NCBI GenBank assembly: GCA_903926385.1
Contig: CAIYIS010000059.1
Span: 124,001 to 188,000 of the forward strand
DNA length: 64,000 nt
Direction: 5' to 3'
DNA from: an uncultured Bacteroidota bacterium
GTDB lineage: Bacteria > Bacteroidota > Bacteroidia > 2-12-FULL-35-15
Part shown: positions 1 to 64,000 of the stretch, in pieces
How the letters are laid out: each line of letters opens with the position of its first letter
How positions within the stretch are numbered: the first letter of the stretch is position 1
Program-made: the position numbers and the translations under genes
The notes under the pieces: model-generated
Seen by the model: the letters and a program-made list of their open reading frames with translations, nothing else
What the model was told of the DNA's origin: nothing
Databases searched by the model: none

Positions 1-1599
1 ACAAACGTAAACATAACCTTTAATGATGTTGCCGGTTTAGAAGGTGCAAAAATTGAAATCAAAGAAATAGTAGATTTTCTTAAAAACCCCAAAAAATATA
101 CTATTTTAGGAGCAAAAATTCCAAAAGGAGCATTATTAGTAGGCCCTCCGGGAACAGGTAAAACTTTGCTGGCAAAAGCTGTTGCTGGTGAAGCTAAAGT
201 ACCTTTCTTCTCGCTTTCCGGGTCAGATTTTGTTGAAATGTTCGTGGGAGTTGGAGCTTCTCGTGTACGAGATTTATTCCGCCAAGCGAAAGAAAAAGCA
301 CCTTGCATTATATTTATTGATGAAATAGATGCAATTGGACGTGCACGAGGCAAATCTCCTGCTCAAGGAGCAAATGACGAACGTGAAAACACGTTAAATC
401 AGTTGCTGACAGAAATGGATGGATTCGGAACAAATAGTGGTGTTATTATTCTGGCCGCCACAAACCGTGCAGATATTCTGGATAGAGCATTAATGCGTGC
501 CGGTCGTTTCGACAGGCAAATCTACGTTGATATGCCCGATTTGAATGAACGAAAAGATATATTTAAAGTACATTTAAAACCACTAAAACTAGATGATACA
601 GTTGATGTAAATTTTCTTGCAAAACAAACTCCTGGCTTTTCGGGCGCAGATATTGCAAACATTTGTAATGAAGCAGCGCTAATAGCAGCCCGATTTGATA
701 AAAAAGAAATTGGGAAACAGGATTTCCTTGATGCGGTAGATCGTATCATTGGTGGTCTAGAGAAGAAAAATAAAATCATCTCTGTACATGAGAAACAAGT
801 CATCGCCTATCATGAAGCAGGACATGCTGCTGTGAGTTGGTTACTTGAACATGCCAGCCCTTTGGTAAAAGTAACTATAGTTCCTAGGGGCCGTTCGTTG
901 GGTGCTGCTTGGTATCTGCCAGAAGAACGCCAGATAACAACTACAGAACAATTAATGGACGAAATGTGTGCAACGCTTGGAGGGCGTGCTGCTGAAGAAA
1001 TAGTATTTGGAAAAATTTCGACAGGAGCACTAAGCGACCTTGAGAAAATAACCAAACAGGCTTATGCAATGATTACCATTTACGGACTAAACGAAAAAAT
1101 TGGTAATATTAGCTATTATGATTCTACAGGTGCGAACGAATACGGCTTTACGAAGCCTTACAGCGAAAGAACAGCGCAAACCATAGACGAAGAAGTCAGT
1201 AAAATGATTGAATTAGCTTATGTTCGCGCTAAGGATATACTTACTCAAAACAAACCTTTATTAAAACTTCTTGCTGAAAAACTGCTGGAGAAGGAAGTTA
1301 TTTTCAAAGAAGATTTGGAAACAATTTTCGGAAGACGTCCTTATGAAGTGGAAGAATTAGTACAACCAAAATTAGTAGAAACTCCACCATTAGCCGAACA
1401 GAAAAAGGAGGAAGCAGAAAAGACAGAAATCAAAAGTGCGCCCGAAAAAGAAGTTACAGATATTAAGGCTGAAGTGGAAGCGAAGGTGAAAGCTGAAGTT
1501 AAAGCAAAAGAGAAAAAAGAAAAGAAAAAAACTGAAGATAACAACGAGCCTTCTGATCTGAATAAAGAACAGGATGCACCTAAAGACACATTGTTTTAA
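1..1599 (+). CDS. ftsH: ATP-dependent zinc metalloprotease FtsH, 3' part
   Basis: FtsH is a membrane-anchored AAA+ protease that extracts and degrades membrane and short-lived cytosolic proteins. The reading frame is open from the first base, so the N-terminal membrane and periplasmic part lies outside the window; 532 residues are visible. Walker A (GPPGTGKT, visible residues 48-55), Walker B (IIFIDEID, about 103-110), the arginine-rich second region of homology ([11 protein letters not shown]) and the zinc motif HEAGH (271-275) are all intact. The end is a long Lys/Glu-rich, probably disordered tail of about 70 residues that finishes DTLF. The stop lies 3 bases before the next gene, so the two are probably co-transcribed. 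The family assignment is certain. Confidence 0.97.
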
Positions 1600-1602
1600 A
1601 CT

Positions 1603-2256
1603 ATGGCAGACGTTACTTCCAGGGAAAAAATATTAAAAAAAATCCGAAAGGCTTTAATTCATAAATCAACTCAGGAAATAGGTGATGTGGATTTGGACTC
1701 TGAAATTTATGTAGCATCTGATGAACCTTTGGAAATTCAGTTCGCACAAAACTTTTCAGCATTAAATGGAAAATTTGTTTTCTGTGAAAATGAAGTTGAG
1801 TTTATCGAGAACTTTGAATTCTTTGTAAAAGACAATAATTGGAAAAACATTTATTGCTTAGAGCCATCTATCAAAAATATTTTCAAAAAAGGACAAATCC
1901 TCTATTCTGATAAGGAGGAAGATTTTGCCCAAACAGATATTGGTGTTACTCTCTGCGAATGTTTAATTGCCCGTACAGGAAGTATTATTATTACTTCTAA
2001 ACAAGCATCAGGAAGAAGACTACCGGTATATTCCAATTACCATATTGTTATTGCCTACACATCACAATTGGTAAAAAGCATTAAAGATGCATTAAAGTTT
2101 ATTCGTGAAAAGTATACAGGGCAAATTCCTTCGATGATCACCACAATTACGGGACCCAGCAAAACAGCGGATATTGAAAAAACACTTGTTCAGGGAGCTC
2201 ATGGCCCGAAAGAAGTATTTGTTTTCCTAATAGATGATATTCCATTAACGGATTAA
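1603..2256 (+). CDS. LUD-domain (LutC/YkgG-like) protein
   Basis: A 217-residue protein of the LUD family, whose members include LutC of the lactate-utilisation complex. The family pattern is visible around residues 110-160: LCECLIARTGSI, then SGRRLPVYSNYHIVIA, then a TGPSKTADIE segment near residue 185 that matches the family's C-terminal motif. No LutA or LutB partner is nearby; instead the gene sits between ftsH and cdsA, a placement I associate with Bacteroidota. Its role there is unknown, and lactate oxidation should not be assumed. It starts 3 bases after the ftsH stop and ends 10 bases before the cdsA start, so one transcript is likely. Confidence 0.85.
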   Translation: MADVTSREKILKKIRKALIHKSTQEIGDVDLDSEIYVASDEPLEIQFAQNFSALNGKFVFCENEVEFIENFEFFVKDNNWKNIYCLEPSIKNIFKKGQILYSDKEEDFAQTDIGVTLCECLIARTGSIIITSKQASGRRLPVYSNYHIVIAYTSQLVKSIKDALKFIREKYTGQIPSMITTITGPSKTADIEKTLVQGAHGPKEVFVFLIDDIPLTD

Positions 2257-2266
2257 TTTAAACGTC

Positions 2267-3097
2267 TTGAAAAATTTCTTCACCCGTACGCTCACCTCAG
2301 GCGCATTTGTTGCTGTTTTACTAGGCTGTACCTTTTACGGTGCAGTCTCCTTTTCAATCCTCTTCTTGATTATAACTTTACTCGGACTTATTGAATTTTA
2401 CACATTGACCCAGAAGGGTGGTGATAAGCCCCAAAAAGCAGTAGGTACAATTGTTGGAGTTATTCTTTATTTACTTAGTGCATTGTCTTGTATGTATGGA
2501 CTGAGCTCAAGAATACTAGTTCTAATCCTTCCTATTTTGTTCCTAATTTTTATTATTGAACTATACAGAAAGAAAGAAAATCCATTTCGAAACATCGCCA
2601 TAACATTTATCGGAATTATCTATGTAGCTATTCCGTTTTCATTACTAAATTGCATTGTTACTTACACAGGGACTTATAACTACCAATTGTTGTTTGGAGT
2701 GTTTTTTATTATATGGTGCAACGATTCAGGAGCATATATTGTAGGTTCGCTACTTGGCAAACACAAATTATTTCCACGAATCTCTCCAGCTAAATCTTGG
2801 GAAGGTAGTGTTGGAGGGGCTTTTATTAGTTTTGCGATTGTTTTTATTATCTCCGGATGGTATTCTTCTGTGTCGTTAACCGATTGGATGGTGATTGCTT
2901 CCATTTTAATAGTAATCGGAACTTTAGGTGATCTTGTTGAGTCCTTGTTTAAAAGAAGTATTCAAGTGAAAGATTCAGGCACCTTATTGCCTGGACATGG
3001 GGGTATTCTTGACCGATTTGACAGTTTAATTATGGCTGTTCCCTTTATTTTTACCTATTTATTTTTAATCAAGATGCTTTTTCATCATTATGATTAA
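2267..3097 (+). CDS. cdsA: Phosphatidate cytidylyltransferase CdsA
   Basis: CdsA makes CDP-diacylglycerol from phosphatidic acid and CTP at the inner membrane, the entry step to phospholipid synthesis. The 276-residue protein is almost entirely hydrophobic, with about seven or eight membrane segments. The family signature is complete near the C terminus (SLFKRSIQVKDSG, then PGHGGILDRFDS). The start is a TTG at 2267: the N terminus MKNFFTRTLTSGAF fits the family and no better ATG precedes it. It is the last gene of the ftsH-LUD-cdsA run; the gene after it has its own promoter. Confidence 0.93.
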   Translation: MKNFFTRTLTSGAFVAVLLGCTFYGAVSFSILFLIITLLGLIEFYTLTQKGGDKPQKAVGTIVGVILYLLSALSCMYGLSSRILVLILPILFLIFIIELYRKKENPFRNIAITFIGIIYVAIPFSLLNCIVTYTGTYNYQLLFGVFFIIWCNDSGAYIVGSLLGKHKLFPRISPAKSWEGSVGGAFISFAIVFIISGWYSSVSLTDWMVIASILIVIGTLGDLVESLFKRSIQVKDSGTLLPGHGGILDRFDSLIMAVPFIFTYLFLIKMLFHHYD

Positions 3098-3142
3098 AAT
3101 CAACAAACATAAATAACCTAGTCCCCACATTAGTATTTTTTA

Positions 3143-3150
3143 TAAATTCG
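3143..3150 (+). promoter_or_regulatory. -7 box for gdhA
   Basis: TAAATTCG fits the TAnnTTYG form of the Bacteroidota -7 element seen before many genes here. It lies 51 bases upstream of the dehydrogenase start. No clear -33 TTG is present. Confidence 0.55.
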
Positions 3151-3201
3151 CACCACCAAAAACGGGTATAGAAAAGTATTACGAGAATTTTAAAAAAAAT
3201 T

Positions 3202-4482
3202 ATGACAACAGAAACAAAAACAACAACAGCGGAAACTCACCAAGACAGTATGTTTGACGCGGTTTTAGCACGACTTGATGTTGCCGCAAAAATTTGCGGA
3301 TTATCAGACAATGCTGCTAATGTATTAAGAAATCCTCAAAAACAAGTAAAGGTAAGTTTACCTGTAATGATGGATAATGGCAAAATTCAAATATTTGAAG
3401 GTTTCAGAACCATCCATTCGACAATTTTAGGTCCATCAAAAGGAGGAATCCGTTATGCAATGGATGTGTGTGATGACGAAGTTAAGGCACTTTCAGCATG
3501 GATGACATTTAAGTGTGCAGTTGCTAACCTTCCATACGGAGGAGCAAAAGGAGGTATTAAATGCGACCCAAGAAAAATGAGTGTTGGTGAATTAGAAAGA
3601 TTAACAAAAGCTTACACCATTGCAATGTCGGATGTTTTCGGACCAGACAAAGATATTCCTGCTCCTGACATGGGTACCAGCGGAAGAGAAATGGCTTGGT
3701 TGTTAGACGCGTTTAACAAATCTCATCGTGGCGATTTCCCTGCTGTAACAACAGGAAAACCTGTTGGTTTGGGAGGGTCTTTAGGTAGAGATGCTGCAAC
3801 AGGTCGCGGTGTGATGGTTGCTACACTTGCTGCATTGAAGAAAATGAACAAAAAGCCAGAAAATGTTACAGCTGCGGTTCAAGGTTTTGGTAATGTTGGT
3901 TCACATGCTGCTAGATTGTTGAGCGAAAAAGGAATTAAAGTTTGTGCCATTGGAGACCATACCGCTACTTTCTGGAACGAGAAAGGTATTGATATCTATG
4001 CTGCTCTATCCTATGTTAAAAATAACGGAGGCATATTGAAAGGCTTTACTGGAGGTACAGAAATAAAAAACACAGAATTGTTAACTTCTAAAGTGGATGT
4101 TTTGGTTCCTGCGGCATTACAAAATGTAATAACAGAAGAAATCGCAACTCAGATTAAAGCTACTTTAATTGTTGAAGGAGCCAATGGCCCTACAACTCCT
4201 GAAGCGGATCATATTTTAAATGAGAAAAACATTATCGTTGTGCCGGATATATTGGCAAACGGAGGTGGTGTTACTGTTTCTTATTTTGAATGGGTACAAA
4301 ACAGATACGGTTATTATTGGTCAGAAGAAGAAGTAAATGCAAAACACGATGCTTCTATGAGTTTAGCTTTTGAACAAGTATGGAACAATGGTCAGCAATA
4401 TAAAACCACAATGCGTATAGGTGCTTACATCTCTGCTCTTAAAAAAGTGGAATTAGGTATCATAGCAAAAGGCGTTTACTAG
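3202..4482 (+). CDS. gdhA: Glu/Leu/Phe/Val-family dehydrogenase, probably glutamate dehydrogenase
   Basis: NAD(P)-dependent oxidative deamination of glutamate, or the reverse amination of 2-oxoglutarate, is the likely reaction. The 426-residue length is typical of the short hexameric class. The substrate-binding and catalytic lysine region (MTFKCAVANLPYGGAKGGI) is at about residues 111-129, the PAPDMGTSGREM motif near 153-164, and the Rossmann glycine motif QGFGNVGSHAA near 230-240. The C-terminal NGGGVTVSYFEWVQN segment is characteristic. Coenzyme preference cannot be read with confidence. A bidirectional terminator follows the gene. Confidence 0.92.
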   Translation: MTTETKTTTAETHQDSMFDAVLARLDVAAKICGLSDNAANVLRNPQKQVKVSLPVMMDNGKIQIFEGFRTIHSTILGPSKGGIRYAMDVCDDEVKALSAWMTFKCAVANLPYGGAKGGIKCDPRKMSVGELERLTKAYTIAMSDVFGPDKDIPAPDMGTSGREMAWLLDAFNKSHRGDFPAVTTGKPVGLGGSLGRDAATGRGVMVATLAALKKMNKKPENVTAAVQGFGNVGSHAARLLSEKGIKVCAIGDHTATFWNEKGIDIYAALSYVKNNGGILKGFTGGTEIKNTELLTSKVDVLVPAALQNVITEEIATQIKATLIVEGANGPTTPEADHILNEKNIIVVPDILANGGGVTVSYFEWVQNRYGYYWSEEEVNAKHDASMSLAFEQVWNNGQQYKTTMRIGAYISALKKVELGIIAKGVY

Positions 4483-4505
4483 AACGTATCATTCGTTACT
4501 AAAAT

Positions 4506-4538
4506 AAATCCCCTTTCAGAAATGAGAGGGGATTTTTA
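4506..4538. terminator. Bidirectional terminator between convergent genes
   Basis: A 9-bp perfect stem (AAATCCCCT at 4506-4514 with AGGGGATTT at 4527-4535) is followed by T residues on the plus strand and by an AT-rich run on the minus strand. It serves gdhA and probably also the converging RCC1 gene, whose stop codon it abuts. Confidence 0.85.
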
Positions 4539-5984
4539 TTGGATTATAATCATCTTATTAAAACATTTCTTATCTAAATCTTCCAACTGAAGAAAGTAGA
4601 TTCCTCTCGTCCAATCCTGCCCAATTAAATCAAAACTCCATTCACCGGAATTAGCTTGAATAGGCTGATTTAATTTTTCATTCATAATTTCTCTTCCTAA
4701 AACGTCTTTTATTTTAATGGAATTAAATTTCCTGTTTCCTTTTACTGAAACAGTAGTTTCGGAAATAAAAGGGTTGGGATAAACAGTGATAAGCAATTCA
4801 TTCAAATTATTTTCATCAATACCCAACGGAGAACACCAATTAATAATTTGAACAGGAATCATTCTGCAATGACAACCAAACAAAACAACTGTACCATCCC
4901 CAATACCATGTTCATTGTTTCCCCAAGCTTGCACAGAGAAATTATTTTTCAAGGCTATGGAATGAGAAAAACCCGCATTTATTTCAGAAATCCCTGAAAT
5001 ATTTTGCACTGAGACAGGATAATTTTTATCCAGAAGTGAATTGTCACCTAATTGACTGAAGTCGTTATTCCCCCATGAACACATCGTAGAATCATTTTTT
5101 AGTGCAAGCGAATGATTGAATCCTGCAGAAATGGACATAATATTCACAAGGCCATTTAACTTTACAGGAAAGTATTTATCCGTAAGAGAACTGTCCCCCA
5201 ATTGTCCATTACTATTTCCTCCCCACACATAAATGGTTCCATCGCTTTTTAATGCTATTGAATGTGTGTTACCTGCTGAAATTGCAACGATGCCTGATAA
5301 TGCCCTTATTTGGACAGGTATACTACTATCTAATGTTGTACTGTCACCAAGCTGCCCATTATTGTTGCGCCCCCAAGCCCAAACTGTGCTATCGCTGCGA
5401 AGAGCAAGTGAATGAAAACCTCCACCGGCAATAGCAATTATATGAGTTAAATTACTAACTGGCACTGCCACAGGATTGCAATTGCATGCAACAAGATTAG
5501 TTGTACCATTTCCAAGTTGCCCGTATTGATTGTATCCCCAATCCCAAACTGTACTGTCACTTTTTAATGCAAGGCAATGATTTTGTCCGCTTGCAATAGC
5601 CTTCACATTATTAAGGTTAAAAACTTGCACGGGGACTGAACTGTTAATATAATAACCCGTTCCCAATTGGCCATTAAAATTATTTCCCCAAGACCATACG
5701 GTACCATTGCTTTTGAGAGCCAATGCATGCCATTCTCCAGCATCCACAGCACTTATCCCACTTAGCCCAGGAATCTGTTCAGGAGCATGTCTATCAAAAG
5801 TGTCAGCTAATCCTAGTTGACCATAATAATTATATCCCCATGATTTCACAGTACTGTCGAGACATATAGACAATGTGAAATTTGAGCCGGCTGCTATTGT
5901 TTGAGAAAATGCAGAATGGCTATATAAAGAAAAAAGTAGAAACAGAGTAATAAAGTGTGAAATCCGTATTATTTTCATAAACAT
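4536..5984 (-). CDS. Secreted RCC1-repeat protein with T9SS type A sorting domain
   Basis: A 482-residue secreted protein. Residues 1-28 form a signal peptide ending in SAFSQ. Seven RCC1-type blades follow, each with a signature such as VWSWGNNFNGQLG (about every 50 residues up to residue 380), so a complete seven-bladed propeller is expected. The last 80 residues are a type A T9SS sorting domain (VYPNPFISETTV, VLGREI, RGIYFLQLED). Partner and function are unknown; the propeller suggests binding, not catalysis. A perfect -7 box lies only 7 bases upstream, so either the mRNA is leaderless or translation begins at Met3 (5978). It converges on gdhA across a shared terminator. Confidence 0.88.
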   Translation of the reverse strand: MFMKIIRISHFITLFLLFSLYSHSAFSQTIAAGSNFTLSICLDSTVKSWGYNYYGQLGLADTFDRHAPEQIPGLSGISAVDAGEWHALALKSNGTVWSWGNNFNGQLGTGYYINSSVPVQVFNLNNVKAIASGQNHCLALKSDSTVWDWGYNQYGQLGNGTTNLVACNCNPVAVPVSNLTHIIAIAGGGFHSLALRSDSTVWAWGRNNNGQLGDSTTLDSSIPVQIRALSGIVAISAGNTHSIALKSDGTIYVWGGNSNGQLGDSSLTDKYFPVKLNGLVNIMSISAGFNHSLALKNDSTMCSWGNNDFSQLGDNSLLDKNYPVSVQNISGISEINAGFSHSIALKNNFSVQAWGNNEHGIGDGTVVLFGCHCRMIPVQIINWCSPLGIDENNLNELLITVYPNPFISETTVSVKGNRKFNSIKIKDVLGREIMNEKLNQPIQANSGEWSFDLIGQDWTRGIYFLQLEDLDKKCFNKMIIIQ

Positions 5985-5991
5985 TTTTTTA

Positions 5992-5999
5992 CAAATGTA
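5992..5999 (-). promoter_or_regulatory. -7 box for the RCC1 gene
   Basis: TACATTTG on the minus strand, a perfect TAnnTTTG. Its closeness to the first ATG (5984) implies an extremely short or absent leader, and favours Met3 at 5978 as a possible start. Confidence 0.6.
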
Positions 6000-6175
6000 G
6001 AGTAAATTAAAGTTTTAAAAAAATTCAAAATGAGTAGAATTTAAAATTTTACTACTTCACAATCTTCGTCAGTAGACTTGCTTTAAAAATCACGAGTCAT
6101 CAAGTAAAACAATTATTCCTTAACTCTAATCCAATCAATTACGAATGACAACATTTATCGTATAAAATTATAGTT

Positions 6176-6183
6176 TATATTTG
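6176..6183 (+). promoter_or_regulatory. -7 box for the alpha-CTD-like gene
   Basis: TATATTTG, a perfect TAnnTTTG, ends 17 bases before the start codon. The predicted transcript would begin only about 10 bases before the ATG. Confidence 0.6.
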
Positions 6184-6199
6184 CGCAAAAAAAAATGTA

Positions 6200-6877
6200 A
6201 TGCAGACTGAAGTAAAAAAGCTAATGGAGTCCTTAACGGAATTAAAAGAGCAACTAGAGGGCATAAAACAGGATTTAAAAGATATTCATTTGAATATTTA
6301 CAAGATTGAAAATTATATTAATGAAAAGGAAAAATATAATTTAATGCACGATGAAAAGGTTAGTAAGCGAATAAAAGAATGGATTTATACTCATCCAGAT
6401 TCAGAAATGATAAACGCTCACGATTATAATATCTACAAAAAGTTAGTTATTGAAAAAGCTGACATTTTAAAAATCTCGAAAGATTACAAATTATCGAAAC
6501 TGGACATTCGCTCCATTTTGATGAAGACTACGGAGGTAATTAATGAAATACTCAAAAAGCATGAAAGTGAAGAAGGATTTCAACGATTGAAGACAAGTTT
6601 TCTGCCCCCATTCGATTTTAATAAGATTGTTATACCAACTGATAATAAAGGGCGTTCGGCATCAATAGAAAATCTATATAAAAAAACTTCTGATTTTTAT
6701 TTTTCTGCCAGAGCTGTAAATAGTATTGTTGCTATGGATTGCGTGTATATTGGTGATATTGTACTTTACGGTCATGAAATAAAAAGGTTACCTTATGTGG
6801 GGAAAAAGACTATTGTAGAAATCGAAAAGGTGCTTACAAGTTTAGGCCTCAAGTTTCTTCACGATATCAATTACTGA
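6200..6877 (+). CDS. Orphan protein with coiled coil, helical middle and RNA polymerase alpha-CTD-like domain
   Basis: 225 residues, not a standard transcription subunit. Residues 1-45 look like an amphipathic coiled coil (EVKKLMESLTELKEQLEGIK). Residues 80-120 are helical and could be a helix-turn-helix. Residues 165-222 align by eye with the C-terminal domain of RNA polymerase alpha: SARAVNS, VYIGDIV, LPYVGKKTIVEIEKVL, SLGL. The positions matching the E. coli UP-element contacts R265, N268, G296 and K298 are R171, N174, G201 and K203; S299 corresponds to T204. DNA binding is therefore plausible, as a regulator or phage-like modifier of transcription, but this is inference. The gene stands alone with its own promoter. 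The start ATG overlaps a preceding ATG-TAA. Confidence 0.75.
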   Translation: MQTEVKKLMESLTELKEQLEGIKQDLKDIHLNIYKIENYINEKEKYNLMHDEKVSKRIKEWIYTHPDSEMINAHDYNIYKKLVIEKADILKISKDYKLSKLDIRSILMKTTEVINEILKKHESEEGFQRLKTSFLPPFDFNKIVIPTDNKGRSASIENLYKKTSDFYFSARAVNSIVAMDCVYIGDIVLYGHEIKRLPYVGKKTIVEIEKVLTSLGLKFLHDINY

Positions 6878-6961
6878 TTTAAATCACCCGCCATTCCCAA
6901 TAAATTTCAATTTATTAACAAATTGTTCATTAATTCGAAATGTGAGATGCTGTATTAATGG

Positions 6962-6969
6962 TAATTTTG
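6962..6969 (+). promoter_or_regulatory. -7 box for the SprB/PKD gene
   Basis: TAATTTTG, a perfect TAnnTTTG, 95 bases upstream of the GTG start. No matching -33 element is seen. Confidence 0.5.
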
Positions 6970-7064
6970 TGCTTCGAAATTTGCAAGTGAACACCCTAAA
7001 GAAATTATTGAAAAATAAGAATTCTTAACCACTTCAATAACTATTATCAGGTTAAACAAAGAGT

Positions 7065-9881
7065 GTGGTCAACCCAATAAAAATTATTTTCCTTTTTCTA
7101 ATTGCAGCTTCATTGAATGCCTCTGCACAATGCGGTACTGTTATTTCATCATTTCCATATTCAGAAGGTTTTGAAACTTCGGCTGCATGGACAACCGGAG
7201 GTGCAAACAATGACTGGGCATGGGGAACTCCTGCACATCCCACTGTAAATTCTGCCGGTGGTGGTGTTAAATGCTGGATGGCAGGAGGGCTAACCGGCTC
7301 ATTTTACAACACCTCCGAACTTGCTTGGATAATGAGCCCATGTTTTGATTTTACTTCACTAAACTACCCTTGGATTTCCTTCAAAATATTTTGGGAATGT
7401 GAATATCATTATGACGGACTTGTGCTGCAATATACATTGAACGGAGGAACATCGTGGACCAATGTTGGGGCTTATGGAGATGCGGTAGATTGTTTAAATG
7501 ATAACTGGTACGATTATGCAAACATTCAATGGCTACTAACAAGTGCTGTACCCAGAAATGGCTGGACAGGGCGCACGGGTGCAACTGCTGGTACATGCCA
7601 AGGAGGAAATGGAAGTTTAGGGTGGTTAACCGCCAAACATTGTATGTCTGCATTGGCAAATCAGCCAAGTGTTCGTTTTCGATTTTTGTTTGGAGCAGGA
7701 ACAACCTGCAATAATTATGACGGAATAGCAGTAGATGATATTTTAATAAGTGACGCACCTGCAAATGTGGCTAACTTTACATATGCCTGTGCCGGTGCAA
7801 ATACAGTTAATTTTACAAACACCTCTTTACTTTGCCCAACAGGTTATCTTTGGGATTTTGGTGATGGAGCGACATCCACTACAACAAACCCAAGTCATAC
7901 CTATGCTGCACCCGGAACCTATAATGTAACGCTGACTTCAAGCGGTCCATGTAATGCACCGGGTTCTGTTACCATCCCAGTCTACATTTTAGGTGCAACC
8001 ACCACATCGACTAATGTTTTGTGCGGAACAGTAAATACAGGTACTGCAACAGTGATTGCTACCGGAAATTCAGGGCCATTCGTTTACAGCTGGTCACCAG
8101 GAGGACAAACCACGGCAACGGCTACTGCTCTAGCGAGTGGCACCTATACAGTAACGGTTTCTGCAACTAATAGTTGTTCTGCTTCGGCCACGGCAGTAGT
8201 AAACTTATCAGCGGCACTAAATGTATCAGCGTCATCAACTGCAGTTAATTGTTTTGGCGGATCAGATGGAACGGTTACTGCTGTTGCATCTAACGGAGTA
8301 ATTCCATATACTTACTTATGGACGGGAGGAGGAAATTCCGCAACTTATGCAAATCTTACTTCAGGTAATTATTCAGTAACAGTGACAGATTTGAATGGAT
8401 GCACAGGTACAGCTTCCACAACGGTATTGCAACCTTTAACAGCACTATCCGTTTCGGCCAATTCAACTCCCGTTAGTTGCTTTGGTGGGAGTAACGGTTC
8501 TGTTATTGCAACTGCCTCAGGCGGCACGGCTCCTTACACTTACATGTGGACCGGAGGACCAGCTTCTGCAGTTTATAGCAATATTGCAGCCGGAACATAC
8601 ACAGCAACCGCAATAGATTTTAATGGATGTACTGCCAATGTAAACGCCACGGTAACTCAACCATCATCCGCTTTGTCAGTCACTGCGACAGCGGTTCCCG
8701 TAGGCTGCTATGGTGGTAGCAACGGTTCTGCCACTGCTGTTGTTTCAGGAGGAAGTTCTCCATATACATATTCCTGGGCAATCGGAGGTGCTTTTACAGC
8801 CACTGCATCTGGACTAACTATGGGGACATACACTGTAACGGTAACAGATATTAATTTGTGTACTACCAATACAACCGCAATTGTTACACAACCTAACGCA
8901 CCAGTGACAGCCAATACAACAACAACTCAAGCGTTATGCGCATTAAGTAATGGAACAGCCACCGTAAATGCCTCGGGCGGCACATCGCCATACACCTATT
9001 CTTGGGCGCCTTCAGGTGGAACAGGGATGATAGCAGCAGCCTTAGGAGTTGGTACGTATACAGTCACCGTAACTGATTTTAATAATTGTACGGTAACCTC
9101 TGCAGCAAATATCACCAGCAATGGAAATATAGTTGCAACCATATTGTCCACTCCAATTAATTGCAATGGGGAATCCAATGGAGCTGCAAGTGCAAGTGCG
9201 ACCGGTGGAGCAAGTCCATATTCATTCTTGTGGAGTACCGGAACTGCCAATGCAACCGTTAGTAATTTGAGTCCGGGTAATTACTGTGTTACTGCTGTTG
9301 ATGCAAACGGATGTAGCGACACAGCTTGTATTGATCTATTTAATCCATCTCCCGTAATAGCTGGTTTTACAAGTAATCCAACAGTTACCGGTATAGATAA
9401 CCCTGATATTTATTTTTATGATAATTCTCAAGGAGCAGCTCTATGGCAATGGGACTTTGGAGACAATTCCGGTTCAACAGGTTGCAACCCCAATCATGAC
9501 TATACAATTCCAGGAACGTATCCGGTGACTCTAATTGTAACTAATAATCATGGTTGCCAGGATTCGGTGACTCATTATATAACTATCAATAGTGAATTTA
9601 CTTTTTATGCTCCTACTGCGTTTTCACCAAATAGTAATGAAATCAATGATATTTTTTTACCTAAAGGAACCGGTTGGGATAATTCTTCCTTTGAAATGTC
9701 TATATACGACAGATGGGGAAATATGGTTTTTAATACCACAGACCCTTTAAGGGGTTGGGATGGTAAATCGAATGGAGGAAATGCAATTTCCCAGATTGAT
9801 GTGTATGTATGGAAAGTGAAACTTTCTGAACTATCCGGAAAGGGGCATCGCTTTATGGGTTCGGTTACAATCTTGAGATAA
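7065..9881 (+). CDS. Secreted SprB-repeat/PKD protein with T9SS type B sorting domain
   Basis: A 938-residue surface protein. The signal peptide ends ASLNASAQ at residue 22. Residues 24-232 form a cysteine-containing MAM-like or jelly-roll region with WIMSPCFDF and DDILISD. A PKD domain (WDFGDGATS, HTYAAPGTYNVTL) lies at about 235-310, six SprB-type repeats at 311-760 (such as CFGGSDGTVTA with SYSW/YTYLW and GTYTVTVTD), a second PKD domain (WDFGDNSG) at 765-845, and a type B (gliding-associated) sorting domain at 848-938 (FSPNSNEIND, YDRWGNMVF, GWDGKSNG). Related proteins act in adhesion or gliding; no enzyme domain is visible. The GTG start is forced by an in-frame TAA at 7053. Confidence 0.9.
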   Translation: MVNPIKIIFLFLIAASLNASAQCGTVISSFPYSEGFETSAAWTTGGANNDWAWGTPAHPTVNSAGGGVKCWMAGGLTGSFYNTSELAWIMSPCFDFTSLNYPWISFKIFWECEYHYDGLVLQYTLNGGTSWTNVGAYGDAVDCLNDNWYDYANIQWLLTSAVPRNGWTGRTGATAGTCQGGNGSLGWLTAKHCMSALANQPSVRFRFLFGAGTTCNNYDGIAVDDILISDAPANVANFTYACAGANTVNFTNTSLLCPTGYLWDFGDGATSTTTNPSHTYAAPGTYNVTLTSSGPCNAPGSVTIPVYILGATTTSTNVLCGTVNTGTATVIATGNSGPFVYSWSPGGQTTATATALASGTYTVTVSATNSCSASATAVVNLSAALNVSASSTAVNCFGGSDGTVTAVASNGVIPYTYLWTGGGNSATYANLTSGNYSVTVTDLNGCTGTASTTVLQPLTALSVSANSTPVSCFGGSNGSVIATASGGTAPYTYMWTGGPASAVYSNIAAGTYTATAIDFNGCTANVNATVTQPSSALSVTATAVPVGCYGGSNGSATAVVSGGSSPYTYSWAIGGAFTATASGLTMGTYTVTVTDINLCTTNTTAIVTQPNAPVTANTTTTQALCALSNGTATVNASGGTSPYTYSWAPSGGTGMIAAALGVGTYTVTVTDFNNCTVTSAANITSNGNIVATILSTPINCNGESNGAASASATGGASPYSFLWSTGTANATVSNLSPGNYCVTAVDANGCSDTACIDLFNPSPVIAGFTSNPTVTGIDNPDIYFYDNSQGAALWQWDFGDNSGSTGCNPNHDYTIPGTYPVTLIVTNNHGCQDSVTHYITINSEFTFYAPTAFSPNSNEINDIFLPKGTGWDNSSFEMSIYDRWGNMVFNTTDPLRGWDGKSNGGNAISQIDVYVWKVKLSELSGKGHRFMGSVTILR
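7990..9345 (+). repeat. Six SprB-type protein repeats
   Basis: Six imperfect repeats of about 75 codons inside the preceding gene. Each opens with a cysteine-glycine block (NCFGG, SCFGG, GCYGG and variants) and ends with TYTVTVTD or a close variant. Confidence 0.8.
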
Positions 9882-9924
9882 TTCAAGTGTAAAAATAAGT
9901 TACCCCAGTCTGATTTTTGTAAAA

Positions 9925-12378
9925 CTACCTAATTTCGGCTCCTACTTTTTCCTTAAATATTTTGATAAGTTTTTCCATTGTTTTTTCAATTTGCTTATCC
10001 GTTAGTGTTGCGTTTTCGTCCTGCAAAGTGAAACTCATTGCATACGATTTTTTATCAGCAGGCAATTTGTCTCCCTGATAAACATCGAATAAATTTACTG
10101 CTTTCAGAATACTTTTCTCAGTTTGTGTGGCGAGTTGTTGTAATTGTTCAAATTGAATTGACTTATCAATTAACAAGGCCAGATCGCGTCTTACTTCCGG
10201 AAATTTTGGAACTTCAGAATATCGAACCGATACCTTTTTGATGGCTTCCAGAATAAAATCCCAATTAAAATCAGCATAAAAAACTTTTTGCTTAATGTCC
10301 ATTAATTTTAGCACAGACTTAGAAACGGTTCCAAATTCAACCAATGTTTTTTTATTGAAATTAAAAGACATTCCATTTGAAAATGCATCGTTATTTATTT
10401 CGGCTAATTTTACATCAATAATGCCAAGTCGCTCCAGAATGGCTTTTACAATACCTTTTAAGGTATAAAAATTAACGGAATCATTCTTTTCATTCCATGA
10501 CTCGGGTTGTTTTCGTCCGGTGATAAATAAGGACAAGTGTTTTGTTTCAATATACTTTACGGCTTCTTCAGTCTTCACCGCGATGTAAGTTTTTCCAAAT
10601 TCATACAATCTGAGATCTGCATTTTTTCTATTTTGATTATAGGCAATCGTTTCAAGACCGCTAAATAAAAGGGTTTGGCGTAATGCATTCAAATCGCTAC
10701 TTAATGGATTAAGCATCGATACATTTCTCTCACTGTTCAGAGAATTAAGTTTCTCGGCATATTCCGCTTTGGTAAGCGACAAGCACATCACCTCCGAAAA
10801 ACCATTATTCGAAAGCTGTTCAGATACTATGTTCTGAATTTTCTGTTTGTCCGGTTTTTCACTGTAGGATAATGAAGAATTTAATTCTGTCGGAATTTCG
10901 ATATTGTTGTATCCATAAACCCTCAGCACTTCTTCAATTACGTCTTGCTCTCGTGTTACATCAACCTTAAAAGGAGGAATTGATAATAACAAAGCATCAT
11001 TTCCTTCGTGCGCAATTTCAATTCCTAATGAGGTAATAATGTTTTTGATTATTTCCAAGTCAATTTGTTTTCCTATCAACTGAGCGCACTTTTGAAAAGA
11101 AAAAGGCACCTTGATGTTTTCAATCTTTGCCGGATAAATGTCAATTATTTCAGATGATATTTCACCTCCTGCTATTTCTTTAATTAATAAAGCCACTCGC
11201 TTTAATGCATACACAGTAATAATTGGGTCAGTTCCCCTTTCGTATCGAAACGAAGCATCTGTTTTTAACCCATGTCGCTTTGATGTCTTGCGAACAGTTG
11301 ATGCATTGAAATAAGCAGATTCAAGGAAAATATTCATGGTGTTTTCTGTAACGCCCGACTCTTTTCCTCCATAAACGCCAGCAATACACATGGCATTATC
11401 AGAATTGCAAATCATCAAATCATCAGTGGATAATTCTCTTTCCACATCATCCAGTGTTCTGAATTTTGATTTATCCGAAAGTTTTTTAACGATTACTTTT
11501 TTACCGTTTATCTTATCCGCATCAAAGGCATGCATGGGCTGCCCGGTTTCGAATAAAACGAAATTAACAGCATCTACAATATTATTTATTGGTCTCACAC
11601 CAATTGATTTCAATTTGTTCTTTAACCAATCCGGAGATTCGGCAACTTTAATATTATTAATTGACAATCCTGAATAGCGAGGACAAGCAAGTGAATCTTC
11701 AACCACCACTTCAATTGGAGAACTTGTGTTATCAACCTGAAATGATTCTACAGATGGAATTAACAATTTTGAATTTGAACCTTCCGAATCACGATGATGA
11801 ACATTTAAAACAGCGGCTAAATCTCTTGCGACACCTATGTGAGATGCAGCGTCAGCTCTATTAGGTGTAAGTCCAATTTCAAAAACGGCATCCTCTTCAA
11901 TTTTAAAATAATCTTTTGCTGAAGTACCCACAATACTATCTTCGGGCAGTACCATAATTCCGGCATGAGACGCACCTAACCCTAATTCGTCTTCTGCACA
12001 AATCATCCCTTCTGAAAGCGCTCCTCTTATTTTTGATTTTTTTATTTCAATAGAATCACCTGATGATGGATATAAAACGGCACCAATAGTTGCCACCAAT
12101 ACCTTTTGACCGGCAGCTACATTTGGAGCACCGCAAACAATATTGAGTAATGTTCCTGTACCCACATCAACCGTGGTAACACTTAACCGGTCGGCATCGG
12201 GGTGTTTTTCTTTGGTAATTACCTGCCCAATTACCACTCCAATTAATCCTCCTTTAATGGTTTCGAATTTTTCAATGCCTTCGACTTCCAACCCGCAATT
12301 GGTGAGTAATACGCCTGTTTCTTCAGCAGGCAATTCTGTATTTAAATATTGTTTAAGCCAATTATAGGATATCTTCAT
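9925..12378 (-). CDS. pheT: Phenylalanine--tRNA ligase beta subunit
   Basis: PheT with PheS charges tRNA-Phe. The 817-residue protein has the full bacterial architecture: an OB-fold tRNA-binding domain near residues 40-150 (IGQVITKEKHPDADRLSVTTVD, CGAPNVAAGQ), the B3/4 editing domain (around 215-390, NNIVDAVNFVLFETGQPMHAFD), B5 (about 405-480), the catalytic-like core, and the C-terminal ferredoxin-like anticodon domain (residues 725-817, KFPEVRRDLALLID). pheS is not in the window. The gene converges tail to tail with the SprB gene, with only 43 bases between stops and no clear terminator there. Confidence 0.96.
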   Translation of the reverse strand: MKISYNWLKQYLNTELPAEETGVLLTNCGLEVEGIEKFETIKGGLIGVVIGQVITKEKHPDADRLSVTTVDVGTGTLLNIVCGAPNVAAGQKVLVATIGAVLYPSSGDSIEIKKSKIRGALSEGMICAEDELGLGASHAGIMVLPEDSIVGTSAKDYFKIEEDAVFEIGLTPNRADAASHIGVARDLAAVLNVHHRDSEGSNSKLLIPSVESFQVDNTSSPIEVVVEDSLACPRYSGLSINNIKVAESPDWLKNKLKSIGVRPINNIVDAVNFVLFETGQPMHAFDADKINGKKVIVKKLSDKSKFRTLDDVERELSTDDLMICNSDNAMCIAGVYGGKESGVTENTMNIFLESAYFNASTVRKTSKRHGLKTDASFRYERGTDPIITVYALKRVALLIKEIAGGEISSEIIDIYPAKIENIKVPFSFQKCAQLIGKQIDLEIIKNIITSLGIEIAHEGNDALLLSIPPFKVDVTREQDVIEEVLRVYGYNNIEIPTELNSSLSYSEKPDKQKIQNIVSEQLSNNGFSEVMCLSLTKAEYAEKLNSLNSERNVSMLNPLSSDLNALRQTLLFSGLETIAYNQNRKNADLRLYEFGKTYIAVKTEEAVKYIETKHLSLFITGRKQPESWNEKNDSVNFYTLKGIVKAILERLGIIDVKLAEINNDAFSNGMSFNFNKKTLVEFGTVSKSVLKLMDIKQKVFYADFNWDFILEAIKKVSVRYSEVPKFPEVRRDLALLIDKSIQFEQLQQLATQTEKSILKAVNLFDVYQGDKLPADKKSYAMSFTLQDENATLTDKQIEKTMEKLIKIFKEKVGAEIR

Positions 12379-12402
12379 TTTTAATCATTTTTTAACGAAA
12401 TG

Positions 12403-12410
12403 CAAAAGTA
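12403..12410 (-). promoter_or_regulatory. -7 box for pheT
   Basis: TACTTTTG on the minus strand, 24 bases upstream of the start codon; a perfect TAnnTTTG. Confidence 0.6.
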
Positions 12411-12485
12411 AGAAATATATTGAAGGAAGATACTTGTTTCACACTGGACATTTAGAATACAACAAGGTTGCATAAAATTGTGTAT

Positions 12486-12517
12486 AAAAAAAACGTCCCG
12501 CATTAAGCGGGACGTTT
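12486..12517 (-). terminator. Terminator of dnaK
   Basis: An 11-bp perfect stem (AAACGTCCCGC at 12491-12501 with its complement at 12507-12517, five-base loop) followed on the minus strand by a run of eight T residues. Confidence 0.9.
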
Positions 12518-12541
12518 CAACAACTCAAACATTAACAACAA

Positions 12542-14464
12542 TTATTTTTTCTCGTCTTTTACTTCTTCAAAGTCAACATCGGTTACTTCATCATCTTTTT
12601 TTGCTTCACCGGCATTTCCATTTGGTTGTCCGTTGGCATCAGCTCCGCCACCTGCACCTTGTGTGGCATTATACATATCCTGAGATGCGGCCTGCCATGC
12701 ATTGTTTAATTTGTCGAGTGCAGCATCTATGCCTGCTAAGTTTTTAGACTCATGCGCAGCTTTTAATTCTGCCAAAGCTCCTTCGATAACCGATTTTTTC
12801 TCCGCAGGAATTTTATCTCCATATTCTTTCAATTGTTTTTCTGTTTGGAAAATAGTTGAATCAGCTGTGTTTACTTTTTCGATTTCTTCTTTTGCTTTCT
12901 TATCGGCTTCTGCATTTGCATCTGCATCTGCTTTCATACGTTTAATTTCTTCATCAGTTAATCCTGATTTTGCTTCAATACGGATGTTATGAGATTTTCC
13001 GGTTGCTTTGTCTTTAGCCGAAACTTGTAATATTCCGTTAGCATCAATATCGAAAGTTACTTCCACTTGAGGAATACCACGAGGTGCAGGAGGAATTCCG
13101 TCCAGATTGAACTCACCTAACTTACGGTTGTCGCGAGCCATTGCACGCTCTCCCTGATAAACTACTATCTGCACCGAAGGCTGATTATCGCTTGCTGTCG
13201 AAAATGTTTCCGATTTTTTAGTTGGAATAGTGGTATTCGATTCAATTAATTTAGTGAATACACCTCCCATTGTTTCTATACCTAACGAAAGTGGAGTAAC
13301 ATCTAAAAGTAAAACATCTTTTACTTCACCTGTTAATACACCTCCCTGAATAGCTGCACCAATAGCAACCACTTCATCAGGATTAACACCTTTAGATGGA
13401 GCTTTACCAAAGAATTTCTGAACAGCATCCACAATAGCCGGGATACGTGTAGAACCTCCTACAAGGATAATTTCATCAATATCTCCAACAGATAAACCTG
13501 CATTTTTTAAAGCCGTTTTACATGGCTCAATAGTACGTTTAATCAAATCATCCACTAATTGCTCAAACTTTGCACGAGTCAACGAACGAACAAGGTGTTT
13601 TGGAATTCCATCCACCGGCATAATGTAAGGCAAGTTAATTTCGGAAGAAGTCGTGCTCGACAATTCAATCTTTGCTTTCTCAGCAGCTTCTTTCAAACGT
13701 TGCAAAGCCATTGGGTCTTTCGACAAATCCAATCCTCCGTTTTCTGTTTTAAATTCCTGAACCAACCAGTCAATAATTTTGTGGTCGAAATCATCTCCTC
13801 CAAGGTGAGTATCACCGTCAGTAGATTTTACTTCAAATACACCATCTCCTAATTCTAGTACAGAAACGTCATGCGTACCCCCTCCGCAGTCGAACACTAC
13901 AATTTTCTGGTCAGCATTTTTCTTATCCAAACCATAAGCTAAAGCCGCAGCAGTTGGCTCGTTGATGATACGTTTTACTTTTAAACCTGCAATTTCTCCA
14001 GCTTCTTTAGTTGCCTGACGTTGCGAGTCGTTAAAATATGCAGGAACTGTAATAACAGCTTCTGTAACTTCATGCCCAAGATAATCCTCGGCAGTCTTTT
14101 TCATTTTCTGAAGAATGATAGCCGATATCTCCTGAGGAGTATATTTTCTGTCATCAATCAATACACGAGGAGTATTATTATCTCCTTTTACTATTTTATA
14201 AGGAACACGTCCTGCTTCTTTTGTAATTTCATCAAACGTGTGCCCCATAAAGCGTTTGATTGAAGAAACTGTTTTTGTAGGATTAGTAATAGCCTGACGT
14301 TTGGCAGGGTCTCCTACTTTACGCTCACCATTTTCTACAAATGCTACAATAGAAGGAGTGGTTCTTTTTCCTTCACTGTTAGGAATAACTACCGGCTCAT
14401 TACCTTCCATTACTGAAACACAAGAGTTGGTTGTTCCTAAATCGATACCTATAATTTTACTCAT
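12542..14464 (-). CDS. dnaK: Chaperone DnaK (Hsp70)
   Basis: The ATP-driven Hsp70 chaperone of the cytosol. At 640 residues the length is standard. The N-terminal ATPase domain is intact ([14 protein letters not shown] at 4-17, [15 protein letters not shown] near 195, [11 protein letters not shown] near 340). The substrate domain (VTPLSLGIE, about 393) and helical lid follow, and the C terminus ends in the acidic EEVKDEKK typical of co-chaperone docking. One substitution: the usual DLGGGT is DCGGGT here. No dnaJ or grpE is adjacent. No CIRCE-type inverted repeat is seen upstream; the promoter is of the ordinary -7 type. Confidence 0.97.
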
Positions 14465-14486
14465 TTTATTTTGTTTTTAGTTTTTA

Positions 14487-14517
14487 CGAATTTAAAATAA
14501 CGCCTAGGTATTTTCAA
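14487..14517 (-). promoter_or_regulatory. dnaK promoter
   Basis: On the minus strand, TTG (14515-14517) is followed after 20 bases by TAAATTCG (14487-14494), close to the Bacteroidota -33/-7 arrangement. The start codon is 23 bases further on. Confidence 0.6.
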
Positions 14518-14555
14518 TCATTGTGCCAATGGCAGAAATAGCGAAATTATGTCAT

Positions 14556-14585
14556 AAAAAAACGCCACAATAGACTTGTGGCGTT
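14556..14585 (-). terminator. Terminator of the DUF4249 gene
   Basis: A 10-bp perfect stem (AACGCCACAA at 14561-14570 with TTGTGGCGTT at 14576-14585, five-base loop), followed on the minus strand by a T run. Confidence 0.9.
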
Positions 14586-14611
14586 AAAAATATGACAAAG
14601 CGACAGAAAAA

Positions 14612-15751
14612 CTAAGGACAAATGATAATATTGCCAAATTTATCTTCAAACTTTAAGTTCTTTGTGTACCGACCACAGGTAAGTGAATCCCATGTACCTC
14701 CGTTTGCTGTTGACAACCTTCTACTATAAGGAGGACGGTTGTATTTGGCAGAAAAAATTCCTAATCCGTTATTAATATTCGTATACTTTGGTTTTTCCTG
14801 AACAATACCTGTTGATGGAGCATTCACCTGAATAAATGTATTCAAATCATCTCCTCCTGAAATAATGATAATATCTGTATTTAAAGCTCTGCGGGCATAG
14901 GTTGGTAAAGGTTTTCCGGATAGTTGACTACCTATAAATTGCAAAAAAGATTCCCCTTTAAATTGCTCCGTCATAGTTTCTCCTCCTACAAGGCCTTGTG
15001 TGGTTTGAGTAGGGAATACCCAATCCAGATGAAGTGTATCATTTCCAGTGTCGGTTGAGTCGATGTAATGAAACCTAATCATTGTTTGGTATATTCTCGC
15101 ATTGATACCCGATGTCCAAACTATACTAAATAATGCATTATCGTTATTAGGAACAATAAACGAAAACACGGGATACTGAGCCCCACTCATGGGAGGACTG
15201 ATAAAAGATCCGTTATCAGAAATCAATGTGGTCTGTCCTGTAACTTCTGTTCCCGTTTCGTTGTTTTTAATTGACAATTGATAAGCGCTTGAAGTGGTTA
15301 AAACCGTATTCACATATGTACTGTCTGAAATATCGGCAGTAGCTAAATTAGGTGTGGCTATAATAGGTGTAGCAAATGAATAAATAACATTGGTTTGGTC
15401 GGGGGCATAAAAATTACTTACTGTTGCTGGCCCGTTGGGGTTCAGTGCAGGGTCCTTGATTATGGAATTGTCAGGTGTAAGTATAAATTCTGCGCCATCC
15501 GACATACGTTTTATTTTTACCAAAAGCGCATGTGTAAACTGAGTGGAATCCTTAATCTGAGCGTAGCCAAATGAATTGCCTGCACCTAAAAATGCTTTGT
15601 TTATTTTGATGTACTGTCTGCGTTGCGACTGGTCGAGCAAACCATACACCACAAGAGTTTCCTTGTATTTACCAAGCACATCCAAATCGGTGCTGCAGGC
15701 CGAAAACAATACGGCCACAAAGAATAACGAATAAATAAATTTACTTTTCAC
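14612..15751 (-). CDS. DUF4249-family outer-membrane lipoprotein
   Basis: A 379-residue lipoprotein: the signal peptide ends at the lipobox LFSAC (Cys19). The opening of the mature part (LVVYGLLDQSQRRQYIKINKAFLG) and the later strands match DUF4249, a Bacteroidota family often encoded beside TonB-dependent receptors. No receptor gene is adjacent here, so it is an orphan member; a role at the outer membrane is inferred from family context only. It is transcribed alone, with a perfect -7 box upstream and a strong terminator downstream. Confidence 0.82.
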   Translation of the reverse strand: MKSKFIYSLFFVAVLFSACSTDLDVLGKYKETLVVYGLLDQSQRRQYIKINKAFLGAGNSFGYAQIKDSTQFTHALLVKIKRMSDGAEFILTPDNSIIKDPALNPNGPATVSNFYAPDQTNVIYSFATPIIATPNLATADISDSTYVNTVLTTSSAYQLSIKNNETGTEVTGQTTLISDNGSFISPPMSGAQYPVFSFIVPNNDNALFSIVWTSGINARIYQTMIRFHYIDSTDTGNDTLHLDWVFPTQTTQGLVGGETMTEQFKGESFLQFIGSQLSGKPLPTYARRALNTDIIIISGGDDLNTFIQVNAPSTGIVQEKPKYTNINNGLGIFSAKYNRPPYSRRLSTANGGTWDSLTCGRYTKNLKFEDKFGNIIICP

Positions 15752-15789
15752 AAAAATATTTTTTTTAAATTTCCGGGGATTTAAGGGTG

Positions 15790-15797
15790 CAAATGTA
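15790..15797 (-). promoter_or_regulatory. -7 box for the DUF4249 gene
   Basis: TACATTTG on the minus strand, a perfect TAnnTTTG, 38 bases upstream of the start. Confidence 0.6.
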
Positions 15798-15838
15798 TTA
15801 AATTATTTCATTCAATAGCATTTCGCTTTTTTAACCGA

Positions 15839-16054
15839 TTATTCCACCACAATCTTCCTGTTCACCCTATTTTTATTTACATCTGTTATCTCCACAAAAT
15901 AAATTCCTCTTTCCATTTCTCCTTTTTCTATTATTAATTCCTTGCCCGAAAAATGAAGTGTTCTTATTTCTTTGCCGAGAATGTCGGTTATTCTCACTTC
16001 CGTATTTTTTTGATCTGTTGAAAAAGCTAGAGTAGTTTGGGAGGTGAAGGGGTT
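15839..16054 (-). repeat. 3'-end module copy 1 (sorting-domain segment)
   Basis: About 216 bases encoding the C-terminal 71 residues and stop are highly similar at DNA level to 17585-17800. The similarity stops at the domain boundary. Confidence 0.85.
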
Positions 16055-17497
16055 GGGGAAGATATTTAGATTATCTGGATTATTTTCTTCTCTAATTCCT
16101 GTCATGGCGCCTAATTTGACGGTATAAATATCCTGAAAACTAGTGTTGTCATTTAAAAATGTATTTGCACCAAATGTAATGGACGGGCTTTGAAAGTACC
16201 CTGTGAAGTATATATTCTCGCTTCCATCTATTGTAATACTGTTTCCCCTATCAATACCTGTTCCTCCAACATTTCGTGCCCATAGTACATTTCCATTACT
16301 ATCATATTTTGCAAAAAAAACATCGGCTAAACCATTGCTGATAATCGTATCTGTTTCAAAGCCGAGAGAGGAACTTTCAAAATATCCGGTAATATATGAA
16401 TTGCCAACTGCATCGGTTTTTATAGAATTACTAAAATCCGAAGCTGGCCCTCCAACTCCCTTTGCCCATATTACATTACCATTTCCATCATATTTCGCAA
16501 TAAAAATATCACCCACACCTGGAGCAGGCAATGTAATGCTGCCAAAAGTTATTGGTGTGCAACCGGAAGCACCTGTTACAAAAACATTTCCGTTATTGTC
16601 CGTTGAAATCCCAAATCCATCATCGTTAGAATCACCGCCTGCGGTTCGAGCCCACAATACGTTCCCATTGTTGTCATATTTGGTTACAAATACATCAGTA
16701 TTACCAACACCTAATGTGGTAGTAACATTTACCAAAGTGTCGGAACCAAAGTTTATTGCTACACTTCCATAACCTCCGGTTATGTATACATTGTTGCTAT
16801 TATCTAAGGCGATGCTGTATCCAAAATCGAAATCTTCTCCTCCTGCTCTGTTAACCCATACTACATTACCATTGTTATCAAATTTTACTACAAAAATATC
16901 ATAAACACCATTAACTGTATCATTAGCATTTTGTAATGTTGTACTTCCGAATGTAATAGTTTGAAATCCTAAATTACCTATTAAATAAAGGTTTCCTGTG
17001 GAATCTGTTACTAAGTTTTGTCCATAACTTCCCGGAGAAGCATAACCGTTAGCCCAAACCACATTACCAGAACTATCGTATTTTACAACAAAAACACCCG
17101 GAGATGTAAGAGTGGTGGAACCAAAAGTGATTGATGTGTTAAAACCACCCGTGATATATATGTTGCCATTTATATCAGTTGTTATACCATTACTTTGGTC
17201 ATCATAAATTCCTCCTGCACTTTTCGCCCAAATAACATTGCCGTTATTATCATATTTCACTAAAAAAATATCATAAGAGCCGGCACTTGTGTTTGTCAAA
17301 GTGGTGGAGCCAAAAGTAATTGTCGGGCTCATAAAATTTCCTGTCACATATACATTTCCACTTGCATCAGTCGCAACTGAATTGCCCTTGTCATCCGATG
17401 TTCCACCCGAAGTTCTTTCCCAAGCCCAGTTCGGTGCTTGCGAAAAACAGCTATATGTTATCACTAACGCAATCGAAATGAATATTATTTTTTTCAT
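15839..17497 (-). CDS. Secreted SBBP beta-propeller protein with T9SS type A sorting domain
   Basis: 552 residues with a signal peptide (residues 1-19, ending TYSCFSQ). Seven SBBP repeats of roughly 60-70 residues follow, each with a core like GNSVATDASGNVYVTGNF and a KYDNNGNVIWA strand, which predicts a seven-bladed propeller. The last 71 residues are a type A sorting domain (NPFTSQTTL, ILGKEIRTL, RGIYFVEITD). That domain is identical at 66 of 71 positions to the one of the next gene upstream, although the rest of the two proteins is unrelated. Function beyond surface display or release is unknown. Confidence 0.88.
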   Translation of the reverse strand: MKKIIFISIALVITYSCFSQAPNWAWERTSGGTSDDKGNSVATDASGNVYVTGNFMSPTITFGSTTLTNTSAGSYDIFLVKYDNNGNVIWAKSAGGIYDDQSNGITTDINGNIYITGGFNTSITFGSTTLTSPGVFVVKYDSSGNVVWANGYASPGSYGQNLVTDSTGNLYLIGNLGFQTITFGSTTLQNANDTVNGVYDIFVVKFDNNGNVVWVNRAGGEDFDFGYSIALDNSNNVYITGGYGSVAINFGSDTLVNVTTTLGVGNTDVFVTKYDNNGNVLWARTAGGDSNDDGFGISTDNNGNVFVTGASGCTPITFGSITLPAPGVGDIFIAKYDGNGNVIWAKGVGGPASDFSNSIKTDAVGNSYITGYFESSSLGFETDTIISNGLADVFFAKYDSNGNVLWARNVGGTGIDRGNSITIDGSENIYFTGYFQSPSITFGANTFLNDNTSFQDIYTVKLGAMTGIREENNPDNLNIFPNPFTSQTTLAFSTDQKNTEVRITDILGKEIRTLHFSGKELIIEKGEMERGIYFVEITDVNKNRVNRKIVVE

Positions 17498-17584
17498 GTC
17501 TTTAGATTTAAAGTTCTCCTTAATTTAAAATTTCCTCTTCACAAACTACCAATTCCGCACGTTTTACAGAGTGGGATTGCTATT

Positions 17585-17800
17585 CTATTCCACCACAATC
17601 TTCCTATTCACCCTGTTTTTATTTACATCTGTTATCTCCACAAAATAAATTCCTCTTTCCATTGCTCCTTTTTCTATTACTAATTCCTTGCCCGAAAAGT
17701 GAAGTGTTCTTATTTCTTTGCCCAACACATCTGTTATTCTTACTTCCGTGTTTTTTTGTTCGGTTGAGAAAGTAAGAGTGGTTTGGGACGTAAATGGATT
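17585..17800 (-). repeat. 3'-end module copy 2 (sorting-domain segment)
   Basis: Partner of 15839-16054. The five amino-acid differences (A/T, D/E, I/V, I/V, E/A) are mostly conservative. Confidence 0.85.
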
Positions 17801-19711
17801 TGGCGAAATGTTTACACCAATTGTTGAACCTGATTTGTCAATGCCTGTAGCAAGTAAAAAATGATTCATCGTTGTATTGGTTACTACAGGGGCATTGTAA
17901 TCAAAATAAATACTTGCTGTGTTTGGTATCTGAGAACCCGGAAGCAAATTTTGTATTGGTTTTATTCGGTATTGAAAATAGCCATGCGATGCCGGTTCGT
18001 TACTTGTACTATCAGCAAGCATAATATTAGGAAACGAAACAAGAAGGTTATTTCCGTTAAGTGTTGTGGTATTCGGGTGACTATAATTTATTAATTGAAA
18101 AGTGGACAAATCAAAAAGGGAAGAAAGTGTATCTGCTACATGTATATTAAAAGCTGGTGCTGTTCCTGTGTTTTGAAACTTTACAGTGTAGGTAAAATAA
18201 TCATTGTAGGGCGCTATCACATCCACAGGATATGTATCTTTTTCATTAGGGTCGTATGAATTTATTACAGTGTTGCAATATTGCATGGTGTTATTGGTGG
18301 TATTTGTTTCGGTAATAGAAGTAGCTGTTATTACAACCGACACACAAACGGTATCTCCCAACTGGGCATTTGTGTTTGTATTCATTATCAAATTAAAAGC
18401 TGTGGAATTAGTTATAGCTCCAAAATCGGGAATGGTGTAAGTGAAAACATTTCCTGCAACAGTTGGTGTTAACGCAGCTCCAAGAGGGCCTAAATAAGTT
18501 ACGGGTCCATTAATTGTAATTTGAACAGTGCCCGACACCCCTGCTCCGCAATTAATATTATTCCATTGTCCGGATTCTCCAGCATTGACATAAATGTAGA
18601 ACGGCTGTCCCGGGAAAACCCAACCTGAATTAATAATTGAGTGTACTCCTAAGTCAGTATTCGGGGAACAGGTTAAAGCAAAATTAACATCCGAAACAAA
18701 CGGATTTGCAACAACGGTGGTATCAACTCCCTGAGGACAATTCAAAGCAAAATTGGCTCCGGCTGTGTCTACAGCTATTCTGTATGTACCCGGAGCGGTA
18801 TAAAAATAATATCCTCCATTATTAGATGAATAAAGTTGAGAAACCAAAGTACCCATATTATCGTATTTCATTAAGTGAACATTATATACCCCCAACTCTG
18901 CACTATCGAGAGCACAATTGCTATTCCCGTCTCTAAAAACTTTTCCCGAAATTCCCTGATAAGTTATTGCAGGGCCGCCCAGGGTAATATCATCAAGAGT
19001 AAAAGCAGGGTTTGTACCATTGCCATCATCATCATTTATCCATCGGAATCCTATTTTTACATTGGGATTATTATCGCAGGTTGCAGGTAATGTAAATGAA
19101 TAAGGAGCCCAAATACCGTTTAAGCCGCACATTAGAGTAATGTTCGGCATCGCCAAAAAATTCCAGGTCAAACCATTATCATCCGAATACTCCACCATGC
19201 CATAATCCATCCCATTATCCCCACCCATCATATAGTTAAAATTTAAAACAATTCCGGTTTGCCCTGTACAATTAATGGTTGGAGATTCCGCACGTATATC
19301 GGTAGTAACACAAAAAAGGGTACCACATAGGCCACCTGCATTATAAGATGCCCCCTGATCATCCGTAAAATTATCATGTGATGCGATGTGTAATGTTTGA
19401 TTGGTAAGCAAAGGTAAATTACCACAACCATCCCCGCAATTGCCAATACCCATGCCAGCCTCAGAAGCGCTAACATACCAAACATTAGCCTCTGGGGAAT
19501 TAGTACTCGGATTAGAAACAGTCCAGAGCCCGTTGGCTCCCGAATAACTTGAAGCAAATTGCCCTTGTGTGCTGGCACATGTTCCTGTTCCAAAATTTTC
19601 TGTCCAGAAAACCTGTGCATTTGCATGCATCGAAAACAGTATTAATACGAATGATGTTATTGTAATTCTTAAGCTAATTACAATTTTGGAAGTAGTAATT
19701 ATTTTTTTCAT
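17585..19711 (-). CDS. Secreted multidomain protein (lectin-like, SdrD-B-like, DUF7619) with T9SS type A sorting domain
   Basis: I place the start at 19711 (708 residues, MKKIITTSKIV): it gives a clean signal peptide ending SMHANAQ, whereas the longer frame from 19762 would run through the likely promoter. The order is a cysteine-rich jelly-roll or MAM-like domain (to about residue 250, ending FTLDDITLGGP), a short carboxypeptidase-regulatory or SdrD-B-like domain (ISGKVFRDGNSNC, GGYYFYTAPGTY), a Cys-containing linker, a DUF7619-type domain (SYDPNEKDTYPV, YTVKFQNTGTAPAF, ASIYFDYNAPV) and the sorting domain. It is probably a surface structural or adhesive protein; no catalytic site is recognised. 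Confidence 0.85.
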   Translation of the reverse strand: MKKIITTSKIVISLRITITSFVLILFSMHANAQVFWTENFGTGTCASTQGQFASSYSGANGLWTVSNPSTNSPEANVWYVSASEAGMGIGNCGDGCGNLPLLTNQTLHIASHDNFTDDQGASYNAGGLCGTLFCVTTDIRAESPTINCTGQTGIVLNFNYMMGGDNGMDYGMVEYSDDNGLTWNFLAMPNITLMCGLNGIWAPYSFTLPATCDNNPNVKIGFRWINDDDGNGTNPAFTLDDITLGGPAITYQGISGKVFRDGNSNCALDSAELGVYNVHLMKYDNMGTLVSQLYSSNNGGYYFYTAPGTYRIAVDTAGANFALNCPQGVDTTVVANPFVSDVNFALTCSPNTDLGVHSIINSGWVFPGQPFYIYVNAGESGQWNNINCGAGVSGTVQITINGPVTYLGPLGAALTPTVAGNVFTYTIPDFGAITNSTAFNLIMNTNTNAQLGDTVCVSVVITATSITETNTTNNTMQYCNTVINSYDPNEKDTYPVDVIAPYNDYFTYTVKFQNTGTAPAFNIHVADTLSSLFDLSTFQLINYSHPNTTTLNGNNLLVSFPNIMLADSTSNEPASHGYFQYRIKPIQNLLPGSQIPNTASIYFDYNAPVVTNTTMNHFLLATGIDKSGSTIGVNISPNPFTSQTTLTFSTEQKNTEVRITDVLGKEIRTLHFSGKELVIEKGAMERGIYFVEITDVNKNRVNRKIVVE

Positions 19712-19736
19712 AATAGAGGTGGTGTTAAATTCTTTG

Positions 19737-19744
19737 TAAAGATA
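19737..19744 (-). promoter_or_regulatory. Probable -7 box, decides the start of the preceding gene
   Basis: TATCTTTA on the minus strand, one base off TAnnTTTG. It lies inside the longer open frame and 26 bases upstream of the ATG at 19711, supporting the shorter protein. Confidence 0.4.
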
Positions 19745-19903
19745 TAGTTTTTCTTTTATCAATTAAAAAAATGTTTACCAATCGTTTTTTACTTCTCCAA
19801 TTCCTCTCTCCATTTATTGCGTCTAAAATTTACATTTTTTATAGTATTTAAAAGTTGCACCAATCCATAAGATTATATTCGTCCGAACGCCTCACCCCTT
19901 TAT

Positions 19904-19924
19904 CCCCTCTCCAATAGAGAGGGG
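19904..19924. repeat. C-rich/G-rich inverted repeat
   Basis: CCCCTCTC (19904-19911) pairs with GAGAGGGG (19917-19924) around a five-base loop. The pyrimidine-rich flank (CCTCACCCCTTTATCCCC) resembles short dispersed intergenic palindromes known from several bacterial phyla, but I see one copy only. Confidence 0.6.
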
Positions 19925-19955
19925 GCGTTGCTTAGTGAAACTTAAACATTTCGCC

Positions 19956-19981
19956 TTTGCAGGTGTTTTTTCACCTGCAAA
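19956..19981. repeat. Perfect 10-bp inverted repeat
   Basis: TTTGCAGGTG and CACCTGCAAA flank a six-T loop. It lacks a following T run on either strand, so a simple terminator is not obvious. Confidence 0.7.
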
Positions 19982-20131
19982 CCGAAGCCGCTCAAATTCT
20001 TTTTCAAATATATACTATTATACTACACAAAAAAAATCTGCTTATTTTCCTCCTTTCAAATTTAATTCTTCTCAAATTGGAATGATTTTTACAAAACCTA
20101 ACCCAAAAACCCTCTTTGAAAACAACCGAGA

Positions 20132-20530
20132 TTAAAGCCGTTTGGTTTGGGCTTAAGATGGATTCATTCCTACTTAAGCTGGAATGTGCCGGGTTTAGTG
20201 CAGAATGGATTGAGATGGTACAGAATCCATTTCGGGTTAAGCCGGAAGCAATGCGCATTAGGCTGGAAGCAATTCAATGTAATGCGGATGTATTCCTAAG
20301 TAATCTGCACCCAATCGGGATTAAGCCGGGAGGTGCTCTAAAGGCAACCTAATGGGGTTTTAACATATCGAAAGCTTTCCGGCTTAAGCCGGAAAGCTTT
20401 CATTCTTAAGTGGGGAGTGTCCAAATAGGGTTGGCAGGTGTCCGTCTCGAGCAGAATGCTTTTCGGCACAAGCCGGAATCATTCCAGCTTAAGCCGGGGT
20501 GCTTCCAGCTTAATCCGGAAACTAAAATTG
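20132..20530. repeat. Degenerate 21-bp tandem array A
   Basis: About 19 tandem units. The first 13 begin at 20132, 20153, 20174 and so on to 20384, an exact 21-base step; later units start at 20406, 20427, 20448, 20468, 20489 and 20510. The unit core is TTAAGCCGGAA, then three variable bases, then TTCC and a loosely conserved GC. Best copies: 20237, 20321, 20384, 20489. The array is far richer in G+C than its surroundings. It has no supported gene: the only open frame needs a TTG start and reads through the repeats as heptads. Confidence 0.85.
20370..20401. repeat. 32-bp perfect palindrome inside array A
   Basis: The sequence is its own reverse complement over 32 bases, centred on CTTAAG at 20385/20386. 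It arises where two flanking units extend the GGCTTAAGCC core by TTCC/GGAA and GAAAGC/GCTTTC arms. As single strand it could form a 14-16 bp stem with almost no loop, or act as a symmetric binding site. Confidence 0.9.
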
Positions 20531-20752
20531 GCATTTTGAATCTGTTTTAAACTGTTGCATTTCAAGGTTTTTACAAAAACTCCCCTTAATTTAGAACAAT
20601 AGTTTAGGTAAAAAGCAGCAAAAAATCAAATCTCATTGCTCTAAGGGGGATTTTATGCCCCAGAATTGACCTGAAAATTTAATGTGAAAAATTATTTTTT
20701 TAGAGGGTAATAAAATTGATAAAAATCATTTTTTTGTAATTTATTTCAGTAT

Positions 20753-20760
20753 TAATTTTG
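20753..20760 (+). promoter_or_regulatory. -7 box for the 225-residue unknown gene
   Basis: TAATTTTG, a perfect TAnnTTTG, 39 bases before the start codon; a TTG lies 16 bases further upstream, slightly closer than usual. Confidence 0.55.
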
Positions 20761-20799
20761 TAAAAAAATTAATCTCTTTATTAATAAAAACAAAATAAA

Positions 20800-21477
20800 A
20801 TGAAACTGTCACAAATTATTTCGGACTTCAAAACTGAGTTTGATGATGCGGTAGATTACATTAACACAACGGGGATAGCAACTCGTTTATCTATTGGCAC
20901 TGCTACATTATCTAATCTCAGTGGCAAGCGTACCACATTAGATACCACATTTGGTATTTATGCTGACCCTTTAACACATACGTCTGCTTCTGTTATAGCA
21001 GTAAACGCTGCGTATGATGCTGCACTGAAAGCTTACAGAGCTCTTCAAAAATCACTAAAAAACAGTACAGAAATAACACTGCTTCCGGCAGATATTGCTG
21101 CACTACACATTCACATGGATGCTACTCCTCGTAAAAAAGTACCGGCAGTAGATTATGCACCTAACAACACCGTTATTAAACAAACACACGGTGTGTCTCA
21201 AATTTTTGTAAACAACCCTACACCGGGACAAGAAACTAAGAAACGCAAACCGGATGATGTAGCCAAAATTGGCCGTGCTATATGTTATGTAGCTAGCGGC
21301 AGTGCGGCACCACAGCGTAAAGAATACACTAACATGAACGCAATAGGTTCGGTTGTGTTTAATCTTTTGCACGATGCCGACCAAGTAAATTTTGATTGTT
21401 ATTTATTTACCTGGTATATCAGCCCATCAGGCGAAGCCAGCCCTGAAAGTAAACCTTTAAAATTTACTGTTATTTAA
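20800..21477 (+). CDS. Unknown 225-residue protein with possible fibronectin-like C terminus
   Basis: I do not recognise a family. There is no signal peptide or membrane segment. Residues 1-110 are largely helical with Ala/Thr-rich stretches; residues 110-160 are Pro/Thr/Lys-rich; residues 165-225 look beta-rich and end in CYLFTWYISPSGEASPESKP, like the last strands of an Ig- or Fn3-like fold found in small Bacteroidota proteins of unknown function. It is a single-gene unit: promoter at 20753, strong terminator at 21495. It lies directly downstream of array A; whether the two are linked is unknown. Confidence 0.75.
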   Translation: MKLSQIISDFKTEFDDAVDYINTTGIATRLSIGTATLSNLSGKRTTLDTTFGIYADPLTHTSASVIAVNAAYDAALKAYRALQKSLKNSTEITLLPADIAALHIHMDATPRKKVPAVDYAPNNTVIKQTHGVSQIFVNNPTPGQETKKRKPDDVAKIGRAICYVASGSAAPQRKEYTNMNAIGSVVFNLLHDADQVNFDCYLFTWYISPSGEASPESKPLKFTVI

Positions 21478-21494
21478 TCAGAATTAAATTTGAT

Positions 21495-21527
21495 AAAAAA
21501 GCCCCGCAAATTTTGCGGGGCTTTTTT
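21495..21527 (+). terminator. Terminator of the 225-residue unknown gene
   Basis: GCCCCGCAA/TTGCGGGGC stem with a T run (21522-21527), 18 bases after the stop codon. Confidence 0.92.
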
Positions 21528-21528
21528 G

Positions 21529-21558
21529 TTGAAAGAAGATAAATACTTTTTACTTTTG
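21529..21558 (+). promoter_or_regulatory. Complete Bacteroidota-type promoter without a following gene
   Basis: TTG (21529-21531), 19 bases, then TACTTTTG (21551-21558). It is the best-spaced promoter in the window, yet a terminator follows within 80 bases and no open frame lies between. Confidence 0.6.
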
Positions 21559-21564
21559 CCAACC

Positions 21565-21637
21565 AAATCATGAATAGGATATTTGGGTTTTCATGAGAGG
21601 TAAAGAAGCCTTGTGTTGTAGCGAGGCTTCTTTTTTT
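21565..21637 (+). ncRNA. Candidate small RNA, or terminated leader
   Basis: A transcript from the promoter at 21529-21558 would begin near 21565 and end at the hairpin AAGAAGCCT/AGGCTTCTT (21603-21632) with its T run at 21631-21637, giving about 70 nt. No reading frame of note is inside. It could instead be an attenuated leader of the lipoprotein gene at 21787, but that gene has its own -7 box. No known RNA family is recognised. Confidence 0.45.
21603..21637 (+). terminator. Terminator after the candidate small RNA
   Basis: Nine-base-pair stem (21603-21611 with 21624-21632), 12-base loop, seven T residues. Confidence 0.8.
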
Positions 21638-21741
21638 CATCCGTTTTAATCGTTTATTATCAGCGTACCAATTTTTCAATAACTTAAGAAACCCAACAAA
21701 ATCAATTAAAAACAACTCTGCAAATACATTTTCGGAGTCTT

Positions 21742-21749
21742 TAAATTTG
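21742..21749 (+). promoter_or_regulatory. -7 box for the small lipoprotein gene
   Basis: TAAATTTG, a perfect TAnnTTTG, 37 bases before the start codon. Confidence 0.5.
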
Positions 21750-21786
21750 TTGAAGAAAGAAAAAAACAAATCAACTAACTATAGCA

Positions 21787-22299
21787 ATGCTCAAACATCA
21801 ACTGAAATTAATTGTACTTATTTTTATAACCGCCTGTTCGGCACACAGCACTTTGGAAAACAAAAACACTACTACCGCATCCACCAAAACACCTGATTTC
21901 ACAAGAACTCCGGCATTGATTTACAAAACCACGAAAGATTATTCCCACAATGTGGCGGTAACATTATCAGCCGACCAAAGCAAAATAGAATCGTATCCCG
22001 AGCCGGGAGATGTATATTACAAAGGCAAACTCGCCACCCCTACTCCACTCGCCAACGGCTATTGGCTCGATAACAGAGGCGTTTCTGTGAACACTGCTTT
22101 TACTTCTTACACCTACGAAGAATTTTCGAAACTCAAATCGGCACCCGATTTGGAAACATTTTACAAAGCTATTATTGATAAAAATCCAATAACAGAATTA
22201 TATAACTGTGGCAATCGCGACCAGTTTACAAACGAAGTAAACGAGCTAAATTCTGCGATAAAGGACAATGCACTTGGAAAATTTAAACGAATAAAGTAA
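21787..22299 (+). CDS. Small lipoprotein of unknown function
   Basis: 170 residues. A short hydrophobic N terminus ends in the lipobox FITAC (Cys17), so membrane attachment in the envelope is expected. The mature part is soluble, with a Thr/Lys-rich linker (residues 20-40) and no motif that I recognise; a late cysteine occurs in LYNCGNRD. It appears to be a single-gene unit. Base composition does not differ noticeably from the neighbours. Confidence 0.75.
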   Translation: MLKHQLKLIVLIFITACSAHSTLENKNTTTASTKTPDFTRTPALIYKTTKDYSHNVAVTLSADQSKIESYPEPGDVYYKGKLATPTPLANGYWLDNRGVSVNTAFTSYTYEEFSKLKSAPDLETFYKAIIDKNPITELYNCGNRDQFTNEVNELNSAIKDNALGKFKRIK

Positions 22300-22479
22300 G
22301 AGTTATTTTTTCTTTTGGAATATACTAATCACGCAGCTTTTCAGCATCGAAATCAATAACCAGATTTCTGTTTTGACCACAAACAAAAAGCACTTCAACT
22401 ATCATTAGCCTTACTTTTGAGCATTCGCAATTATTTAAAGCAAAAGCTAATCATCAGGCATCAATCTAAAAACTATTTG

Positions 22480-22487
22480 TAGTTTTG
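22480..22487 (+). promoter_or_regulatory. -7 box for panB
   Basis: TAGTTTTG, a perfect TAnnTTTG, 58 bases before the start. Confidence 0.45.
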
Positions 22488-22545
22488 CCATTCATAAAAA
22501 AATATTGTCGAGAATTACAGAATAAGTTCACCAAAACAAATAACC

Positions 22546-23364
22546 ATGTCGGTACATAAAAAAGAAGTAAAAAAAGTAACTACCCATGTTTTGCAGGAAA
22601 TGAAACAGGCAGGCGAAAGAATATCTATGCTTACAGCGTATGATTTTACAATGGCAAAAATAGTGGATGATGCAGGCATAGATGTTATACTGGTGGGCGA
22701 TTCGGCATCTAATGTAATGGCAGGCCACGAAACCACATTGCCCATCACACTCGACCAAATGATATACCATGCATCGTCAGTGGTTCGCGGAGTAAACCGT
22801 GCACTCATTGTAGTTGACTTACCTTTTGGTTCGTACCAAGGCAATTCGAAAGAGGCGCTTAATTCTGCCATAAAAATAATGAAAGAAAGTGGTGCACATG
22901 CTGTGAAACTGGAAGGCGGAAAAGAAGTAAAAGAATCGATAGAACGTATATTAACAGCGGGAATTCCGGTGATGGGACATTTGGGATTAACACCTCAGAG
23001 TATCTATAAATTCGGAACCTATAATGTTCGTGCCACAGAAGAAGAAGAAGCCGACAGACTGGTGGCAGATGCCAAACTACTTGAAAAAACAGGGTGTTTC
23101 GCCATTGTACTCGAAAAAATTCCGGCTAAGCTTGCCGCACGTGTGGCCAGCGAACTAGAAATACCTGTAATAGGAATTGGTGCCGGTGGTGGTGTGGATG
23201 GTCAGGTGCTGGTGTTTCACGACATGGTGGGCCTCAACAACGAATTTCATCCACGCTTTTTAAGAAGATACCTCAATCTGTATAGCGAAATAAAAGATGC
23301 AATAGGGAAATATATTGGTGATGTGAAGTCGAAAGATTTCCCGAACAGTAATGAACAATACTAA
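22546..23364 (+). CDS. panB: 3-methyl-2-oxobutanoate hydroxymethyltransferase
   Basis: PanB adds a hydroxymethyl group from 5,10-methylene-tetrahydrofolate to 2-oxoisovalerate, giving ketopantoate, the first committed step to pantothenate and CoA. The 272-residue TIM-barrel is complete: [17 protein letters not shown] at the start, the metal and substrate site [15 protein letters not shown] (about residues 51-65), VKLEGG near 124, and HLGLTPQS near 145-152. It has no other pantothenate gene beside it; an RluA-type gene follows 145 bases later. Confidence 0.96.
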
Positions 23365-23509
23365 ATAGTTTATTGGTTGATTAGTCCATTGGTTGCTTCG
23401 TTTCGGTCGAAAATATTTTATTCTACAAATTGAAAACAGCTTAAGCAACTTCCAAATTTACGAGTCCCTACTATACAAAACAACACTGATCGATTGAACA
23501 AATAAACGG

Positions 23510-24196
23510 ATGAGCCAGTTAGAAGTATTATACGAAGACAACCATATTATTGCCGTAAACAAACGTCCTTCCGACATTGTGCAAGGCGATAAAACAGGCG
23601 ATGCCCCTCTGAGTGATTTTGTAAAAAAATACATCAAAGAAAAATATAACAAACCGGGTGAAGTGTTTGTAGGCACTGTTCATCGCATAGACAGACCAGT
23701 CAGCGGAATTGTGTTGTTTGCAAAAACCAGCAAAGCACTAGCCCGACTCAATATGATGTTTCAAACAAAAGAGATTCAGAAAACGTATTGGGCTGTTGTA
23801 AAAAACAAACCTAAAAACATAAGCGGTAAACTAATTCACTACCTTCGAAAAAACGAAGCAAAAAACATGTCGAAGGCCTACGACAAAGAAACTCCGGGAG
23901 CATTACGCTCGGAACTGGATTACGAAATGATATGCAGTTTGGACAATTATCATTTGCTGGAAGTAAAACCTATGACAGGCCGCCATCATCAAATAAGAGT
24001 TCAATTATCGGCCATGGGATGCCCCATAAAAGGCGATTTAAAATATGGCTTCGACCGAAGTAACAAGGATGCTTCCATTCATCTTCATGCTCGCAAAATA
24101 GAATTTATTCATCCTGTAAAAAAAGAACCTGTGGTAATTGTGGCTCCTCCTCCCAATGAGGTTTTATGGAATGAGTTTGTAAAACGATTGAGCTAA
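23510..24196 (+). CDS. RluA-family RNA pseudouridine synthase
   Basis: 228 residues, a compact RluA-type enzyme without the S4 domain. The catalytic motif HRIDRPVSGIVLFAKTSKA lies near residues 62-80, with the essential aspartate in HRID; later motifs are the YWAVVKNK strand and GRHHQIRVQLSAMGCPI (about 157-173). It isomerises uridine in ribosomal or transfer RNA, but the target base cannot be told from sequence. It ends 4 bases from the stop of the converging arfB gene. Confidence 0.93.
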   Translation: MSQLEVLYEDNHIIAVNKRPSDIVQGDKTGDAPLSDFVKKYIKEKYNKPGEVFVGTVHRIDRPVSGIVLFAKTSKALARLNMMFQTKEIQKTYWAVVKNKPKNISGKLIHYLRKNEAKNMSKAYDKETPGALRSELDYEMICSLDNYHLLEVKPMTGRHHQIRVQLSAMGCPIKGDLKYGFDRSNKDASIHLHARKIEFIHPVKKEPVVIVAPPPNEVLWNEFVKRLS

Positions 24197-24200
24197 ACAG

Positions 24201-24602
24201 TTAAATATTTTTTCTCAACTTCTTAATTTCCGAATTTCTCTTTTTTGTTTCCAGTCGCCTTTCTTTAGCCGCTTTCGAGGGTTTAGTAGGTTTCCTTTTT
24301 TTCTTTTCAATAAAACATTTGGTGAGCAAATCATAAAACTTACGAATAGCTATTTCTTTATTGCCAAGCTGATTTCTCTCTGTTTGCGCCACAATTTGCA
24401 GAACGCCTTCCTTATTTATTTTTTTTGCAAGTCGTGTAAGAATAATTTGTTTCTGCTCCTCAGTAAGCAAAGCCGAATCGGTGACATTAAAATCGATTTC
24501 CACTTTTGAAGAAACTTTGTTTACATTTTGTCCACCGGCCCCACCACTTCGGCTTGTTTTAAAGGTTAATTCAGAATCGAGAACAGGTAACTTATTTTTC
24601 AT
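24201..24602 (-). CDS. arfB: Ribosome-rescue peptidyl-tRNA hydrolase ArfB
   Basis: ArfB (YaeJ) frees ribosomes stalled at the end of broken mRNAs by hydrolysing the peptidyl-tRNA. The catalytic GGQ is present in TSRSGGAGGQNVNKV (residues 16-30) and the basic C-terminal tail needed to thread into the empty mRNA channel is present (KKRKPTKPSKAAKERR to the end). 133 residues is the normal length. The -7 box sits only 4 bases before the ATG, suggesting that the mRNA begins at or next to the start codon. Confidence 0.95.
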   Translation of the reverse strand: MKNKLPVLDSELTFKTSRSGGAGGQNVNKVSSKVEIDFNVTDSALLTEEQKQIILTRLAKKINKEGVLQIVAQTERNQLGNKEIAIRKFYDLLTKCFIEKKKRKPTKPSKAAKERRLETKKRNSEIKKLRKNI

Positions 24603-24606
24603 GACA

Positions 24607-24614
24607 CAAAATTA
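24607..24614 (-). promoter_or_regulatory. -7 box for arfB, predicting a leaderless mRNA
   Basis: TAATTTTG on the minus strand ends 4 bases before the ATG at 24602. With a start site about 7 bases after the box, the transcript would have no leader. Confidence 0.55.
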
Positions 24615-24644
24615 CTCTTTTATCAATTGATAAAGTAATTTCTG

Positions 24645-24652
24645 TATTTTTG
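24645..24652 (+). promoter_or_regulatory. -7 box for the amidase-kinase-regulator operon
   Basis: TATTTTTG, a perfect TAnnTTTG, 47 bases before the amidase start. It is divergent from the arfB promoter. Confidence 0.5.
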
Positions 24653-24699
24653 AAATAATTTTTCACGAACTGATTTTCTGAAAAGAAACAAACAACAAC

Positions 24700-25998
24700 A
24701 TGCCATCTTCACTAAAAATATTTTTATTTCTGTTCATTTCATTTCATTGTGAAGCCCAGGATACCCTCAATCAGTGGAGGATTAAATATTATACAGAAAA
24801 AGCCGAACGCTATCTGGACCGAGAAAAAGCACTCGGCAATTTCTATACAATAAATAAAGATGGAATAAAAATGTTTGCCAACTCCACTGATAAAGCCGCT
24901 CACAAACCGGAATTTGAAATCAACTGGAAAGACATTCCTGAGTTTAATCAACTGAACGCATACCCCGATGACTCCATGTTTAAAACCTATAATCGTGGCA
25001 AGTTTACAGGAAATAAGAACGCAGCAATAGCGCCTCCAAAACATAACATGAATGGAGAAAAAAAACTTTCAGGTTTCAAAATAGCAATAGATGCAGGGCA
25101 TACAGCCGGTGATGCAGAAATGGGAGAAATAGAAAAAAAGAATATTCGTTTTAAAAAAGATTCATTAATCGGATTAAGCGATTCAATTTCCTTTGCAGAA
25201 GGTATGCTTACTTTTGCTACAGCTCAGTTGCTAAAAAAACAACTGGAAGCAGAAGGGGCAGAAGTTTTTCTGACCCGCAGTTTCAATGGAGCCACTGCGT
25301 TTGGAGTCACATTTGATTCGTGGTTAAAAACATCATATAAAAAAGCAGTAGACAGCCTTTGCAAAGAAGGAGAAATAACTGCCGAAAAAAAGAAATGGTA
25401 TTTAAGCCCTAAATGCACCAAACGCGATAAGTTCAGACTAATATTTAAAGATATTGAATTACAAAAGCGAGGCGAAATAATAAATAATTATCACCCCGAC
25501 CTCACTGTAATTATTCATTATAATGTTGACGAAACCAACCTTGGCTGGAGCAAACCGAGCAACAAAAATTTAAACATGACATTTGCCGGAGGCGCTTTTA
25601 TGGCCCACGACCTGAAAAGTAATGACAAGCGATTTGAGTTTTTGAGATTACTTATTACTGATGACTTGGAAAAATCGTTTTCGTTCAGTTCGGAAGTAGT
25701 GAAGAGTTTCGAAAAAACTTTAACCGTTAAAACAGCCGGAATAAACGATGCAAAATATTTAAGAGAAAGTTGTATTGCTGCTCCGCAGAAAGGTGTTTTC
25801 TGCAGAAACCTTCAATTAACCCGTTTTGTGCATGGTACACTGGTGTATGGAGAAACGCTGTATCAGGACAATTTTGCTGAATGCAAAGCACTCAACAAAG
25901 AAACAGACAAAACAAAAAATGAAAGAGTGAAACAGGTGGCTGATGCTTATTTTCACGGGATTTTAAATTACGTACAAACGAAAGAGAATACAAAATGA
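24700..25998 (+). CDS. Exported N-acetylmuramoyl-L-alanine amidase-like protein
   Basis: 432 residues with a signal peptide (ending CEAQ at residue 20). The amidase_3-type core is recognisable: zinc-ligand histidine in AIDAGHTAGD (H134), a glutamate in FAEGMLTFATAQLLKKQLEA, the EVFLTRSF strand, and a second histidine in DLTVIIHYNVDETN. A long insertion of about 70 residues separates the last two. Cleavage of the amide between MurNAc and the stem peptide is the family reaction; activity is inferred because the final catalytic glutamate cannot be assigned by eye. It overlaps the following sensor kinase gene by 4 bases (ATGA), which implies translational coupling. Confidence 0.8.
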   Translation: MPSSLKIFLFLFISFHCEAQDTLNQWRIKYYTEKAERYLDREKALGNFYTINKDGIKMFANSTDKAAHKPEFEINWKDIPEFNQLNAYPDDSMFKTYNRGKFTGNKNAAIAPPKHNMNGEKKLSGFKIAIDAGHTAGDAEMGEIEKKNIRFKKDSLIGLSDSISFAEGMLTFATAQLLKKQLEAEGAEVFLTRSFNGATAFGVTFDSWLKTSYKKAVDSLCKEGEITAEKKKWYLSPKCTKRDKFRLIFKDIELQKRGEIINNYHPDLTVIIHYNVDETNLGWSKPSNKNLNMTFAGGAFMAHDLKSNDKRFEFLRLLITDDLEKSFSFSSEVVKSFEKTLTVKTAGINDAKYLRESCIAAPQKGVFCRNLQLTRFVHGTLVYGETLYQDNFAECKALNKETDKTKNERVKQVADAYFHGILNYVQTKENTK

Positions 25999-27812
25999 GA
26001 AATACATTTTTGAAATTATTTTTTCTTATCGGAAGTGTAATGCTATCATCTTTCTTCTGCCGGAGCCAGACAGCCACTCTGCCGGATAGTATTCAAAAAA
26101 AATTATCCGGAAAAAATGATACCGCAAAAATAAGTTTACTTCTTAACTATGCACGGCAACAGAACTCCGGCAATTATTCTCTCTCCCTCCTACTTGCCGA
26201 AAATGCTAAAGAACTTGCACAAAAAAATAATCAACAAACAGCCATTGCCGAAGCTTTGAAAATTATCGGGCTTGATAATTACTTTCAAGGTAACCATGAC
26301 AAAGCACTTGAAAACTATTTGCAGTCGCTTAAAATTTTCGAAAGCATCAACAATAAGGATGGAATAGTGAGAATGGAAAATGAGATTGGAAATCTTTATC
26401 GAAAAAACGGAGACGCTTCATCGGCTATTAAACACCTAAAAAAAGCTCTGGAAGTCTCTAAAGCAGACCACAACCTGGATGGGATAGCAAATACATATAA
26501 CAACATAGGGGTGGCTTATGAAACAAAAAACGATTACGATAAGGCGTTGACATTTTATCGCGATGCGCTCAGAACGTATTCCGAACTGGGTTCCAAACTA
26601 GGATGTTCATACAGCCAAAGTAATATTGCCGGTGTGTTTTGGTTTCATCAGCAATTCGATTCTTCCTTTATTTATCTTGAAAAGTCATTAAAAATAAGAG
26701 AGGAACTCAACGACCAAACCGCCATTGCAGTTTCGCTTAACGATATTGGAGAAATGTTTATGGCCAAGCACGATTCGCTGAAAGCAATTGAGTATTTTCA
26801 GAAATCGCTCAAACTATCGCAACAAATCGGATTTAAAGATTTGCAGCAACACACTGCTAAATTTTTATCTGAATGTTATTTTGCACTTAAGGATTATGCA
26901 AAAGCATATCAATTTCATAAGCTTTACAGCAGCTTGAAAGATTCTGTATTCAATGAGCAAAAAAACAAACAGATTACTGAAATGCAAACCAAATACGAAA
27001 CAGAAAAGAAGGATTTGGAAATAAGTAAAAGTAAATTGGTAATTGAAGAACAAAAAACACAACGAAACATTTTAATCATTTCTATAATTATTCTAATTGC
27101 CATCTCCTATTTTGTTTATTCACGTTATCGTTTTAAACAAAGGATTGCATTTAATGAAGCCATGCTAAAGCAACAGGAACTCCGTTCGAAAGCAATTATT
27201 GACGCAGAAGAAAACGAGCGAAAAAGAATTGCCCGAGAATTGCATGACGGATTGGGTCAGCAACTTTCTGCCGTAAAACTGAACATGAGCAGCCTTGATT
27301 CTTCGCTTGAATTGAAAACGGATGAACAGAGAAAAATGCTTCAGAATGCTCTCGATATTATTGATGATTCGGTGAAAGAAGTACGAGCTGTTTCGCATAG
27401 CATGATGCCAAATGTATTAGTAAAATCGGGATTAACGGCCGCAGTGAGTGAATTTGCAAATCGAATTACCTCCGCAAATAAAATTAAAATTGAAATTGAA
27501 GCACATGGTCTGACCGAAAGGCTGGATGGTACAACAGAAACCATTCTTTTCAGGGTATTGCAGGAAATTGTAAATAACATTATCAAACATTCTGAGGCAT
27601 CGCAGGTGAACATTCAAATTATTAGACACGAAGATGAGGTTATGCTGATGGTAGAGGACAATGGAAAAGGCTTTGAAATTGCCAAAATAAGCGGAGAAGG
27701 CATAGGAATAAAAAACATACAATCTCGAATTGAATTCCTGAACGGGAAGGTTAACTTTGACTCACAACCTCAAAAAGGGACTACAGTAATTATTGAGGTG
27801 CCGATACAATAA
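25995..27812 (+). CDS. TPR-containing sensor histidine kinase (NarX/LuxR-partner type)
   Basis: 605 residues. A signal-like hydrophobic N terminus (to about 24) precedes five or six tetratricopeptide repeats (residues 85-310, such as YDKALTFYRDAL and LKAIEYFQKSLKL), a coiled coil (320-355), one membrane helix (358-376), a HisKA_3 phospho-acceptor region (ENERKRIARELHDGLGQQLS, His417) and a HATPase domain with VEDNGKGF and GEGIGIKNI (about 520-605). The repeats would lie outside the cytoplasmic membrane. It is the kinase for the regulator 19 bases downstream. Coupling to an upstream cell-wall amidase suggests an envelope signal, which is inference. Confidence 0.92.
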   Translation: MRNTFLKLFFLIGSVMLSSFFCRSQTATLPDSIQKKLSGKNDTAKISLLLNYARQQNSGNYSLSLLLAENAKELAQKNNQQTAIAEALKIIGLDNYFQGNHDKALENYLQSLKIFESINNKDGIVRMENEIGNLYRKNGDASSAIKHLKKALEVSKADHNLDGIANTYNNIGVAYETKNDYDKALTFYRDALRTYSELGSKLGCSYSQSNIAGVFWFHQQFDSSFIYLEKSLKIREELNDQTAIAVSLNDIGEMFMAKHDSLKAIEYFQKSLKLSQQIGFKDLQQHTAKFLSECYFALKDYAKAYQFHKLYSSLKDSVFNEQKNKQITEMQTKYETEKKDLEISKSKLVIEEQKTQRNILIISIIILIAISYFVYSRYRFKQRIAFNEAMLKQQELRSKAIIDAEENERKRIARELHDGLGQQLSAVKLNMSSLDSSLELKTDEQRKMLQNALDIIDDSVKEVRAVSHSMMPNVLVKSGLTAAVSEFANRITSANKIKIEIEAHGLTERLDGTTETILFRVLQEIVNNIIKHSEASQVNIQIIRHEDEVMLMVEDNGKGFEIAKISGEGIGIKNIQSRIEFLNGKVNFDSQPQKGTTVIIEVPIQ

Positions 27813-27831
27813 TTTTCTGTAATTTTACTCA

Positions 27832-28476
27832 ATGAAAACGATTAAACTATTTATACTTGATGACCATCAAATGCTTCTTGATGGATTAAAAGCCTTGCTG
27901 AAGAATAACAAGCAATTTGAAATTATCGGAGAAGCCAACAGGGCAGAAAATGCGCTTGAATTAATTCAACAGAATCAACCGGATATTGTCCTTACGGATA
28001 TTACTATGCCGGATATGGATGGCATTGAGTTTACTCGTGTATTGAAACAGAAATCACCGGAAATAAAAATAATAGCACTATCCATGTTCAGTGATAAATC
28101 TATCATAACTGCAATGGTTGAAGCAGGAGTGTCGGGTTATATATTAAAAAACACAGGTCAACAAGAACTCACAGACGCACTTCAAAATGTGACAAACGGA
28201 GGAATGTTTTTCAGTGATGAAGTAGCTGCAGAAATGATAAAAACAATTTCTGAGCACGAACAAAGGAAAGCAGAAGGGATTAAAGTTCATCTTACCGAAA
28301 GAGAAAAAGAAATCATAAAACTTATCGCTCAGGAATTGAGTAATGCCAAAATCGGAGAACTGCTTTTTATCAGTGAACGAACAGTGGAAACTCACCGTAA
28401 AAACATTTTCAGAAAAACAGAAACGAAAACAGTTGTAGGGCTTATCAAATATGCAATTGAGAATAAATTAATCTAA
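27832..28476 (+). CDS. LuxR/NarL-type response regulator
   Basis: 214 residues: a receiver domain with acidic pocket DD (10-11), phospho-acceptor Asp56 in VLTDITMPDMDG, and a conserved Lys in YILKNTGQ, followed by a LuxR-type helix-turn-helix (LTEREKEIIKLIAQELSNA, then ISERTVETHRKNI, about residues 148-210). It pairs with the kinase immediately upstream. A perfect inverted repeat 12 bases after the stop, upstream of the next gene, is a candidate binding site. Confidence 0.95.
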   Translation: MKTIKLFILDDHQMLLDGLKALLKNNKQFEIIGEANRAENALELIQQNQPDIVLTDITMPDMDGIEFTRVLKQKSPEIKIIALSMFSDKSIITAMVEAGVSGYILKNTGQQELTDALQNVTNGGMFFSDEVAAEMIKTISEHEQRKAEGIKVHLTEREKEIIKLIAQELSNAKIGELLFISERTVETHRKNIFRKTETKTVVGLIKYAIENKLI

Positions 28477-28487
28477 TTTATTTACCC

Positions 28488-28515
28488 TTTTTATCCGTAC
28501 TGGTACGGATAAAAA
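28488..28515. promoter_or_regulatory. Perfect inverted repeat, candidate operator
   Basis: TTTTTATCCGTAC (28488-28500), two bases, then its exact complement (28503-28515). The centre is about 53 bases upstream of the -7 box at 28555 and directly behind the regulator gene. It could also act as a terminator for the regulator operon because a T/A run flanks both sides, but the very short two-base loop makes a protein-binding site more likely. Confidence 0.55.
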
Positions 28516-28554
28516 ATACCCCCCTAAATTGGTCAAGGATATTTAAAAATAATT

Positions 28555-28562
28555 TATCTTTG
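28555..28562 (+). promoter_or_regulatory. -7 box for the outer-membrane protein gene
   Basis: TATCTTTG, a perfect TAnnTTTG, 42 bases before the start. No -33 TTG at normal distance, as expected for an activator-dependent promoter. Confidence 0.6.
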
Positions 28563-28604
28563 TGATGTTTAAAAACATTTAATCTTCAAACTAAATAAAA
28601 AAAC

Positions 28605-29372
28605 ATGAAAAAAATCTTTACAACTGCAGCTTTTGCATTGGCTGCATGCACCATGAGTGTAGCACAAGATGCAACATCAGAATTTAAACCAGCTAAAGGC
28701 GCGAATAATTTAGAGTTGAACTTTGTTCCTTTAAATGGAAAACCTATTGGGATGGGAATTTTCAAGTACAGGAAATTTCTAAGTGAGAAAACCGCAATTA
28801 GAATAGGGATTGGAGTTAGTTATTCTTCAAGTAAAGAAGACAAGGTATTTACCTCACAAATGACTACTACACATACAACACCATGGGACACAACAAAAGT
28901 TAGTTCAGTTCACAAAACAACCGAATTAGGTTGGCAGGTTAGACTTGGATATGAGCATCACTACACCGGAACAAACCGCTTAAGTCCTTATATGGGGTGT
29001 GAACTTGGTGTGACTGGAAATACAAAAAAAGAGGTAACTCCTACAGGAGTGGATATGAGCGGCAAAACAGATGAAGTAGTTGTTGTTACTAAGAAAAATG
29101 AAAACAAAGGAGGGTGGTTAAATATTGAAGTTAATTTGATTACTGGATTCGATTGTTATATTACAAAACATTTGTATATGGGAGCAGAAGCTGGTTTTGG
29201 TTTCGGAATGAAAAATTACTCTAAATATACAATGACTACAGCTTATCCATCTTCATACGTTATTCCATCAGGTGTGGCTGACCCTGGCAACCCACCTGCA
29301 GTTACGCAAGGCAAAGAAATGAACATTGCACCTAGCGTAAATACTGCAATCCGTTTAGGCTGGATATTCTAA
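28605..29372 (+). CDS. Predicted outer-membrane beta-barrel protein
   Basis: 255 residues with a signal peptide (MKKIFTTAAFALAACTMSVAQ). The mature part alternates short amphipathic strands with aromatic girdles (GMGIFKYRKF, WQVRLGYEHHYTG, HLYMGAEAGFGFGMKNYS) and ends in IRLGWIF, a terminal aromatic residue of the kind used by the outer-membrane assembly machinery. It resembles small OmpW/opacity-like barrels; transported substrate unknown. Candidate target of the adjacent two-component system. A terminator follows. Confidence 0.8.
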   Translation: MKKIFTTAAFALAACTMSVAQDATSEFKPAKGANNLELNFVPLNGKPIGMGIFKYRKFLSEKTAIRIGIGVSYSSSKEDKVFTSQMTTTHTTPWDTTKVSSVHKTTELGWQVRLGYEHHYTGTNRLSPYMGCELGVTGNTKKEVTPTGVDMSGKTDEVVVVTKKNENKGGWLNIEVNLITGFDCYITKHLYMGAEAGFGFGMKNYSKYTMTTAYPSSYVIPSGVADPGNPPAVTQGKEMNIAPSVNTAIRLGWIF

Positions 29373-29387
29373 CCCATTACTATTTTT

Positions 29388-29426
29388 GGAAAGGAGTTAA
29401 AGAAAAACTAGACTCCTTTCCTTTTT
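29388..29426 (+). terminator. Terminator of the outer-membrane protein gene
   Basis: Ten-base-pair perfect stem GGAAAGGAGT/ACTCCTTTCC with a 14-base loop and five T residues. Confidence 0.88.
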
Positions 29427-29448
29427 AAAATTCATAAAAAAATGTATC

Positions 29449-30294
29449 ATGAAAAAATTAACAACAATTTTTATTTATATTAGCAGGAATATAATACTTC
29501 TTGTGTTGCTTGTTATTGCTCTTTCCATTTCGTCTTGTAAGAAAGAGGCGAGTTTAGGGAAACGAGCGACCATTCCCGCTTTAGACGCAAAAGCAAAAAG
29601 TGCAAAACTGAAAGAATCTACTGCAAAAGTACTAAAAGACTTTGTTATTCATTTTAACAATAACCAAACTTCTGGTTCTAGTGGAAGTGGGGGTAATTAT
29701 TCTGGTGTTTCTGCTAATTATACAACATATACAACTGCTAGTTCTACTATTTATACATGGAGTGATGTATCAACAGGAACAACCTATACTATGACGCAAT
29801 CAAACACTCCTGGTGTTGGTGGCTTGGGGCAATTATCATATAATGGAAAAAATTTTGATTATGGTTTTGTTTTATCTATAAAAGTAACAGCTGGTGACAC
29901 TACTTCAAGTTGGGGGAGTCTGTTTGGGGGAGGCGGAAATGATTTACGAGGTTTGGTCGCAATAGACGGAGATCTTACATCTACCGATTTCACCATACGC
30001 AACCTTGCATTCTTTATGGTAATGACTTCTGGAGGTTCTGGAACTTATAAATTTATCGATTGGTATAATGCTTCAATTGGAAATTCCGATGGCTTTGGAT
30101 GTCTTTGGGATTTCAGTGATGTGGTTAATAATACCACAAGTGGCTTAAATGATCCAAACATCCATATAGTCGTTACTTCTGGAGGGCATGTTACAGTTTC
30201 CGACCAATCATTTGATATGAATAACGATGCGAAAGTAATGGACAAAGATACACACATAGAATACTCGTTAAGCGGTACTGTGATGCTTTTATAA
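29449..30294 (+). CDS. Ser/Gly/Thr-rich lipoprotein of unknown function
   Basis: 281 residues. The N-terminal hydrophobic segment ends in the lipobox SISSC (Cys30), followed by a charged KKEASLGKR stretch. The rest is beta-rich and poor in charged residues, with SGSSGSGGNYSG near residue 77 and a repeated pattern of short Gly/Thr strands. I recognise no family. It begins 22 bases after the preceding terminator, so it may depend on read-through or on a promoter that I cannot see. Confidence 0.75.
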   Translation: MKKLTTIFIYISRNIILLVLLVIALSISSCKKEASLGKRATIPALDAKAKSAKLKESTAKVLKDFVIHFNNNQTSGSSGSGGNYSGVSANYTTYTTASSTIYTWSDVSTGTTYTMTQSNTPGVGGLGQLSYNGKNFDYGFVLSIKVTAGDTTSSWGSLFGGGGNDLRGLVAIDGDLTSTDFTIRNLAFFMVMTSGGSGTYKFIDWYNASIGNSDGFGCLWDFSDVVNNTTSGLNDPNIHIVVTSGGHVTVSDQSFDMNNDAKVMDKDTHIEYSLSGTVMLL

Positions 30295-30331
30295 AGACAG
30301 TTTTTGTTAAGTTTAATAGTTTAATGAAAGA

Positions 30332-30366
30332 AGGGCTATCTGTTAAATCAGATGGCTCTTTTTTTT
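30332..30366 (+). terminator. Terminator of the Ser/Gly-rich lipoprotein gene
   Basis: Eleven-base-pair stem with two G-U pairs (30332-30342 with 30349-30359), six-base loop, eight-T tail. Confidence 0.85.
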
Positions 30367-30441
30367 GTTAACTCACCACCTTCGACATTATTTTCAAGAA
30401 ATCATTTTAAGAAACCCTAAGGAATCTGCACGAGAAAACTA

Positions 30442-31155
30442 TTACCAGTTTTCTTTCACCTCATCAATACTTTTTACCCAAAATATGGTAATACCTATTC
30501 TGGAAATAGGCATATAATTTTTCATTACCGTCCTTGTCTTGTTATCGTCTGGTAATATTAATACTGGGTGAATTTCCGGACTCTCCATAACCTCATCCAA
30601 GATTCGAAATACCGACCTTGCAACCATTTGGATATACTTTTCTTTTAATGAGTCGTACTTGTCATCGGCAATTGCATAACTCTGAGGAGTACCGAAAGTA
30701 AAAGCGAACAAATTTACTCCATCTTTAATTGCTGTTATATCATAGCTGGCAGGATGAATTAATCCGGTATTTATATCTGACCATCCTTGCTTTGCTAGCC
30801 ATTCTGCAAAACAATATGCTACTTGTTGTTGAGTGAATTCATGCTTGTGTGCATTTAGTTTGGGATGAAGATCACCTGCCTTATAATATCGTTCCAGAAT
30901 ATCGAATGTGTGAGTAAAAGCATCTCCACTTCTTCTAAAGCGCAAATTACTTTCGGCATTTTCTCCTATTAATTTGGCTCTAATTGCAGCCTTGCCTGAA
31001 GAAACTAATAACATAGGATTCTCTAATGCTTGTGGCAAGAGAGCTGAAATACTATCGGTAAGATATTTGAATTCAACCTCTGCAATTTCCTTTTGAAGAA
31101 GTTTCAGTGCTATGATTCGGTCTTGATATAATTCTGCTAAATCAGCCCAGTCCAT
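30442..31155 (-). CDS. Unknown cytosolic protein, possibly with a degenerate PD-(D/E)XK-like fold
   Basis: 237 residues, no signal peptide. I do not recognise the family. The order of elements from residue 110 to the end resembles a restriction-endonuclease fold: helix (TQQQVAYCFAEWLAKQGW), hairpin with an aspartate (YDITAIKDG), strand (LFAFTFG) where an E-x-K would sit, helix (YIQMVARSVFRILDEV), strand (HPVLILP), helix, strand (IGITIFWV). The catalytic E-x-K is absent, so if the fold is right it is inactive. It is a single-gene unit with its own -7 box, directly downstream of the large repeat gene's terminator. Confidence 0.6.
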   Translation of the reverse strand: MDWADLAELYQDRIIALKLLQKEIAEVEFKYLTDSISALLPQALENPMLLVSSGKAAIRAKLIGENAESNLRFRRSGDAFTHTFDILERYYKAGDLHPKLNAHKHEFTQQQVAYCFAEWLAKQGWSDINTGLIHPASYDITAIKDGVNLFAFTFGTPQSYAIADDKYDSLKEKYIQMVARSVFRILDEVMESPEIHPVLILPDDNKTRTVMKNYMPISRIGITIFWVKSIDEVKENW

Positions 31156-31181
31156 TTGTTGAAATATTAGAAATGAGAATA

Positions 31182-31189
31182 CAAATATA
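31182..31189 (-). promoter_or_regulatory. -7 box for the 237-residue unknown gene
   Basis: TATATTTG on the minus strand, 26 bases before the start. Confidence 0.55.
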
Positions 31190-31221
31190 ATAAGTATTCA
31201 GCAAAAAGCCATTTTGTTTTC

Positions 31222-31251
31222 AAAAAAAAGGACAACATTTCTGTTGTCCTT
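31222..31251 (-). terminator. Terminator of the 2118-residue repeat gene
   Basis: AAGGACAAC/GTTGTCCTT stem with a six-base loop and eight T residues on the minus strand. Confidence 0.88.
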
Positions 31252-31269
31252 CCTTCTTAATTAGAACTC

Positions 31270-34200
31270 TTAATCAATAACTAATTTTTGAGTGTTCAAT
31301 CGGCCATTCGATTGAATATTTAAGAAATAAACCCCTTGGCTGAGTCCATTCAAATCTAATTGGTAAACATCCTTGTTTTTTAAACTTTTCGGATTAATCA
31401 CAAACACTGTTTTTCCAAGAACATTAGTAATGAATGCGTCTTCTACAGTTTGATTAGTCATCAATTTAATATTAATTACATCATGCGATGGATTAGGGTA
31501 GACAACAAATACGTTAGCCATTTCGTTTTCATTAACACTCAAAACTGTTTGAGGAGATGAAGTGGAGGTACAGCCAGCAATATTAGTCACTGTCACAGTA
31601 TAGTTTCCACCAAAAGCTGGAATATAATACTGAGATGTAGCACTTGTAATTGCAACTCCGTTTAAATTCCATTGATATCCGGTTGCACTACTTGAAAATA
31701 AGGTGTCACCAGAAACTGTAATAGTTGGCACAGGAGGAGGCCCTAAAGTAGACACACTAAGCATACTCGAGTTGTAATTAATTCCGCATCCATTTACTGC
31801 ATTTACAATAACATTTCCAGAGGCTGTACTAGCTGTGGCAATAATAGAGGTGGATGTCGATGTGCCAGTCCATCCCGAAGGTAACGTCCAAATATACGAA
31901 GTAGCACCAGTTACAGGTGCAATAGTATAAGTGTTCTGACTTCCTACACAAATAGGTGAATTACCTGAAATTGCTCCTGGTTGTGCCGGTAATCCAACAC
32001 TTATAGTTACAAAAAGATTCTGAACGTTACTTGTTCCGCAAGCGTTAGATGAACTTACAGATAAATTTGCACTTGCACTTCCAACAGTTGTAGAAATGCT
32101 GGAAGTAGCAGAATTTCCTGGCCAACCTGAAGGTAAGTTCCATGTGTAAGAAGTAGCTCCATTAACAGGTGCAATAAAATAGATCGCGGCAGAACCAGAA
32201 CAAAGTGCGTTAGGTCCCAGAATGGTATCAGGCTGTATCGGTGTGGCATTAACTGTAATTATTAAAGACTGAACCGGACTCATTCCACAACCATTCACCG
32301 CATACACTAAGAGCGTATCGTCATTATTATTACCAACTACAATTGCTGAAAGGCTATCAGTTGTTGAAGAGCCAGTCCATGCAGCTGGTACATCCCAGAT
32401 ATATGAGGTAGCACCTGCTACCGGAGTAATCACATAGTTTTGACTCGAACCCGTACAAAGTACAGATGTTCCTGAAATACTTACTGGTTGAACAGGGATT
32501 GCATTCACCGTAACCGCCAATGATTGTGGTAAACTTGCACAAGTGCTAGTGTGAGCAGTTACAGTAATATTTCCGCTACTGCCCGGAGTTCCTGTGATGG
32601 CCTGTGAAGTGGAGAAGGCGCTCCATCCCGGAGGCATATACCATGAGTAAGATGTTGCTCCCGCTACAGTATCTATTGAATATGTTTGAGCAACTCCTAA
32701 ACATAATGTTGTTGGGCCGTTTATTACTGTAGGTTGAGCCGGACTTTGATTAACGGCTACTACAAGTGTTTGATCTATACTTGTTCCGCAGCCATTGTTG
32801 GCACTTACGGTTAATGTTCCACCTGCGGTTCCGATGGTTGCCAAAATAGAATTGGATGTTGAAGTTCCAGACCAACCAGAAGGAAGTGTCCAGTTATAGG
32901 AAGTAACACCCGGTACCGTACTTACCATGAAACCAACATCTGTTCCCGAACAAACTGTGGTGCCACCTAAAATAGAACCCGGTTGTGCCGGAACTCCATT
33001 ATTTACATCAACATGCAATGATTGAGGAGGACTAGTGCCACAGAAATTTGTTACGAAAACAATAATGTCACCGCTCACACCGGCTGCTGTTGCAGAAATT
33101 GAATTGGTGGACGAGCTTCCTGTCCATCCGTTCGGAAGTATCCAGTTATAACTTAGAGCTCCTGATACTGGTGAAATGGAGTAAGTATTCACTGCTCCTG
33201 CACAGACTAAGGTGCTACCGCTTATAGAAACAGGTTGAGTTAATGCAGAATCCGCAGTAACGGTTATGAATTGAGTTAAACCTGTTCCGCAATCATTGAT
33301 TCCTGCTACGGAAATAACACCTCCGTTTGTATTGGTAACCGCAGTTATCGAATTAGTGGTTGATGTTCCACTCCATCCGGAAGGTAATGTCCAAACATAA
33401 CTGGTTGCTCCTGCTATTGAATCAATAGTAAATACTTTGGTTTGTGAAGGACAGAAAGTCGTGTCTCCTATAATAATTGAAGATTGAGCTGGAGCATTTC
33501 CTAAAGCAACAGCTAATGTTTGAACAGGACTTGTTCCACAGGCATTGGAATAACTTAATCTGATAGTATCAGCATTAGTATTGGTTATAGCCACGATAGT
33601 ATTTGAAGTCGATGCGCCAGACCAACCTGAAGGTAAGGTCCAGTTAAATGAGAAAACTGCAGCTATTGGAGCGATTGAATACGTTAATGTTTGTCCCGGA
33701 CAGAAAACAGCAGATCCTGTTATCATACCAGGTTGAACCGGTAAACTATCTATACTAACTGTTATGGATTGAGCAGCTGAAGCACAAATTCCATTGTTGG
33801 CAATCACTGTAATCGTTCCTGCTGACACTCCTGTGATAACTGTTAAAGAGTCGGTTAGTGAAGAACCTGTCCAGTCAGAAGGCATTGTCCATGTGTATGA
33901 TGTTGCATTGGCAACAGGCGCAATGTAATAATCAAAGTTTGTGCCTGAACAAACGGTCATTGGGCCATTAATAACAGAAGGTTGTGCAGGAATAACATTC
34001 GCAGTTACTACTAATGATTGTGATGCACTGTTTCCACATTCGTTTACTGCATATACTATCACATTGCCTGAGTTGCTAGCTAAAGTGGCGTTGATATTTT
34101 CAGTTGCCGATGTTCCGGACCAACCAGATGGCAGGGTCCATAAATAGGATGTTGTGTTAGCTATAGGAGAAATCGAATATACTTCGGTTGAACCTTCACA

Positions 34201-37200
34201 AAGCGAAGTTGCACCTGTAATAGCTCCCGGCTGAGAAGGAACCGTATTTACTGTAACTGCAAAAGTTTGTGCTGCACTTGAGCATGTGGCATTGTGTGCA
34301 ATCACAGTTATGTTACCACTGATACCAGGTGTTCCGAGAGTAGAATCATTAAATGAAGTAGCGCTCCATCCTGTTGGCATATTCCAAGTGTATGAAGTAG
34401 CTCCTGAAACAGGATCTATATAATAAAGAGAAGAGATACCTGAACAAATATTTGCAGGACCATAAATTACACTTGGTACTGCAGGGCTTGGATCAACGGA
34501 TACAGTTATGGTTTGCGCTGTACTTGCACCGCAACCATTCACTGCCTGAACAGACACATCTCCGCTTGTAGCTCCTACTGTAACATCAATCGAGTTAGTG
34601 GTTGATGTTCCTGACCATCCTGAAGGAAGAACCCAGTTATAAGAGGTTGCTTCTGCTACAGGAGAGACAGAATAAGTAGTTGTTAATGCTTCGCAAATAG
34701 TAGTGTTTCCAAAGATAATTCCTGGTTGAACAGGAGCTCCACTGTTAACCGAAATGTTTAATGTTTGAGAAGGACTAGTTCCGCATACATTGGTTACAGA
34801 TACAGTCAGATCTCCACTTACACCCACAGCTGTTGCAGAAATCGAGTTTGTGTTCGAACTTCCTGTCCAGCCAGGAGGTAATGACCAGTTGTATGAAGTA
34901 GCACCTGAAAATTGAGTAATGCTGTACACGTCTGAATTGCCCTGACAAATGGCATTCACACCACTAATACTTAACGGTTGTGCAGGTACTGAGTCAGCGA
35001 CAATGGTTAAAGTTTGGTCAACGCTGGTTCCGCAGCTATTAATCGAAGCTACTGAAAGCACACCTCCTGTAGAATTGGTAGTAACGGTTATTGAATCTGT
35101 AACCGAACTGCCAGTCCATCCATTTGGTAAAGTCCATACATATCCTGTTGCACCTGGTATTGAATCGATGTAATATAATGATGTTTGACCTGGACAGAAT
35201 GAAGCAGGGCCCGAGATAATTCCCGGTTGAGCAGGAGCATCGAATAAGGAAACAGTTAAAGTTGATGGTGCGCTGGAAGAACAAGTTCCGTTATAAGCAG
35301 CAACCGAGATGTCTCCAGCAATAGTTCCAGCCGTTACAGTTATTGTATCCATTGTTGAAATACCAGACCAGCCTGAAGGTAATGTCCAAAGGTAAGATGT
35401 TGCCCCCGCTACCGGAGTGATATAGTACATTTGAGTACTTCCAGGACAAACTGTATTGTTTCCAGTTATGTTTCCGGGTTGGGCAGGTAATAATGTGTTC
35501 ACAGTAACAGCAAATGACAGGTTAGCACTCATGCCGCAACCATTGGATGCCGCAACATAGATGGTGTCGTTTGTATTTAAGTTTCCTACTGTTGCTGTAA
35601 TGGTATTGGTAGCCGATGTTCCGCTCCATCCAGAAGGCAGAGTCCAAACATAGCTAGTGGCACCTAATACGCTATCCACAGTATAATTTTCGTTTGCACC
35701 CGAACAAACATTTATAGAACCGGACATGCTCACGGGTTGCGCTGGTGCCACATTCGCAGAAACTGCAAGTGTTCTGACAGGGCTTGTTCCGCAGAAATTA
35801 GTTCCTGTTACTGATACAGTTCCTCCTGAACCGTTAGAAGTCGCATTAATACTATCTATAGTTGATGTTCCTGACCATCCAGAAGGTAATGTCCAGTTGT
35901 AAGTTGTAGCTCCTGCTAATGGTGCGATGTAAAACAAGGCAGAAGTGCCTGTACACACAGTAGCTGCTCCTTGTATGGTTCCCGGTTGACCAGGAATGGC
36001 ACTTACTGTTACGGCTAAGGTTTGAGGCAAACTAGCACAACTGGCTGTATGAGCAGTAACCGAAATGGTTCCGCTACTGCCGGGTGTTCCGGTTATGGTT
36101 TGAGTCGAAGAAGCTGCACTCCATCCGGGAGGCATAAACCATGAATAATAGGTAGCTCCTGCTACCGGAGTAATGCTGTAGGTATAAGGTTGTCCGTTGC
36201 AAATGGCAGTAGTACCATTGATAACTGTAGGTTGAGCTGGACTTTGATATACTGCTACCATCAATGTTCTTGAAGTTCCTGCACCGCATCCGTTTGCGGC
36301 ATTTACCGAAATAGTTCCTCCAACTGTACCTGTTGTTACGACAATTGAATTAGTAGTAGATGTTCCTGACCATCCTGAAGGAAGTGTCCAGTTGTAACTT
36401 GTGGCACCTGTTACACTACTAACCATGTATGTTGTGGAAGTTCCTGAACAAACGGATGTGCTGCCTAACACAGAAATGGGTTGTGACGGTACTCCCGAAA
36501 ACACAGTAACGTGATACGATTGAGGAGCTGATGTACCACAAGCGTTGGTAACAGTTAACATGACATCTCCACTACCTCCTGCTGCAACAGCCGAAATGGA
36601 ATTAGTTGTTGAAGTTCCAGTCCAGTTAAAAGGCAAAGCCCAGTTGTAACTGGTGGCTCCTGCCACGGGAGTAACTGAATAAGTATTAGTGCTACCCGAA
36701 CAAATGGAATTGTTACCGCTAATAGTTGCACCTGAAACCAAACCTGAAGTAACAGCTACAGTTAATGTTTGAGCTATACTTGTTCCGCAAGCATTAGTTG
36801 CAGTAACAGTAATATCACCGCCTGCAGAACCTGCAGTAACGGTAATTGAATTTGTTGTAGATGTACCCGACCATCCTGAAGGTAAGGTCCATTCGTAAGA
36901 TGTAGCTCCGGCAACTGCAGCTATGGAGTATGTCTGATTTGAAGCATCACAAACAGTAGTTGCTCCGGTAATGGTTCCGGGTTGAGCAGGAATGTCGCAG
37001 AAAGAAATACTGTCTAAACCTATGTATTGGGAGTTGGCTCCTGCAAATCCTCCATTGCTTACAAAATAACGGAAAGCAAAACGTCCGTCTACACCTAAAG
37101 CAGGCAAACCGCTTAACGTAATAGTATAGCCTGTCCATGTTTCAGGATATCCTCCAACTGTTAATGAAGGATTAATATCGAGAAGAACAGTAGTAAAATC

Positions 37201-37626
37201 TCCGGTGGTTAATTCAGATAAACCTACATCGGCAGAAGCTCCGTTTGTACTCAGGAGCACCTGCAAGCGGTCCGGGCGGAGGCTACCAACTACGGTGGTA
37301 GTATAAAAATGAATAACATCACCATTCTTTAATGTTCTCATGGGAGCAATGAGCCAGTTGCTGATATCGCCTGTGCCTACAGCATCTGTGTTTTGCAAAT
37401 CTGCAGCCACAAAGCCAGTGCCCGAAAGAGGAACAATAGTTAAACTGGAGTTTCCCTGAAACCAACCGGAAGGGCCGTGGGGATTACTCATGTTAATTGT
37501 ATCCCAACCCGCAATTTGATTCAGATCATCAAATTCCTGAATAAATGATTGTGCCATCAATTTGGATTGCGCTCCGCAAGTAATCAGGATGGCCGCTAAC
37601 AGATAAAATAGGTAATTCTTTTTCAT
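31270..37626 (-). CDS. Giant secreted PKD-like repeat protein with T9SS type A sorting domain
   Basis: 2118 residues. A signal peptide (to about residue 25, SKLMAQ) is followed by a choice-of-anchor J or cleaved-adhesin domain (26-211, with SNWLIAP and AFRYFVSN), 21 PKD-like (PKD_6 type) repeats of about 83 residues (212-1955; each with CxG, ATSYxWTLPSGWSGTS and CGTS motifs), one shorter Ig-like domain (1960-2037, GYQWNLNGVAI) and a type A sorting domain (2038-2118, VYPNPSHDVINI, LSQGVYFLNIQ). No enzyme is seen; it is a long stalk or adhesin. Two conserved cysteines in each repeat could form disulfides. The gene at 38383-43038 is a shorter paralogue. Confidence 0.93.
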   Translation of the reverse strand: MKKNYLFYLLAAILITCGAQSKLMAQSFIQEFDDLNQIAGWDTINMSNPHGPSGWFQGNSSLTIVPLSGTGFVAADLQNTDAVGTGDISNWLIAPMRTLKNGDVIHFYTTTVVGSLRPDRLQVLLSTNGASADVGLSELTTGDFTTVLLDINPSLTVGGYPETWTGYTITLSGLPALGVDGRFAFRYFVSNGGFAGANSQYIGLDSISFCDIPAQPGTITGATTVCDASNQTYSIAAVAGATSYEWTLPSGWSGTSTTNSITVTAGSAGGDITVTATNACGTSIAQTLTVAVTSGLVSGATISGNNSICSGSTNTYSVTPVAGATSYNWALPFNWTGTSTTNSISAVAAGGSGDVMLTVTNACGTSAPQSYHVTVFSGVPSQPISVLGSTSVCSGTSTTYMVSSVTGATSYNWTLPSGWSGTSTTNSIVVTTGTVGGTISVNAANGCGAGTSRTLMVAVYQSPAQPTVINGTTAICNGQPYTYSITPVAGATYYSWFMPPGWSAASSTQTITGTPGSSGTISVTAHTASCASLPQTLAVTVSAIPGQPGTIQGAATVCTGTSALFYIAPLAGATTYNWTLPSGWSGTSTIDSINATSNGSGGTVSVTGTNFCGTSPVRTLAVSANVAPAQPVSMSGSINVCSGANENYTVDSVLGATSYVWTLPSGWSGTSATNTITATVGNLNTNDTIYVAASNGCGMSANLSFAVTVNTLLPAQPGNITGNNTVCPGSTQMYYITPVAGATSYLWTLPSGWSGISTMDTITVTAGTIAGDISVAAYNGTCSSSAPSTLTVSLFDAPAQPGIISGPASFCPGQTSLYYIDSIPGATGYVWTLPNGWTGSSVTDSITVTTNSTGGVLSVASINSCGTSVDQTLTIVADSVPAQPLSISGVNAICQGNSDVYSITQFSGATSYNWSLPPGWTGSSNTNSISATAVGVSGDLTVSVTNVCGTSPSQTLNISVNSGAPVQPGIIFGNTTICEALTTTYSVSPVAEATSYNWVLPSGWSGTSTTNSIDVTVGATSGDVSVQAVNGCGASTAQTITVSVDPSPAVPSVIYGPANICSGISSLYYIDPVSGATSYTWNMPTGWSATSFNDSTLGTPGISGNITVIAHNATCSSAAQTFAVTVNTVPSQPGAITGATSLCEGSTEVYSISPIANTTSYLWTLPSGWSGTSATENINATLASNSGNVIVYAVNECGNSASQSLVVTANVIPAQPSVINGPMTVCSGTNFDYYIAPVANATSYTWTMPSDWTGSSLTDSLTVITGVSAGTITVIANNGICASAAQSITVSIDSLPVQPGMITGSAVFCPGQTLTYSIAPIAAVFSFNWTLPSGWSGASTSNTIVAITNTNADTIRLSYSNACGTSPVQTLAVALGNAPAQSSIIIGDTTFCPSQTKVFTIDSIAGATSYVWTLPSGWSGTSTTNSITAVTNTNGGVISVAGINDCGTGLTQFITVTADSALTQPVSISGSTLVCAGAVNTYSISPVSGALSYNWILPNGWTGSSSTNSISATAAGVSGDIIVFVTNFCGTSPPQSLHVDVNNGVPAQPGSILGGTTVCSGTDVGFMVSTVPGVTSYNWTLPSGWSGTSTSNSILATIGTAGGTLTVSANNGCGTSIDQTLVVAVNQSPAQPTVINGPTTLCLGVAQTYSIDTVAGATSYSWYMPPGWSAFSTSQAITGTPGSSGNITVTAHTSTCASLPQSLAVTVNAIPVQPVSISGTSVLCTGSSQNYVITPVAGATSYIWDVPAAWTGSSTTDSLSAIVVGNNNDDTLLVYAVNGCGMSPVQSLIITVNATPIQPDTILGPNALCSGSAAIYFIAPVNGATSYTWNLPSGWPGNSATSSISTTVGSASANLSVSSSNACGTSNVQNLFVTISVGLPAQPGAISGNSPICVGSQNTYTIAPVTGATSYIWTLPSGWTGTSTSTSIIATASTASGNVIVNAVNGCGINYNSSMLSVSTLGPPPVPTITVSGDTLFSSSATGYQWNLNGVAITSATSQYYIPAFGGNYTVTVTNIAGCTSTSSPQTVLSVNENEMANVFVVYPNPSHDVINIKLMTNQTVEDAFITNVLGKTVFVINPKSLKNKDVYQLDLNGLSQGVYFLNIQSNGRLNTQKLVID
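31762..36993 (-). repeat. 21 tandem PKD-like repeats with a seven-unit higher-order period
   Basis: Counting from the N terminus, repeats 2, 9 and 16 resemble one another most, as do 3, 10 and 17, and 4, 11 and 18; the last group is unique in TGTPG(S/I)SG plus AHT/NxxC(A/S)S. Repeats 8 and 15 also pair. The present array therefore looks like three rounds of a roughly seven-repeat block, with one repeat lost late (6 pairs with 19). Confidence 0.75.
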
Positions 37627-37706
37627 GTTATTGTTTTTAAAAATTAATTTGAACTGTGTTTGTTTTATTTTGTTTTTATTGCTTTACTTTTTTGTTGAAT
37701 TTGCCA

Positions 37707-37714
37707 CGAAAATA
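37707..37714 (-). promoter_or_regulatory. -7 box for the 2118-residue gene
   Basis: TATTTTCG on the minus strand (TAnnTTCG form), 80 bases before the start codon. Confidence 0.45.
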
Positions 37715-38331
37715 CTGCTTTTTTTAGGTGCAGAATGAAATAAACCCTATGATATTTATCATTCGGGAATGATTTACAAAGCCGGAAACAAGCGATTTAG
37801 GGCTTTCGATAGAATTTAACAAAATCAATAGATGGAATATTTCAAATGTTTTATAAAACAAAGAATACCATTTCAATTCATATTGGGGAATTAATTTTAT
37901 TAAGCAAATTGCCCCGAAATAGTAATTAACAGTTGAACTATTTAAAATTAATGGAATTTTAAATATACAACAATTGTTCAGTGGATGATAAGCAATAAAG
38001 CCTTCGGCAAAGATCGATTTAAGAGGAGTGAAATATTAAATGGTGAGTATTTATTAATAAATATTTAATTAGATATTGAGTCAATTAATATGAAATGAGC
38101 ATGTATTAGATATGATTTGTATATACTATATACCTTAGTAAACCACACTTTACTTCCGGTTATTTAATTTATTTTAGACACCAACAAATTTATTAAAAGT
38201 GGATTTAAATCGCTAATAAAATGCAAATTGGAGCACAAAAAAGTTTTAATAAGTCAGGATAATGTTTTGATTTATTATACAAATTAATCAATCAAAATGA
38301 AGGTGTAATTATGTTATGAGAATTTATTGAC

Positions 38332-38365
38332 AAAAAAAGGACAGCGTTTCGGCTGTCCTTTTTTT
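38332..38365 (-). terminator. Terminator of the 1551-residue repeat gene
   Basis: Fourteen-base-pair stem (seven A-T pairs plus GGACAGC/GCTGTCC), six-base loop; symmetrical, so it could act on both strands. It shares the GGACA core with the terminator of the paralogous gene. Confidence 0.9.
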
Positions 38366-38382
38366 ATTTTGAATCTAGTAGA

Positions 38383-41300
38383 TTATTCAACTACAATCTT
38401 TTTGGTTACTATTCTTCCTTCTGCTTGAACGCTTAAGAAATAAATCCCCTGACTTAAATCTTTAACATCAACCGGATAAGAATCGGTAGCCTTAAGATTT
38501 CGGGTGTTGATTACTTTTACAGTTTTTCCCAAAATATTGGTAATGTATGCCGCTTCCACCGTTTTGTTTGTTGTCAATGTGATATTGATAACATCATGTG
38601 ACGGGTTTGGATAAAGGTTGAATACATTAGCAAGTTCATTCTCTGAAATACCTACATTACTGATAAAGGATGCAGATGTAGAAGAGCAACCATTCACATC
38701 CGTAACGGTTACTGTATAGAAACCTGCTTGAGTTGCTGTGTAGAATTGATTAGTAGCTCCTGTTATAGGTGCTCCGTTAAAACTCCACTGATTTCCTGTT
38801 GTAGAACTTGATTGAAGTGTAGTACCAACAGCAGTAATAGTAGGAATAGCAGGCAACGGATTAACAGTTACCAATGAACCTTGAGCAAGACTTGTTCCGC
38901 AACCATTGGTAGCAGTAACTTGCAAATTACCTCCGGTTGTTCCGGCAGTAATTGTGATACTTGTTGTGGTCGAAGTTCCTGACCATCCTCCTGGTAAAGA
39001 CCAGTTATAGGTTGTAGCTCCAGTCACAGATGAAATAGAATATGTTTGGGTACTTCCTGCACATATTGGAGACGGTCCAGATATAGCACCTGGTTGCGCA
39101 GGTGCAGTGTCCATATTAACCGCTAGGGATTGTGGGGTTGAAGCACAAGCTCCATTATTAGCTGTAACAGTAACAAAGCCACCTGAAACACCAACGGTAG
39201 CATTAATTGTTGTGGATGTTGAAATTCCTGACCATCCTGATGGTAATGTCCATGTATAAGATGTTGCTCCCGAAACAGCAGCAATAGAATATGTTTGGAG
39301 ACTTCCAGGGCATACTGCTATACTTCCTGTAATGGTTCCAGGTTGAGTAGGGACAACATTAACGGTTACAGCAAAAGTTTGAGCTGTACTGTTTCCGCAG
39401 CTGTTAGACGCAACAACAGAAATAGTTCCACCAGTGTTACCCACAGTAGATGTTATAGTTTCTGTGGTGGAAGTTCCTGTCCATCCAGAAGGCATTGTCC
39501 AGATATACGAAGTTGCTCCGGCTACTGGTGCAACCGAATATGTTTCATTCGCTCCAGAACAAACTGTTGCAGAACCTGCAATTACTCCCGGTGTTGTTGG
39601 AATAGTGCTAACTGTTACAGCCAACGTTTGAGCCGGACTTGAACAGGTAGAATTATTGGCGGTAACTAGTATGTTTCCGCTATTTCCTGGTGTTCCTGTG
39701 ATTGTATTACTAATCGAGAATCCTGTCCATCCTGTAGGGAATGTCCATGTATATGATGTTGCTCCTCCAACTGTAGCGACACTGTAGGTTTGTGCAACAC
39801 CTGCACACATTGTAGTTGAGCCGGAAATGGTTCCCGGCATTAATGGGCTTTGATTAACAGTGACAGCTAGTGTTTGGTAGCTACTTGTTCCGCATCCATT
39901 AACCGCAGCAACCCCAATACTTCCTGAAGTATTACCAACAGTTACAGTAATTGAATTAGTTGTTGATGTTCCTGTCCAACCTCCTGGTAATGTCCAGTCA
40001 TACGAAGTAGCTCCTGAAATTGGATTTACAGAATAAGTCGTAGTAGAAGCCGAACAAACTGTTGTGTTTCCTGTTATAGTTCCAGGTTGAGCTGGCGCAG
40101 CACTACTTACAGTAACGCTTAGTGATTGAGAAGGACTAGTTCCACAAGCATTGGTCACTGTTACAAGTATATTTCCACTTCCACCATTTGCAATTCCTGT
40201 GATAGAATTAGTGGTAGATGTACCACTCCATCCAGAAGGTAATGTCCAGTTGTAGCTAGTAGCTCCGGAAACAGGACCTACAGAGTAAGCTCCTGAAAGA
40301 CCTGAACAAATGGCATTTGGACCATTAATAATAGTAGGTTGAGCTGGAACAGAATTAACGGTTACATTCAGTGTTTGAACTGTGCTCGTTCCGCAGTCAT
40401 TAACTGCAGCAACTGTAATTGGTCCCTGATTAGCATTGGTAATAGTAGTAATAGAAGTTGAAGTGGAACCACCTAACCATCCAGAAGGTAAGGTCCAAAC
40501 ATAACTAGTTGCTCCGGCTACCGCAGTTATTGAATAAGTTTGAGTTGTACCAGAACAGAAAGTCGCGTTTCCTGTAATTGCTCCCGGCTGTGCAGGTGCT
40601 GAACCAAGATTAACATTTAACGTCTGAGCAGTTGATGTTCCGCATGCATTAGTAGCGGTTACCGTAATTTGACCTCCTACGTTACCTGATATTACAGAAA
40701 GCGAAGTAGAAGTAGATGTTCCTGTCCAACCAGAAGGTACTGTCCAAGTATAAGAGGAAGCTCCTGAAACAGCTGCAATGCTGTATGTAAGACTTTGATT
40801 TGGACAGAAAGTTGCATTTCCTGTTATAATTCCTGGTTGTGCAGGAGCTGTTCCAGCAACCACTGAAAGAGTTTGTGCAGGGCTTGTTCCGCAAGAATTA
40901 GTGTACGTTACCTGTATGGTACCTCCATTTGCACTAGCAGTTGTAGTAATGGAGTTGGTGGTTGATGTTCCTGACCATCCTGAAGGCAATGTCCAAGTGT
41001 AAGATGTTGCTCCACTTATAGCAGTAATAGAATAGGTATTACTTGATCCCGGGCAGAATGAAGCTGGACCAGATATCGCACCTGGTTGAGGAAGTGATCC
41101 TGAAACTGTGATTGCTAGAGTTGAAGATGTACTTGCTCCGCATGAATTCACAGCAGTAACAGAAATAGGTCCTCCATTTGCTCCTGCGGTTGTATTGATA
41201 GAATTAGTTGTTGAAGTTCCCGACCATCCTCCGGGTAATGTCCAGGTGTATGAAGTAGCACCAGAAACAGCGGATACGGAATATGTGTTGGATGAACTAG

Positions 41301-43038
41301 GACAAACTGTAGTGTTTCCAGAAATTGCTCCAGGTTGAGCAGGAGTTGTGGATACAGTTAACGTTAGTGAAGCTGCAGTACTATTTCCACACGAATTTTG
41401 TGCAATAACAGAAATGCTACCTCCGGTTGCTCCGGCATTTACTGTAATGGAATTGCTAGTCGAAGTTCCTGACCATCCTCCTGGAATTGTCCATAAGTAA
41501 GAAGTTGCTCCTGAAACAGCAGTTACAGAATAGGTTTGTGAACTACCTTGACAAACGGTTGCTGAACCACTAATTGCACCCGGTTGAGCAGGAGCAGCAC
41601 AAGAACCAAATACAGGTTCAATCATAAGACGATAAGGCAGTGCATTGGTAGCAAAATCTGTCCAGGTTCCAACAGTAGAAATATTGTAATAAAAAGAAGC
41701 CGCTCTTACGGGTGATTCCGTCTGATATGAAAACGCGCAAATGTTAGTATCGTTTTGTGAAATACCTACATAAAACGGCCCGTTAACAGCTACTGCAGGA
41801 CTAACCGTAACAGGAGTAATACCTGCAATAGTAGTTTGTCCGGCCGAAGTGTAAAGCACAGCACCCGGTGTTCCGCCTGCTCCGGTAGCATCCCATATCA
41901 TCACGCTATAAGGCTCTCCGGCTACGTTAAAGTTGGTATTTACCGAGCTGATGGTGGTAGCCGAGCTGGTATTGAATTTTACAGCTATATTTCCGGTTGC
42001 ACCCTGAAACCCTACCCCGCTTGCCACTGTGGTTCCATACGCATAATTATATGAAGATGTATTTACAGTTTGAGAAACCGAAACAGAGTTACCTGTCACA
42101 ACAGCATCAACAGGCACAGAAACTGTGACAGTATTCGTTCCTGCATTGTTAGATGTATATCCTGCAAAAGTCACAATTGTCGAAGCTCCAGCTGCAAGAC
42201 TGGCAATGGTTTGGGTGTTAGTGAATGTATTAGCTCCTGTAACGTTCAGAGTTACTACTTTATTAGTAAGAGTTACTGTTCCTGTATTAGTGATATTTGC
42301 TTTTACTTGATGTGGATTAATAAATGGTTTTGCAACGGTACCCAGCGTATAAACATTCGATACAGTAGCATCGCTTGTAGAAGTATTAGAAGTATAAGAA
42401 TAGGTATCCACACCGATATAATTGGAAGCTGAACCAGCTGGACCTCCGTTGGTCACAAAATATCTGAATGCCGCTCTTCCAGAAGTTGCTCCCGTAAGAC
42501 CGCTTATGGTAACAGTGTATTGTTGCCATGCACCAGGGTAACCTGTAGTTGTTAGTGTTGGGTTAATATCCAACAGTAAAGTGGTGAAATCTCCCACTGC
42601 AGCTGAACCGACACCCACATTGGTGCTTGTGCCATTGGTACTGAGACGCAGCTGAAGACGGTCAGGATAGGTAGCAGGGTTTACTGTTGTTCTCGTGTAA
42701 AAAGATATTACATCTCCGTTATTAAATATTCGGTTTGGTGTGATAAACCAGTTACTTAACGTTTCTGTTCCTAAAGTACCTAAAGAACTTTGCCAGTTAG
42801 CACCTACATACGAACTGTCGTGACCGGATTGAGCAATAAATATGGAGGGAGCTCCTCTAAACCAGCTCACATCAGGGCTGTCACTGTTGTTTGCTACAAA
42901 CCAATCGGAAAGCAGTGTAAGGTCATCAAAATTTTCGGTAAACGACTGAGCACTCACTTTGGGTGCGAAAGAAAATAGCATTATTAAAATGCCAAAAAAT
43001 GCAGTAGCACTTTTTTTGTTTATGTATTTATTTTTCAT
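38383..43038 (-). CDS. Large secreted PKD-like repeat protein with T9SS type A sorting domain
   Basis: 1551 residues. Signal peptide to about residue 31 (APKVSAQ); choice-of-anchor J domain (32-212) clearly homologous to that of the 2118-residue protein; a CARDB-like or Ig-like region (222-325, NTGTVTLTNKVVTLNVTG); a separate beta domain (330-478, ending YRLMIEPVFGSC); 11 PKD-like repeats (482-1394); an Ig-like domain (GNQWSFNGAPI); and a type A sorting domain (VFNLYPNPSHDV to the end). Repeats here are more uniform than in the paralogue. It lies 25 bases after the small secreted protein gene and probably shares its transcript. Confidence 0.93.
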   Translation of the reverse strand: MKNKYINKKSATAFFGILIMLFSFAPKVSAQSFTENFDDLTLLSDWFVANNSDSPDVSWFRGAPSIFIAQSGHDSSYVGANWQSSLGTLGTETLSNWFITPNRIFNNGDVISFYTRTTVNPATYPDRLQLRLSTNGTSTNVGVGSAAVGDFTTLLLDINPTLTTTGYPGAWQQYTVTISGLTGATSGRAAFRYFVTNGGPAGSASNYIGVDTYSYTSNTSTSDATVSNVYTLGTVAKPFINPHQVKANITNTGTVTLTNKVVTLNVTGANTFTNTQTIASLAAGASTIVTFAGYTSNNAGTNTVTVSVPVDAVVTGNSVSVSQTVNTSSYNYAYGTTVASGVGFQGATGNIAVKFNTSSATTISSVNTNFNVAGEPYSVMIWDATGAGGTPGAVLYTSAGQTTIAGITPVTVSPAVAVNGPFYVGISQNDTNICAFSYQTESPVRAASFYYNISTVGTWTDFATNALPYRLMIEPVFGSCAAPAQPGAISGSATVCQGSSQTYSVTAVSGATSYLWTIPGGWSGTSTSNSITVNAGATGGSISVIAQNSCGNSTAASLTLTVSTTPAQPGAISGNTTVCPSSSNTYSVSAVSGATSYTWTLPGGWSGTSTTNSINTTAGANGGPISVTAVNSCGASTSSTLAITVSGSLPQPGAISGPASFCPGSSNTYSITAISGATSYTWTLPSGWSGTSTTNSITTTASANGGTIQVTYTNSCGTSPAQTLSVVAGTAPAQPGIITGNATFCPNQSLTYSIAAVSGASSYTWTVPSGWTGTSTSTSLSVISGNVGGQITVTATNACGTSTAQTLNVNLGSAPAQPGAITGNATFCSGTTQTYSITAVAGATSYVWTLPSGWLGGSTSTSITTITNANQGPITVAAVNDCGTSTVQTLNVTVNSVPAQPTIINGPNAICSGLSGAYSVGPVSGATSYNWTLPSGWSGTSTTNSITGIANGGSGNILVTVTNACGTSPSQSLSVTVSSAAPAQPGTITGNTTVCSASTTTYSVNPISGATSYDWTLPGGWTGTSTTNSITVTVGNTSGSIGVAAVNGCGTSSYQTLAVTVNQSPLMPGTISGSTTMCAGVAQTYSVATVGGATSYTWTFPTGWTGFSISNTITGTPGNSGNILVTANNSTCSSPAQTLAVTVSTIPTTPGVIAGSATVCSGANETYSVAPVAGATSYIWTMPSGWTGTSTTETITSTVGNTGGTISVVASNSCGNSTAQTFAVTVNVVPTQPGTITGSIAVCPGSLQTYSIAAVSGATSYTWTLPSGWSGISTSTTINATVGVSGGFVTVTANNGACASTPQSLAVNMDTAPAQPGAISGPSPICAGSTQTYSISSVTGATTYNWSLPGGWSGTSTTTSITITAGTTGGNLQVTATNGCGTSLAQGSLVTVNPLPAIPTITAVGTTLQSSSTTGNQWSFNGAPITGATNQFYTATQAGFYTVTVTDVNGCSSTSASFISNVGISENELANVFNLYPNPSHDVINITLTTNKTVEAAYITNILGKTVKVINTRNLKATDSYPVDVKDLSQGIYFLSVQAEGRIVTKKIVVE
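38857..41595 (-). repeat. 11 tandem PKD-like repeats
   Basis: Eleven units of about 83 codons, with motifs ATSYTWTLPSGWSGTSTTNS and CGTS. Units 6 to 8 match the order of repeats 2-4, 9-11 and 16-18 of the larger paralogue, and unit 8 has the same diagnostic TGTPGNSG and STCSS residues. Confidence 0.8.
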
Positions 43039-43063
43039 TTTTATTATTTATTTGGATTAGTTA

Positions 43064-43306
43064 TTATTTTTTTTGTGAAGTCTGTCGTGAAGTGATAACA
43101 TTATTGCCTTTTGAAATAGGTTTAACAGAAGTAATAGAACTTGCTGGTTTTACTGAACTAGCAGTTGCAGATTTTCCGGATGCACTTTGTTTCAGTTCCG
43201 GTTTTGCCTGATTTGTACTTTTCTTTCCTTGCTCACTGTTTTGAGCCATGGTAACACCCCACATCAACATAAGACAGGGGATAAGCATTAATTTGATTTT
43301 TTTCAT
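43064..43306 (-). CDS. Small secreted low-complexity protein
   Basis: 80 residues: a signal peptide (KKIKLMLIPCLMLMWGVTMAQ) and a mature part of only 58 residues made of Lys, Ser, Thr, Gln and Ala, with no predicted fold. I recognise no family. The 25-base gap to the 1551-residue gene downstream suggests one mRNA. It might be a companion of the adhesin or a remnant; the sequence does not decide. Confidence 0.65.
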   Translation of the reverse strand: MKKIKLMLIPCLMLMWGVTMAQNSEQGKKSTNQAKPELKQSASGKSATASSVKPASSITSVKPISKGNNVITSRQTSQKK

Positions 43307-43632
43307 TTGTTTTTTTGTTTTGTTATATGGTTAAAAATAATAATTATGGTGTACTTATTTGTCAGATTATACATCCGACATTAAAAAAATGGTTACGAAA
43401 TTAGTTCTTTTTCTTCTATGAACTCAATTTTAACATTTATTTTTTCATGACAAAAAGCAGAATTGGAAGCCCCAATTTTAGATTTGGAAATTTTAGTCCA
43501 AAACTCTTGATATATAGTTTAAAAAAGTAGAAGGGTAAGCAGATATTCGGTCCAGCTTAAAGGTTTCTTATAAGTAAATTGTGTGCAACATGTATTAAAT
43601 CCATTTTGATTGAAATGAATTAACAAATCAAC
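43307..43632. other. Intergenic region, promoter only
   Basis: No coding frame supported. It contains the -7 box at 43396; a ggttaa/cttaaag-like stretch near 43550 resembles a single array A unit but is not repeated. Confidence 0.5.
43396..43403 (-). promoter_or_regulatory. -7 box for the small secreted protein operon
   Basis: TAATTTCG on the minus strand (TAnnTTCG form), 89 bases before the start. Confidence 0.4.
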
Positions 43633-44115
43633 TCAGCTTTTTAGATTTTCAATGGGGAATTTTATGTTTAATTCTTCTTTACAGGCTATAAATTTTTTGG
43701 GATGAGCAAGCTTTTGGTCTATTATGAGGAGCATGGACGTGAAATTATTATACATTGTTTTTGCACCTTCATCTCTGTCAGCCTCATTCAGTCTGTTTTC
43801 TTTGGGAATTTCCAACTCATTATAAAACCATTCCATAAATCCCGGAGAAAAACAATAACTAGCAGCCAGGTGAAAGCATGCATATAAATAAATCTCATCC
43901 TCTATGGCGAAAATTAAAGGTTTTTCAATTTCGGCTTCAGCGAGAATCTCATTTAAATTATCTACTCCTTGTTGCACGTCAAAACTTAATGTGCCTATTT
44001 TTTTACAGTGCTCATTATCGAGGTGTAGCATACTTTCTGTCACTTGAACTGCGGTAATGAGCATAACTTTGCTCATTAAGTCTAAGTTAAGATAATATGG
44101 TTTTGAAATATTCAT
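43633..44115 (-). CDS. Unknown 160-residue cytosolic protein
   Basis: No signal peptide or membrane segment; mostly helical, with acidic and aromatic residues spread evenly (EDEIYLYACFHLAASYCF around residue 75, EWFYNELEIPKENRL near 100). Two nearby cysteines (about 80 and 88) are not in a metal-site pattern. I recognise no family. It is a single gene with its own promoter; codon use does not stand out. Confidence 0.7.
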   Translation of the reverse strand: MNISKPYYLNLDLMSKVMLITAVQVTESMLHLDNEHCKKIGTLSFDVQQGVDNLNEILAEAEIEKPLIFAIEDEIYLYACFHLAASYCFSPGFMEWFYNELEIPKENRLNEADRDEGAKTMYNNFTSMLLIIDQKLAHPKKFIACKEELNIKFPIENLKS

Positions 44116-44133
44116 TCAGGTTAAATTAATGCC

Positions 44134-44141
44134 CAAATGTA
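44134..44141 (-). promoter_or_regulatory. -7 box for the 160-residue unknown gene
   Basis: TACATTTG on the minus strand, 18 bases before the start; a perfect TAnnTTTG. Confidence 0.6.
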
Positions 44142-44280
44142 CATATTTTATATAAATAAGACGTTTTTTTATAAAGTGTTTTCGGTAAGAAAGAATCCTT
44201 AATCGAAAACCGTTATACGTAATTTTCTGATTCAAATAAATTACACCAAAGTGGATGAGCACTTTAATAATTAGTTGAGA

Positions 44281-45321
44281 TTAATGAATCTCATCTTTTG
44301 TAGCTGCTATTAAAAATCTTCTCAAATCAGAATTGTATTTTTTTACAAAAATCTTTTCGAACTTGTCGTACTGAGAGTCGTATCGCGCGAAAGACATAAA
44401 AAAGGCATTGCCCTCAGAAAATGCCTGAAGCGAATAATTAAAGTAATTCTGTTTGTTATATAGAGGCAAGCGATACACGCCCGTAACGATTTCAGAAATC
44501 AGTTTTTTCTTTTGTTTCTTATTGTATATTGGGTTAGGCACAAAAGACATTGCTGTGTACAAACTATCCAGCCTTTCTTTTCCTTTTAGCAAATAATTGG
44601 TAAAACATTTTGTGTCCAGTTTATGTTGTTCATAATCCATTAGCACTTTTGAATGCTCTCCATATTTGTACTTCAAAAATTGTTCAGCACCTTTATCTCC
44701 AATAAAACTAGCCAGATTTTCATTAAAAGTTACATCACTTTTTATATAAACAGTGCCATGAGTAAGTTCGTGAATGATTAGATTTGCAAGATTCCCGTCA
44801 GATTGTTTGAGCATATTAGTTTGAACAGGGTCTTTAAACCAGCCAAGCGTAGACCATCCCGAAGGACTGAATACATCCACATCATAACCCTGCCCTTTTA
44901 ATAAAAGCACTTCTTTTCGAGCCTCTTTTTTATTGAAAAAACCTTTGTACGAAACATTTCCCAGAAACGGAAACCACCATTCTTTAGCTTTAAACGAATA
45001 GGGTTCGCAGGCTGTGATGGTGTATAAAATTGGTTTGTCATGCTGATTGTAAACAGTAGTGTAATTTTGAGAAGGAAGTATTCCAAGGCTGTCGGTTGCA
45101 AATGTTTTTATATCTTTTATCAATTTTAGTTTTTGTTTCAACGAATCGGGAAAAGAGGGGTCGTTCAGGACAGTGTCGATAGGTTGAGAATTAACAATCA
45201 TTGTTACCTGCCCTATTCCTTGTGAAATGCCGTAAATAACCAGTCGGTTTGCTACAAGGCAAAGCATCACTGTGAGCAGAAAGATTAATTCGAAAAATAA
45301 TTTTATTCTTTTCTTTATCAT
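44281..45321 (-). CDS. Predicted zinc aminopeptidase (PF10023-like)
   Basis: 346 residues with one N-terminal membrane segment (about 8-30). The metalloprotease motif HELTH lies in LANLIIHELTHGTVYIK (around residues 190-206), with a downstream glutamate in FNENLASFIGDKGAEQFL that fits the third zinc ligand of the predicted aminopeptidase family. Substrate and location are unproven; the topology puts the catalytic part in the periplasm. It is transcribed divergently from the YdcF-type gene, and both have perfect -7 boxes. Confidence 0.85.
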   Translation of the reverse strand: MIKKRIKLFFELIFLLTVMLCLVANRLVIYGISQGIGQVTMIVNSQPIDTVLNDPSFPDSLKQKLKLIKDIKTFATDSLGILPSQNYTTVYNQHDKPILYTITACEPYSFKAKEWWFPFLGNVSYKGFFNKKEARKEVLLLKGQGYDVDVFSPSGWSTLGWFKDPVQTNMLKQSDGNLANLIIHELTHGTVYIKSDVTFNENLASFIGDKGAEQFLKYKYGEHSKVLMDYEQHKLDTKCFTNYLLKGKERLDSLYTAMSFVPNPIYNKKQKKKLISEIVTGVYRLPLYNKQNYFNYSLQAFSEGNAFFMSFARYDSQYDKFEKIFVKKYNSDLRRFLIAATKDEIH

Positions 45322-45345
45322 TTAAGGTTGTTTCAAAAAGGGATG

Positions 45346-45353
45346 CAAATTTA
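45346..45353 (-). promoter_or_regulatory. -7 box for the aminopeptidase gene
   Basis: TAAATTTG on the minus strand, 24 bases before the start. Confidence 0.6.
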
Positions 45354-45396
45354 CATACATTAATCGGGTAAAGCGGTTCGATTTGGGTTTGTTTTG

Positions 45397-45404
45397 TACA
45401 TTTG
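45397..45404 (+). promoter_or_regulatory. -7 box for the YdcF-type gene
   Basis: TACATTTG, a perfect TAnnTTTG, 41 bases before the start. Confidence 0.55.
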
Positions 45405-45445
45405 GCTGCTGATTAAATTAATTCCGGTACATATATTATTGTAAA

Positions 45446-46207
45446 ATGTTTTTTATTTTTTCCAAACTTCTTGTCTTTATTATCACTCCCCTGGTATGGA
45501 TAATAGTGCTGTTGCTGTTCTCTGTATTTTCGAAAAACGAAATCAGAAAACGGAAATGTTTGAAATGGGCATTGGGATTGACACTGTTTTGTACAAATCC
45601 ATTTATTTTTGATGAATGTGCACGGCTGTGGGAAATACCTGCTACTGGGTTTTCGGAACTAAAAAAATATGATGTGGGAATTATTCTGGGCGGGATGAGT
45701 GTGAATGACGAGAAGATGGACAGGGTTCAGTTTTACAGAGGAGTTGACCGAATGATACAAGCCATCGATTTGTATAAACGAGGTTATATAAAAAAAATAA
45801 TTTTTACAGGTGGTTCCGGCAGACTGTCGCATCCGGAGATGAAAGAAGGTGAATTGATAAAACCTTATATGATTAAAATGGGTGTGGCTCCTGAAGATTT
45901 ATGGATAGAAAATGAAAGTAAAAACACCAGAGAAAATGCTGTGTTTACTAAAACACTTATTGAAAAAGAAAAAATAACCGGAAATTTTTTAATCATTACT
46001 TCTGCGTTTCACATGCGAAGGGGAATGGGTTGTTTTAAGAAAGTAGGAATTGTGGCCGATCCATACAGTACTGACAGATATGCCGGCCCGAGAAGCTTTG
46101 AACTGGATAATTTAATTGTGCCTAATATTTCCGCTCTCAACGATTGGACAAATTTTATTCACGAAATGGTTGGCTTTATTACCTATAAAATTATGGGGTA
46201 TGCCTGA
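45446..46207 (+). CDS. YdcF/SanA-type DUF218 membrane protein
   Basis: 253 residues. Two N-terminal hydrophobic stretches (5-28 and about 38-55) precede a DUF218 domain: VGIILGGMSV (77-86), KKIIFTGGSGRLSHPEM, ENESKNTRENAVFTK and IITSAFHMRRGMGCFKK. Members of this family (SanA, ElyC, YdcF) are linked to envelope integrity, but their reaction is not established. The gene stands alone and converges on msrB across an inverted repeat. Confidence 0.9.
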   Translation: MFFIFSKLLVFIITPLVWIIVLLLFSVFSKNEIRKRKCLKWALGLTLFCTNPFIFDECARLWEIPATGFSELKKYDVGIILGGMSVNDEKMDRVQFYRGVDRMIQAIDLYKRGYIKKIIFTGGSGRLSHPEMKEGELIKPYMIKMGVAPEDLWIENESKNTRENAVFTKTLIEKEKITGNFLIITSAFHMRRGMGCFKKVGIVADPYSTDRYAGPRSFELDNLIVPNISALNDWTNFIHEMVGFITYKIMGYA

Positions 46208-46225
46208 GGTAAGTCTGCATATCAC

Positions 46226-46253
46226 CCTTGTCAGGTTTTAACTCCTGACAAGG
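46226..46253. repeat. Inverted repeat between convergent genes
   Basis: CCTTGTCAGG and CCTGACAAGG around an eight-base loop. There is no T run, so it is either a weak bidirectional terminator or one copy of a dispersed palindromic element; similar CTGTCAGG/CCTGACAG hairpins are, as far as I recall, common in this phylum. Confidence 0.6.
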
Positions 46254-46266
46254 ATAACGCATATTA

Positions 46267-46758
46267 TTATTTCTTAAAATCAATAGAAACAGAATTGATA
46301 CAATACCTCAATCCTGTAGGTGTGGGGCCATCGTCAAACACATGCCCCAGATGCCCGCCACATTTAGCACAAGTAATTTCTGTTCGTATCATTCCAGCTG
46401 AGAAGTCTTTTGTGTAAACTACCTTGGAAGAATCCACCACATCCGAAAAACTAGGCCAGCCGCAACCTGCATCAAATTTTTTGTCCGAACGAAACAACTC
46501 GGCTCCGCAAGCTGCACATACATAAATTCCGTTTTCGGTATGTTTGTAGTATTTTCCGGTAAACGGACGTTCTGTCCCTTTTTGCCTCAATACTTCATAC
46601 TGTTCGGGGCTTAATATTTTTTTCCATTCTTCTTCTGTTTTCACTACTTTGTCTTTTGTATTCATATTATTGGTTGGTTTAGAAAGGTTGTTGTTTTGAC
46701 TGTTGCCGCTGCATGCCGCAAAACTCAATGCTATTAAAAGCAAGGATATATTTCTCAT
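46267..46758 (-). CDS. msrB: Peptide-methionine (R)-S-oxide reductase MsrB, lipoprotein form
   Basis: Reduces the R form of methionine sulfoxide in oxidised proteins. The catalytic cysteine is in RYCINSVSI near the C terminus; zinc-binding pairs are CAAC and CAKC; the WPSF motif is present. The 163-residue protein has an N-terminal lipobox (SFAAC, Cys16) followed by an Asn/Ser-rich linker, so it should be exported and membrane-attached. A later Met (32) could start a cytosolic form, but the signal sequence is clear. Resolving reductant in the envelope is unknown; a DsbD-like protein is encoded 7 kb away. Confidence 0.93.
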
Positions 46759-46858
46759 TGGTTGTTATGATTTGAATTGGTTGGTTGATACAATCAAAAA
46801 TTAATCCATAAATTTTTGGCATTCTATAATTTGCGAACTCTTCAACTCTCCATTTTTT

Positions 46859-48397
46859 TTAACCAGCCCATCCTTCTCTATCCAAACTACGGTATTGAAT
46901 AGCTTCAGCCAGATGATTGGTTTCTATATTTTCGCTGCCATCTAAATCTGCAATGGTTCTGGCTACTTTCAGAATTCGGTCGTAAGCACGTGCCGAAAGG
47001 CCAAGGCGCTCCATTGCTGTTTTTAAAAGTTCGGTTCCAGATTCGTTTATTTTACAAACCTCTCTCAATTTTTTTGAACTGATTTGTGCGTTGCAATAAA
47101 CTCCCTCTTTGTTGGCATATCGTTTTTCCTGTATTTCCCGAGCTTTTACTACACGCTGACGCACACTCACACTTTTTTCGGAAACACGTTCGGCTGATAA
47201 TTCATTAAACGAAACTGGTGTAACTTCCACATGTATGTCTATTCTGTCGAGCAAAGGCCCTGATATTTTGTTCAAATATTTTTGCACAATGCCGGGGGCA
47301 CATACACAATCTTTTTCGGGGTGGTTATAATATCCGCATGGGCAAGGATTCATCGAAGCCACCAACATAAAGCTTGCAGGATATTCAACCGAAAATTTAG
47401 CTCTCGAAATGGTAACAATGCGGTCTTCTAATGGCTGTCGCATCACTTCCAAAACCGTTCGTTTAAATTCGGGCAACTCGTCCAAAAACAAAACACCATT
47501 ATGAGAAAGCGAAATTTCTCCGGGTTGAGGTACACCCCCGCCTCCGACTAAAGCAACGTCACTAATGGTGTGATGAGGTGAACGAAACGGTCGGGTAGAA
47601 ATCAACCCTACGTTTTTTCCCATTTTTCCGGCCACACTGTGAATCTTGGTTGTTTCGAGGGCTTCGTGAAGATTCATGGGAGGTAAAATGGTAGGCAATC
47701 TTTTTGCAAGCATTGTTTTTCCGGCTCCCGGAGGCCCGATTAAAATAACATTGTGTCCGCCTGCTGCTGCTATTTCTAAAGCTCGTTTAATATTTTCTTG
47801 ACCTTTTACATCCGAAAAATCGAATTCTACTTCATTAATTTTTGAAAAGAATTCTTCACGAGTATTTACAATTGTTTGTTCTAATACCGCTTTCTCATTG
47901 AAGAAGTCAATCACTTCAGTAATGTTTTCCACTCCATACACCTCCAAACCGTTTACAATAGCGGCTTCTCTGGCATTCTGTTTTGGAAGTATAATGCCTT
48001 TAAACTTTTCCTCTCTGGCCTGAATGGCAATGGGCAAAACACCTTTAATGGGTTGCAGTCCGCCATCCAGCGATAGTTCTCCCATAATAATATAATCACC
48101 CACATGGTCGGCTTTAATTTGTTCGGAAGCAGCCAGAATACCCACAGCAATGGTTAAATCGTAAGCCGAACCTTCTTTGCGAATATCGGCAGGAGCCATA
48201 TTAATAACAATGCTTTTGCCCGGCATTTTGTAGTGATTATTTCTCAAGGCAGCATCTATTCTTTTTTCACTTTCCTTTACTGCATTATCGGGTAATCCAA
48301 CGAGAAAAAAATTTACACCGGGAGTAATATTGGTTTCTACCGTTACTGTGGTGGCTGTTATTCCATAAACAGCGCTTCCGTATGTTTTTACTAACAT
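46859..48397 (-). CDS. comM: YifB/ComM-type Mg-chelatase-like AAA+ ATPase
   Basis: 512 residues: an N-terminal Lon-protease-like ChlI domain (1-170), AAA+ core with Walker [15 protein letters not shown] (about 219-232) and Walker B-type [10 protein letters not shown] (near 304), a cysteine cluster ([15 protein letters not shown], about 352-366) and a C-terminal Mg-chelatase helical domain. ComM in other bacteria is a helicase that promotes branch migration during natural transformation; whether this organism is competent is unknown. The promoter lies in a segment that is duplicated 680 bases away. Confidence 0.9.
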
Positions 48398-48407
48398 AAT
48401 TATTCTG

Positions 48408-48542
48408 TTTTTAAAAAGAGAGACTACGAAAGTACAAAATATCTAATAATTGCATCTTTAATTTCAGGGTTTATCGTTTATTTTTTTTAAGTTAATAGGG
48501 ATAAAAAAATTCTACTTCAGTCTCTCAATTTAAATTTAAACA
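48408..48542. repeat. Direct repeat copy 1 of the comM/T9SS gene divergent promoter
   Basis: About 135 bases closely similar to 49091-49229, including an identical stretch around TTTCAGGGTTTATCGTTTA and the GTTAATAG-GATAAAAAA block. Copy 1 lacks the start codon context that copy 2 provides. Confidence 0.8.
48427..48434 (-). promoter_or_regulatory. -7 box for comM
   Basis: TACTTTCG on the minus strand (TAnnTTCG form), 30 bases before the start. It lies within duplicated copy 1; in copy 2 the matching site is altered by one base. Confidence 0.5.
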
Positions 48543-48591
48543 AATTAAAAACCCACAACAGATTAAATTTACAACAGTTATATTTTTCAAG

Positions 48592-48824
48592 ACAACTCCC
48601 CGAATCATTTTTACAACTCCCCCATTCCTTTTTACAACTCCCCCGAAGCTTGTTTTTAACTCCCCCGAACCTTCTTACAACTTCCCCTAACCTTCTTACA
48701 ACTCACCCGACCATTTTTACAACTACCCGAATCGTTTTACCAACTCCCCCGAAGTGTGTTTTTAGTTCCCCCGAACATTTTTACAACTGCCCGAATCATT
48801 CTAACAACTCCCCCGAACATCATT
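48592..48824. repeat. Degenerate 21-bp tandem array B
   Basis: Eleven tandem units, eight of exactly 21 bases and the others 20, 22 and 23. Unit pattern: ACAACTCCCCCGAA, two or three variable bases, then about five T. Unit starts: 48592, 48613, 48634, 48656, 48677, 48698, 48719, 48739, 48762, 48783, 48804. The sequence is strongly pyrimidine-rich on the plus strand. A frame through it has no usable start and merely reads heptads of Thr, Pro and Asn; I do not call a gene. Confidence 0.88.
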
Positions 48825-48871
48825 ATAGTCGAATTAATATATTGTGAAACTTTAAAATAGGTTGGAAAGTA

Positions 48872-48907
48872 AAAATCCGGTTGCGAAAAGTTTCGCAGCC
48901 GGATTTT
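48872..48907. terminator. Long hairpin after array B
   Basis: A 17-bp stem (48872-48888 with 48891-48907, one G-U pair) with a two-base loop, followed on the plus strand by AT-rich sequence but not by a long T run. It could terminate a transcript through the array, or be another palindromic element. Confidence 0.6.
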
Positions 48908-49090
48908 AAAATATATGGTAATGTAAAAAGACTATCTAATAAAAGTAATATATTTACGGAAATGCGGGTTTCGGAGGGTTAGCAGTATGTAAGCGTATTT
49001 TTGAGAACAAGGTAATTTGTTTTTCAAAAACCAAGTAACAAAATTGGGAAATAAAAAGCAAATTGTTTTTTAGGAAATTTTTGGAGCTAT
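48908..49090. other. Remainder of the comM/T9SS intergenic region
   Basis: AT-rich, no gene and no repeat structure that I can see between the hairpin and duplicated copy 2. Confidence 0.5.
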
Positions 49091-49229
49091 TTATAAAAGG
49101 GAGACTAGGAAAGTAAAAAATAGCTGAGAAAGGTGTCTTAATTTTCAGGGTTTATCGTTTATTTTTTTTAAAAGTTAATAGAGATAAAAAATAATACTAC
49201 TTTAGTCGCTCAAATTAAAAACTTAAACA
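49091..49229. repeat. Direct repeat copy 2, leader of the Omp28-like gene
   Basis: Partner of 48408-48542. It ends directly at the ATG at 49232 and holds a possible -7 box (TACTTTAG at 49197-49204, one or two bases off the consensus) for that gene. Confidence 0.8.
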
Positions 49230-49231
49230 GA

Positions 49232-51280
49232 ATGAAAAAAATAATTACACTATCGCTTGCGCTTATTGCTTGCAATGCATTAACCAAGGCACAAACATTT
49301 TCTGAAGATTTCGAAGCCTACACAGTGGGTTCGGCTTTAGGGCCACAATCGCCTAACTGGACAGTATGGAGCGGCACTGCAGGAGAGGGAGGTACAACCG
49401 ACCCATTGGTTGCCAGTACCGACAACCATACTACAGGAGGTTCTAAATCCATTCACTTTAGTTCGACCGCCTCAACAGGTGGACCCAATGATTGTGTATT
49501 ACCATTTGGAGGAACACCACTTACAACAGGACAATTTACCTTCAGTGCATGGTTCAAAATACCTACCGGAAAGGATGCTTACTTTAACTTTCAGGGAGGC
49601 TCACCACCTTACACTGGTACTACAATGTACACATTGGATTTGTGGATGAATAGTGACGGAAGTTTGGTAATTCAGAATTCGGGAACTCCGGTTTTGACCA
49701 CTACTCATCCTTTTGGCTCATGGTTTCAGTTAACTATAGATGCTAACCTTAACACAAACGATTGGAATTTGTTGATTAACGGAACATCGATGGGAACATG
49801 GACCAATGCTATCGACCAAGTAGGAGGCATTGATATTTATCCTGCTGATGCAACTGCAAGCTTTTGGTTAGACGATGTTTCTTACAACATTGTTCCTTAT
49901 ACATTGCCTGCATTGAACGGAGCAGTAACCAATTTAGTTGTTTCGAACGGATTGGTGAGTCAAGTTAGAACACCTAATGTAACTATTAGAAATCTTGGAG
50001 TAGATACCATTACTTCGTTCGATTTGGGTATAGTTGCTAACGGAACACCGTCTAATCAAACTGTATCAGGTGTAAGCATACCATCCTTGGCAACCTACAC
50101 AGTTACGGCATCATCTCCGGTTACGTTAATAAACGGAGTAAATACTTTTTCTACCACCATTAGTAATGTGAATGGTTTGGGAGCAGATGGAGATTTAACT
50201 GATGACAGTAAAACTTTAACTTTAACACCACATGTGGCTGCACCCGGAAAAATGGTAGTGGGTGAAGAAGCAACGGGAACATGGTGCCAATGGTGTCCGA
50301 GAGGAGCTGTATATATGGATATGATGCATAATAAATATGATGGATATTTTGCTGGTATTGCAGTTCACAATGGCGATGTAATGACAAACACTATGTATGA
50401 TGCAGGAATGGGTGGACTTATCCAAGGTTATCCAACTGCTTTGGTTGACCGTTTACCAGGATTAGATCCATCGGCTATGGAAACAGATTTCTTAACCCGT
50501 ATTCAGGTTGCTCCAAAAGAATTTATTGTTAACGGTGCCACTTACAATGCATCCACACATGTACTAAATGTTTCGGTTACCAGCACTATTCAACAAAATA
50601 TTACCGGAAACTACACCATAGCTTGTGTTATTACAGAAGACAGTGTTCATGGTACTGCTTCGGGATACAATCAGGCGAATGCATATTCCGGAGGTGGCTC
50701 GGGAGTTATGGGAGGTTTTGAACTATTAGGAAACCCTGTTCCTGCTGCTCAAATGCACTATAACCATGTGGCACGTATTATTAAACCAAGCTTTACAGGA
50801 CAGTATCAAGCTTTTGGAGCTTCAGCAAACACTGGTCAGGTGTTTACATGGAATTTTATTGACACGCTCAATGCAAGTTGGAATAGCAATAAAATTAACA
50901 TCATCGGAATGGTGATGGATCCAACTGGTAAAATTGATAATGCCGCTACTACTACCATTGCACAGGCAGTTACTAACGGTTATGTTTCGGGAACTTTGGC
51001 TACAGGAATAACTGAAGTAAATCAGGCAGACGCTACCGTAAGTTTATCGCCAAACCCTGCAAACGAGAATTCAAATATCTTCTTAAACCTTGTTACTGAA
51101 TCAACCGTTCAGGTTGCTATTTACAATGTAGCTGGTGAGTTGGTAGCTAATAAAGATTACGGAAGACTTTCAGGAGGTATGATGTTGCCTATTGAATCTT
51201 CTAAATTTGCTGCAGGTATTTATTTTGTTAATGTTACTATTGATGGTAAATCGTCAATGCACAAATTAGTGAAACAATAA
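49232..51280 (+). CDS. Secreted Omp28-related protein with thioredoxin-like motif and T9SS type A sorting domain
   Basis: 682 residues. Signal peptide to residue 21 (CNALTKAQ); a LamG/concanavalin-like domain (22-215, with FSEDFEAYTVG and SFWLDDVSYN); a CARDB-like Ig domain (222-335); an Omp28-related domain (340-580) whose start carries a thioredoxin-like CQWC motif (Cys352/Cys355 in TGTWCQWCPRGA); and a type A sorting domain (about 595-682, VSLSPNPANENSN, AAGIYFVNVTIDGKS). The CxxC could allow redox or metal chemistry outside the cell, which is inference. It is downstream of array B and followed by a strong terminator. Confidence 0.9.
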   Translation: MKKIITLSLALIACNALTKAQTFSEDFEAYTVGSALGPQSPNWTVWSGTAGEGGTTDPLVASTDNHTTGGSKSIHFSSTASTGGPNDCVLPFGGTPLTTGQFTFSAWFKIPTGKDAYFNFQGGSPPYTGTTMYTLDLWMNSDGSLVIQNSGTPVLTTTHPFGSWFQLTIDANLNTNDWNLLINGTSMGTWTNAIDQVGGIDIYPADATASFWLDDVSYNIVPYTLPALNGAVTNLVVSNGLVSQVRTPNVTIRNLGVDTITSFDLGIVANGTPSNQTVSGVSIPSLATYTVTASSPVTLINGVNTFSTTISNVNGLGADGDLTDDSKTLTLTPHVAAPGKMVVGEEATGTWCQWCPRGAVYMDMMHNKYDGYFAGIAVHNGDVMTNTMYDAGMGGLIQGYPTALVDRLPGLDPSAMETDFLTRIQVAPKEFIVNGATYNASTHVLNVSVTSTIQQNITGNYTIACVITEDSVHGTASGYNQANAYSGGGSGVMGGFELLGNPVPAAQMHYNHVARIIKPSFTGQYQAFGASANTGQVFTWNFIDTLNASWNSNKINIIGMVMDPTGKIDNAATTTIAQAVTNGYVSGTLATGITEVNQADATVSLSPNPANENSNIFLNLVTESTVQVAIYNVAGELVANKDYGRLSGGMMLPIESSKFAAGIYFVNVTIDGKSSMHKLVKQ

Positions 51281-51320
51281 ATTAAAGCGAATAGCCAATA
51301 GAGATTGGTTAATAGGTAAG

Positions 51321-51357
51321 AAAAGCCCCGATATGAATGTTCATATCGGGGCTTTTT
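51321..51357. terminator. Strong bidirectional terminator
   Basis: Sixteen-base-pair perfect stem (51321-51336 with 51341-51356) and a four-base loop, with T runs on both strands; it serves the Omp28-like gene and gmhA. Confidence 0.92.
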
Positions 51358-51384
51358 ATTTTTACGTTTGTGAGTGAATTGTTG

Positions 51385-51957
51385 TTATAAATTCTCTTCC
51401 ACAAAATGGATGAGAGAATGAATAACTTTAATATGTATTTCCTGAGCGCGGTCGGCATATTTAGAGTGAGGAGCGCGAATTTCTATATCGCAAAGCTTGG
51501 CCATTTTCCCTCCATCTTTTCCGGTAAGTCCTATCACAGTTATTCCTTTTTGTTTGGCAGCAGCTATGGCATTAATAACATTGGCGCTGTTTCCGCTTGT
51601 GGAGATGGCCAAAAGCACATCTCCTTTGTTCCCGATAGCTTCTACATAGCGCGAAAATATTTTATCAAATCCATAATCATTGCCCACACAGGTAATATGA
51701 GATGCATCCGAAATAGAAACTGCCGGTAAGGCTTTACGGTTTTCTCTGAATCGTCCGCTGAGTTCTTCGGCAAAATGCATAGCATCGCACATAGAACCAC
51801 CATTGCCGCACGACATCACTTTTTTTCCTTTCTTTAAGGCGCTCACCAATGCTTTGCCTGCCTTTTCAATAGCCGCAATGTTTTTATCTTCTGCAATAAA
51901 TTGTGCGAGTATTTGCTGTGCTTCTTTCAGGTTGTTTTCTATCAACGATTTTTTCAT
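51385..51957 (-). CDS. gmhA: Sedoheptulose-7-phosphate isomerase (SIS domain)
   Basis: GmhA converts sedoheptulose 7-phosphate to D-glycero-D-manno-heptose 7-phosphate, first step to ADP-heptose for lipopolysaccharide core. 190 residues, normal length: SIS-fold phosphate loop [17 protein letters not shown] (about residues 50-66), the [13 protein letters not shown] segment, and [13 protein letters not shown] (about 118-130). Other heptose genes are not in the window. The acyltransferase gene upstream has its own promoter, so the two may be separate units. Confidence 0.94.
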
Positions 51958-51979
51958 CTGTAAAAATAAATTAGTGACG

Positions 51980-51987
51980 CGAAAGTA
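51980..51987 (-). promoter_or_regulatory. -7 box for gmhA
   Basis: TACTTTCG on the minus strand (TAnnTTCG form), 22 bases before the start. Confidence 0.5.
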
Positions 51988-52052
51988 AATAAAATTTTGG
52001 CCATCTGTGTTCGATGTTTTACTTTATCATCATAATGCATCGCTTGCTTAAA

Positions 52053-53138
52053 TCAGTCTGCTTGCTTTAAATAGTTGTATTGAAAATGTTTTTTTAAAGA
52101 ATATATTGGTTTTTCGATAATGTAAAAACTTAACGAAGCCAACGAGAGTAGCAATAAAATATCGAATGTATAAACTGTCGGCAATACCGAAATGGTAAGG
52201 CCTGTAACGCGCAGCAAATAGTTTCGTAAATCGGGAACGAGTAAATGATAAACATACAATCCATATCCTATTTTACCAATGTATAAAGTAATTTTGTTTT
52301 GGATTAGAATAGTGAGAACACTCGGCTTTCGGTTTTCGGACGAAGCATAAAAAACAATACCCAAGCTAAAAATTGCAGCAGAAGGTATAATAACATGCAT
52401 CAATGTTTTTCCGGTGAAATACATAAACGAAGGCAAGGGTAGATAAACATAAAGCAGAAAAGCCAGAAGAGTTATGGTTTTTAAATAAGGTATGGTAATG
52501 TTCTTCATTTTAAAATAGGCCAACAAAACACCTAAAGCCAATGCATCGAAACTGGAAAATGTGAAGATGGCATAAAACTCTTGTTTGTACAAATAAAGCA
52601 CAGTGCGGCAAACAATACCTAAGATGCCAACCCACACAACAGCATAAACGGTTAATCTTTTTGGAATAAAAAATATGATAAAGGGAAAGAGAATAATAAA
52701 ATGTTCTTCTACAGACAATGTCCAGAGATGAGACAAAGGCCATATCCATCCATGAAAAAAAATATAAATATTGGCCCCATACAAAAGTAACCAGGGGTAC
52801 AAATCAGTTATGAAACCCGGAAAACGAATAAGGAGTAAAAACAGAATGAGCAAATAATAGATAGGAAATATGCGGAGTATTCTGCGCATGTAAAACACTT
52901 TTAAGAAATGATCTGCAGAAGATTCGGGATGGGCATCGTATTGCGCTTTTTCGTTAAGTAATATGGAGCCGATAAGAAAACCGCTTAATACAAAAAAATA
53001 ATTTATACCCCAAGTACCAGCCCACCTTATCCAATATTCCATGCTATTACCGGCTACTTGCCAATGAACCATTACTACAAACATAATAGCATAAGCCCGC
53101 AATCCTTCCAATTGAGGAAAAAATTTAGAAGTAGGCAT
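52053..53138 (-). CDS. Acyltransferase 3 (OafA/YrhL-type) membrane protein
   Basis: I place the start at 53138 (361 residues, MPTSKFFPQLEGLRAYAI): this matches the family N terminus, and a perfect -7 box lies inside the longer frame that would start at 53252. About ten membrane helices; the family motifs are the opening EGLRAYAI, the conserved histidine in VVMVHWQVAG, FVLSGFLIG (about residue 52), and LWTLSVEEHFI (near 140). These proteins O-acylate sugars of surface polysaccharides or peptidoglycan; the substrate cannot be read. Proximity to gmhA hints at surface glycans. Confidence 0.88.
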   Translation of the reverse strand: MPTSKFFPQLEGLRAYAIMFVVMVHWQVAGNSMEYWIRWAGTWGINYFFVLSGFLIGSILLNEKAQYDAHPESSADHFLKVFYMRRILRIFPIYYLLILFLLLIRFPGFITDLYPWLLLYGANIYIFFHGWIWPLSHLWTLSVEEHFIILFPFIIFFIPKRLTVYAVVWVGILGIVCRTVLYLYKQEFYAIFTFSSFDALALGVLLAYFKMKNITIPYLKTITLLAFLLYVYLPLPSFMYFTGKTLMHVIIPSAAIFSLGIVFYASSENRKPSVLTILIQNKITLYIGKIGYGLYVYHLLVPDLRNYLLRVTGLTISVLPTVYTFDILLLLSLASLSFYIIEKPIYSLKKHFQYNYLKQAD

Positions 53139-53192
53139 CTTGGCTGTTAATGAATTCAAATGGTGATTCTTTTTTCGAAAGATTTGTAAGGG

Positions 53193-53200
53193 CAAATGTA
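53193..53200 (-). promoter_or_regulatory. -7 box for the acyltransferase gene, decides its start
   Basis: TACATTTG on the minus strand, a perfect TAnnTTTG, 54 bases upstream of the ATG at 53138 and within the longer open frame. Confidence 0.55.
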
Positions 53201-53546
53201 TGCTATTTATTATTGATATTTTTTGGCAAATAAAACTCACCGATAACAACAAAGATGTCCTTTTATTAAAGAAAAGAAGTGTATTTGAATAACGAAAAAT
53301 GACAATGAAGAAAATTTGGCAATTAAAAAAGGCAACTCTGGTCAGAATGGAGTAGGAATTTTGGCATCTTTTGTTTTAGCAAAGTCAAGTTAAGAAAAAA
53401 AGTTCATTTTCACGTTTTCCCAAACAAGAAAAATGCGCAAACTATTTCAATCAAATGAAAATCAAGACTAATGGAAGAAAAATAGTTTGCAAATTAGCAA
53501 CCATAATTGAAATCTTAAGAGCTTTTATCTTGATTGATAGTAAAAA

Positions 53547-53582
53547 CAAAAAACTCCGAACAGAAATGTTCCGAGTTTTTTT
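53547..53582 (-). terminator. Terminator of the pabB-tilS-dsbD operon
   Basis: ACTCCGAACA/TGTTCCGAGT stem with one C-C mismatch, extended by A-T pairs, four-base loop, T run on the minus strand. Confidence 0.8.
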
Positions 53583-53604
53583 ATAAAGATGATTTAATAC
53601 AGTT

Positions 53605-55731
53605 CTATTTACTTCTTTTCTTAAACTCATTAATACCTTCGTCAAGCCAGGATATGTATTTATTAATATCAGGGTCGTAGTGAGCGGTAACCGAAGTAAG
53701 CATTTGCTCTTTATTATCAATTAATATATACTGAGGTTGTGTGTTGGTTTGATATTTCTCAGCTTGCAGATAGCTCCAGTGATTGCCAATTGTATTTATT
53801 TTAAAATCGCGGTCACCAAGCTTTTTAACAGCTTTTTCGTTTTCAGGTAACTCAGTTTTGTCATCCACATAAAGCGAAACCAACACCACATCGTTGCGCA
53901 ATCGTTTGTCCACATCAGGGTTTGTCCACACCTGTGATTCCATTTTACGACAGTTAACACAAGCCCACCCTGTAAAGTCGAGCATAAGTGGTTTTCCAAC
54001 TTTTCTAGCATAAGCAAGCGCTTCGTCATAATTATGAAAGCAAGGCAAATCGTTCGGACAGTGCTCCTTTTTATGGTCGGTGGTTGTGGTGGTATTTGTA
54101 AAAGCAGTTGTGTTTTTAGAACCACCAATTCCATTGGGGCTTTCGGAGTAAAAATCAGGAGGAGGAAATCCGCTTATTAATTTAAGAGGAGCTCCCCACA
54201 TGCCGGGAATTAAATAAAGCACAAATGAAAAGGTTATGATGGCAAAAAATAAACGAGTTACAGATACGTGTTTCACTTCGCTATCGTGTGCAAATTTTAT
54301 CCATCCCATAAGGTAAATACCCATCAATGCGAAAATAACAATCCAGAGCGCGATAAATATTTCGCGGGTAAGAATTCCAGCTTGTACCACCAAATCAGCG
54401 TTGGAAGCAAATTTGAGAGCAAGGGCGAGTTCTAAAAATCCTAACACTACTTTTACAGAGTTTAACCAGCCTCCTGATTTAGGCAATGAATTAAGCCAAC
54501 CCGGAAAAGCAGCAAACATCCCAAAAGGAAGGGCAAGTGCAGTAGAAAATCCTAACATGCCCCAGAAAGGGCCTTTCAAACCTCCGTTAACAGCGGCATC
54601 CACCAGCAATGTTCCAATGATGGGTCCTGTACACGAAAACGAAACAAGGGATAAAGTGAATGCCATAAAAAAAATTCCAATCAGCCCTCCTTTGTCGCTT
54701 TTGGAGTCCATCTTGTTTACAAAGGCTGATGGCAAAACAATTTCGAAAGCACCCAAAAAGGAGATGGCGAAAACAACAAGCAATAAAAAGAATGCAATAT
54801 TGAACCAAACATTGGTGGATAGTGCATTTAATGCGTCCGGTCCGAAAATGGTGGTAACACCTAATCCTAATATTACATAAATAACGATAATAGAAGCTGC
54901 GTATATGAATGCGTTCGAAATTCCTTTGGCTTTTGTTTTACTTTGTTTGGTAAAAAAACTTACAGTCATAGGTATCATTGGGAAAACACATGGAGTAAGT
55001 AATGCAGCTAATCCACCTAAAAATCCGAGAATAAAAATTCCCATCCAACTTCTGCCTTTAGTAGATTCAGAACTGCTCCCTTTAGTCGTTTCGGTCACCT
55101 CCGTTTTTGATTTGGTTGCAGAGTCGGAAACGGCTGCAGTCGGCATGGCCGAAATATTGTTTCTGGACTTAAAGATTTCAAATATTTTGTTGGAATCAAT
55201 ATTGCTTTCTGCCGCTACTACCGTATTACTAGATACAGGGGTGATTGCAGAAGTAGAGCAAGGAACAAATCCGTTAACTTTAAAAGAAAAATCCACTGTT
55301 TCCGGAGGAAGACACTGGGTTTCGTTACAAACCATAAATTCTAAACTTCCCTTCAGGTCAAACGCTTTGTCAGATTTTAATTTGATTTTCTGAGTAAACA
55401 TAGCTTCGTTTTCAAAGAAATTAATTTCAAATCCCCACACAGGTTCCATTTTCTTAATCAGAGTTTTTTCGGTAGGCGTTCCCACCAATTCGTAATTTGG
55501 AGATTTGGTGAATTTAATGGAAGTGGGTACAGGTCCGTCATCACCATAAGATTTTTGCCCGTAAAGATGCCAGTTTGCATCCACTTTGGCATGTAATAAA
55601 AGATTAGCCTCGCAGTCACTTGTCTTCTTTACCGAAAAATCCCATTTTACAGGATGCATTATTTGAGCTCCGGCTCGGTTAAAAAAAAGAATGCATGCTA
55701 TTAATAAACTCAGTTTTAAAATTTTCTTCAT
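53605..55731 (-). CDS. dsbD: DsbD-like thiol:disulfide interchange protein
   Basis: Carries electrons from cytosolic thioredoxin across the inner membrane to periplasmic proteins. 708 residues: signal peptide; an N-terminal DsbD-alpha-like domain (25-155, with CNETQCLPPETVDF); a Ser/Thr/Glu linker (about 165-230); eight membrane segments of the CcdA type with TPCVFPMIPMTVSFF and SCTGPIIGTLL, the cysteine pair of the membrane step; and a C-terminal thioredoxin fold with CVNC (Cys591/Cys594 in GWACVNCRKM). Last gene of the pabB-tilS-190-residue-dsbD operon, 7 bases after its neighbour. Symbol given by family, not proven orthology. Confidence 0.9.
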   Translation of the reverse strand: MKKILKLSLLIACILFFNRAGAQIMHPVKWDFSVKKTSDCEANLLLHAKVDANWHLYGQKSYGDDGPVPTSIKFTKSPNYELVGTPTEKTLIKKMEPVWGFEINFFENEAMFTQKIKLKSDKAFDLKGSLEFMVCNETQCLPPETVDFSFKVNGFVPCSTSAITPVSSNTVVAAESNIDSNKIFEIFKSRNNISAMPTAAVSDSATKSKTEVTETTKGSSSESTKGRSWMGIFILGFLGGLAALLTPCVFPMIPMTVSFFTKQSKTKAKGISNAFIYAASIIVIYVILGLGVTTIFGPDALNALSTNVWFNIAFFLLLVVFAISFLGAFEIVLPSAFVNKMDSKSDKGGLIGIFFMAFTLSLVSFSCTGPIIGTLLVDAAVNGGLKGPFWGMLGFSTALALPFGMFAAFPGWLNSLPKSGGWLNSVKVVLGFLELALALKFASNADLVVQAGILTREIFIALWIVIFALMGIYLMGWIKFAHDSEVKHVSVTRLFFAIITFSFVLYLIPGMWGAPLKLISGFPPPDFYSESPNGIGGSKNTTAFTNTTTTTDHKKEHCPNDLPCFHNYDEALAYARKVGKPLMLDFTGWACVNCRKMESQVWTNPDVDKRLRNDVVLVSLYVDDKTELPENEKAVKKLGDRDFKINTIGNHWSYLQAEKYQTNTQPQYILIDNKEQMLTSVTAHYDPDINKYISWLDEGINEFKKRSK

Positions 55732-55738
55732 AAAATTG

Positions 55739-56281
55739 CTACGCTTTAGTGTTTGCCATTATTTGTTTAATCACATTAGCCAATTCTTCTGCTTTTTGGC
55801 TTCCTACACGGTACTTCAGTCCATCCTTATCTGTTATTTCTACTGCGTCATTTCCTTGAGTAAAGAATCTGATTCTGTTTTTAAAGTGTAAATTATACAC
55901 CGGGCGATTTAATAGGTATTTACTGTATTTTACTTTTTTTATTTCAATAATACTGTTCAAGTCAATTTTAACCTTGCGCGATGTCCAAAGCCCATCAAGG
56001 ATTAAACTATTACCAACAATTTTGGTGTGAAGATGAAGGACAAAAATCAAAATGAGGGAAAGCAACATTAAAATTAAGCCCATTAAAAAGAATAGTTGTC
56101 CGGAATCTTCACCTACTGGAGAAGATGGGATTTCTATGGCATTAGCAACTTCAAGAGGTTTCGGATTTTCGCTCCAGTAATATAGTATAAAACAAAAAAG
56201 GGCCAATACAGTTCGCCATATAATAGCCCACTTATTATAACCTATATATTGTTTTTCTTCAAAAAGTATATCGTTGTCCAT
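55739..56281 (-). CDS. PH-like membrane protein of unknown function
   Basis: I choose the start at 56281 (180 residues, MDNDILFEEKQYIGYNKW): a GAGGTGA ribosome-binding site sits just before it, whereas the longer frame from 56311 would overlap tilS. Two membrane helices (about 20-38 and 62-85) and a C-terminal beta-rich part (LILDGLWTSRKVKIDLNSI, AVEITDKDGLKYRVGSQ) typical of bacterial PH-like domains. Role unknown. It sits between tilS and dsbD with 13 and 7 base gaps. Confidence 0.75.
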   Translation of the reverse strand: MDNDILFEEKQYIGYNKWAIIWRTVLALFCFILYYWSENPKPLEVANAIEIPSSPVGEDSGQLFFLMGLILMLLSLILIFVLHLHTKIVGNSLILDGLWTSRKVKIDLNSIIEIKKVKYSKYLLNRPVYNLHFKNRIRFFTQGNDAVEITDKDGLKYRVGSQKAEELANVIKQIMANTKA

Positions 56282-56294
56282 ATTCACCTCAAAG

Positions 56295-57653
56295 TTACGA
56301 TGCTTCTGCAATACTACAAAAAAATATTTTCTTTGTTTTTGATGTTATCTTAAATCGGTCATCAATTCTTAAGCCAATAACCCAGGCTATTTTGTTATCA
56401 GAAATGAGTACTCTGGTATTCTCTTTCTGGTTCAAAGGTAATTTTTTATCAATAAAGAAATCACTTAACTTCTTTTTTCCTTTCATGCCAAGCGGAAAAA
56501 AGGAGTCTCCTTGCTTCCATTTCCTTATCACAAGCGGAAATGTGAGTTTTTCCAAATCCAATGATGCAGTTTTGATATCGTGAGATAATTCCGAATCAAC
56601 ATTCAATATTTTATATTGAAGCGAGAAGGTATTCACTTGGCTTTCTTTTTGGTTTTTCTTAACTAGAATTTTTTCCTCGTCTTTTCCTCTTTGTGATTTA
56701 TTAAAGGTCTCCTTTGTGCGAGGTTCGATTATTAGAAATTTACGATCTTTAATTAATCGGTGAGTTGGAGAAAGAAATTGCTTACCTGAATTTCCGTTCA
56801 ATGATTTCTCAATTTCTAGGGTTGTTGCAGCATTGAAATTATATGGTTTTAAAAATTCATATAAATAAGGAGATAGAATTTCTAGTTCTTTTAGTTTGTC
56901 AATTGAAAGGTTGGTCGCTCCAGTATCATTGCTTTCAACAATAAACGAACGTTTGTTTTCGATTTCTGCCCTGTAAATTATTTCTACATGCTTTAACCGA
57001 TTTATGTTTTCTAAAATACCAAATTCGAAATTTGGATTCAACTCCTTAAGAAGTGGAATAACATGATGTCTGATTCTATTTCTTAAATATTTGTCAGAAC
57101 TATTACTGCTATCTTCTCTAAAAGCAATTTTTTCGGAAGCCGCAAACTTGCTTAGTTCCGCTTTAGTAGCGAAAAGAAGGGGCCTGATTATTTTTCCTTG
57201 CTTTGGCAAAATTCCATGAAGCCCTGCAATTCCTGTCCCACGAATCAGATTAATGAAAAAAGTTTCCGTTGAGTCATCCTGATGGTGAGCTGTGGCAATG
57301 TATGTAAAGTTGTGCTTTTTCCTCAATTCATCAAAACACTCGTAGCGAATTGCTCGAGCTGCCATCTGTATGGACACAGATTCTTTTTTTGAAATAATTT
57401 TTGTGTTAAATTTCTTACTGAAAAAAGGAACGTTATACTTCAAAGCAAGATTTTGAACAAATGACTCATCACCATCACTCTCTTTTCCCCTAAGCTGAAA
57501 ATTACAATGAGCAATGGCAAATCGAAATTTTGCTCTGAAAAATAATTCGCACATTACAACAGAATCAACTCCTCCGCTGACAGCAATAAGAATGTATTCT
57601 TCAGAAGAAAAGAGATGAGTATTCTTAATATGTGCCTTAAATTGTTTTAGCAT
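56295..57653 (-). CDS. tilS: tRNA(Ile)-lysidine synthetase
   Basis: TilS attaches lysine to C34 of the tRNA-Ile that reads AUA, an essential reaction. 452 residues: PP-loop SGGVDS (residues 26-31), HCNFQLRGKESDGDE with the conserved substrate residues (near 70-85), TAHHQDDSTETFFINLIRGTG (about 120-140), a central helical region and a C-terminal substrate-binding domain (from about 370, FPLVIRKWKQGDSFFPLGMKG). Length is normal. In the operon it follows pabB by 35 bases. Confidence 0.95.
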   Translation of the reverse strand: MLKQFKAHIKNTHLFSSEEYILIAVSGGVDSVVMCELFFRAKFRFAIAHCNFQLRGKESDGDESFVQNLALKYNVPFFSKKFNTKIISKKESVSIQMAARAIRYECFDELRKKHNFTYIATAHHQDDSTETFFINLIRGTGIAGLHGILPKQGKIIRPLLFATKAELSKFAASEKIAFREDSSNSSDKYLRNRIRHHVIPLLKELNPNFEFGILENINRLKHVEIIYRAEIENKRSFIVESNDTGATNLSIDKLKELEILSPYLYEFLKPYNFNAATTLEIEKSLNGNSGKQFLSPTHRLIKDRKFLIIEPRTKETFNKSQRGKDEEKILVKKNQKESQVNTFSLQYKILNVDSELSHDIKTASLDLEKLTFPLVIRKWKQGDSFFPLGMKGKKKLSDFFIDKKLPLNQKENTRVLISDNKIAWVIGLRIDDRFKITSKTKKIFFCSIAEAS

Positions 57654-57688
57654 CTGCCAAAATTAGCGCTTTTGTTTAATAAAGTTGA

Positions 57689-58999
57689 TTAATTTTCATC
57701 TCTTAATACTTCATACATTGCTTTGGCCTTTAACATACATTCCTCGTATTCTGACTCCGCGTCCGACTTATCTGTTATCGCACTTCCGGTCATAAACGAC
57801 AAATATTCTTTAGTTGAATTATAGAGTATGCTTCTGATAACAACATTAAAATCGAAATCACCTTCTGGAGTAATGCATCCGATAGCACCAGAATACAACC
57901 CACGTTTAGTGCTCTCGAATTCTTCTATGAGTTTCATGGCACTCACTTTTGGAGCTCCTGTCATAGATCCCATAGGAAAGGTGGCCTTAAGAATATCTGT
58001 AAATGAAATGCCTTCTTTTAATTCACAACTTACAGTGGATATTAATTGGTGTACCTGTTTAAAGGTATATAAACCGAACAATTCCTCCACTTTAACCGAT
58101 CCCGCTTTTGCGATTTTTGATAAGTCATTTCTAACTAAATCAACAATCATAACATTTTCGCTTCGTTCCTTTTCGTTATTGTAAAGTTCTTGTTTTAGTC
58201 GTTCATCTTCCATACTGTTTTTCGAACGTTTCGCAGTACCTTTAATTGGCTGTGAAATTAGCTTACTTCCTTCCTTTTTAATGAAACGTTCGGGACTGGC
58301 ACACACGACAAAAAGGTCATTAAATCGGCAGTAGGCAGAAAATGGAGCTTCTGATATTTTGTTTAATTTGTTATAAATATCGACTGTATTTATTTTTGCT
58401 TGTTTGGCATAAAATTCCTGACAGAAGTTAATTTCGTAAATATTTCCTCGCTTTATATGCTCTTTTAATTTCTCCACCTTACTTATGTATTCTTCCTTGG
58501 AAATTTTAGGTAGGATATTTAGCTGTGAGTTGTGGTGTTTTTTATGTGCGGAAGTATTAGAAATGCTCAAGAAATATGCTTTCTCTGCTGTTTCTTTTGA
58601 AATAAAACTATCATCATAATAAATTGTAACGAACTCGGAACAAAATTTCAAAACGATATCAGGGGCAAATAAATTAACCAATGGGAATAATAAATGATCA
58701 GAGTTATTTGATTCTAAAGTTTCGAAATGATTTTTTAGGTCGTAGGTGATATAGCCAAAAGCCCATCTATTGCTTGAATTTAGAAACCTTTGGGTTTCTT
58801 CTTTTAATTCAGAAGGATTGTTCGTGATAATTTGTTCTTGTTTACCCAAAGCAACCAAGCCGTTGAACGATGAAGAGTCGAGAGGTGCATCTGAATGGTT
58901 AGAGTTGAATACACACAAGTGCTCATATTCCCTTTGCAGCACATCGATATTAATCGTTGGCCTATCTTCTTTGAGTGTGTATTTAATCTCTTTTTGCAT
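57689..58999 (-). CDS. pabB: Aminodeoxychorismate synthase component I
   Basis: Converts chorismate (with ammonia from a PabA-type glutaminase) to aminodeoxychorismate for folate. 436 residues of the TrpE/PabB fold. The diagnostic motif is PIKGTAKR with Lys253: anthranilate synthases have Ala where PabB has Lys, so this is PabB. Further motifs: GNIYEINFCQEF, VCASPERFIK, ENVMIVDLVRNDLSK, FPMGSMTGAPKVSAM, GLYSGAIGCITPEGDFD. No pabA or pabC is adjacent. First gene of the four-gene operon, divergent from mraZ. Confidence 0.93.
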   Translation of the reverse strand: MQKEIKYTLKEDRPTINIDVLQREYEHLCVFNSNHSDAPLDSSSFNGLVALGKQEQIITNNPSELKEETQRFLNSSNRWAFGYITYDLKNHFETLESNNSDHLLFPLVNLFAPDIVLKFCSEFVTIYYDDSFISKETAEKAYFLSISNTSAHKKHHNSQLNILPKISKEEYISKVEKLKEHIKRGNIYEINFCQEFYAKQAKINTVDIYNKLNKISEAPFSAYCRFNDLFVVCASPERFIKKEGSKLISQPIKGTAKRSKNSMEDERLKQELYNNEKERSENVMIVDLVRNDLSKIAKAGSVKVEELFGLYTFKQVHQLISTVSCELKEGISFTDILKATFPMGSMTGAPKVSAMKLIEEFESTKRGLYSGAIGCITPEGDFDFNVVIRSILYNSTKEYLSFMTGSAITDKSDAESEYEECMLKAKAMYEVLRDEN

Positions 59000-59039
59000 T
59001 TTACTTATTCTGAAACTCCTTTCATTATCCTTCTGCGTG

Positions 59040-59047
59040 CGAAATTA
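59040..59047 (-). promoter_or_regulatory. -7 box for the pabB operon
   Basis: TAATTTCG on the minus strand (TAnnTTCG form), 41 bases before the start; the leader carries an AAAGGAG. Confidence 0.5.
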
Positions 59048-59230
59048 AAAAAATTACTGAGGTGATTTTATAAATATTCCTTTCAAAACGATTTTCGTAA
59101 TGAACATTAAGAAATCAAAAAACATTCGAAAGTGGCCATTGTAAAATAGCTGAAGAACCATCCAGCAAAGAGGTACAGCTGTTTGAATGTTCAATTTGTA
59201 AATGTTAGAAACAAGAAAGTTTTCAACAAA

Positions 59231-59255
59231 GTGGGAAAATGTGGGTTAAAGTGGG
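59231..59255 (+). promoter_or_regulatory. MraZ operator, three direct GTGGG repeats
   Basis: GTGGG at 59231, 59241 and 59251, an exact 10-base step, just upstream of an AT-rich -7-like TATTTTTA (59261-59268). MraZ is known to bind tandem TGGG-type repeats at about one helical turn spacing upstream of its own gene, so autoregulation is likely. Confidence 0.8.
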
Positions 59256-59294
59256 AAATTTATTTTTATTTTTACACCGCAAAAAGAAATAGAA

Positions 59295-59759
59295 ATGAAT
59301 AGCTTATTTGGAGTTTATGAATGTAGTGCTGATGCGAAGGGACGTGTCATGCTTCCCATTGCGTTCAAAAAACAGCTGACCAAAGAGCTTAAGGATGGTT
59401 TTGTTCTCAAAAGAAGCATCTTCAGTAAGTCACTTGAACTTTATCCGTTAGGGACTTGGAATGAAATGGTGCGTGAAGTGAATAAGTTGAACAAGTTTGT
59501 AAAAAAGAATGTAGAGTTTATACGAATGTTCAATTATGGTGTAGTGCCTGTAGATTTGGATGCTTCGGGTCGTATTCTCATATCTAAAGATATGATGAGT
59601 TTTTCAAAAATTAGCAAAGATATTGTGATGGCAGCAGCAGGAGATCGTATAGAAATATGGGACAAGAAATCATACGAACGATTTATTAATAGTAGTACTG
59701 CAGATTTCGAAAAACTTGCAGAGGATGTAATGGGTGCAATAGTGCCTTCTAATAACTAA
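59295..59759 (+). CDS. mraZ: Transcriptional regulator and division protein MraZ
   Basis: 154 residues with two SpoVT-AbrB-like DNA-binding modules: the first has ECSADAKGRVMLPIAFKKQL (about 9-28), the second PVDLDASGRILISKDMM (about 81-97). MraZ represses or tunes the dcw operon that it heads. It is divergent from pabB, and its stop is 8 bases before the rsmH start. The binding sites at 59231-59255 lie where an autoregulator should bind. Confidence 0.96.
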   Translation: MNSLFGVYECSADAKGRVMLPIAFKKQLTKELKDGFVLKRSIFSKSLELYPLGTWNEMVREVNKLNKFVKKNVEFIRMFNYGVVPVDLDASGRILISKDMMSFSKISKDIVMAAAGDRIEIWDKKSYERFINSSTADFEKLAEDVMGAIVPSNN

Positions 59760-59766
59760 ACGCTAG

Positions 59767-60663
59767 ATGGAATATCATAACCCAGTCCTTTTGAAAGAGT
59801 CCATTGAAGGTTTAAATATTAATCCAAAGGGGATCTATGTGGATGTAACATTTGGTGGAGGTGGGCATTCTCGAGAAATAATGAAGCATTTAACTTCCGG
59901 GAAACTTTTTGCATTTGATCAAGATGAAGACGCTTTAAAAAACAAAATTGAAGATGAGAGGTTTGTTTTGATAAAACAAAATTTTAAATATATAAAAAAC
60001 TATCTCAAAATGTATGGGGCTTTACCCGTGGATGGTGTGCTTGCGGATCTTGGCGTTTCGTCCCATCAGTTTGACGAAGCTGAAAGAGGGTTCTCAATCC
60101 GATTTGATTCGTTTTTAGACATGAGGATGGATCGGAATACTAAGCAAACTGCATCTGAAGTTTTGAATACATACAATGAAGAAGACTTAAAACGCATTTT
60201 TAAATTATACGGGGAGGTAGATAATGCAGGAAGGTTGGCATATGCTGTTTTTCACTTTCGTAAAACTAAATCAATAGATACGGTTAATGATTTGAAATCT
60301 GCTATTGCGAATTGTGTGAAAAAGGGGCGTGAAAATCAGTATTACGCTCAGGTGTTTCAGGCCTTGCGCATCGAAGTAAATAAAGAGTTGGATGTGCTTC
60401 AAGAGTTATTGTTACAATCTCTTGATGTTTTGAAACCAGGTGGCAGGTTAGTGATTATAGCATATCATTCTCTTGAGGATAGGTTAGTGAAGAACTTTAT
60501 GAAAAGTGGGAAATTTGAAGGTGAAGTTGAGAAAGACTTCTTTGGAAATAAGCTTTCTCCATTTACACAGATTACGCGGAAACCAACAATGCCAAAACAA
60601 GAAGAGAAAGATTCTAACAGTAGAGCGCGGAGTGCCAAGTTAAGAGTAGCAGAAAAGATATAG
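59767..60663 (+). CDS. rsmH: 16S rRNA m4C1402 methyltransferase
   Basis: RsmH (MraW) methylates N4 of C1402 in the ribosomal P site using S-adenosylmethionine. 298 residues, normal length: HNPVLLKESIEGL at the start, SAM-binding DVTFGGGGHSREI (about 26-38), LADLGVSSHQFDEAERGFS (about 92-110), QVFQALRIEVNKELD and AYHSLEDRLVK near 220-236. Second gene of the dcw cluster. Confidence 0.97.
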   Translation: MEYHNPVLLKESIEGLNINPKGIYVDVTFGGGGHSREIMKHLTSGKLFAFDQDEDALKNKIEDERFVLIKQNFKYIKNYLKMYGALPVDGVLADLGVSSHQFDEAERGFSIRFDSFLDMRMDRNTKQTASEVLNTYNEEDLKRIFKLYGEVDNAGRLAYAVFHFRKTKSIDTVNDLKSAIANCVKKGRENQYYAQVFQALRIEVNKELDVLQELLLQSLDVLKPGGRLVIIAYHSLEDRLVKNFMKSGKFEGEVEKDFFGNKLSPFTQITRKPTMPKQEEKDSNSRARSAKLRVAEKI

Positions 60664-60672
60664 AGTGATTCC

Positions 60673-61080
60673 ATGGGAAATAGATTTAAAGAGGAGAAAA
60701 TAGAAGAAGAGCCAGTGATTGCCACAAAACAGACAAAGGATAATAAAGTTGTTCGTTCTGTTGGTAGTGTTATTAGTGGTAATTTTCTCTCAAAGGAGAC
60801 AACGCTAAAAAATTTGCCTTTTGTTTTTTTTCTGTCTTTTCTCTCTATATGCTATATAGCTAATGGTTACTATGCAGATGATCAGGTAAGAAAGGTGAAT
60901 AAGCTTACTAATGAAATAAAAGAATTGAGAACACAATATATTGTGGTGAAGGATTCGCTTGTAATAAAAAGTAAGCAAACGGAAGTAGCAAAAGCTCTAG
61001 CAAAGGAGCAAACGGGAATAAAAGAATCAGTGGTTCCTCCAAAAAAAATTATTATACAATCAGTGGTAGCATCAAAGTAA
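60673..61080 (+). CDS. ftsL: FtsL-like division protein
   Basis: 135 residues: a charged cytosolic N terminus (1-45), one membrane helix (about 52-70, FVFFLSFLSICYIANGY) and a periplasmic coiled coil (KVNKLTNEIKELRTQY onward). Sequence similarity to FtsL is always weak, so the call rests on size, topology and position between rsmH and the transpeptidase gene. FtsL joins FtsB and FtsQ at the division site. Confidence 0.85.
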   Translation: MGNRFKEEKIEEEPVIATKQTKDNKVVRSVGSVISGNFLSKETTLKNLPFVFFLSFLSICYIANGYYADDQVRKVNKLTNEIKELRTQYIVVKDSLVIKSKQTEVAKALAKEQTGIKESVVPPKKIIIQSVVASK

Positions 61081-61086
61081 AAGGTA

Positions 61087-63231
61087 TTGGAAATTAGAAA
61101 AGACATATTGTGGCGTGTATATATAGTGTACTTTCTTGTATGTGTGTTTGGTATTGCTATAATTTCAAAAATATTCATAATTCAATTTTCGGAAGGAGAT
61201 AGATGGAGGGCACAAGCTGAAAATTTTTCTACAAAGTATATAGATATTGAAGCGGTAAGAGGAAATATTTATGATGCTAATGGTAGCTTGTTAGCTACAT
61301 CGCTTCCATATTTCGAAGTTGGTATGGATGTGAATACTGATGCAATTACAAAAGAGATGTTTTATGATAATGTTGACTCGCTCGCGCTTTGTCTTTCTTC
61401 CATGTTTAAAGACAGAAACCAGAAAGAATACAAAAAGTATCTTGTTAAGGCTAGAAAAGATGGAGACAGGTGGCTCGTACTGCAAAGAGACGTTTCGTAT
61501 TCGGATTTACAGAAAATGAAGCGATTCCCGATTTTAAGAAAAGGTAAGAATCGTGGTGGTTTTATATATCTGCAAACGAACAAGCGTGAACGACCGTTTC
61601 AATTTCTTGCTGCTAGAACGATTGGGAAATTGAACGAAAATGGTACTGGAAAGTCATATGGTTTAGAGTCTTCGTATGACTCTGTTTTGTTGGGTAAAAG
61701 CGGGCATCGACTTATGCAAAAAATTGCTGGAAATGTCTGGCGCCCTATTAATGATGATAATGAAGTTGATCCGGAGGATGGGAATGACATTGTTTCAACC
61801 ATTGATATAAATGTTCAGGATGTTGCCGAAAATTCATTGCTTAATTGCTTGAAGAAACATGGTGCAGATCACGGGTGCTTGATACTAATGGAGATTAAAT
61901 CAGGAGAGATTAAGGCAATGGCGAATTTAACGAGAAACAATAAAGATACATCATCATATTTTGAAAATTTGAACTATGCAGTTGGAGCAGCTACTGAGCC
62001 CGGTTCTACATTTAAGTTAGCATCATTGATTTCAGCAATGGAAGATGGATATGTAGATCTAAATGATATTGTAGATATTGAAGATGGCACACATCAATAT
62101 TGTGACAGGATTATGAAAGACTCTCATCATCCTGAAGCTGGTCAAAATAAAATAACTGTACAACAATCTTTCGAGCTTTCTTCTAATGTTGGAGTTTCTA
62201 AAATCATCACAAGGTATTATTCAAAGGATCCTCAAAAATTTGTTGATCATTTGCTGAAAATGAATCTGGGTACACCTTTCAATACATGCATTCCTGGCGA
62301 AGCTTCACCATTTATTAAAAATACAAAAAATAAAAACTGGTCTTGTACTTCATTGCCTTGGATGAGTATTGGATATGAATTGACTTTATCTCCTCTGCAA
62401 ACATTAACTTTTTATAGCGCAGTTGCTAATAATGGTAGGATGGTAAAACCAATGTTCGTTAAAGAAATTCGCAAACAGGGCAAGACGATAAGAACATTTC
62501 AAACCGAAGTGCTTAATGAGGCAATATGTTCTCAATCTACAATTGTAAAGGCAAAAAAAATGATGGAAGGTGTTGTTCTGAATGGAACTGGAAAAGCTCT
62601 AAAAGCTTCCAATTATCGAATAGCTGGAAAAACAGGTACTGCACAACAAGCTAAAAAAGGTGGATACAAGGGCGATTTCAAAGTAACTTATCAGGCATCC
62701 TTTGTTGGATATTTCCCTGCTGAAAATCCAAAGTATTCATGTATTGTAGTTATAAGTGCACCGAGCGGTGATGCTTATTATGGTGGAGCAGTAGCTGGGC
62801 CAGTGTTCAGAGATGTTGCAGACAAAGTTTATTCAACAAGTCTAGAGATTCATAAAGAAATTAATCCTGCTATTCCTTCTTATGCAACAAGAGTTCCATC
62901 TGTGAAAAATGGATATCAATTCGAAATTGAAAATGTTTTGACAACGTTAAAGGTGAAGAATACGTCAAGTAATAATAAGGCTGAATGGGCTTCTGCGTCA
63001 ACAACCGATTCAACTTCTGTTTCACTTTCTTCAAAATGTATTGAAGAGAATTTAAAAAAAGGGATAATGCCAGATTTAAGAGGAATGACAGCTAAGGATG
63101 TGTTATATCTTTTAGAGAATAATAATTATTTGCGAGTGAAGTTAACCGGAAGTGGAGCTGTTTACTCACAATCATTATCTCCGGGAGAAGCATTTACGAA
63201 AGGTTCAAAAATAGAATTGACACTACTTTAA
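61087..63231 (+). CDS. ftsI: Division-specific penicillin-binding transpeptidase (FtsI/PBP3-like) with PASTA domain
   Basis: Cross-links septal peptidoglycan with FtsW. 714 residues: one N-terminal membrane anchor (about 10-28), a pedestal domain with the RGNIYDANGSLLATS motif, and a transpeptidase domain with active-site Ser307 in PGSTFK, the SSN triad in FELSSNVGVS, and KTG at residues 515-517. It ends in a single PASTA domain (about 655-714, MPDLRGMTAKDVLYLLEN). Start is a TTG at 61087, 6 bases after the ftsL stop. The stop overlaps the murE start by one base. Confidence 0.94.
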   Translation: MEIRKDILWRVYIVYFLVCVFGIAIISKIFIIQFSEGDRWRAQAENFSTKYIDIEAVRGNIYDANGSLLATSLPYFEVGMDVNTDAITKEMFYDNVDSLALCLSSMFKDRNQKEYKKYLVKARKDGDRWLVLQRDVSYSDLQKMKRFPILRKGKNRGGFIYLQTNKRERPFQFLAARTIGKLNENGTGKSYGLESSYDSVLLGKSGHRLMQKIAGNVWRPINDDNEVDPEDGNDIVSTIDINVQDVAENSLLNCLKKHGADHGCLILMEIKSGEIKAMANLTRNNKDTSSYFENLNYAVGAATEPGSTFKLASLISAMEDGYVDLNDIVDIEDGTHQYCDRIMKDSHHPEAGQNKITVQQSFELSSNVGVSKIITRYYSKDPQKFVDHLLKMNLGTPFNTCIPGEASPFIKNTKNKNWSCTSLPWMSIGYELTLSPLQTLTFYSAVANNGRMVKPMFVKEIRKQGKTIRTFQTEVLNEAICSQSTIVKAKKMMEGVVLNGTGKALKASNYRIAGKTGTAQQAKKGGYKGDFKVTYQASFVGYFPAENPKYSCIVVISAPSGDAYYGGAVAGPVFRDVADKVYSTSLEIHKEINPAIPSYATRVPSVKNGYQFEIENVLTTLKVKNTSSNNKAEWASASTTDSTSVSLSSKCIEENLKKGIMPDLRGMTAKDVLYLLENNNYLRVKLTGSGAVYSQSLSPGEAFTKGSKIELTLL

Positions 63232-64000
63232 TGAAGTTTTTAAAAGACATACTGTATAAAGTTAATTTAACTGAAGTTATTGGTTCGACCAATGTTGCAA
63301 TAACGGCTATTAGTTTCGATTCACGCAAAATTGAAAAGAATAGTTTGTTTATAGCCGTGAGAGGAACACAAAGCGATGGGCATAAATTTATCGAAATGAC
63401 GATAACTTCCGGTGTTAGTGCTGTTATTTGTGAAGAGTTTCCCAATGAAATAAACAAGAATATTACTTATATAAAAGTCAAAGACAGTTCATTTGCATTG
63501 GGAATTATTGCAAGTAATTTCTATGATAATCCTTCTGAAAAAATAAAACTTGTTGGTGTTACCGGAACAAACGGGAAAACAACAACTGTAACACTTCTAT
63601 TTAATCTGTTTCGAAAACTGGGTTACAATGTTGGTTTGTTGTCTACAGTAAAAAATCAAATCAACAATCAAGTTTTAGAGTCTGTTCATACAACTCCTGA
63701 TGCAATTCAACTTAATTATTTGCTTAGTGAGATGATCAAAAATAATTGCACTCATTGCTTTATGGAGGTTAGTTCTCATGCTGTGGTTCAAAACAGGATT
63801 GGGGGAGTACACTTTACGGGTGCTGTATTTACCAATATTACTCACGACCATCTTGACTATCACAAAACTTTTGCCGAGTACATTAAGGCAAAAAAAACAT
63901 TTTTTGATAATCTTAGTAATAATGCATTTGCCCTTACAAACAGGGACGATACAAACGGAAACTTGATGTTACAGAACTCAAAGGCAATTAGGAAAACATA
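63231..64000 (+). CDS. murE: UDP-N-acetylmuramoyl-tripeptide synthetase MurE, 5' part
   Basis: MurE adds the third amino acid (normally meso-diaminopimelate) to UDP-MurNAc-L-Ala-D-Glu. The frame is open from the ATG at 63231 to the window edge, giving 256 residues. Visible: the substrate-binding DSRKIEKNSLFIAVRGTQSDGHKFI region (about 30-55), the ATP loop GTNGKTTT (112-119), SVHTTPDA, MEVSSHAV and NITHDHLDYH. The DNP(R)-type residues that would show DAP or lysine preference lie beyond the window. It overlaps ftsI by one base (TAATG), so translation is probably coupled. Confidence 0.95.
   Translation, partial: MKFLKDILYKVNLTEVIGSTNVAITAISFDSRKIEKNSLFIAVRGTQSDGHKFIEMTITSGVSAVICEEFPNEINKNITYIKVKDSSFALGIIASNFYDNPSEKIKLVGVTGTNGKTTTVTLLFNLFRKLGYNVGLLSTVKNQINNQVLESVHTTPDAIQLNYLLSEMIKNNCTHCFMEVSSHAVVQNRIGGVHFTGAVFTNITHDHLDYHKTFAEYIKAKKTFFDNLSNNAFALTNRDDTNGNLMLQNSKAIRKT

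Follow-up and report, generated by a model that had tools for sequence, protein, structure and literature searches.

The gene and its surroundings

The window, that is, the whole stretch of 64,000 nucleotides that was analysed, belongs to a genome assembly of 85 contigs and 4.27 Mb, which its genes and its relatives suggest to be from Bacteroidota. At 6200..6877 on the + strand it contains an open reading frame that opens with ATG and whose product, a protein of 225 aa, we call P0001. According to its Pfam and NCBIfam matches and an AlphaFold2 model, P0001 is composed of a probable coiled coil, a helix-turn-helix (HTH) resembling sigma region 4, a linker, and the C-terminal domain of the RNA polymerase alpha subunit (alpha-CTD). 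The gene has intergenic DNA on both sides. Beyond it lie, on one side and on the opposite strand, a gene for an RCC1-repeat protein (window 4536-5984, - strand) and, on the other, a gene for a long protein whose repeats are PKD-like and SprB-like (7065-9881, + strand). Both of these neighbours look like secreted proteins that bear a C-terminal sorting tail.

Upstream of the gene, at 6176..6183 (+ strand), stands TATATTTG, which matches the Bacteroidota -7 promoter pattern TAnnTTTG; it begins 24 bases and ends 16 bases before the ATG. A match to this pattern is weak evidence, and the pattern occurs at 42 sites on the + strand of the window, or 0.66 per kb. With intergenic DNA to either side and the TAnnTTTG match upstream, the gene is probably a single-gene transcription unit. 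A further TAnnTTTG site is found at 6962-6969, about 100 bases ahead of the long repeat protein gene.

The C-terminal domain

The alpha-CTD occupies residues 156-221 (6665..6862, + strand). The Pfam model PF03118 (RNA_pol_A_CTD) matches residues 157-213 with an E-value of 3.2e-5 and 24.0 bits, which against a cut-off of 23.8 is marginal when taken alone. The rpoA models of NCBIfam reach E-values down to 1.4e-10, covering the CTD part only and scoring far below their own cut-offs, and the top matches among PDB sequences are RNA polymerase alpha chains (1.5e-5). When a profile is built from the CTDs of the other fusion proteins, excluding P0001, it detects P0001 at E 1.4e-8, compared with 0.86 for the best score among 1000 shuffles and all other ORFs of the window.

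The fold gives the same answer. Our AlphaFold2 model, computed from an alignment of 18 sequences, has a mean pLDDT of 79.9 and a pLDDT of 82-96 across residues 151-220; a single-sequence model (mean pLDDT 42.8) was discarded. The leading Foldseek rows are all RNA polymerase alpha. VIA-align superposes the domain on 1z3e_B with Z 11.8 and an rmsd of 1.4 over 66 residues, and on 1lb2_E with Z 10.6; overall, the alpha-CTD matches have Z 10-11.8 over 63-69 residues.

When P0001 is aligned to E. coli alpha, five contact residues are identical: R171 (6710..6712, + strand) corresponds to R265, N174 to N268, G201 to G296, K203 to K298, and E207 to E302. The last three fall in the stretch G201-K202-K203-T204...E207 (6800..6820, + strand), the counterpart of E. 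coli G296-K297-K298-S299...E302. Two changes are conservative (C269 to S175 and S299 to T204), and two are departures: N294 is replaced by Y199, the sole residue other than N among the 18 aligned rows, and E261 by Y167. Across those rows G296 is kept in 18/18, R265 in 17/18, N268 and E302 in 16/18 each, and K298 in 15/18. For residues other than Arg265 we assume the contact roles that are generally attributed to them in alpha-CTDs. Arg265 itself is crucial to contact with the UP element (PMC2988021). Thus, by sequence and by model, the C-terminus of P0001 is a genuine alpha-CTD with its main contact residues retained.

An earlier note on this DNA had placed an alpha-CTD fold at residues 165-222 and listed R171, N174, G201 and K203 as retained. 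The fold is borne out by the sequence matches, the left-out profile and the structural matches, and the four residues align exactly, with E207 as a fifth; the proposed boundary was slightly short on its N side, the domain starting at about residue 156.

The remaining parts of the chain

Residues 2-48 (6203..6343, + strand) form one long helix in the AlphaFold2 model, with a pLDDT of 91-96 for residues 1-30. With weak Pfam matches of the coiled-coil type, this helix is a probable coiled coil, in agreement with the earlier note. Matches of P0001 in PHROGs, which are weak and of coiled-coil or terminase-like type (best E 0.008), were dismissed. A linker at residues 122-155 (6563..6664, + strand) is modelled partly with low confidence (pLDDT 49-65 over most of it), and it is shared with a protein of another genome, G013, described below.

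Between coil and linker, residues 69-121 (6404..6562, + strand) form a helix-turn-helix, which had been suspected before; the model places its helices at 73-84, 89-96 and 100-121, the final one long. What we add is its likeness to sigma region 4 (sigma4). Over residues 50-124, VIA-align gives Z 7.7 to each of SigR region 4 (5fgm), SigL (6dv9), SigF (8jzt) and SigD4 (3vep), a value in the range that the method regards as possibly generic. A sigma4 profile of the relatives scores P0001 at 11.5 bits (E 0.013) in the expected register, residues 76-119, with 1 of 1000 shuffles scoring above it, and the HTH of P0001 lies in register with its relatives in the alignment. The hhalign probability for sigma4 is 14, and a Pfam search of P0001 returns no Sigma70_r4 match. 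The alignment behind the model took in relatives with a clear sigma4, which lends strength to the model of this HTH. At the positions that contact the -35 element in E. coli sigma70 (R584, E585, R586, R588 and Q589), P0001 has K, L, D, R and S, respectively; a phage relative described below, L140, keeps all five. Because the sequence signal is marginal, the Z-score possibly generic, the model alignment enriched by sigma4 relatives and the -35 contact residues mostly changed, we call residues 69-121 sigma4-like on the strength of the model, rather than a proven sigma4.

Neither Pfam nor NCBIfam finds an alpha N-terminal domain (alpha-NTD) family in P0001, as the earlier note had also held, and neither finds Sigma70_r2. 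A separate, complete RpoA is encoded on another contig of the same genome, in an open frame of 332 aa whose CTD matches at E 3.8e-21. Lacking both alpha-NTD and sigma region 2, in a genome that encodes RpoA elsewhere, P0001 can be neither an alpha subunit nor a sigma factor as these are usually understood.

Relatives in cellular genomes

Within the genus, genome G027 encodes a full-length relative, P0002, with 26% identity over residues 23-219 of P0001 (E 1.4e-7). P0002 exceeds the cut-offs of both Sigma70_r4 (27.0 bits) and RNA_pol_A_CTD (57 bits); with the N-terminal part of P0001 alone it has no significant match. Its neighbourhood contains genes for an endolysin-like glucosaminidase, a very large helicase and a phage-type ATPase. 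The closest relative of P0001 in linker and CTD is P0003 (G013, with a fragment in G011), which consists of coil, linker and CTD without the HTH and is 38% identical over 103 residues (E 1.5e-19). Genome G219 has two members of 317-335 aa, P0005 and P0007, each with an extra HTH_17 and with sigma4 and CTD both above cut-off. In P0004 and P0006 (from G190 and a second locus of G027), sigma4 is below cut-off or undetected. In G219, the loci L071 and L074 hold paralogues of the order HTH_17, sigma4, coil, alpha-CTD, each with a gene for a similar protein of about 240-260 aa within a few kb. A match in G005 was rejected for its six stops, and most class-wide matches of CTD-containing queries were set aside as host rpoA.

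Relatives on phages and plasmids

Altogether, nine sequence-distinct relatives on phage contigs, on a conjugative plasmid and in Bacteroidota genomes exceed the curated thresholds of Sigma70_r4 as well as those of RNA_pol_A_CTD: P0002, P0005, P0007, L140, L119, L116, L128, L137 and L105. In these relatives the two modules are usually linked by a coiled coil. The viral contigs of IMG/VR contribute several forms. L119/L107 encode 332 aa with HTH_17, sigma4, coil and CTD; L116-L118 encode 303 aa, L122/L125/L128-L135 about 300 aa, and L137 191 aa. L140 encodes 286 aa with an XRE-type HTH, sigma4 (67.7 bits), coil and CTD (72.4 bits), and its RERIRQ motif is intact. L105, of 294 aa, lies on a mobilizable/conjugative Chryseobacterium plasmid and scores 30.0 bits for Sigma70_r4 and 56.3 bits for the CTD; its RefSeq name mentions the CTD only.

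Where the surroundings of these genes were read, they resemble those of phage genes. On L137 (IMGVR_UViG_3300017569_000071) the gene at 4650-5222 stands between NinB and NinG and beside genes for Sak4 and SSB, that is, in a replication/recombination cluster. Lambda-like phages often keep regulators of late genes in the NinB-NinG region. The L140 gene has a replicative helicase gene on one side and a gene for a DNA methyltransferase on the other, and the L122 gene adjoins a DNA helicase gene.

Phage contigs also encode proteins that are nearly bare alpha-CTDs: L120:2429-2746, in which a membrane helix appears to precede the domain, L124:4983-5225, L127:4359-4559, L121:66-407 and L141:4833-5165, the last four being 67-114 aa in size. 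In Bacillus phage vB_BmeM-Goe8, L106:1959-2591 is annotated 'RNA polymerase subunit alpha' and consists of an unrelated N-terminal region followed by an alpha-CTD (78 bits); this protein is not an alpha subunit. Three fecal 'Bacteriophage sp.' scaffolds, L108, L109 and L111 (MT837142, MT835508 and MT839982), carry a bacterial-type rpoA (a fragment in L111) and were not counted; they are probably bacterial sequences that ended up in a phage collection.

P0001, which the earlier note had called an orphan, is no lone oddity: we place it, as a probable and divergent member, in a wider class found mainly on mobile elements. Its membership in this class of sigma4-alpha-CTD fusions is qualified, in that the CTD is present by sequence and by model while the likeness to sigma4 appears in structure and register only.

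Distribution and origin of the gene

The search for the distribution of the gene, which the earlier note had proposed, thus recovered relatives of the class; it did not recover close relatives of P0001 itself. Among 395 sampled genomes of the bacterial class, 4/395 match P0001 at 1e-5, two of these solely through frames of rpoA length. No close relatives appear among 84,980 species genomes, and a scan of IMG/VR viral contigs with P0001 as the single query found none, nor did the phage and plasmid collections. Scans of viral contigs with P0002 and P0005 as single queries likewise yielded no relatives. A query with the N-terminal part of L107 alone, run without a positive control, matched nothing in the 395 genomes.

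The G+C content of the gene is 30.8%, compared with 37.6% for the window, at about the 3rd percentile. Within its genus the gene occurs sporadically, and sister genomes do not conserve the gdh-pheT neighbourhood. These three features fit a horizontal arrival of the gene without proving it. The flanks hold housekeeping or surface-protein genes and nothing mobile, and around the gene we found neither an integrase nor a repeat boundary. We regard P0001 as a diverged copy, now chromosomal and with no close relatives in these searches, whose ultimate source would be a mobile element.

Function and alternative explanations

In the holoenzyme, sigma region 4 sits on the -35 element while the alpha-CTDs sit on A/T-rich UP DNA at -40 to -60 (PMC2988021). 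One of the structural matches, PDB 3n97, shows by its title an alpha-CTD together with sigma region 4, both bound to UP/-35 DNA. We consider it fairly likely that P0001 is a two-headed regulator that binds promoter DNA as a coiled-coil dimer. The alpha-CTD (residues 156-221) would dock on an UP-like, A/T-rich minor groove through R171, N174, G201, K203 and E207, the sigma4-like HTH (69-121) would bind an adjoining major-groove site or a protein partner, and the N-terminal coiled coil would dimerise the chain. Since both alpha-NTD and sigma region 2 are missing, P0001 cannot enter core polymerase as a subunit and would therefore act from the DNA, filling the stretch normally held by sigma4 and alpha-CTD. 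By occupying the promoter it might either tether host polymerase and so steer it, or exclude it and so block transcription. The earlier note's proposal, that the protein could compete with polymerase or recruit it at UP-like sites, is likewise a conjecture. Phage relatives with RERxRQ could plausibly target ordinary -35-like DNA. P0001 has mostly lost the -35 contact residues; its HTH would therefore recognise sites other than ordinary -35 elements, or bind a protein, while its CTD probably still binds A/T-rich DNA. The class as a whole, located mainly on phages and plasmids, most likely switches genes of the elements that carry it.

Conserved CTD residues need not imply that P0001 binds DNA, since alpha-CTDs also dock proteins, and complexes with Spx and CAP are among the best structural matches. 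The departures at Y199 and Y167 also speak against DNA binding by this copy. P0001 could instead be a decoy, that is, an alpha-CTD mimic that titrates sigma or the activators that bind alpha-CTD; the small phage proteins of L124, L127, L121 and L141 show that little but an alpha-CTD can be encoded. We nevertheless judge such a decoy unlikely: the class is most strongly conserved at its DNA-contact residues, E261, which lies beside the sigma contact surface, varies, and most relatives carry a second domain of a DNA-binding type. There is a smaller chance that P0001 is left over from a mobile element and is now decaying or neutral, its gene intact but no longer under selection. The degenerate HTH and the G+C contrast with the window would suit a remnant, as would the lack of close relatives in all the genome, viral, phage and plasmid collections searched. 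Yet the frame is fully open, the core residues of the CTD are kept, a promoter-like site stands just upstream, and P0003 in the genus remains similar over linker and CTD.

The outcome that the earlier note named as refuting its proposal, a generic helix-hairpin-helix protein of another family that merely resembles alpha-CTD, was looked for and is absent. The alpha-CTD fold is itself of helix-hairpin-helix type, and PF14716 (HHH_8) does match residues 191-213, but only at E 0.19; the matches to alpha-CTD models are better by orders of magnitude, structural comparison returns alpha-CTDs over 63-69 residues, and the contact residues specific to polymerase are present. This explanation is already contradicted, and we give it almost no credence.

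A broader proposal we can offer only tentatively. Bacteroidota phages and plasmids, at least, may commonly encode chains that join sigma4 (for -35) to alpha-CTD (for UP) without the core-binding parts, marking or masking promoters in order to seize host polymerase, with P0001 a chromosomally settled and re-specialised version. If this is true, mobile elements have made transcription factors out of the two upstream-promoter readers of RNA polymerase, and there is a route of promoter takeover distinct from sigma appropriation by T4 or from phage sigma factors. P0001 would also offer a compact protein for probing what sigma4 and alpha-CTD do on DNA by themselves.

Comparison with known systems

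Proteins with an orphan alpha-CTD are already known to automatic annotation, and the domain is not of a new kind. We found no description of the sigma4 and alpha-CTD fusion class among open-licence papers. With the CTD of RpoA (PF03118), P0001 shares the fold and the equivalents of R265/N268/G296/K298/E302; it differs from RpoA in lacking the alpha-NTD and in coexisting with a complete RpoA in its own genome. Its HTH has the same shape as sigma-70 region 4 (PF04545 / PF08281), which the nine relatives match clearly in Pfam, but unlike sigma-70 factors P0001 has no sigma region 2 or 3, has mostly changed -35 contacts, and shows no Pfam match to region 4.

The RefSeq protein WP_124785686.1 (Chryseobacterium plasmid NZ_CP034172, 294 aa), named 'DNA-directed RNA polymerase subunit alpha C-terminal domain-containing protein', has the same order of N-terminal part, sigma4 and alpha-CTD; it differs from P0001 in being plasmid-borne, in having its sigma4 above the Pfam cut-off, and in an extra N-terminal region. 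Orphan alpha-CTDs of phages (Goe8 QDP42789.1; the 'RNA polymerase, alpha subunit, C-terminal' of uncultured Caudovirales in BFVD; Rhodococcus phage Finch) likewise lack the alpha-NTD, but in the Goe8 protein and the small phage alpha-CTD proteins we detect no sigma4, in contrast to the fusion class. Finally, AsiA/MotA of T4 are another case of a mobile element interfering in the promoter region of sigma4, -35 and UP; these, however, are unrelated proteins, and T4 remodels the host's sigma4 rather than encoding a fusion of sigma4 with alpha-CTD (PMC2988021).

Follow-up and report, generated by a model that had tools for sequence, protein, structure and literature searches.

What holds a row of non-coding DNA units in step at exactly 21 bp when many of those units share only half of their bases? 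The question is raised by array A, which lies between two divergent genes (Table 1) in the window, a 64,000-nucleotide stretch of a contig from an uncultured Bacteroidota bacterium whose genome comprises 4.27 Mb in 85 contigs. We examined the register and symmetry of the array, its relatives in the same and other genomes, and the gene family beside which such arrays occur.

Register and symmetry of array A

The boundaries given for array A in the initial annotation were correct, and the periodicity proposed there is well above chance. In autocorrelation against dinucleotide shuffles, identity at lag 21 was 0.45 (z 8.5), as compared with a typical shuffle value of 0.25 and a maximum of 0.325 in 500 dinucleotide shuffles, and further peaks were present at lag 42 (0.384, z 5.9) and lag 63 (0.438, z 7.9). 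Written in lines of 21 bases, units 1-13 keep their register from position 20132, confirming the exact step described for them, and a one-base register shift follows after about 20384-20405. The array is not translated, as stops occur in all six frames (2 to 15 per frame) and no reading frame crosses it. The symmetric site that had been proposed is also real: the 21-column profile of the array is dyad-symmetric (z 4.8, permutation p 0.003) and a perfect 32-bp palindrome lies within it. The core TTAAGCCGGAA, earlier read as part of that site, held up in its symmetry at this locus but not as a general feature, as it is local to array A and other arrays have the same period with a different sequence.

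Table 1. Features of the array A locus and array B, with positions in the window
Feature	Position	Strand	Remarks
Leader-like motif AAAGTTCTTTGAAATAA, weak copy	20108..20124	+	Motif occurs at the far edge of many family arrays
Array A	20132..20530	.	About 19 degenerate 21-bp units, non-coding; dyad-symmetric consensus near TTAAGCCGGAATNATTCCGGC; between divergent genes 17585-19762 (-) and 20800-21477 (+)
First array A units	20142..20178	.	92% identity to the array start of the C34 paralog locus; remaining array diverged
Perfect 32-bp palindrome within array A	20370..20401	.	GAAAGCTTTCCGGCTTAAGCCGGAAAGCTTTC; 100% minus-strand self-match
Conserved probable promoter region, array-gene interval	20712..20799	+	Start of the 84% block shared with the C34 locus; putative promoter role
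Gene, 225-aa protein	20800..21477	+	N-terminal helical bundle and C-terminal fn3 sandwich (predicted)
Intrinsic terminator-like hairpin at cassette end	21499..21528	+	AGCCCCGCAAATTTTGCGGGGCTTTTTT; C34-shared block ends at 21527
Array B	48592..48822	.	Second 21-bp array, unit ACAACTCCCCGAATCATTTTT unrelated to array A; between divergent genes 46859-48397 (-) and 49232-51280 (+)

A 21-bp period without a shared unit sequence

The wider tandem-repeat and lag-21 check suggested for this locus was carried out on stretches of the window genome totaling 520 kb, in which 24 of 27 strong tandem peaks had a lag of 21 or 42 with unit sequences unrelated to one another. Array density in this sample was about one per 20 kb, or about 200 when scaled to the whole genome. 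The step between similar units across arrays was exactly 21 in 381 of 398 instances, steps of 20 and 22 being rare, which supports the earlier view that strict spacing is combined here with loose sequence. The unit sequence differs from array to array: no word is shared among 89 consensus units other than A-rich ones, and the G+C content of the units spans 0.10 to 0.71. The property common to the arrays is therefore the 21-bp period and not a sequence. Dyad symmetry was detected in 36 of 80 arrays at p<0.05 (17 at p<0.01), and many young arrays have no dyad. Arrays are homogeneous at the center and decayed at both edges, with no polarity (17 of 33 arrays each way), as would be expected from unequal exchange.

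Arrays lie within 700 nt upstream of 31 of 395 genes and downstream of 10. They occur in 14 of 18 divergent intergenic regions of at least 300 bp, as compared with 8 of 40 other such regions (Fisher p 6e-5). Most arrays of the window genome do not adjoin a gene of the helical-fn3 family described below, and the neighbors of many are, judging by their translations, what we take to be ordinary housekeeping genes such as htpG or purD. Two near-identical 21-bp arrays were found at unrelated loci of the window genome (L054:1465-1944 and L060:4157-4644, corresponding to C36:41465 and C7:64157), only one of which adjoins a small-protein gene. Array B is flanked by two alike stretches of about 120 bp (gggtttatcgtttatttttttt...; 48410-48530 and 49090-49210) that lie about 680 bp apart, the latter directly upstream of the gene at 49232.

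Linkage to a family of small helical-fn3 proteins

The 225-aa protein encoded beside array A had no real match in Pfam, NCBIfam, PHROGs, or PADLOC. An AlphaFold2 model (mean pLDDT 91.7) predicts a helical bundle in residues 1-101 and an fn3 sandwich in residues 120-225, the packing of the two halves being uncertain at a pTM of 0.55. Foldseek matched the C-terminal half of the model to fn3 domains (E 2e-5), and two sister proteins match Pfam fn3, one of them (E 6.6e-6) above the curated cut-off, leading us to assign this half, on the strength of the model, a probable fn3 beta-sandwich fold. Charge tends to differ between the halves, basic in the fn3 part and acidic in the helical part, which is weakly compatible with nucleic-acid binding. 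There are about 10 paralogs in the window genome and more in several genomes of the same genus, and a scan with a sub-alignment of the family found relatives only in Bacteroidetes metagenome assemblies.

A locus was counted as linked when the 700 nt upstream of the family gene contained an array with a lag-21 score above 0.5. Such an array was found at 34 of 41 family loci against a base rate of 7.8% (odds ratio 63, p 1e-26), a count that is conservative because array A itself lies at the threshold and was scored as a miss, and a p-value that overstates independence because some of the 41 loci are closely related. When nine other lags between 17 and 28 were put through the same test, each was found at 0 to 3 of the 41 loci. 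The AAAGTTCTTTGAAATAA motif is present at 18 of the 41 loci and in 5% of control windows, an enrichment that is suggestive only because the motif was fitted on those same loci. Since other arrays match array A in period but not in sequence, what is conserved is the period together with a place beside one gene family, and array A is best read as belonging to a group of non-coding elements that a fixed 21-bp period, and not a sequence, defines.

Later relatives, fetched after the association was first seen, followed the same pattern. In a divergent helical-fn3 family, A3 (from C7:27890 and C45:33301), the best period was 21 or 42 at 18 of 21 loci, the arrays being mostly upstream and at three of the 18 loci downstream instead; the A3 member in the complete genome G134 has a weaker array (0.48). 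Family A1 was found, across a phylum sample of 396 genomes, only in the window genome and in G534, a member of another class, where arrays lie upstream at all three A1 loci (0.85, 0.69, and 0.86). Sampled stretches of genomes that carry A1 held 51 non-coding arrays of period 21 or 42 in 1.18 Mb (11 of 13 genomes) versus one in 0.73 Mb of genomes without A1 (1 of 20), these being raw counts that ignore kinship and come from stretches picked non-randomly. Within the window genus, arrays occurred in the sampled species that have the family and in none of those that lack it. Some of the carriers appear from their isolate names to be freshwater Bacteroidota. The single array counted in the genomes without A1 is a degenerate one in G119, which has neither A1 nor A3 (L220:14896-15369). 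It lies about 120 bp downstream of a gene for a 157-aa protein whose sequence suggests a mostly helical fold, and arrays may thus be linked to further small proteins as well.

The array A locus was compared with its paralog on contig C34. The proteins are 82% identical, and a block running from 20712 to the terminator end at 21527 is shared at 84% with one gap. Outside this block and the first array units, only dispersed repeats match between the two loci, and the interior of array A has diverged to background. Among gene pairs that are 66-84% identical, the arrays are either related (0.74-0.96) or unrelated (0.22-0.34), which indicates that arrays are replaced while the gene and the period stay. 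A strict pairing of protein and array sequence was rejected, as array similarity is 0.74-0.96 in some orthologues and lost in others at 67-82% protein identity.

Candidate functions and comparison with known elements

Our preferred explanation, to which we assign a probability of about 0.5, is that the arrays are cis-acting, phase-constrained and putatively protein-bound, and regulate small-protein cassettes. Each cassette would be ordered as an array in its 5' part, a promoter, a gene for a small helical-plus-fn3 protein and a terminator; the remaining arrays are found mostly between divergent genes, where they would act on divergent promoters. A dimeric or polymerizing protein would bind the array cooperatively, with dyad half-sites presented at every two helical turns, and the bound array would control the adjoining promoter or promoters. 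Recombination may keep the units of one array alike and occasionally swap a whole array, and the spacing would be kept by selection. Half-sites pair no better within units than between them (0.568 vs. 0.582), and this lack of covariation is as expected of independent protein half-sites and not of stems in RNA or a cruciform. Because no word is common to the arrays, they cannot all be read by one sequence-specific protein; either the reader would have to tolerate differences in sequence or many proteins would be needed. A more specific and more tentative proposal is that the 21-bp lattice is enforced with unit sequence left free, and maintained together with multi-copy helical-fn3 proteins that bind, measure or generate it, which would constitute an undescribed array-protein system in Bacteroidota.

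The absence of a common sequence is the strongest objection to a protein-bound array, and it keeps in play the main rival, that replication or repair duplicates DNA in 21-bp steps whatever its sequence, so that functionless arrays accumulate wherever long non-coding DNA is tolerated. Arbitrary unit sequences would be expected of such a process, as would homogeneous centers and decayed edges without polarity, like those of unequal exchange. It would also suit the presence of arrays beside ordinary genes, their quick replacement, and the occurrence of one array sequence at two unrelated places (C36:41465 and C7:64157). However, we consider such a neutral origin somewhat unlikely, as there is no known process with a 21-bp step and it leaves unexplained the upstream arrays at 34 of 41 family genes, the dyads, the bias toward divergent regions, and the strict phase where units share only half their bases. 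It is less probable again that the array is a recombination or mobility site, forming one end of an array-to-terminator cassette that some other enzyme copies from locus to locus, much as integron cassettes are copied. Arrays are indeed copied between loci, and the block shared by the window and C34 spans array start to terminator with no match outside; yet the paralogs are mostly old and divergent, no core site is common to the arrays, and no recombinase was found to track them. A RAYT gene does not do so either. RAYT and Argonaute were both rejected as machinery, the presence of neither gene following the arrays.

Three other readings fare worse. An array acting as transcribed RNA, either a structured leader or a source of small RNA, would accord with palindromic units that could fold and with the leader-like motif at the far edge of many arrays, but we regard it as improbable in view of the half-site values above, which give no compensatory pairing, the lack of an Rfam family (matches were sub-threshold and mostly in the terminator region), and the conserved promoter-like block that separates array from gene. 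The initial annotation had supposed that two helical turns per unit would place every unit on one face of the DNA. Although 21 bp does equal two turns, phased intrinsic curvature from A-tracts every 10.5 bp is very improbable, since A+T power at the 10.5-bp harmonic is depleted and not enriched (0.064 vs. 0.10 expected) and unit G+C reaches 0.71. A coding region with 7-residue repeats scarcely deserves credence: the period is a multiple of 3, a single open frame is common in young arrays, and stops are slightly less frequent in degenerate arrays than after column shuffling (1.05 vs. 1.44), but codon-phase conservation was detected in only one of 73 arrays at p<0.05, and the stops and one-base shift of array A were noted above; one-base shifts also argue against a maintained frame.

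Among the closest known elements are plasmid iterons and par centromere arrays, in which units about two helical turns long are likewise repeated in tandem and in strict phase ahead of a gene, in several cases with dyads; the direct repeats of 17-22 bp that characterize such arrays have their counterpart upstream of 34 of the 41 family genes. Iterons share one unit sequence and have a Rep or Par protein encoded nearby. In the arrays described here, units differ between loci, and the neighboring protein is without a Pfam, NCBIfam, or PHROGs match and has a probable C-terminal fn3 fold. Minisatellites (VNTRs) resemble them in their head-to-tail copies, homogeneous center, and decayed edges, but vary in period between loci, whereas the 21-bp period is fixed over unrelated loci, genera, and two classes and the arrays are linked to a gene family. 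The initial annotation had set array A apart from CRISPR, and this is borne out: the arrays are regular and in some cases bear a conserved motif on one side, but consist of contiguous 21-bp copies and not of a constant repeat with unique spacers, and their symmetric similarity profile differs from polar growth at a leader end. No cas gene was noticed among the genes that flank the arrays. REP/BIME elements with RAYT are comparable as palindromic intergenic repeats, and there is a RAYT-like gene beside the C34 array, but RAYT presence does not track the arrays. The REP-like hairpin GCAGGTGTTTTTTCACCTGC near array A (19953-19982; 26 genome copies with at most 2 mismatches) is a separate element, one copy of which adjoins the RAYT-like gene on C34. 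Bacterial heptanucleotide short tandem repeats have a lineage-wide fixed period in intergenic DNA, and in this they are alike; they differ in having 7-bp units of related G/T-rich words and were found in a genome without the helical-fn3 family (G025), in which non-coding arrays of 7-bp units were detected at lag 14 (L138:12524, L138:17486, L139:16518, and L177:2120).

The initial annotation knew of no named element like array A, and in keeping with this, full-text searches of an open-access library found neither arrays of fixed period and free sequence described nor any link between these and helical-fn3 proteins. The one near match concerns Planctomycetota (PMC9426551). A fixed-period array in front of nearly every gene of one small-protein family points to a DNA element not described before. 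It is usually the sequence that defines a tandem repeat; in these arrays the 21-bp length is all that the loci, the genera, and the two classes have in common. This calls for either an unknown fixed-step mutation process or selection on a DNA lattice, both of which are testable, and the tight link to a multi-copy uncharacterized protein family provides a handle for finding the partner and function of the arrays. A particularly dense set of 21-bp arrays is present in genome G295 (L123 and L124), where 40 kb contain about one array per 5 kb and many of these exceed an identity of 0.9.

Follow-up and report, generated by a model that had tools for sequence, protein, structure and literature searches.

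A 21-bp tandem array at a comM/T9SS locus as an apparent orphan of a class of gene-linked arrays in Bacteroidota

Array B, a 21-bp tandem array between comM and a T9SS gene, is one array among dozens to hundreds in these genomes, and comparison of its sequence with other loci identifies it as an apparent relocated, orphan copy of an array class that is linked to genes. It lies in the window, by which we mean the whole stretch of 64,000 nucleotides of an uncultured Bacteroidota genome that was analysed. Arrays of this class keep the length of their unit and not its sequence, and stand upstream of families of uncharacterised proteins. Tentatively, we propose that the gene-linked members may serve as multivalent binding platforms of fixed pitch, and we discuss this reading along with its rivals.

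Array B and its relocation to the comM/T9SS locus

The features of the locus are as follows.

46859-48397, minus strand: comM (YifB/Mg-chelatase-like AAA ATPase; Pfam Mg_chelatase, ChlI and Mg_chelatase_C)
48409-48556, plus strand: left-hand copy of the comM/T9SS promoter region, present in duplicate (direct repeats D2/D3/D5)
48566-49085, minus strand: putative relocated block of array, hairpin and tail (blastn and pairwise alignment)
48592-48824, no strand assigned: array B, 10.5-11 tandem units of period 21 (TRF and unit segmentation)
48872-48907, no strand assigned: strong hairpin AAAATCCGGTTGCGAAA/TTTCGCAGCCGGATTTT, flanked by T-runs (inverted repeat; RNA fold)
49090-49222, plus strand: right-hand copy of the comM/T9SS promoter region, running into the T9SS gene (direct repeats D2/D3/D5)
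49232-51280, plus strand: T9SS substrate, Omp28-like with Por_Secre_tail (Pfam)

A preliminary description had reported a 21-bp tandem array with units of a constant motif, variable bases and a T block in a divergent comM/T9SS setting, and it was right on each count. TRF delimits the array at 48592-48813 with a period of 21 and 10.5 copies, along with higher-order periods of 43 and 106 over 48592-48820; the unit reads (T)ACAACTCCCCCGAA followed by two to four variable bases and the T block; and the identities of both neighbours are confirmed by Pfam (Mg_chelatase/ChlI and Por_Secre_tail). Unit segmentation gives a spacing of 21 bp in most units (mean 21.2), and the few units of 20, 22 or 23 bp make the pitch slightly looser than in most other arrays. 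Array B was the sole stretch of the window to pass an identity scan at lags of 10-60. Four exact instances of the 14-mer ACAACTCCCCCGAA exist in the genome, confined to array B and an array on contig C49, and given this restriction to two arrays, random spacing across the genome is not seen. Self-pairing of the plus strand of the units had been said to be absent, a remark that stands because the RNA of neither strand folds better than its dinucleotide shuffles (z of +0.30 and -0.54). RNA hairpins in array B are rejected on this ground, and so is a known RNA family, as an Rfam search of 48398-49231 returned nothing above the gathering score.

The block that carries the array has a second copy: 48566-49061 matches G000:C49:29848-30349 on the minus strand with 92% identity by blastn over 0.5 kb, and the right end, near 49085, is inferred from similarity to contigs C78 and C67. 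The C49 copy lies upstream of a gene for an unknown 238-aa protein and ends about 80 bp before its start codon, and in the sense of that gene the block occupies the minus strand of the window. At array B a gene of the 238-aa-type family is absent, and the block is instead bracketed by the duplicated comM/T9SS promoter region, whose two copies are 83-89% identical. A scan of the comM flank in about 28 related genomes found the array at this locus in none, and at the orthologous locus of G014 comM and the T9SS gene are simply separated by one short promoter region that lacks the block, i.e., an empty site. The position of the C49 copy beside the 238-aa gene, taken together with the missing array at comM in relatives, argues that array B is a lineage-specific, gene-less copy. 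Two further gene-less arrays likewise have gene-linked counterparts: C48:36587 matches an array that precedes a 314-family gene on C30, and C59:209523 one that precedes a 225-family gene on C16. Of 19 arrays in sampled contigs, about 12 are not adjacent to a family gene.

Pairwise alignment of the window and C49 copies revealed that array and tail each differ by about 6% substitutions (15/233 in the array and 15/244 in the tail since the duplication). This equal divergence gives no sign of a sequence constraint on array B relative to its tail and leaves a sequence-specific reader unsupported. The earlier suggestion of a repeated recognition site survives in part: it is the best class of explanation for such arrays, but the constant ACAACTCC as the functional element is not supported, since the units of comparable arrays, both in this genome and in its relatives, bear no relation to one another. 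The conserved features are instead the period, the placement before certain genes and, in two families, a boxA. As an orphan without a partner gene, array B gives no indication of acting on comM or the T9SS gene; although located between two promoter copies, it is most likely a passenger at comM, and no specific role is expected of it in its present place.

The hairpin within the block folds at -20.1 kcal/mol as RNA (z -6.8), and a terminator-like hairpin element recurs beside arrays at C49, C67 and C78 and in relatives. We also observe, beside several 238-family arrays, a conserved element of about 200 bp that combines a terminator-like hairpin (ATCCGGTTACGAA..) with a CCTCCGAAAC-type motif and has one A/T-rich end resembling a promoter (L009 ~5870-6060; L019 5184-5232; L020 ~5540-5590; window 48872-49080; also L025 and L026). 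This element is possibly a small RNA gene; its window copy has no match in Rfam.

Gene-linked arrays of fixed period and free sequence

The array counts for this genome rest on 465 kb, where 22 of the 24 arrays of at least 80 bp have a period of 21 or 42, these being intergenic and made of mostly unrelated units. Over 45 arrays, 1120 substitutions were counted as against 16 off-length units among 305 inner units, which indicates that unit length is held while sequence is free. Gene-linked arrays are built of about ten units, the unit being uniform inside an array and mostly unrelated between genes, and longer, higher-order repeats (42, 63 and 84) are frequent. The arrays of G027 and G211 (L241/L242), in regions identical over about 3.2 kb, differ by one 63-bp (3 x 21) block, so that copy number appears to shift by whole units (assembly collapse being possible). 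One array (L134 2265-2437) displays alternating 10- and 11-bp sub-repeats that together make 21, which hints at the helical repeat of DNA.

These arrays are associated with three families of uncharacterised proteins, of 238, 225 and 314 aa. The three families occur in largely the same 8-10 of the 36 genomes of the genus, often in multiple copies, and a 21n array lies directly upstream of 59 of 75 members and downstream of 0 of 78 over the three families; samples of seven relatives without the linked genes hold practically no such arrays outside genes. Paralogues of the 225-aa protein are found in 8 of the 36 genus genomes and, by a class-wide profile search of its superfamily, in 20 of 395 genomes from several taxonomic families, and most of the superfamily loci examined across the class have a 21-bp array upstream. 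The protein family sets the period of the array. All 46 arrays of the 238 and 225 families have a period of 21, with a lag-21 identity of about 0.7 on average and 0.51 at the lowest, and all 23 arrays of the 314 family are best aligned at a lag of 42 (20 arrays) or 41 (three arrays), their lag-21 identity of 0.15-0.36 being near background. The three arrays with a 41-bp rather than a 42-bp period are L175, L180 and L181.

The proteins of L174 and L183 are 78% identical and their array units are nevertheless different. Related units upstream of two 92%-identical proteins (L009 6097-6323 and L019 4892-5136) differ between the two loci in their orientation relative to the gene. Elsewhere, a 21-bp array (L030 9127-9363) has a 235-aa relative of the 225-aa family on one side and a Cro/C1-type HTH gene (9395-9679) on the other. 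Searches with the linked proteins against Pfam, NCBIfam and PHROG gave nothing above cut-off, the PDB gave no match, and structure predictions have pLDDT values of 38-40. A phage or plasmid origin was considered and rejected, as tblastn found no match in phages for the 238- and 225-aa proteins or in plasmids for the 238-aa protein, and the viral contigs scanned for the 238-aa family contained none.

The window itself harbors one typical gene-linked arrangement (20150-21477), whose two features are given below.

20150-20530, no strand assigned: array A, a degenerate 21-bp array upstream of the 225-aa gene (lag-21 identity and motif spacing)
20800-21477, plus strand: uncharacterised 225-aa protein from the array-linked superfamily A2 (paralogues; no Pfam, PHROG or NCBIfam hit)

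The TTAAGCCGG-type motifs of array A lie at 20174, 20237, 20258, 20321, 20384 and 20489, all spaced by multiples of 21, and its lag-21 identity is 0.45 as compared to 0.17-0.31 at neighbouring lags. It is more decayed than array B, and the two were correctly described as sharing a 21-bp period with distinct motifs.

The 200 nt upstream of arrays are most enriched in the 8-mer GTTCTTTG, seen 14 times on the gene strand and once on the opposite strand. The exact 9-mer GTTCTTTGA is present upstream of 11 of 74 arrays on the gene strand and of none on the opposite strand (0.07% in shuffles), and with at most one mismatch it is present upstream of 23 of 74, against 3. This 9-mer is shared with the rRNA leaders of related genomes, where it precedes 16S and 23S, and can thus be recognised as an rRNA-type boxA. 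Among 30 exact boxA sites examined genome-wide, all array-adjacent ones are upstream and in the same orientation. Members of the 314 and 225 families often have the motif, as against one in 17 (at most one mismatch) for the 238 family; around array B the best match has two mismatches, and the hairpin with T-runs adjoins instead. The TAnnTTTG promoter element has no clear enrichment upstream of arrays and is depleted between array and start codon (13% versus 45%). The gene-strand boxA upstream of arrays in the 225 and 314 families points to a transcribed, untranslated leader.

A putative binding platform and rival explanations

The best explanation, to which we assign a probability of about 0.45 on the strength of these sequence comparisons, is that the arrays may be multivalent, fixed-pitch binding platforms in the leaders of the linked genes, with selection acting on pitch. 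According to this proposal, transcription of a 225- or 314-family gene would run through its array, giving a long untranslated leader that is protected by Nus antitermination. The array would act in cis as a multivalent platform at fixed pitch, 21 bp corresponding to two turns of B-DNA, and the protein bound to it, either a regulator or the gene's own product, would control the downstream gene. The pitch would be under selection, and the sequence of the unit would co-evolve or drift through unit-by-unit homogenisation. Several observations count against this platform: the 238 family, to which array B belongs, is poor in boxA, about 12 of the 19 arrays in sampled contigs have no family gene beside them, array B and its tail have diverged equally, and three arrays of the 314 type have a period of 41. 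In an extension of the proposal that falls somewhat short of what we would call probable, Bacteroidota may possess an undescribed two-part system in which unknown proteins each have their own boxA-protected leader array, the period dictated by the family and the sequence private to the gene, with the protein assembling on or being controlled via its array and orphans escaping from this association.

The main rival is a selfish or neutral satellite, which we consider unlikely on balance while giving it real weight. The genes would have come down together with an ancestral, functionless array of 21 bp (of 42 bp in one lineage), its units drifting and being homogenised by slippage and recombination, its length kept mainly through descent and homogenisation, and blocks like array B being copied elsewhere. 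Array B and the other orphans, being block copies, agree well with such an origin, as do the equal divergence of array and tail in both copies of the block, the 63-bp (three-unit) difference between two genomes identical over about 3.2 kb, the common higher-order repeats and the existence of a few 41-bp arrays. A functionless satellite is, however, difficult to reconcile with arrays that, across several taxonomic families, still precede most members of protein families both old and divergent and never lie downstream, with unit sequences that are wholly replaced at constant length, or with a boxA that is strand-specific.

An operator or iteron array, in which a dimeric DNA-binding regulator would occupy a dyad in every unit, at intervals of two helical turns, appears improbable. 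Palindromes are indeed enriched in the consensus units overall (combined P 5e-5) and most strongly in the 314 family (P 5e-4), and an XRE/Cro-type HTH gene adjoins one array (L030 9395-9679), but the dyad is missing in array B and several other arrays, the linked proteins are without an HTH, and one specificity per array would be required. Universal palindromes in the units were rejected, being present in only a subset of arrays.

Slightly less probable still is an array that acts as RNA, with the boxA leader processed to RNAs of about 21 nt or bound per unit by the encoded protein in a CRISPR-like layout. The unit sequence unique to each gene would suit such an array, as would the gene-strand boxA upstream of arrays in two families, which is also known for CRISPR arrays (PMC7862264). 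Against it, spacers are absent, no nuclease or RNA-binding domain is recognised in the linked proteins, the RNA of array B is unstructured, and related units at C49 and C78 are opposite in orientation relative to the gene.

Finally, a coding repeat of seven-residue peptides or intrinsically curved DNA is very improbable: 21 equals seven codons and two helical turns, and some arrays are open in one frame, but open frames (56 of 66, with about 51 expected from column-shuffled arrays) are in no clear excess, the units of array B vary from 20 to 23 bp, and predicted curvature does not exceed that of shuffled units (median P 0.46), and both were rejected.

Relation to known repeat systems

Plasmid iterons and parC centromere arrays consist of direct repeats of about 20-22 bp that recur every two helical turns ahead of their cognate gene. 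The present arrays are similar in the spacing of their direct repeats upstream of a gene, but they are chromosomal, many per genome and unique in sequence to each gene, and the array neighbours have no Rep, ParR or RHH match. REP/BIME and MITE-type repeats are likewise dispersed, intergenic and copied in blocks, and one of the arrays here is accompanied by a hairpin, but members of the present class share a period and not a sequence. A boxA leader has been described for CRISPR arrays (PMC7862264), which resemble ours in that a repeat array would be transcribed from such a leader with an associated gene adjacent; ours differ in being made of contiguous units without spacers or Cas proteins, in their shorter unit and in a unit that changes from gene to gene. 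No cas genes lie beside array B, whose neighbours by Pfam are comM and the T9SS gene.

Intergenic VNTRs or minisatellites are also tandem and non-coding and shift in copy number by whole units, and a copy-number difference between close genomes, the defining property of a VNTR, is found at a related array (63 bp between G027 and G211). The arrays described here differ from VNTRs in being fixed at 21 or 42 across unrelated units, in lying on one side of defined gene families and, in two families, in the boxA upstream. CRISPR, iteron/parC, REP/MITE and Rfam assignments each fail at least one defining feature and the general VNTR label alone fits. A search of the open literature found no description of 21-bp gene-linked arrays (subscription journals being outside its scope).

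The combination of conserved length, free sequence, linkage to gene families and frequent boxA does not fit CRISPR, iterons, REP or ordinary VNTRs, and the presence of these arrays upstream of unknown families across many Bacteroidota points to a system of gene control or of RNA that has not been described before. If the arrays are platforms, period is predicted to matter and sequence not. The array class would account for a large part of the extended intergenic DNA of these genomes, and it offers a concrete handle on uncharacterised protein families.
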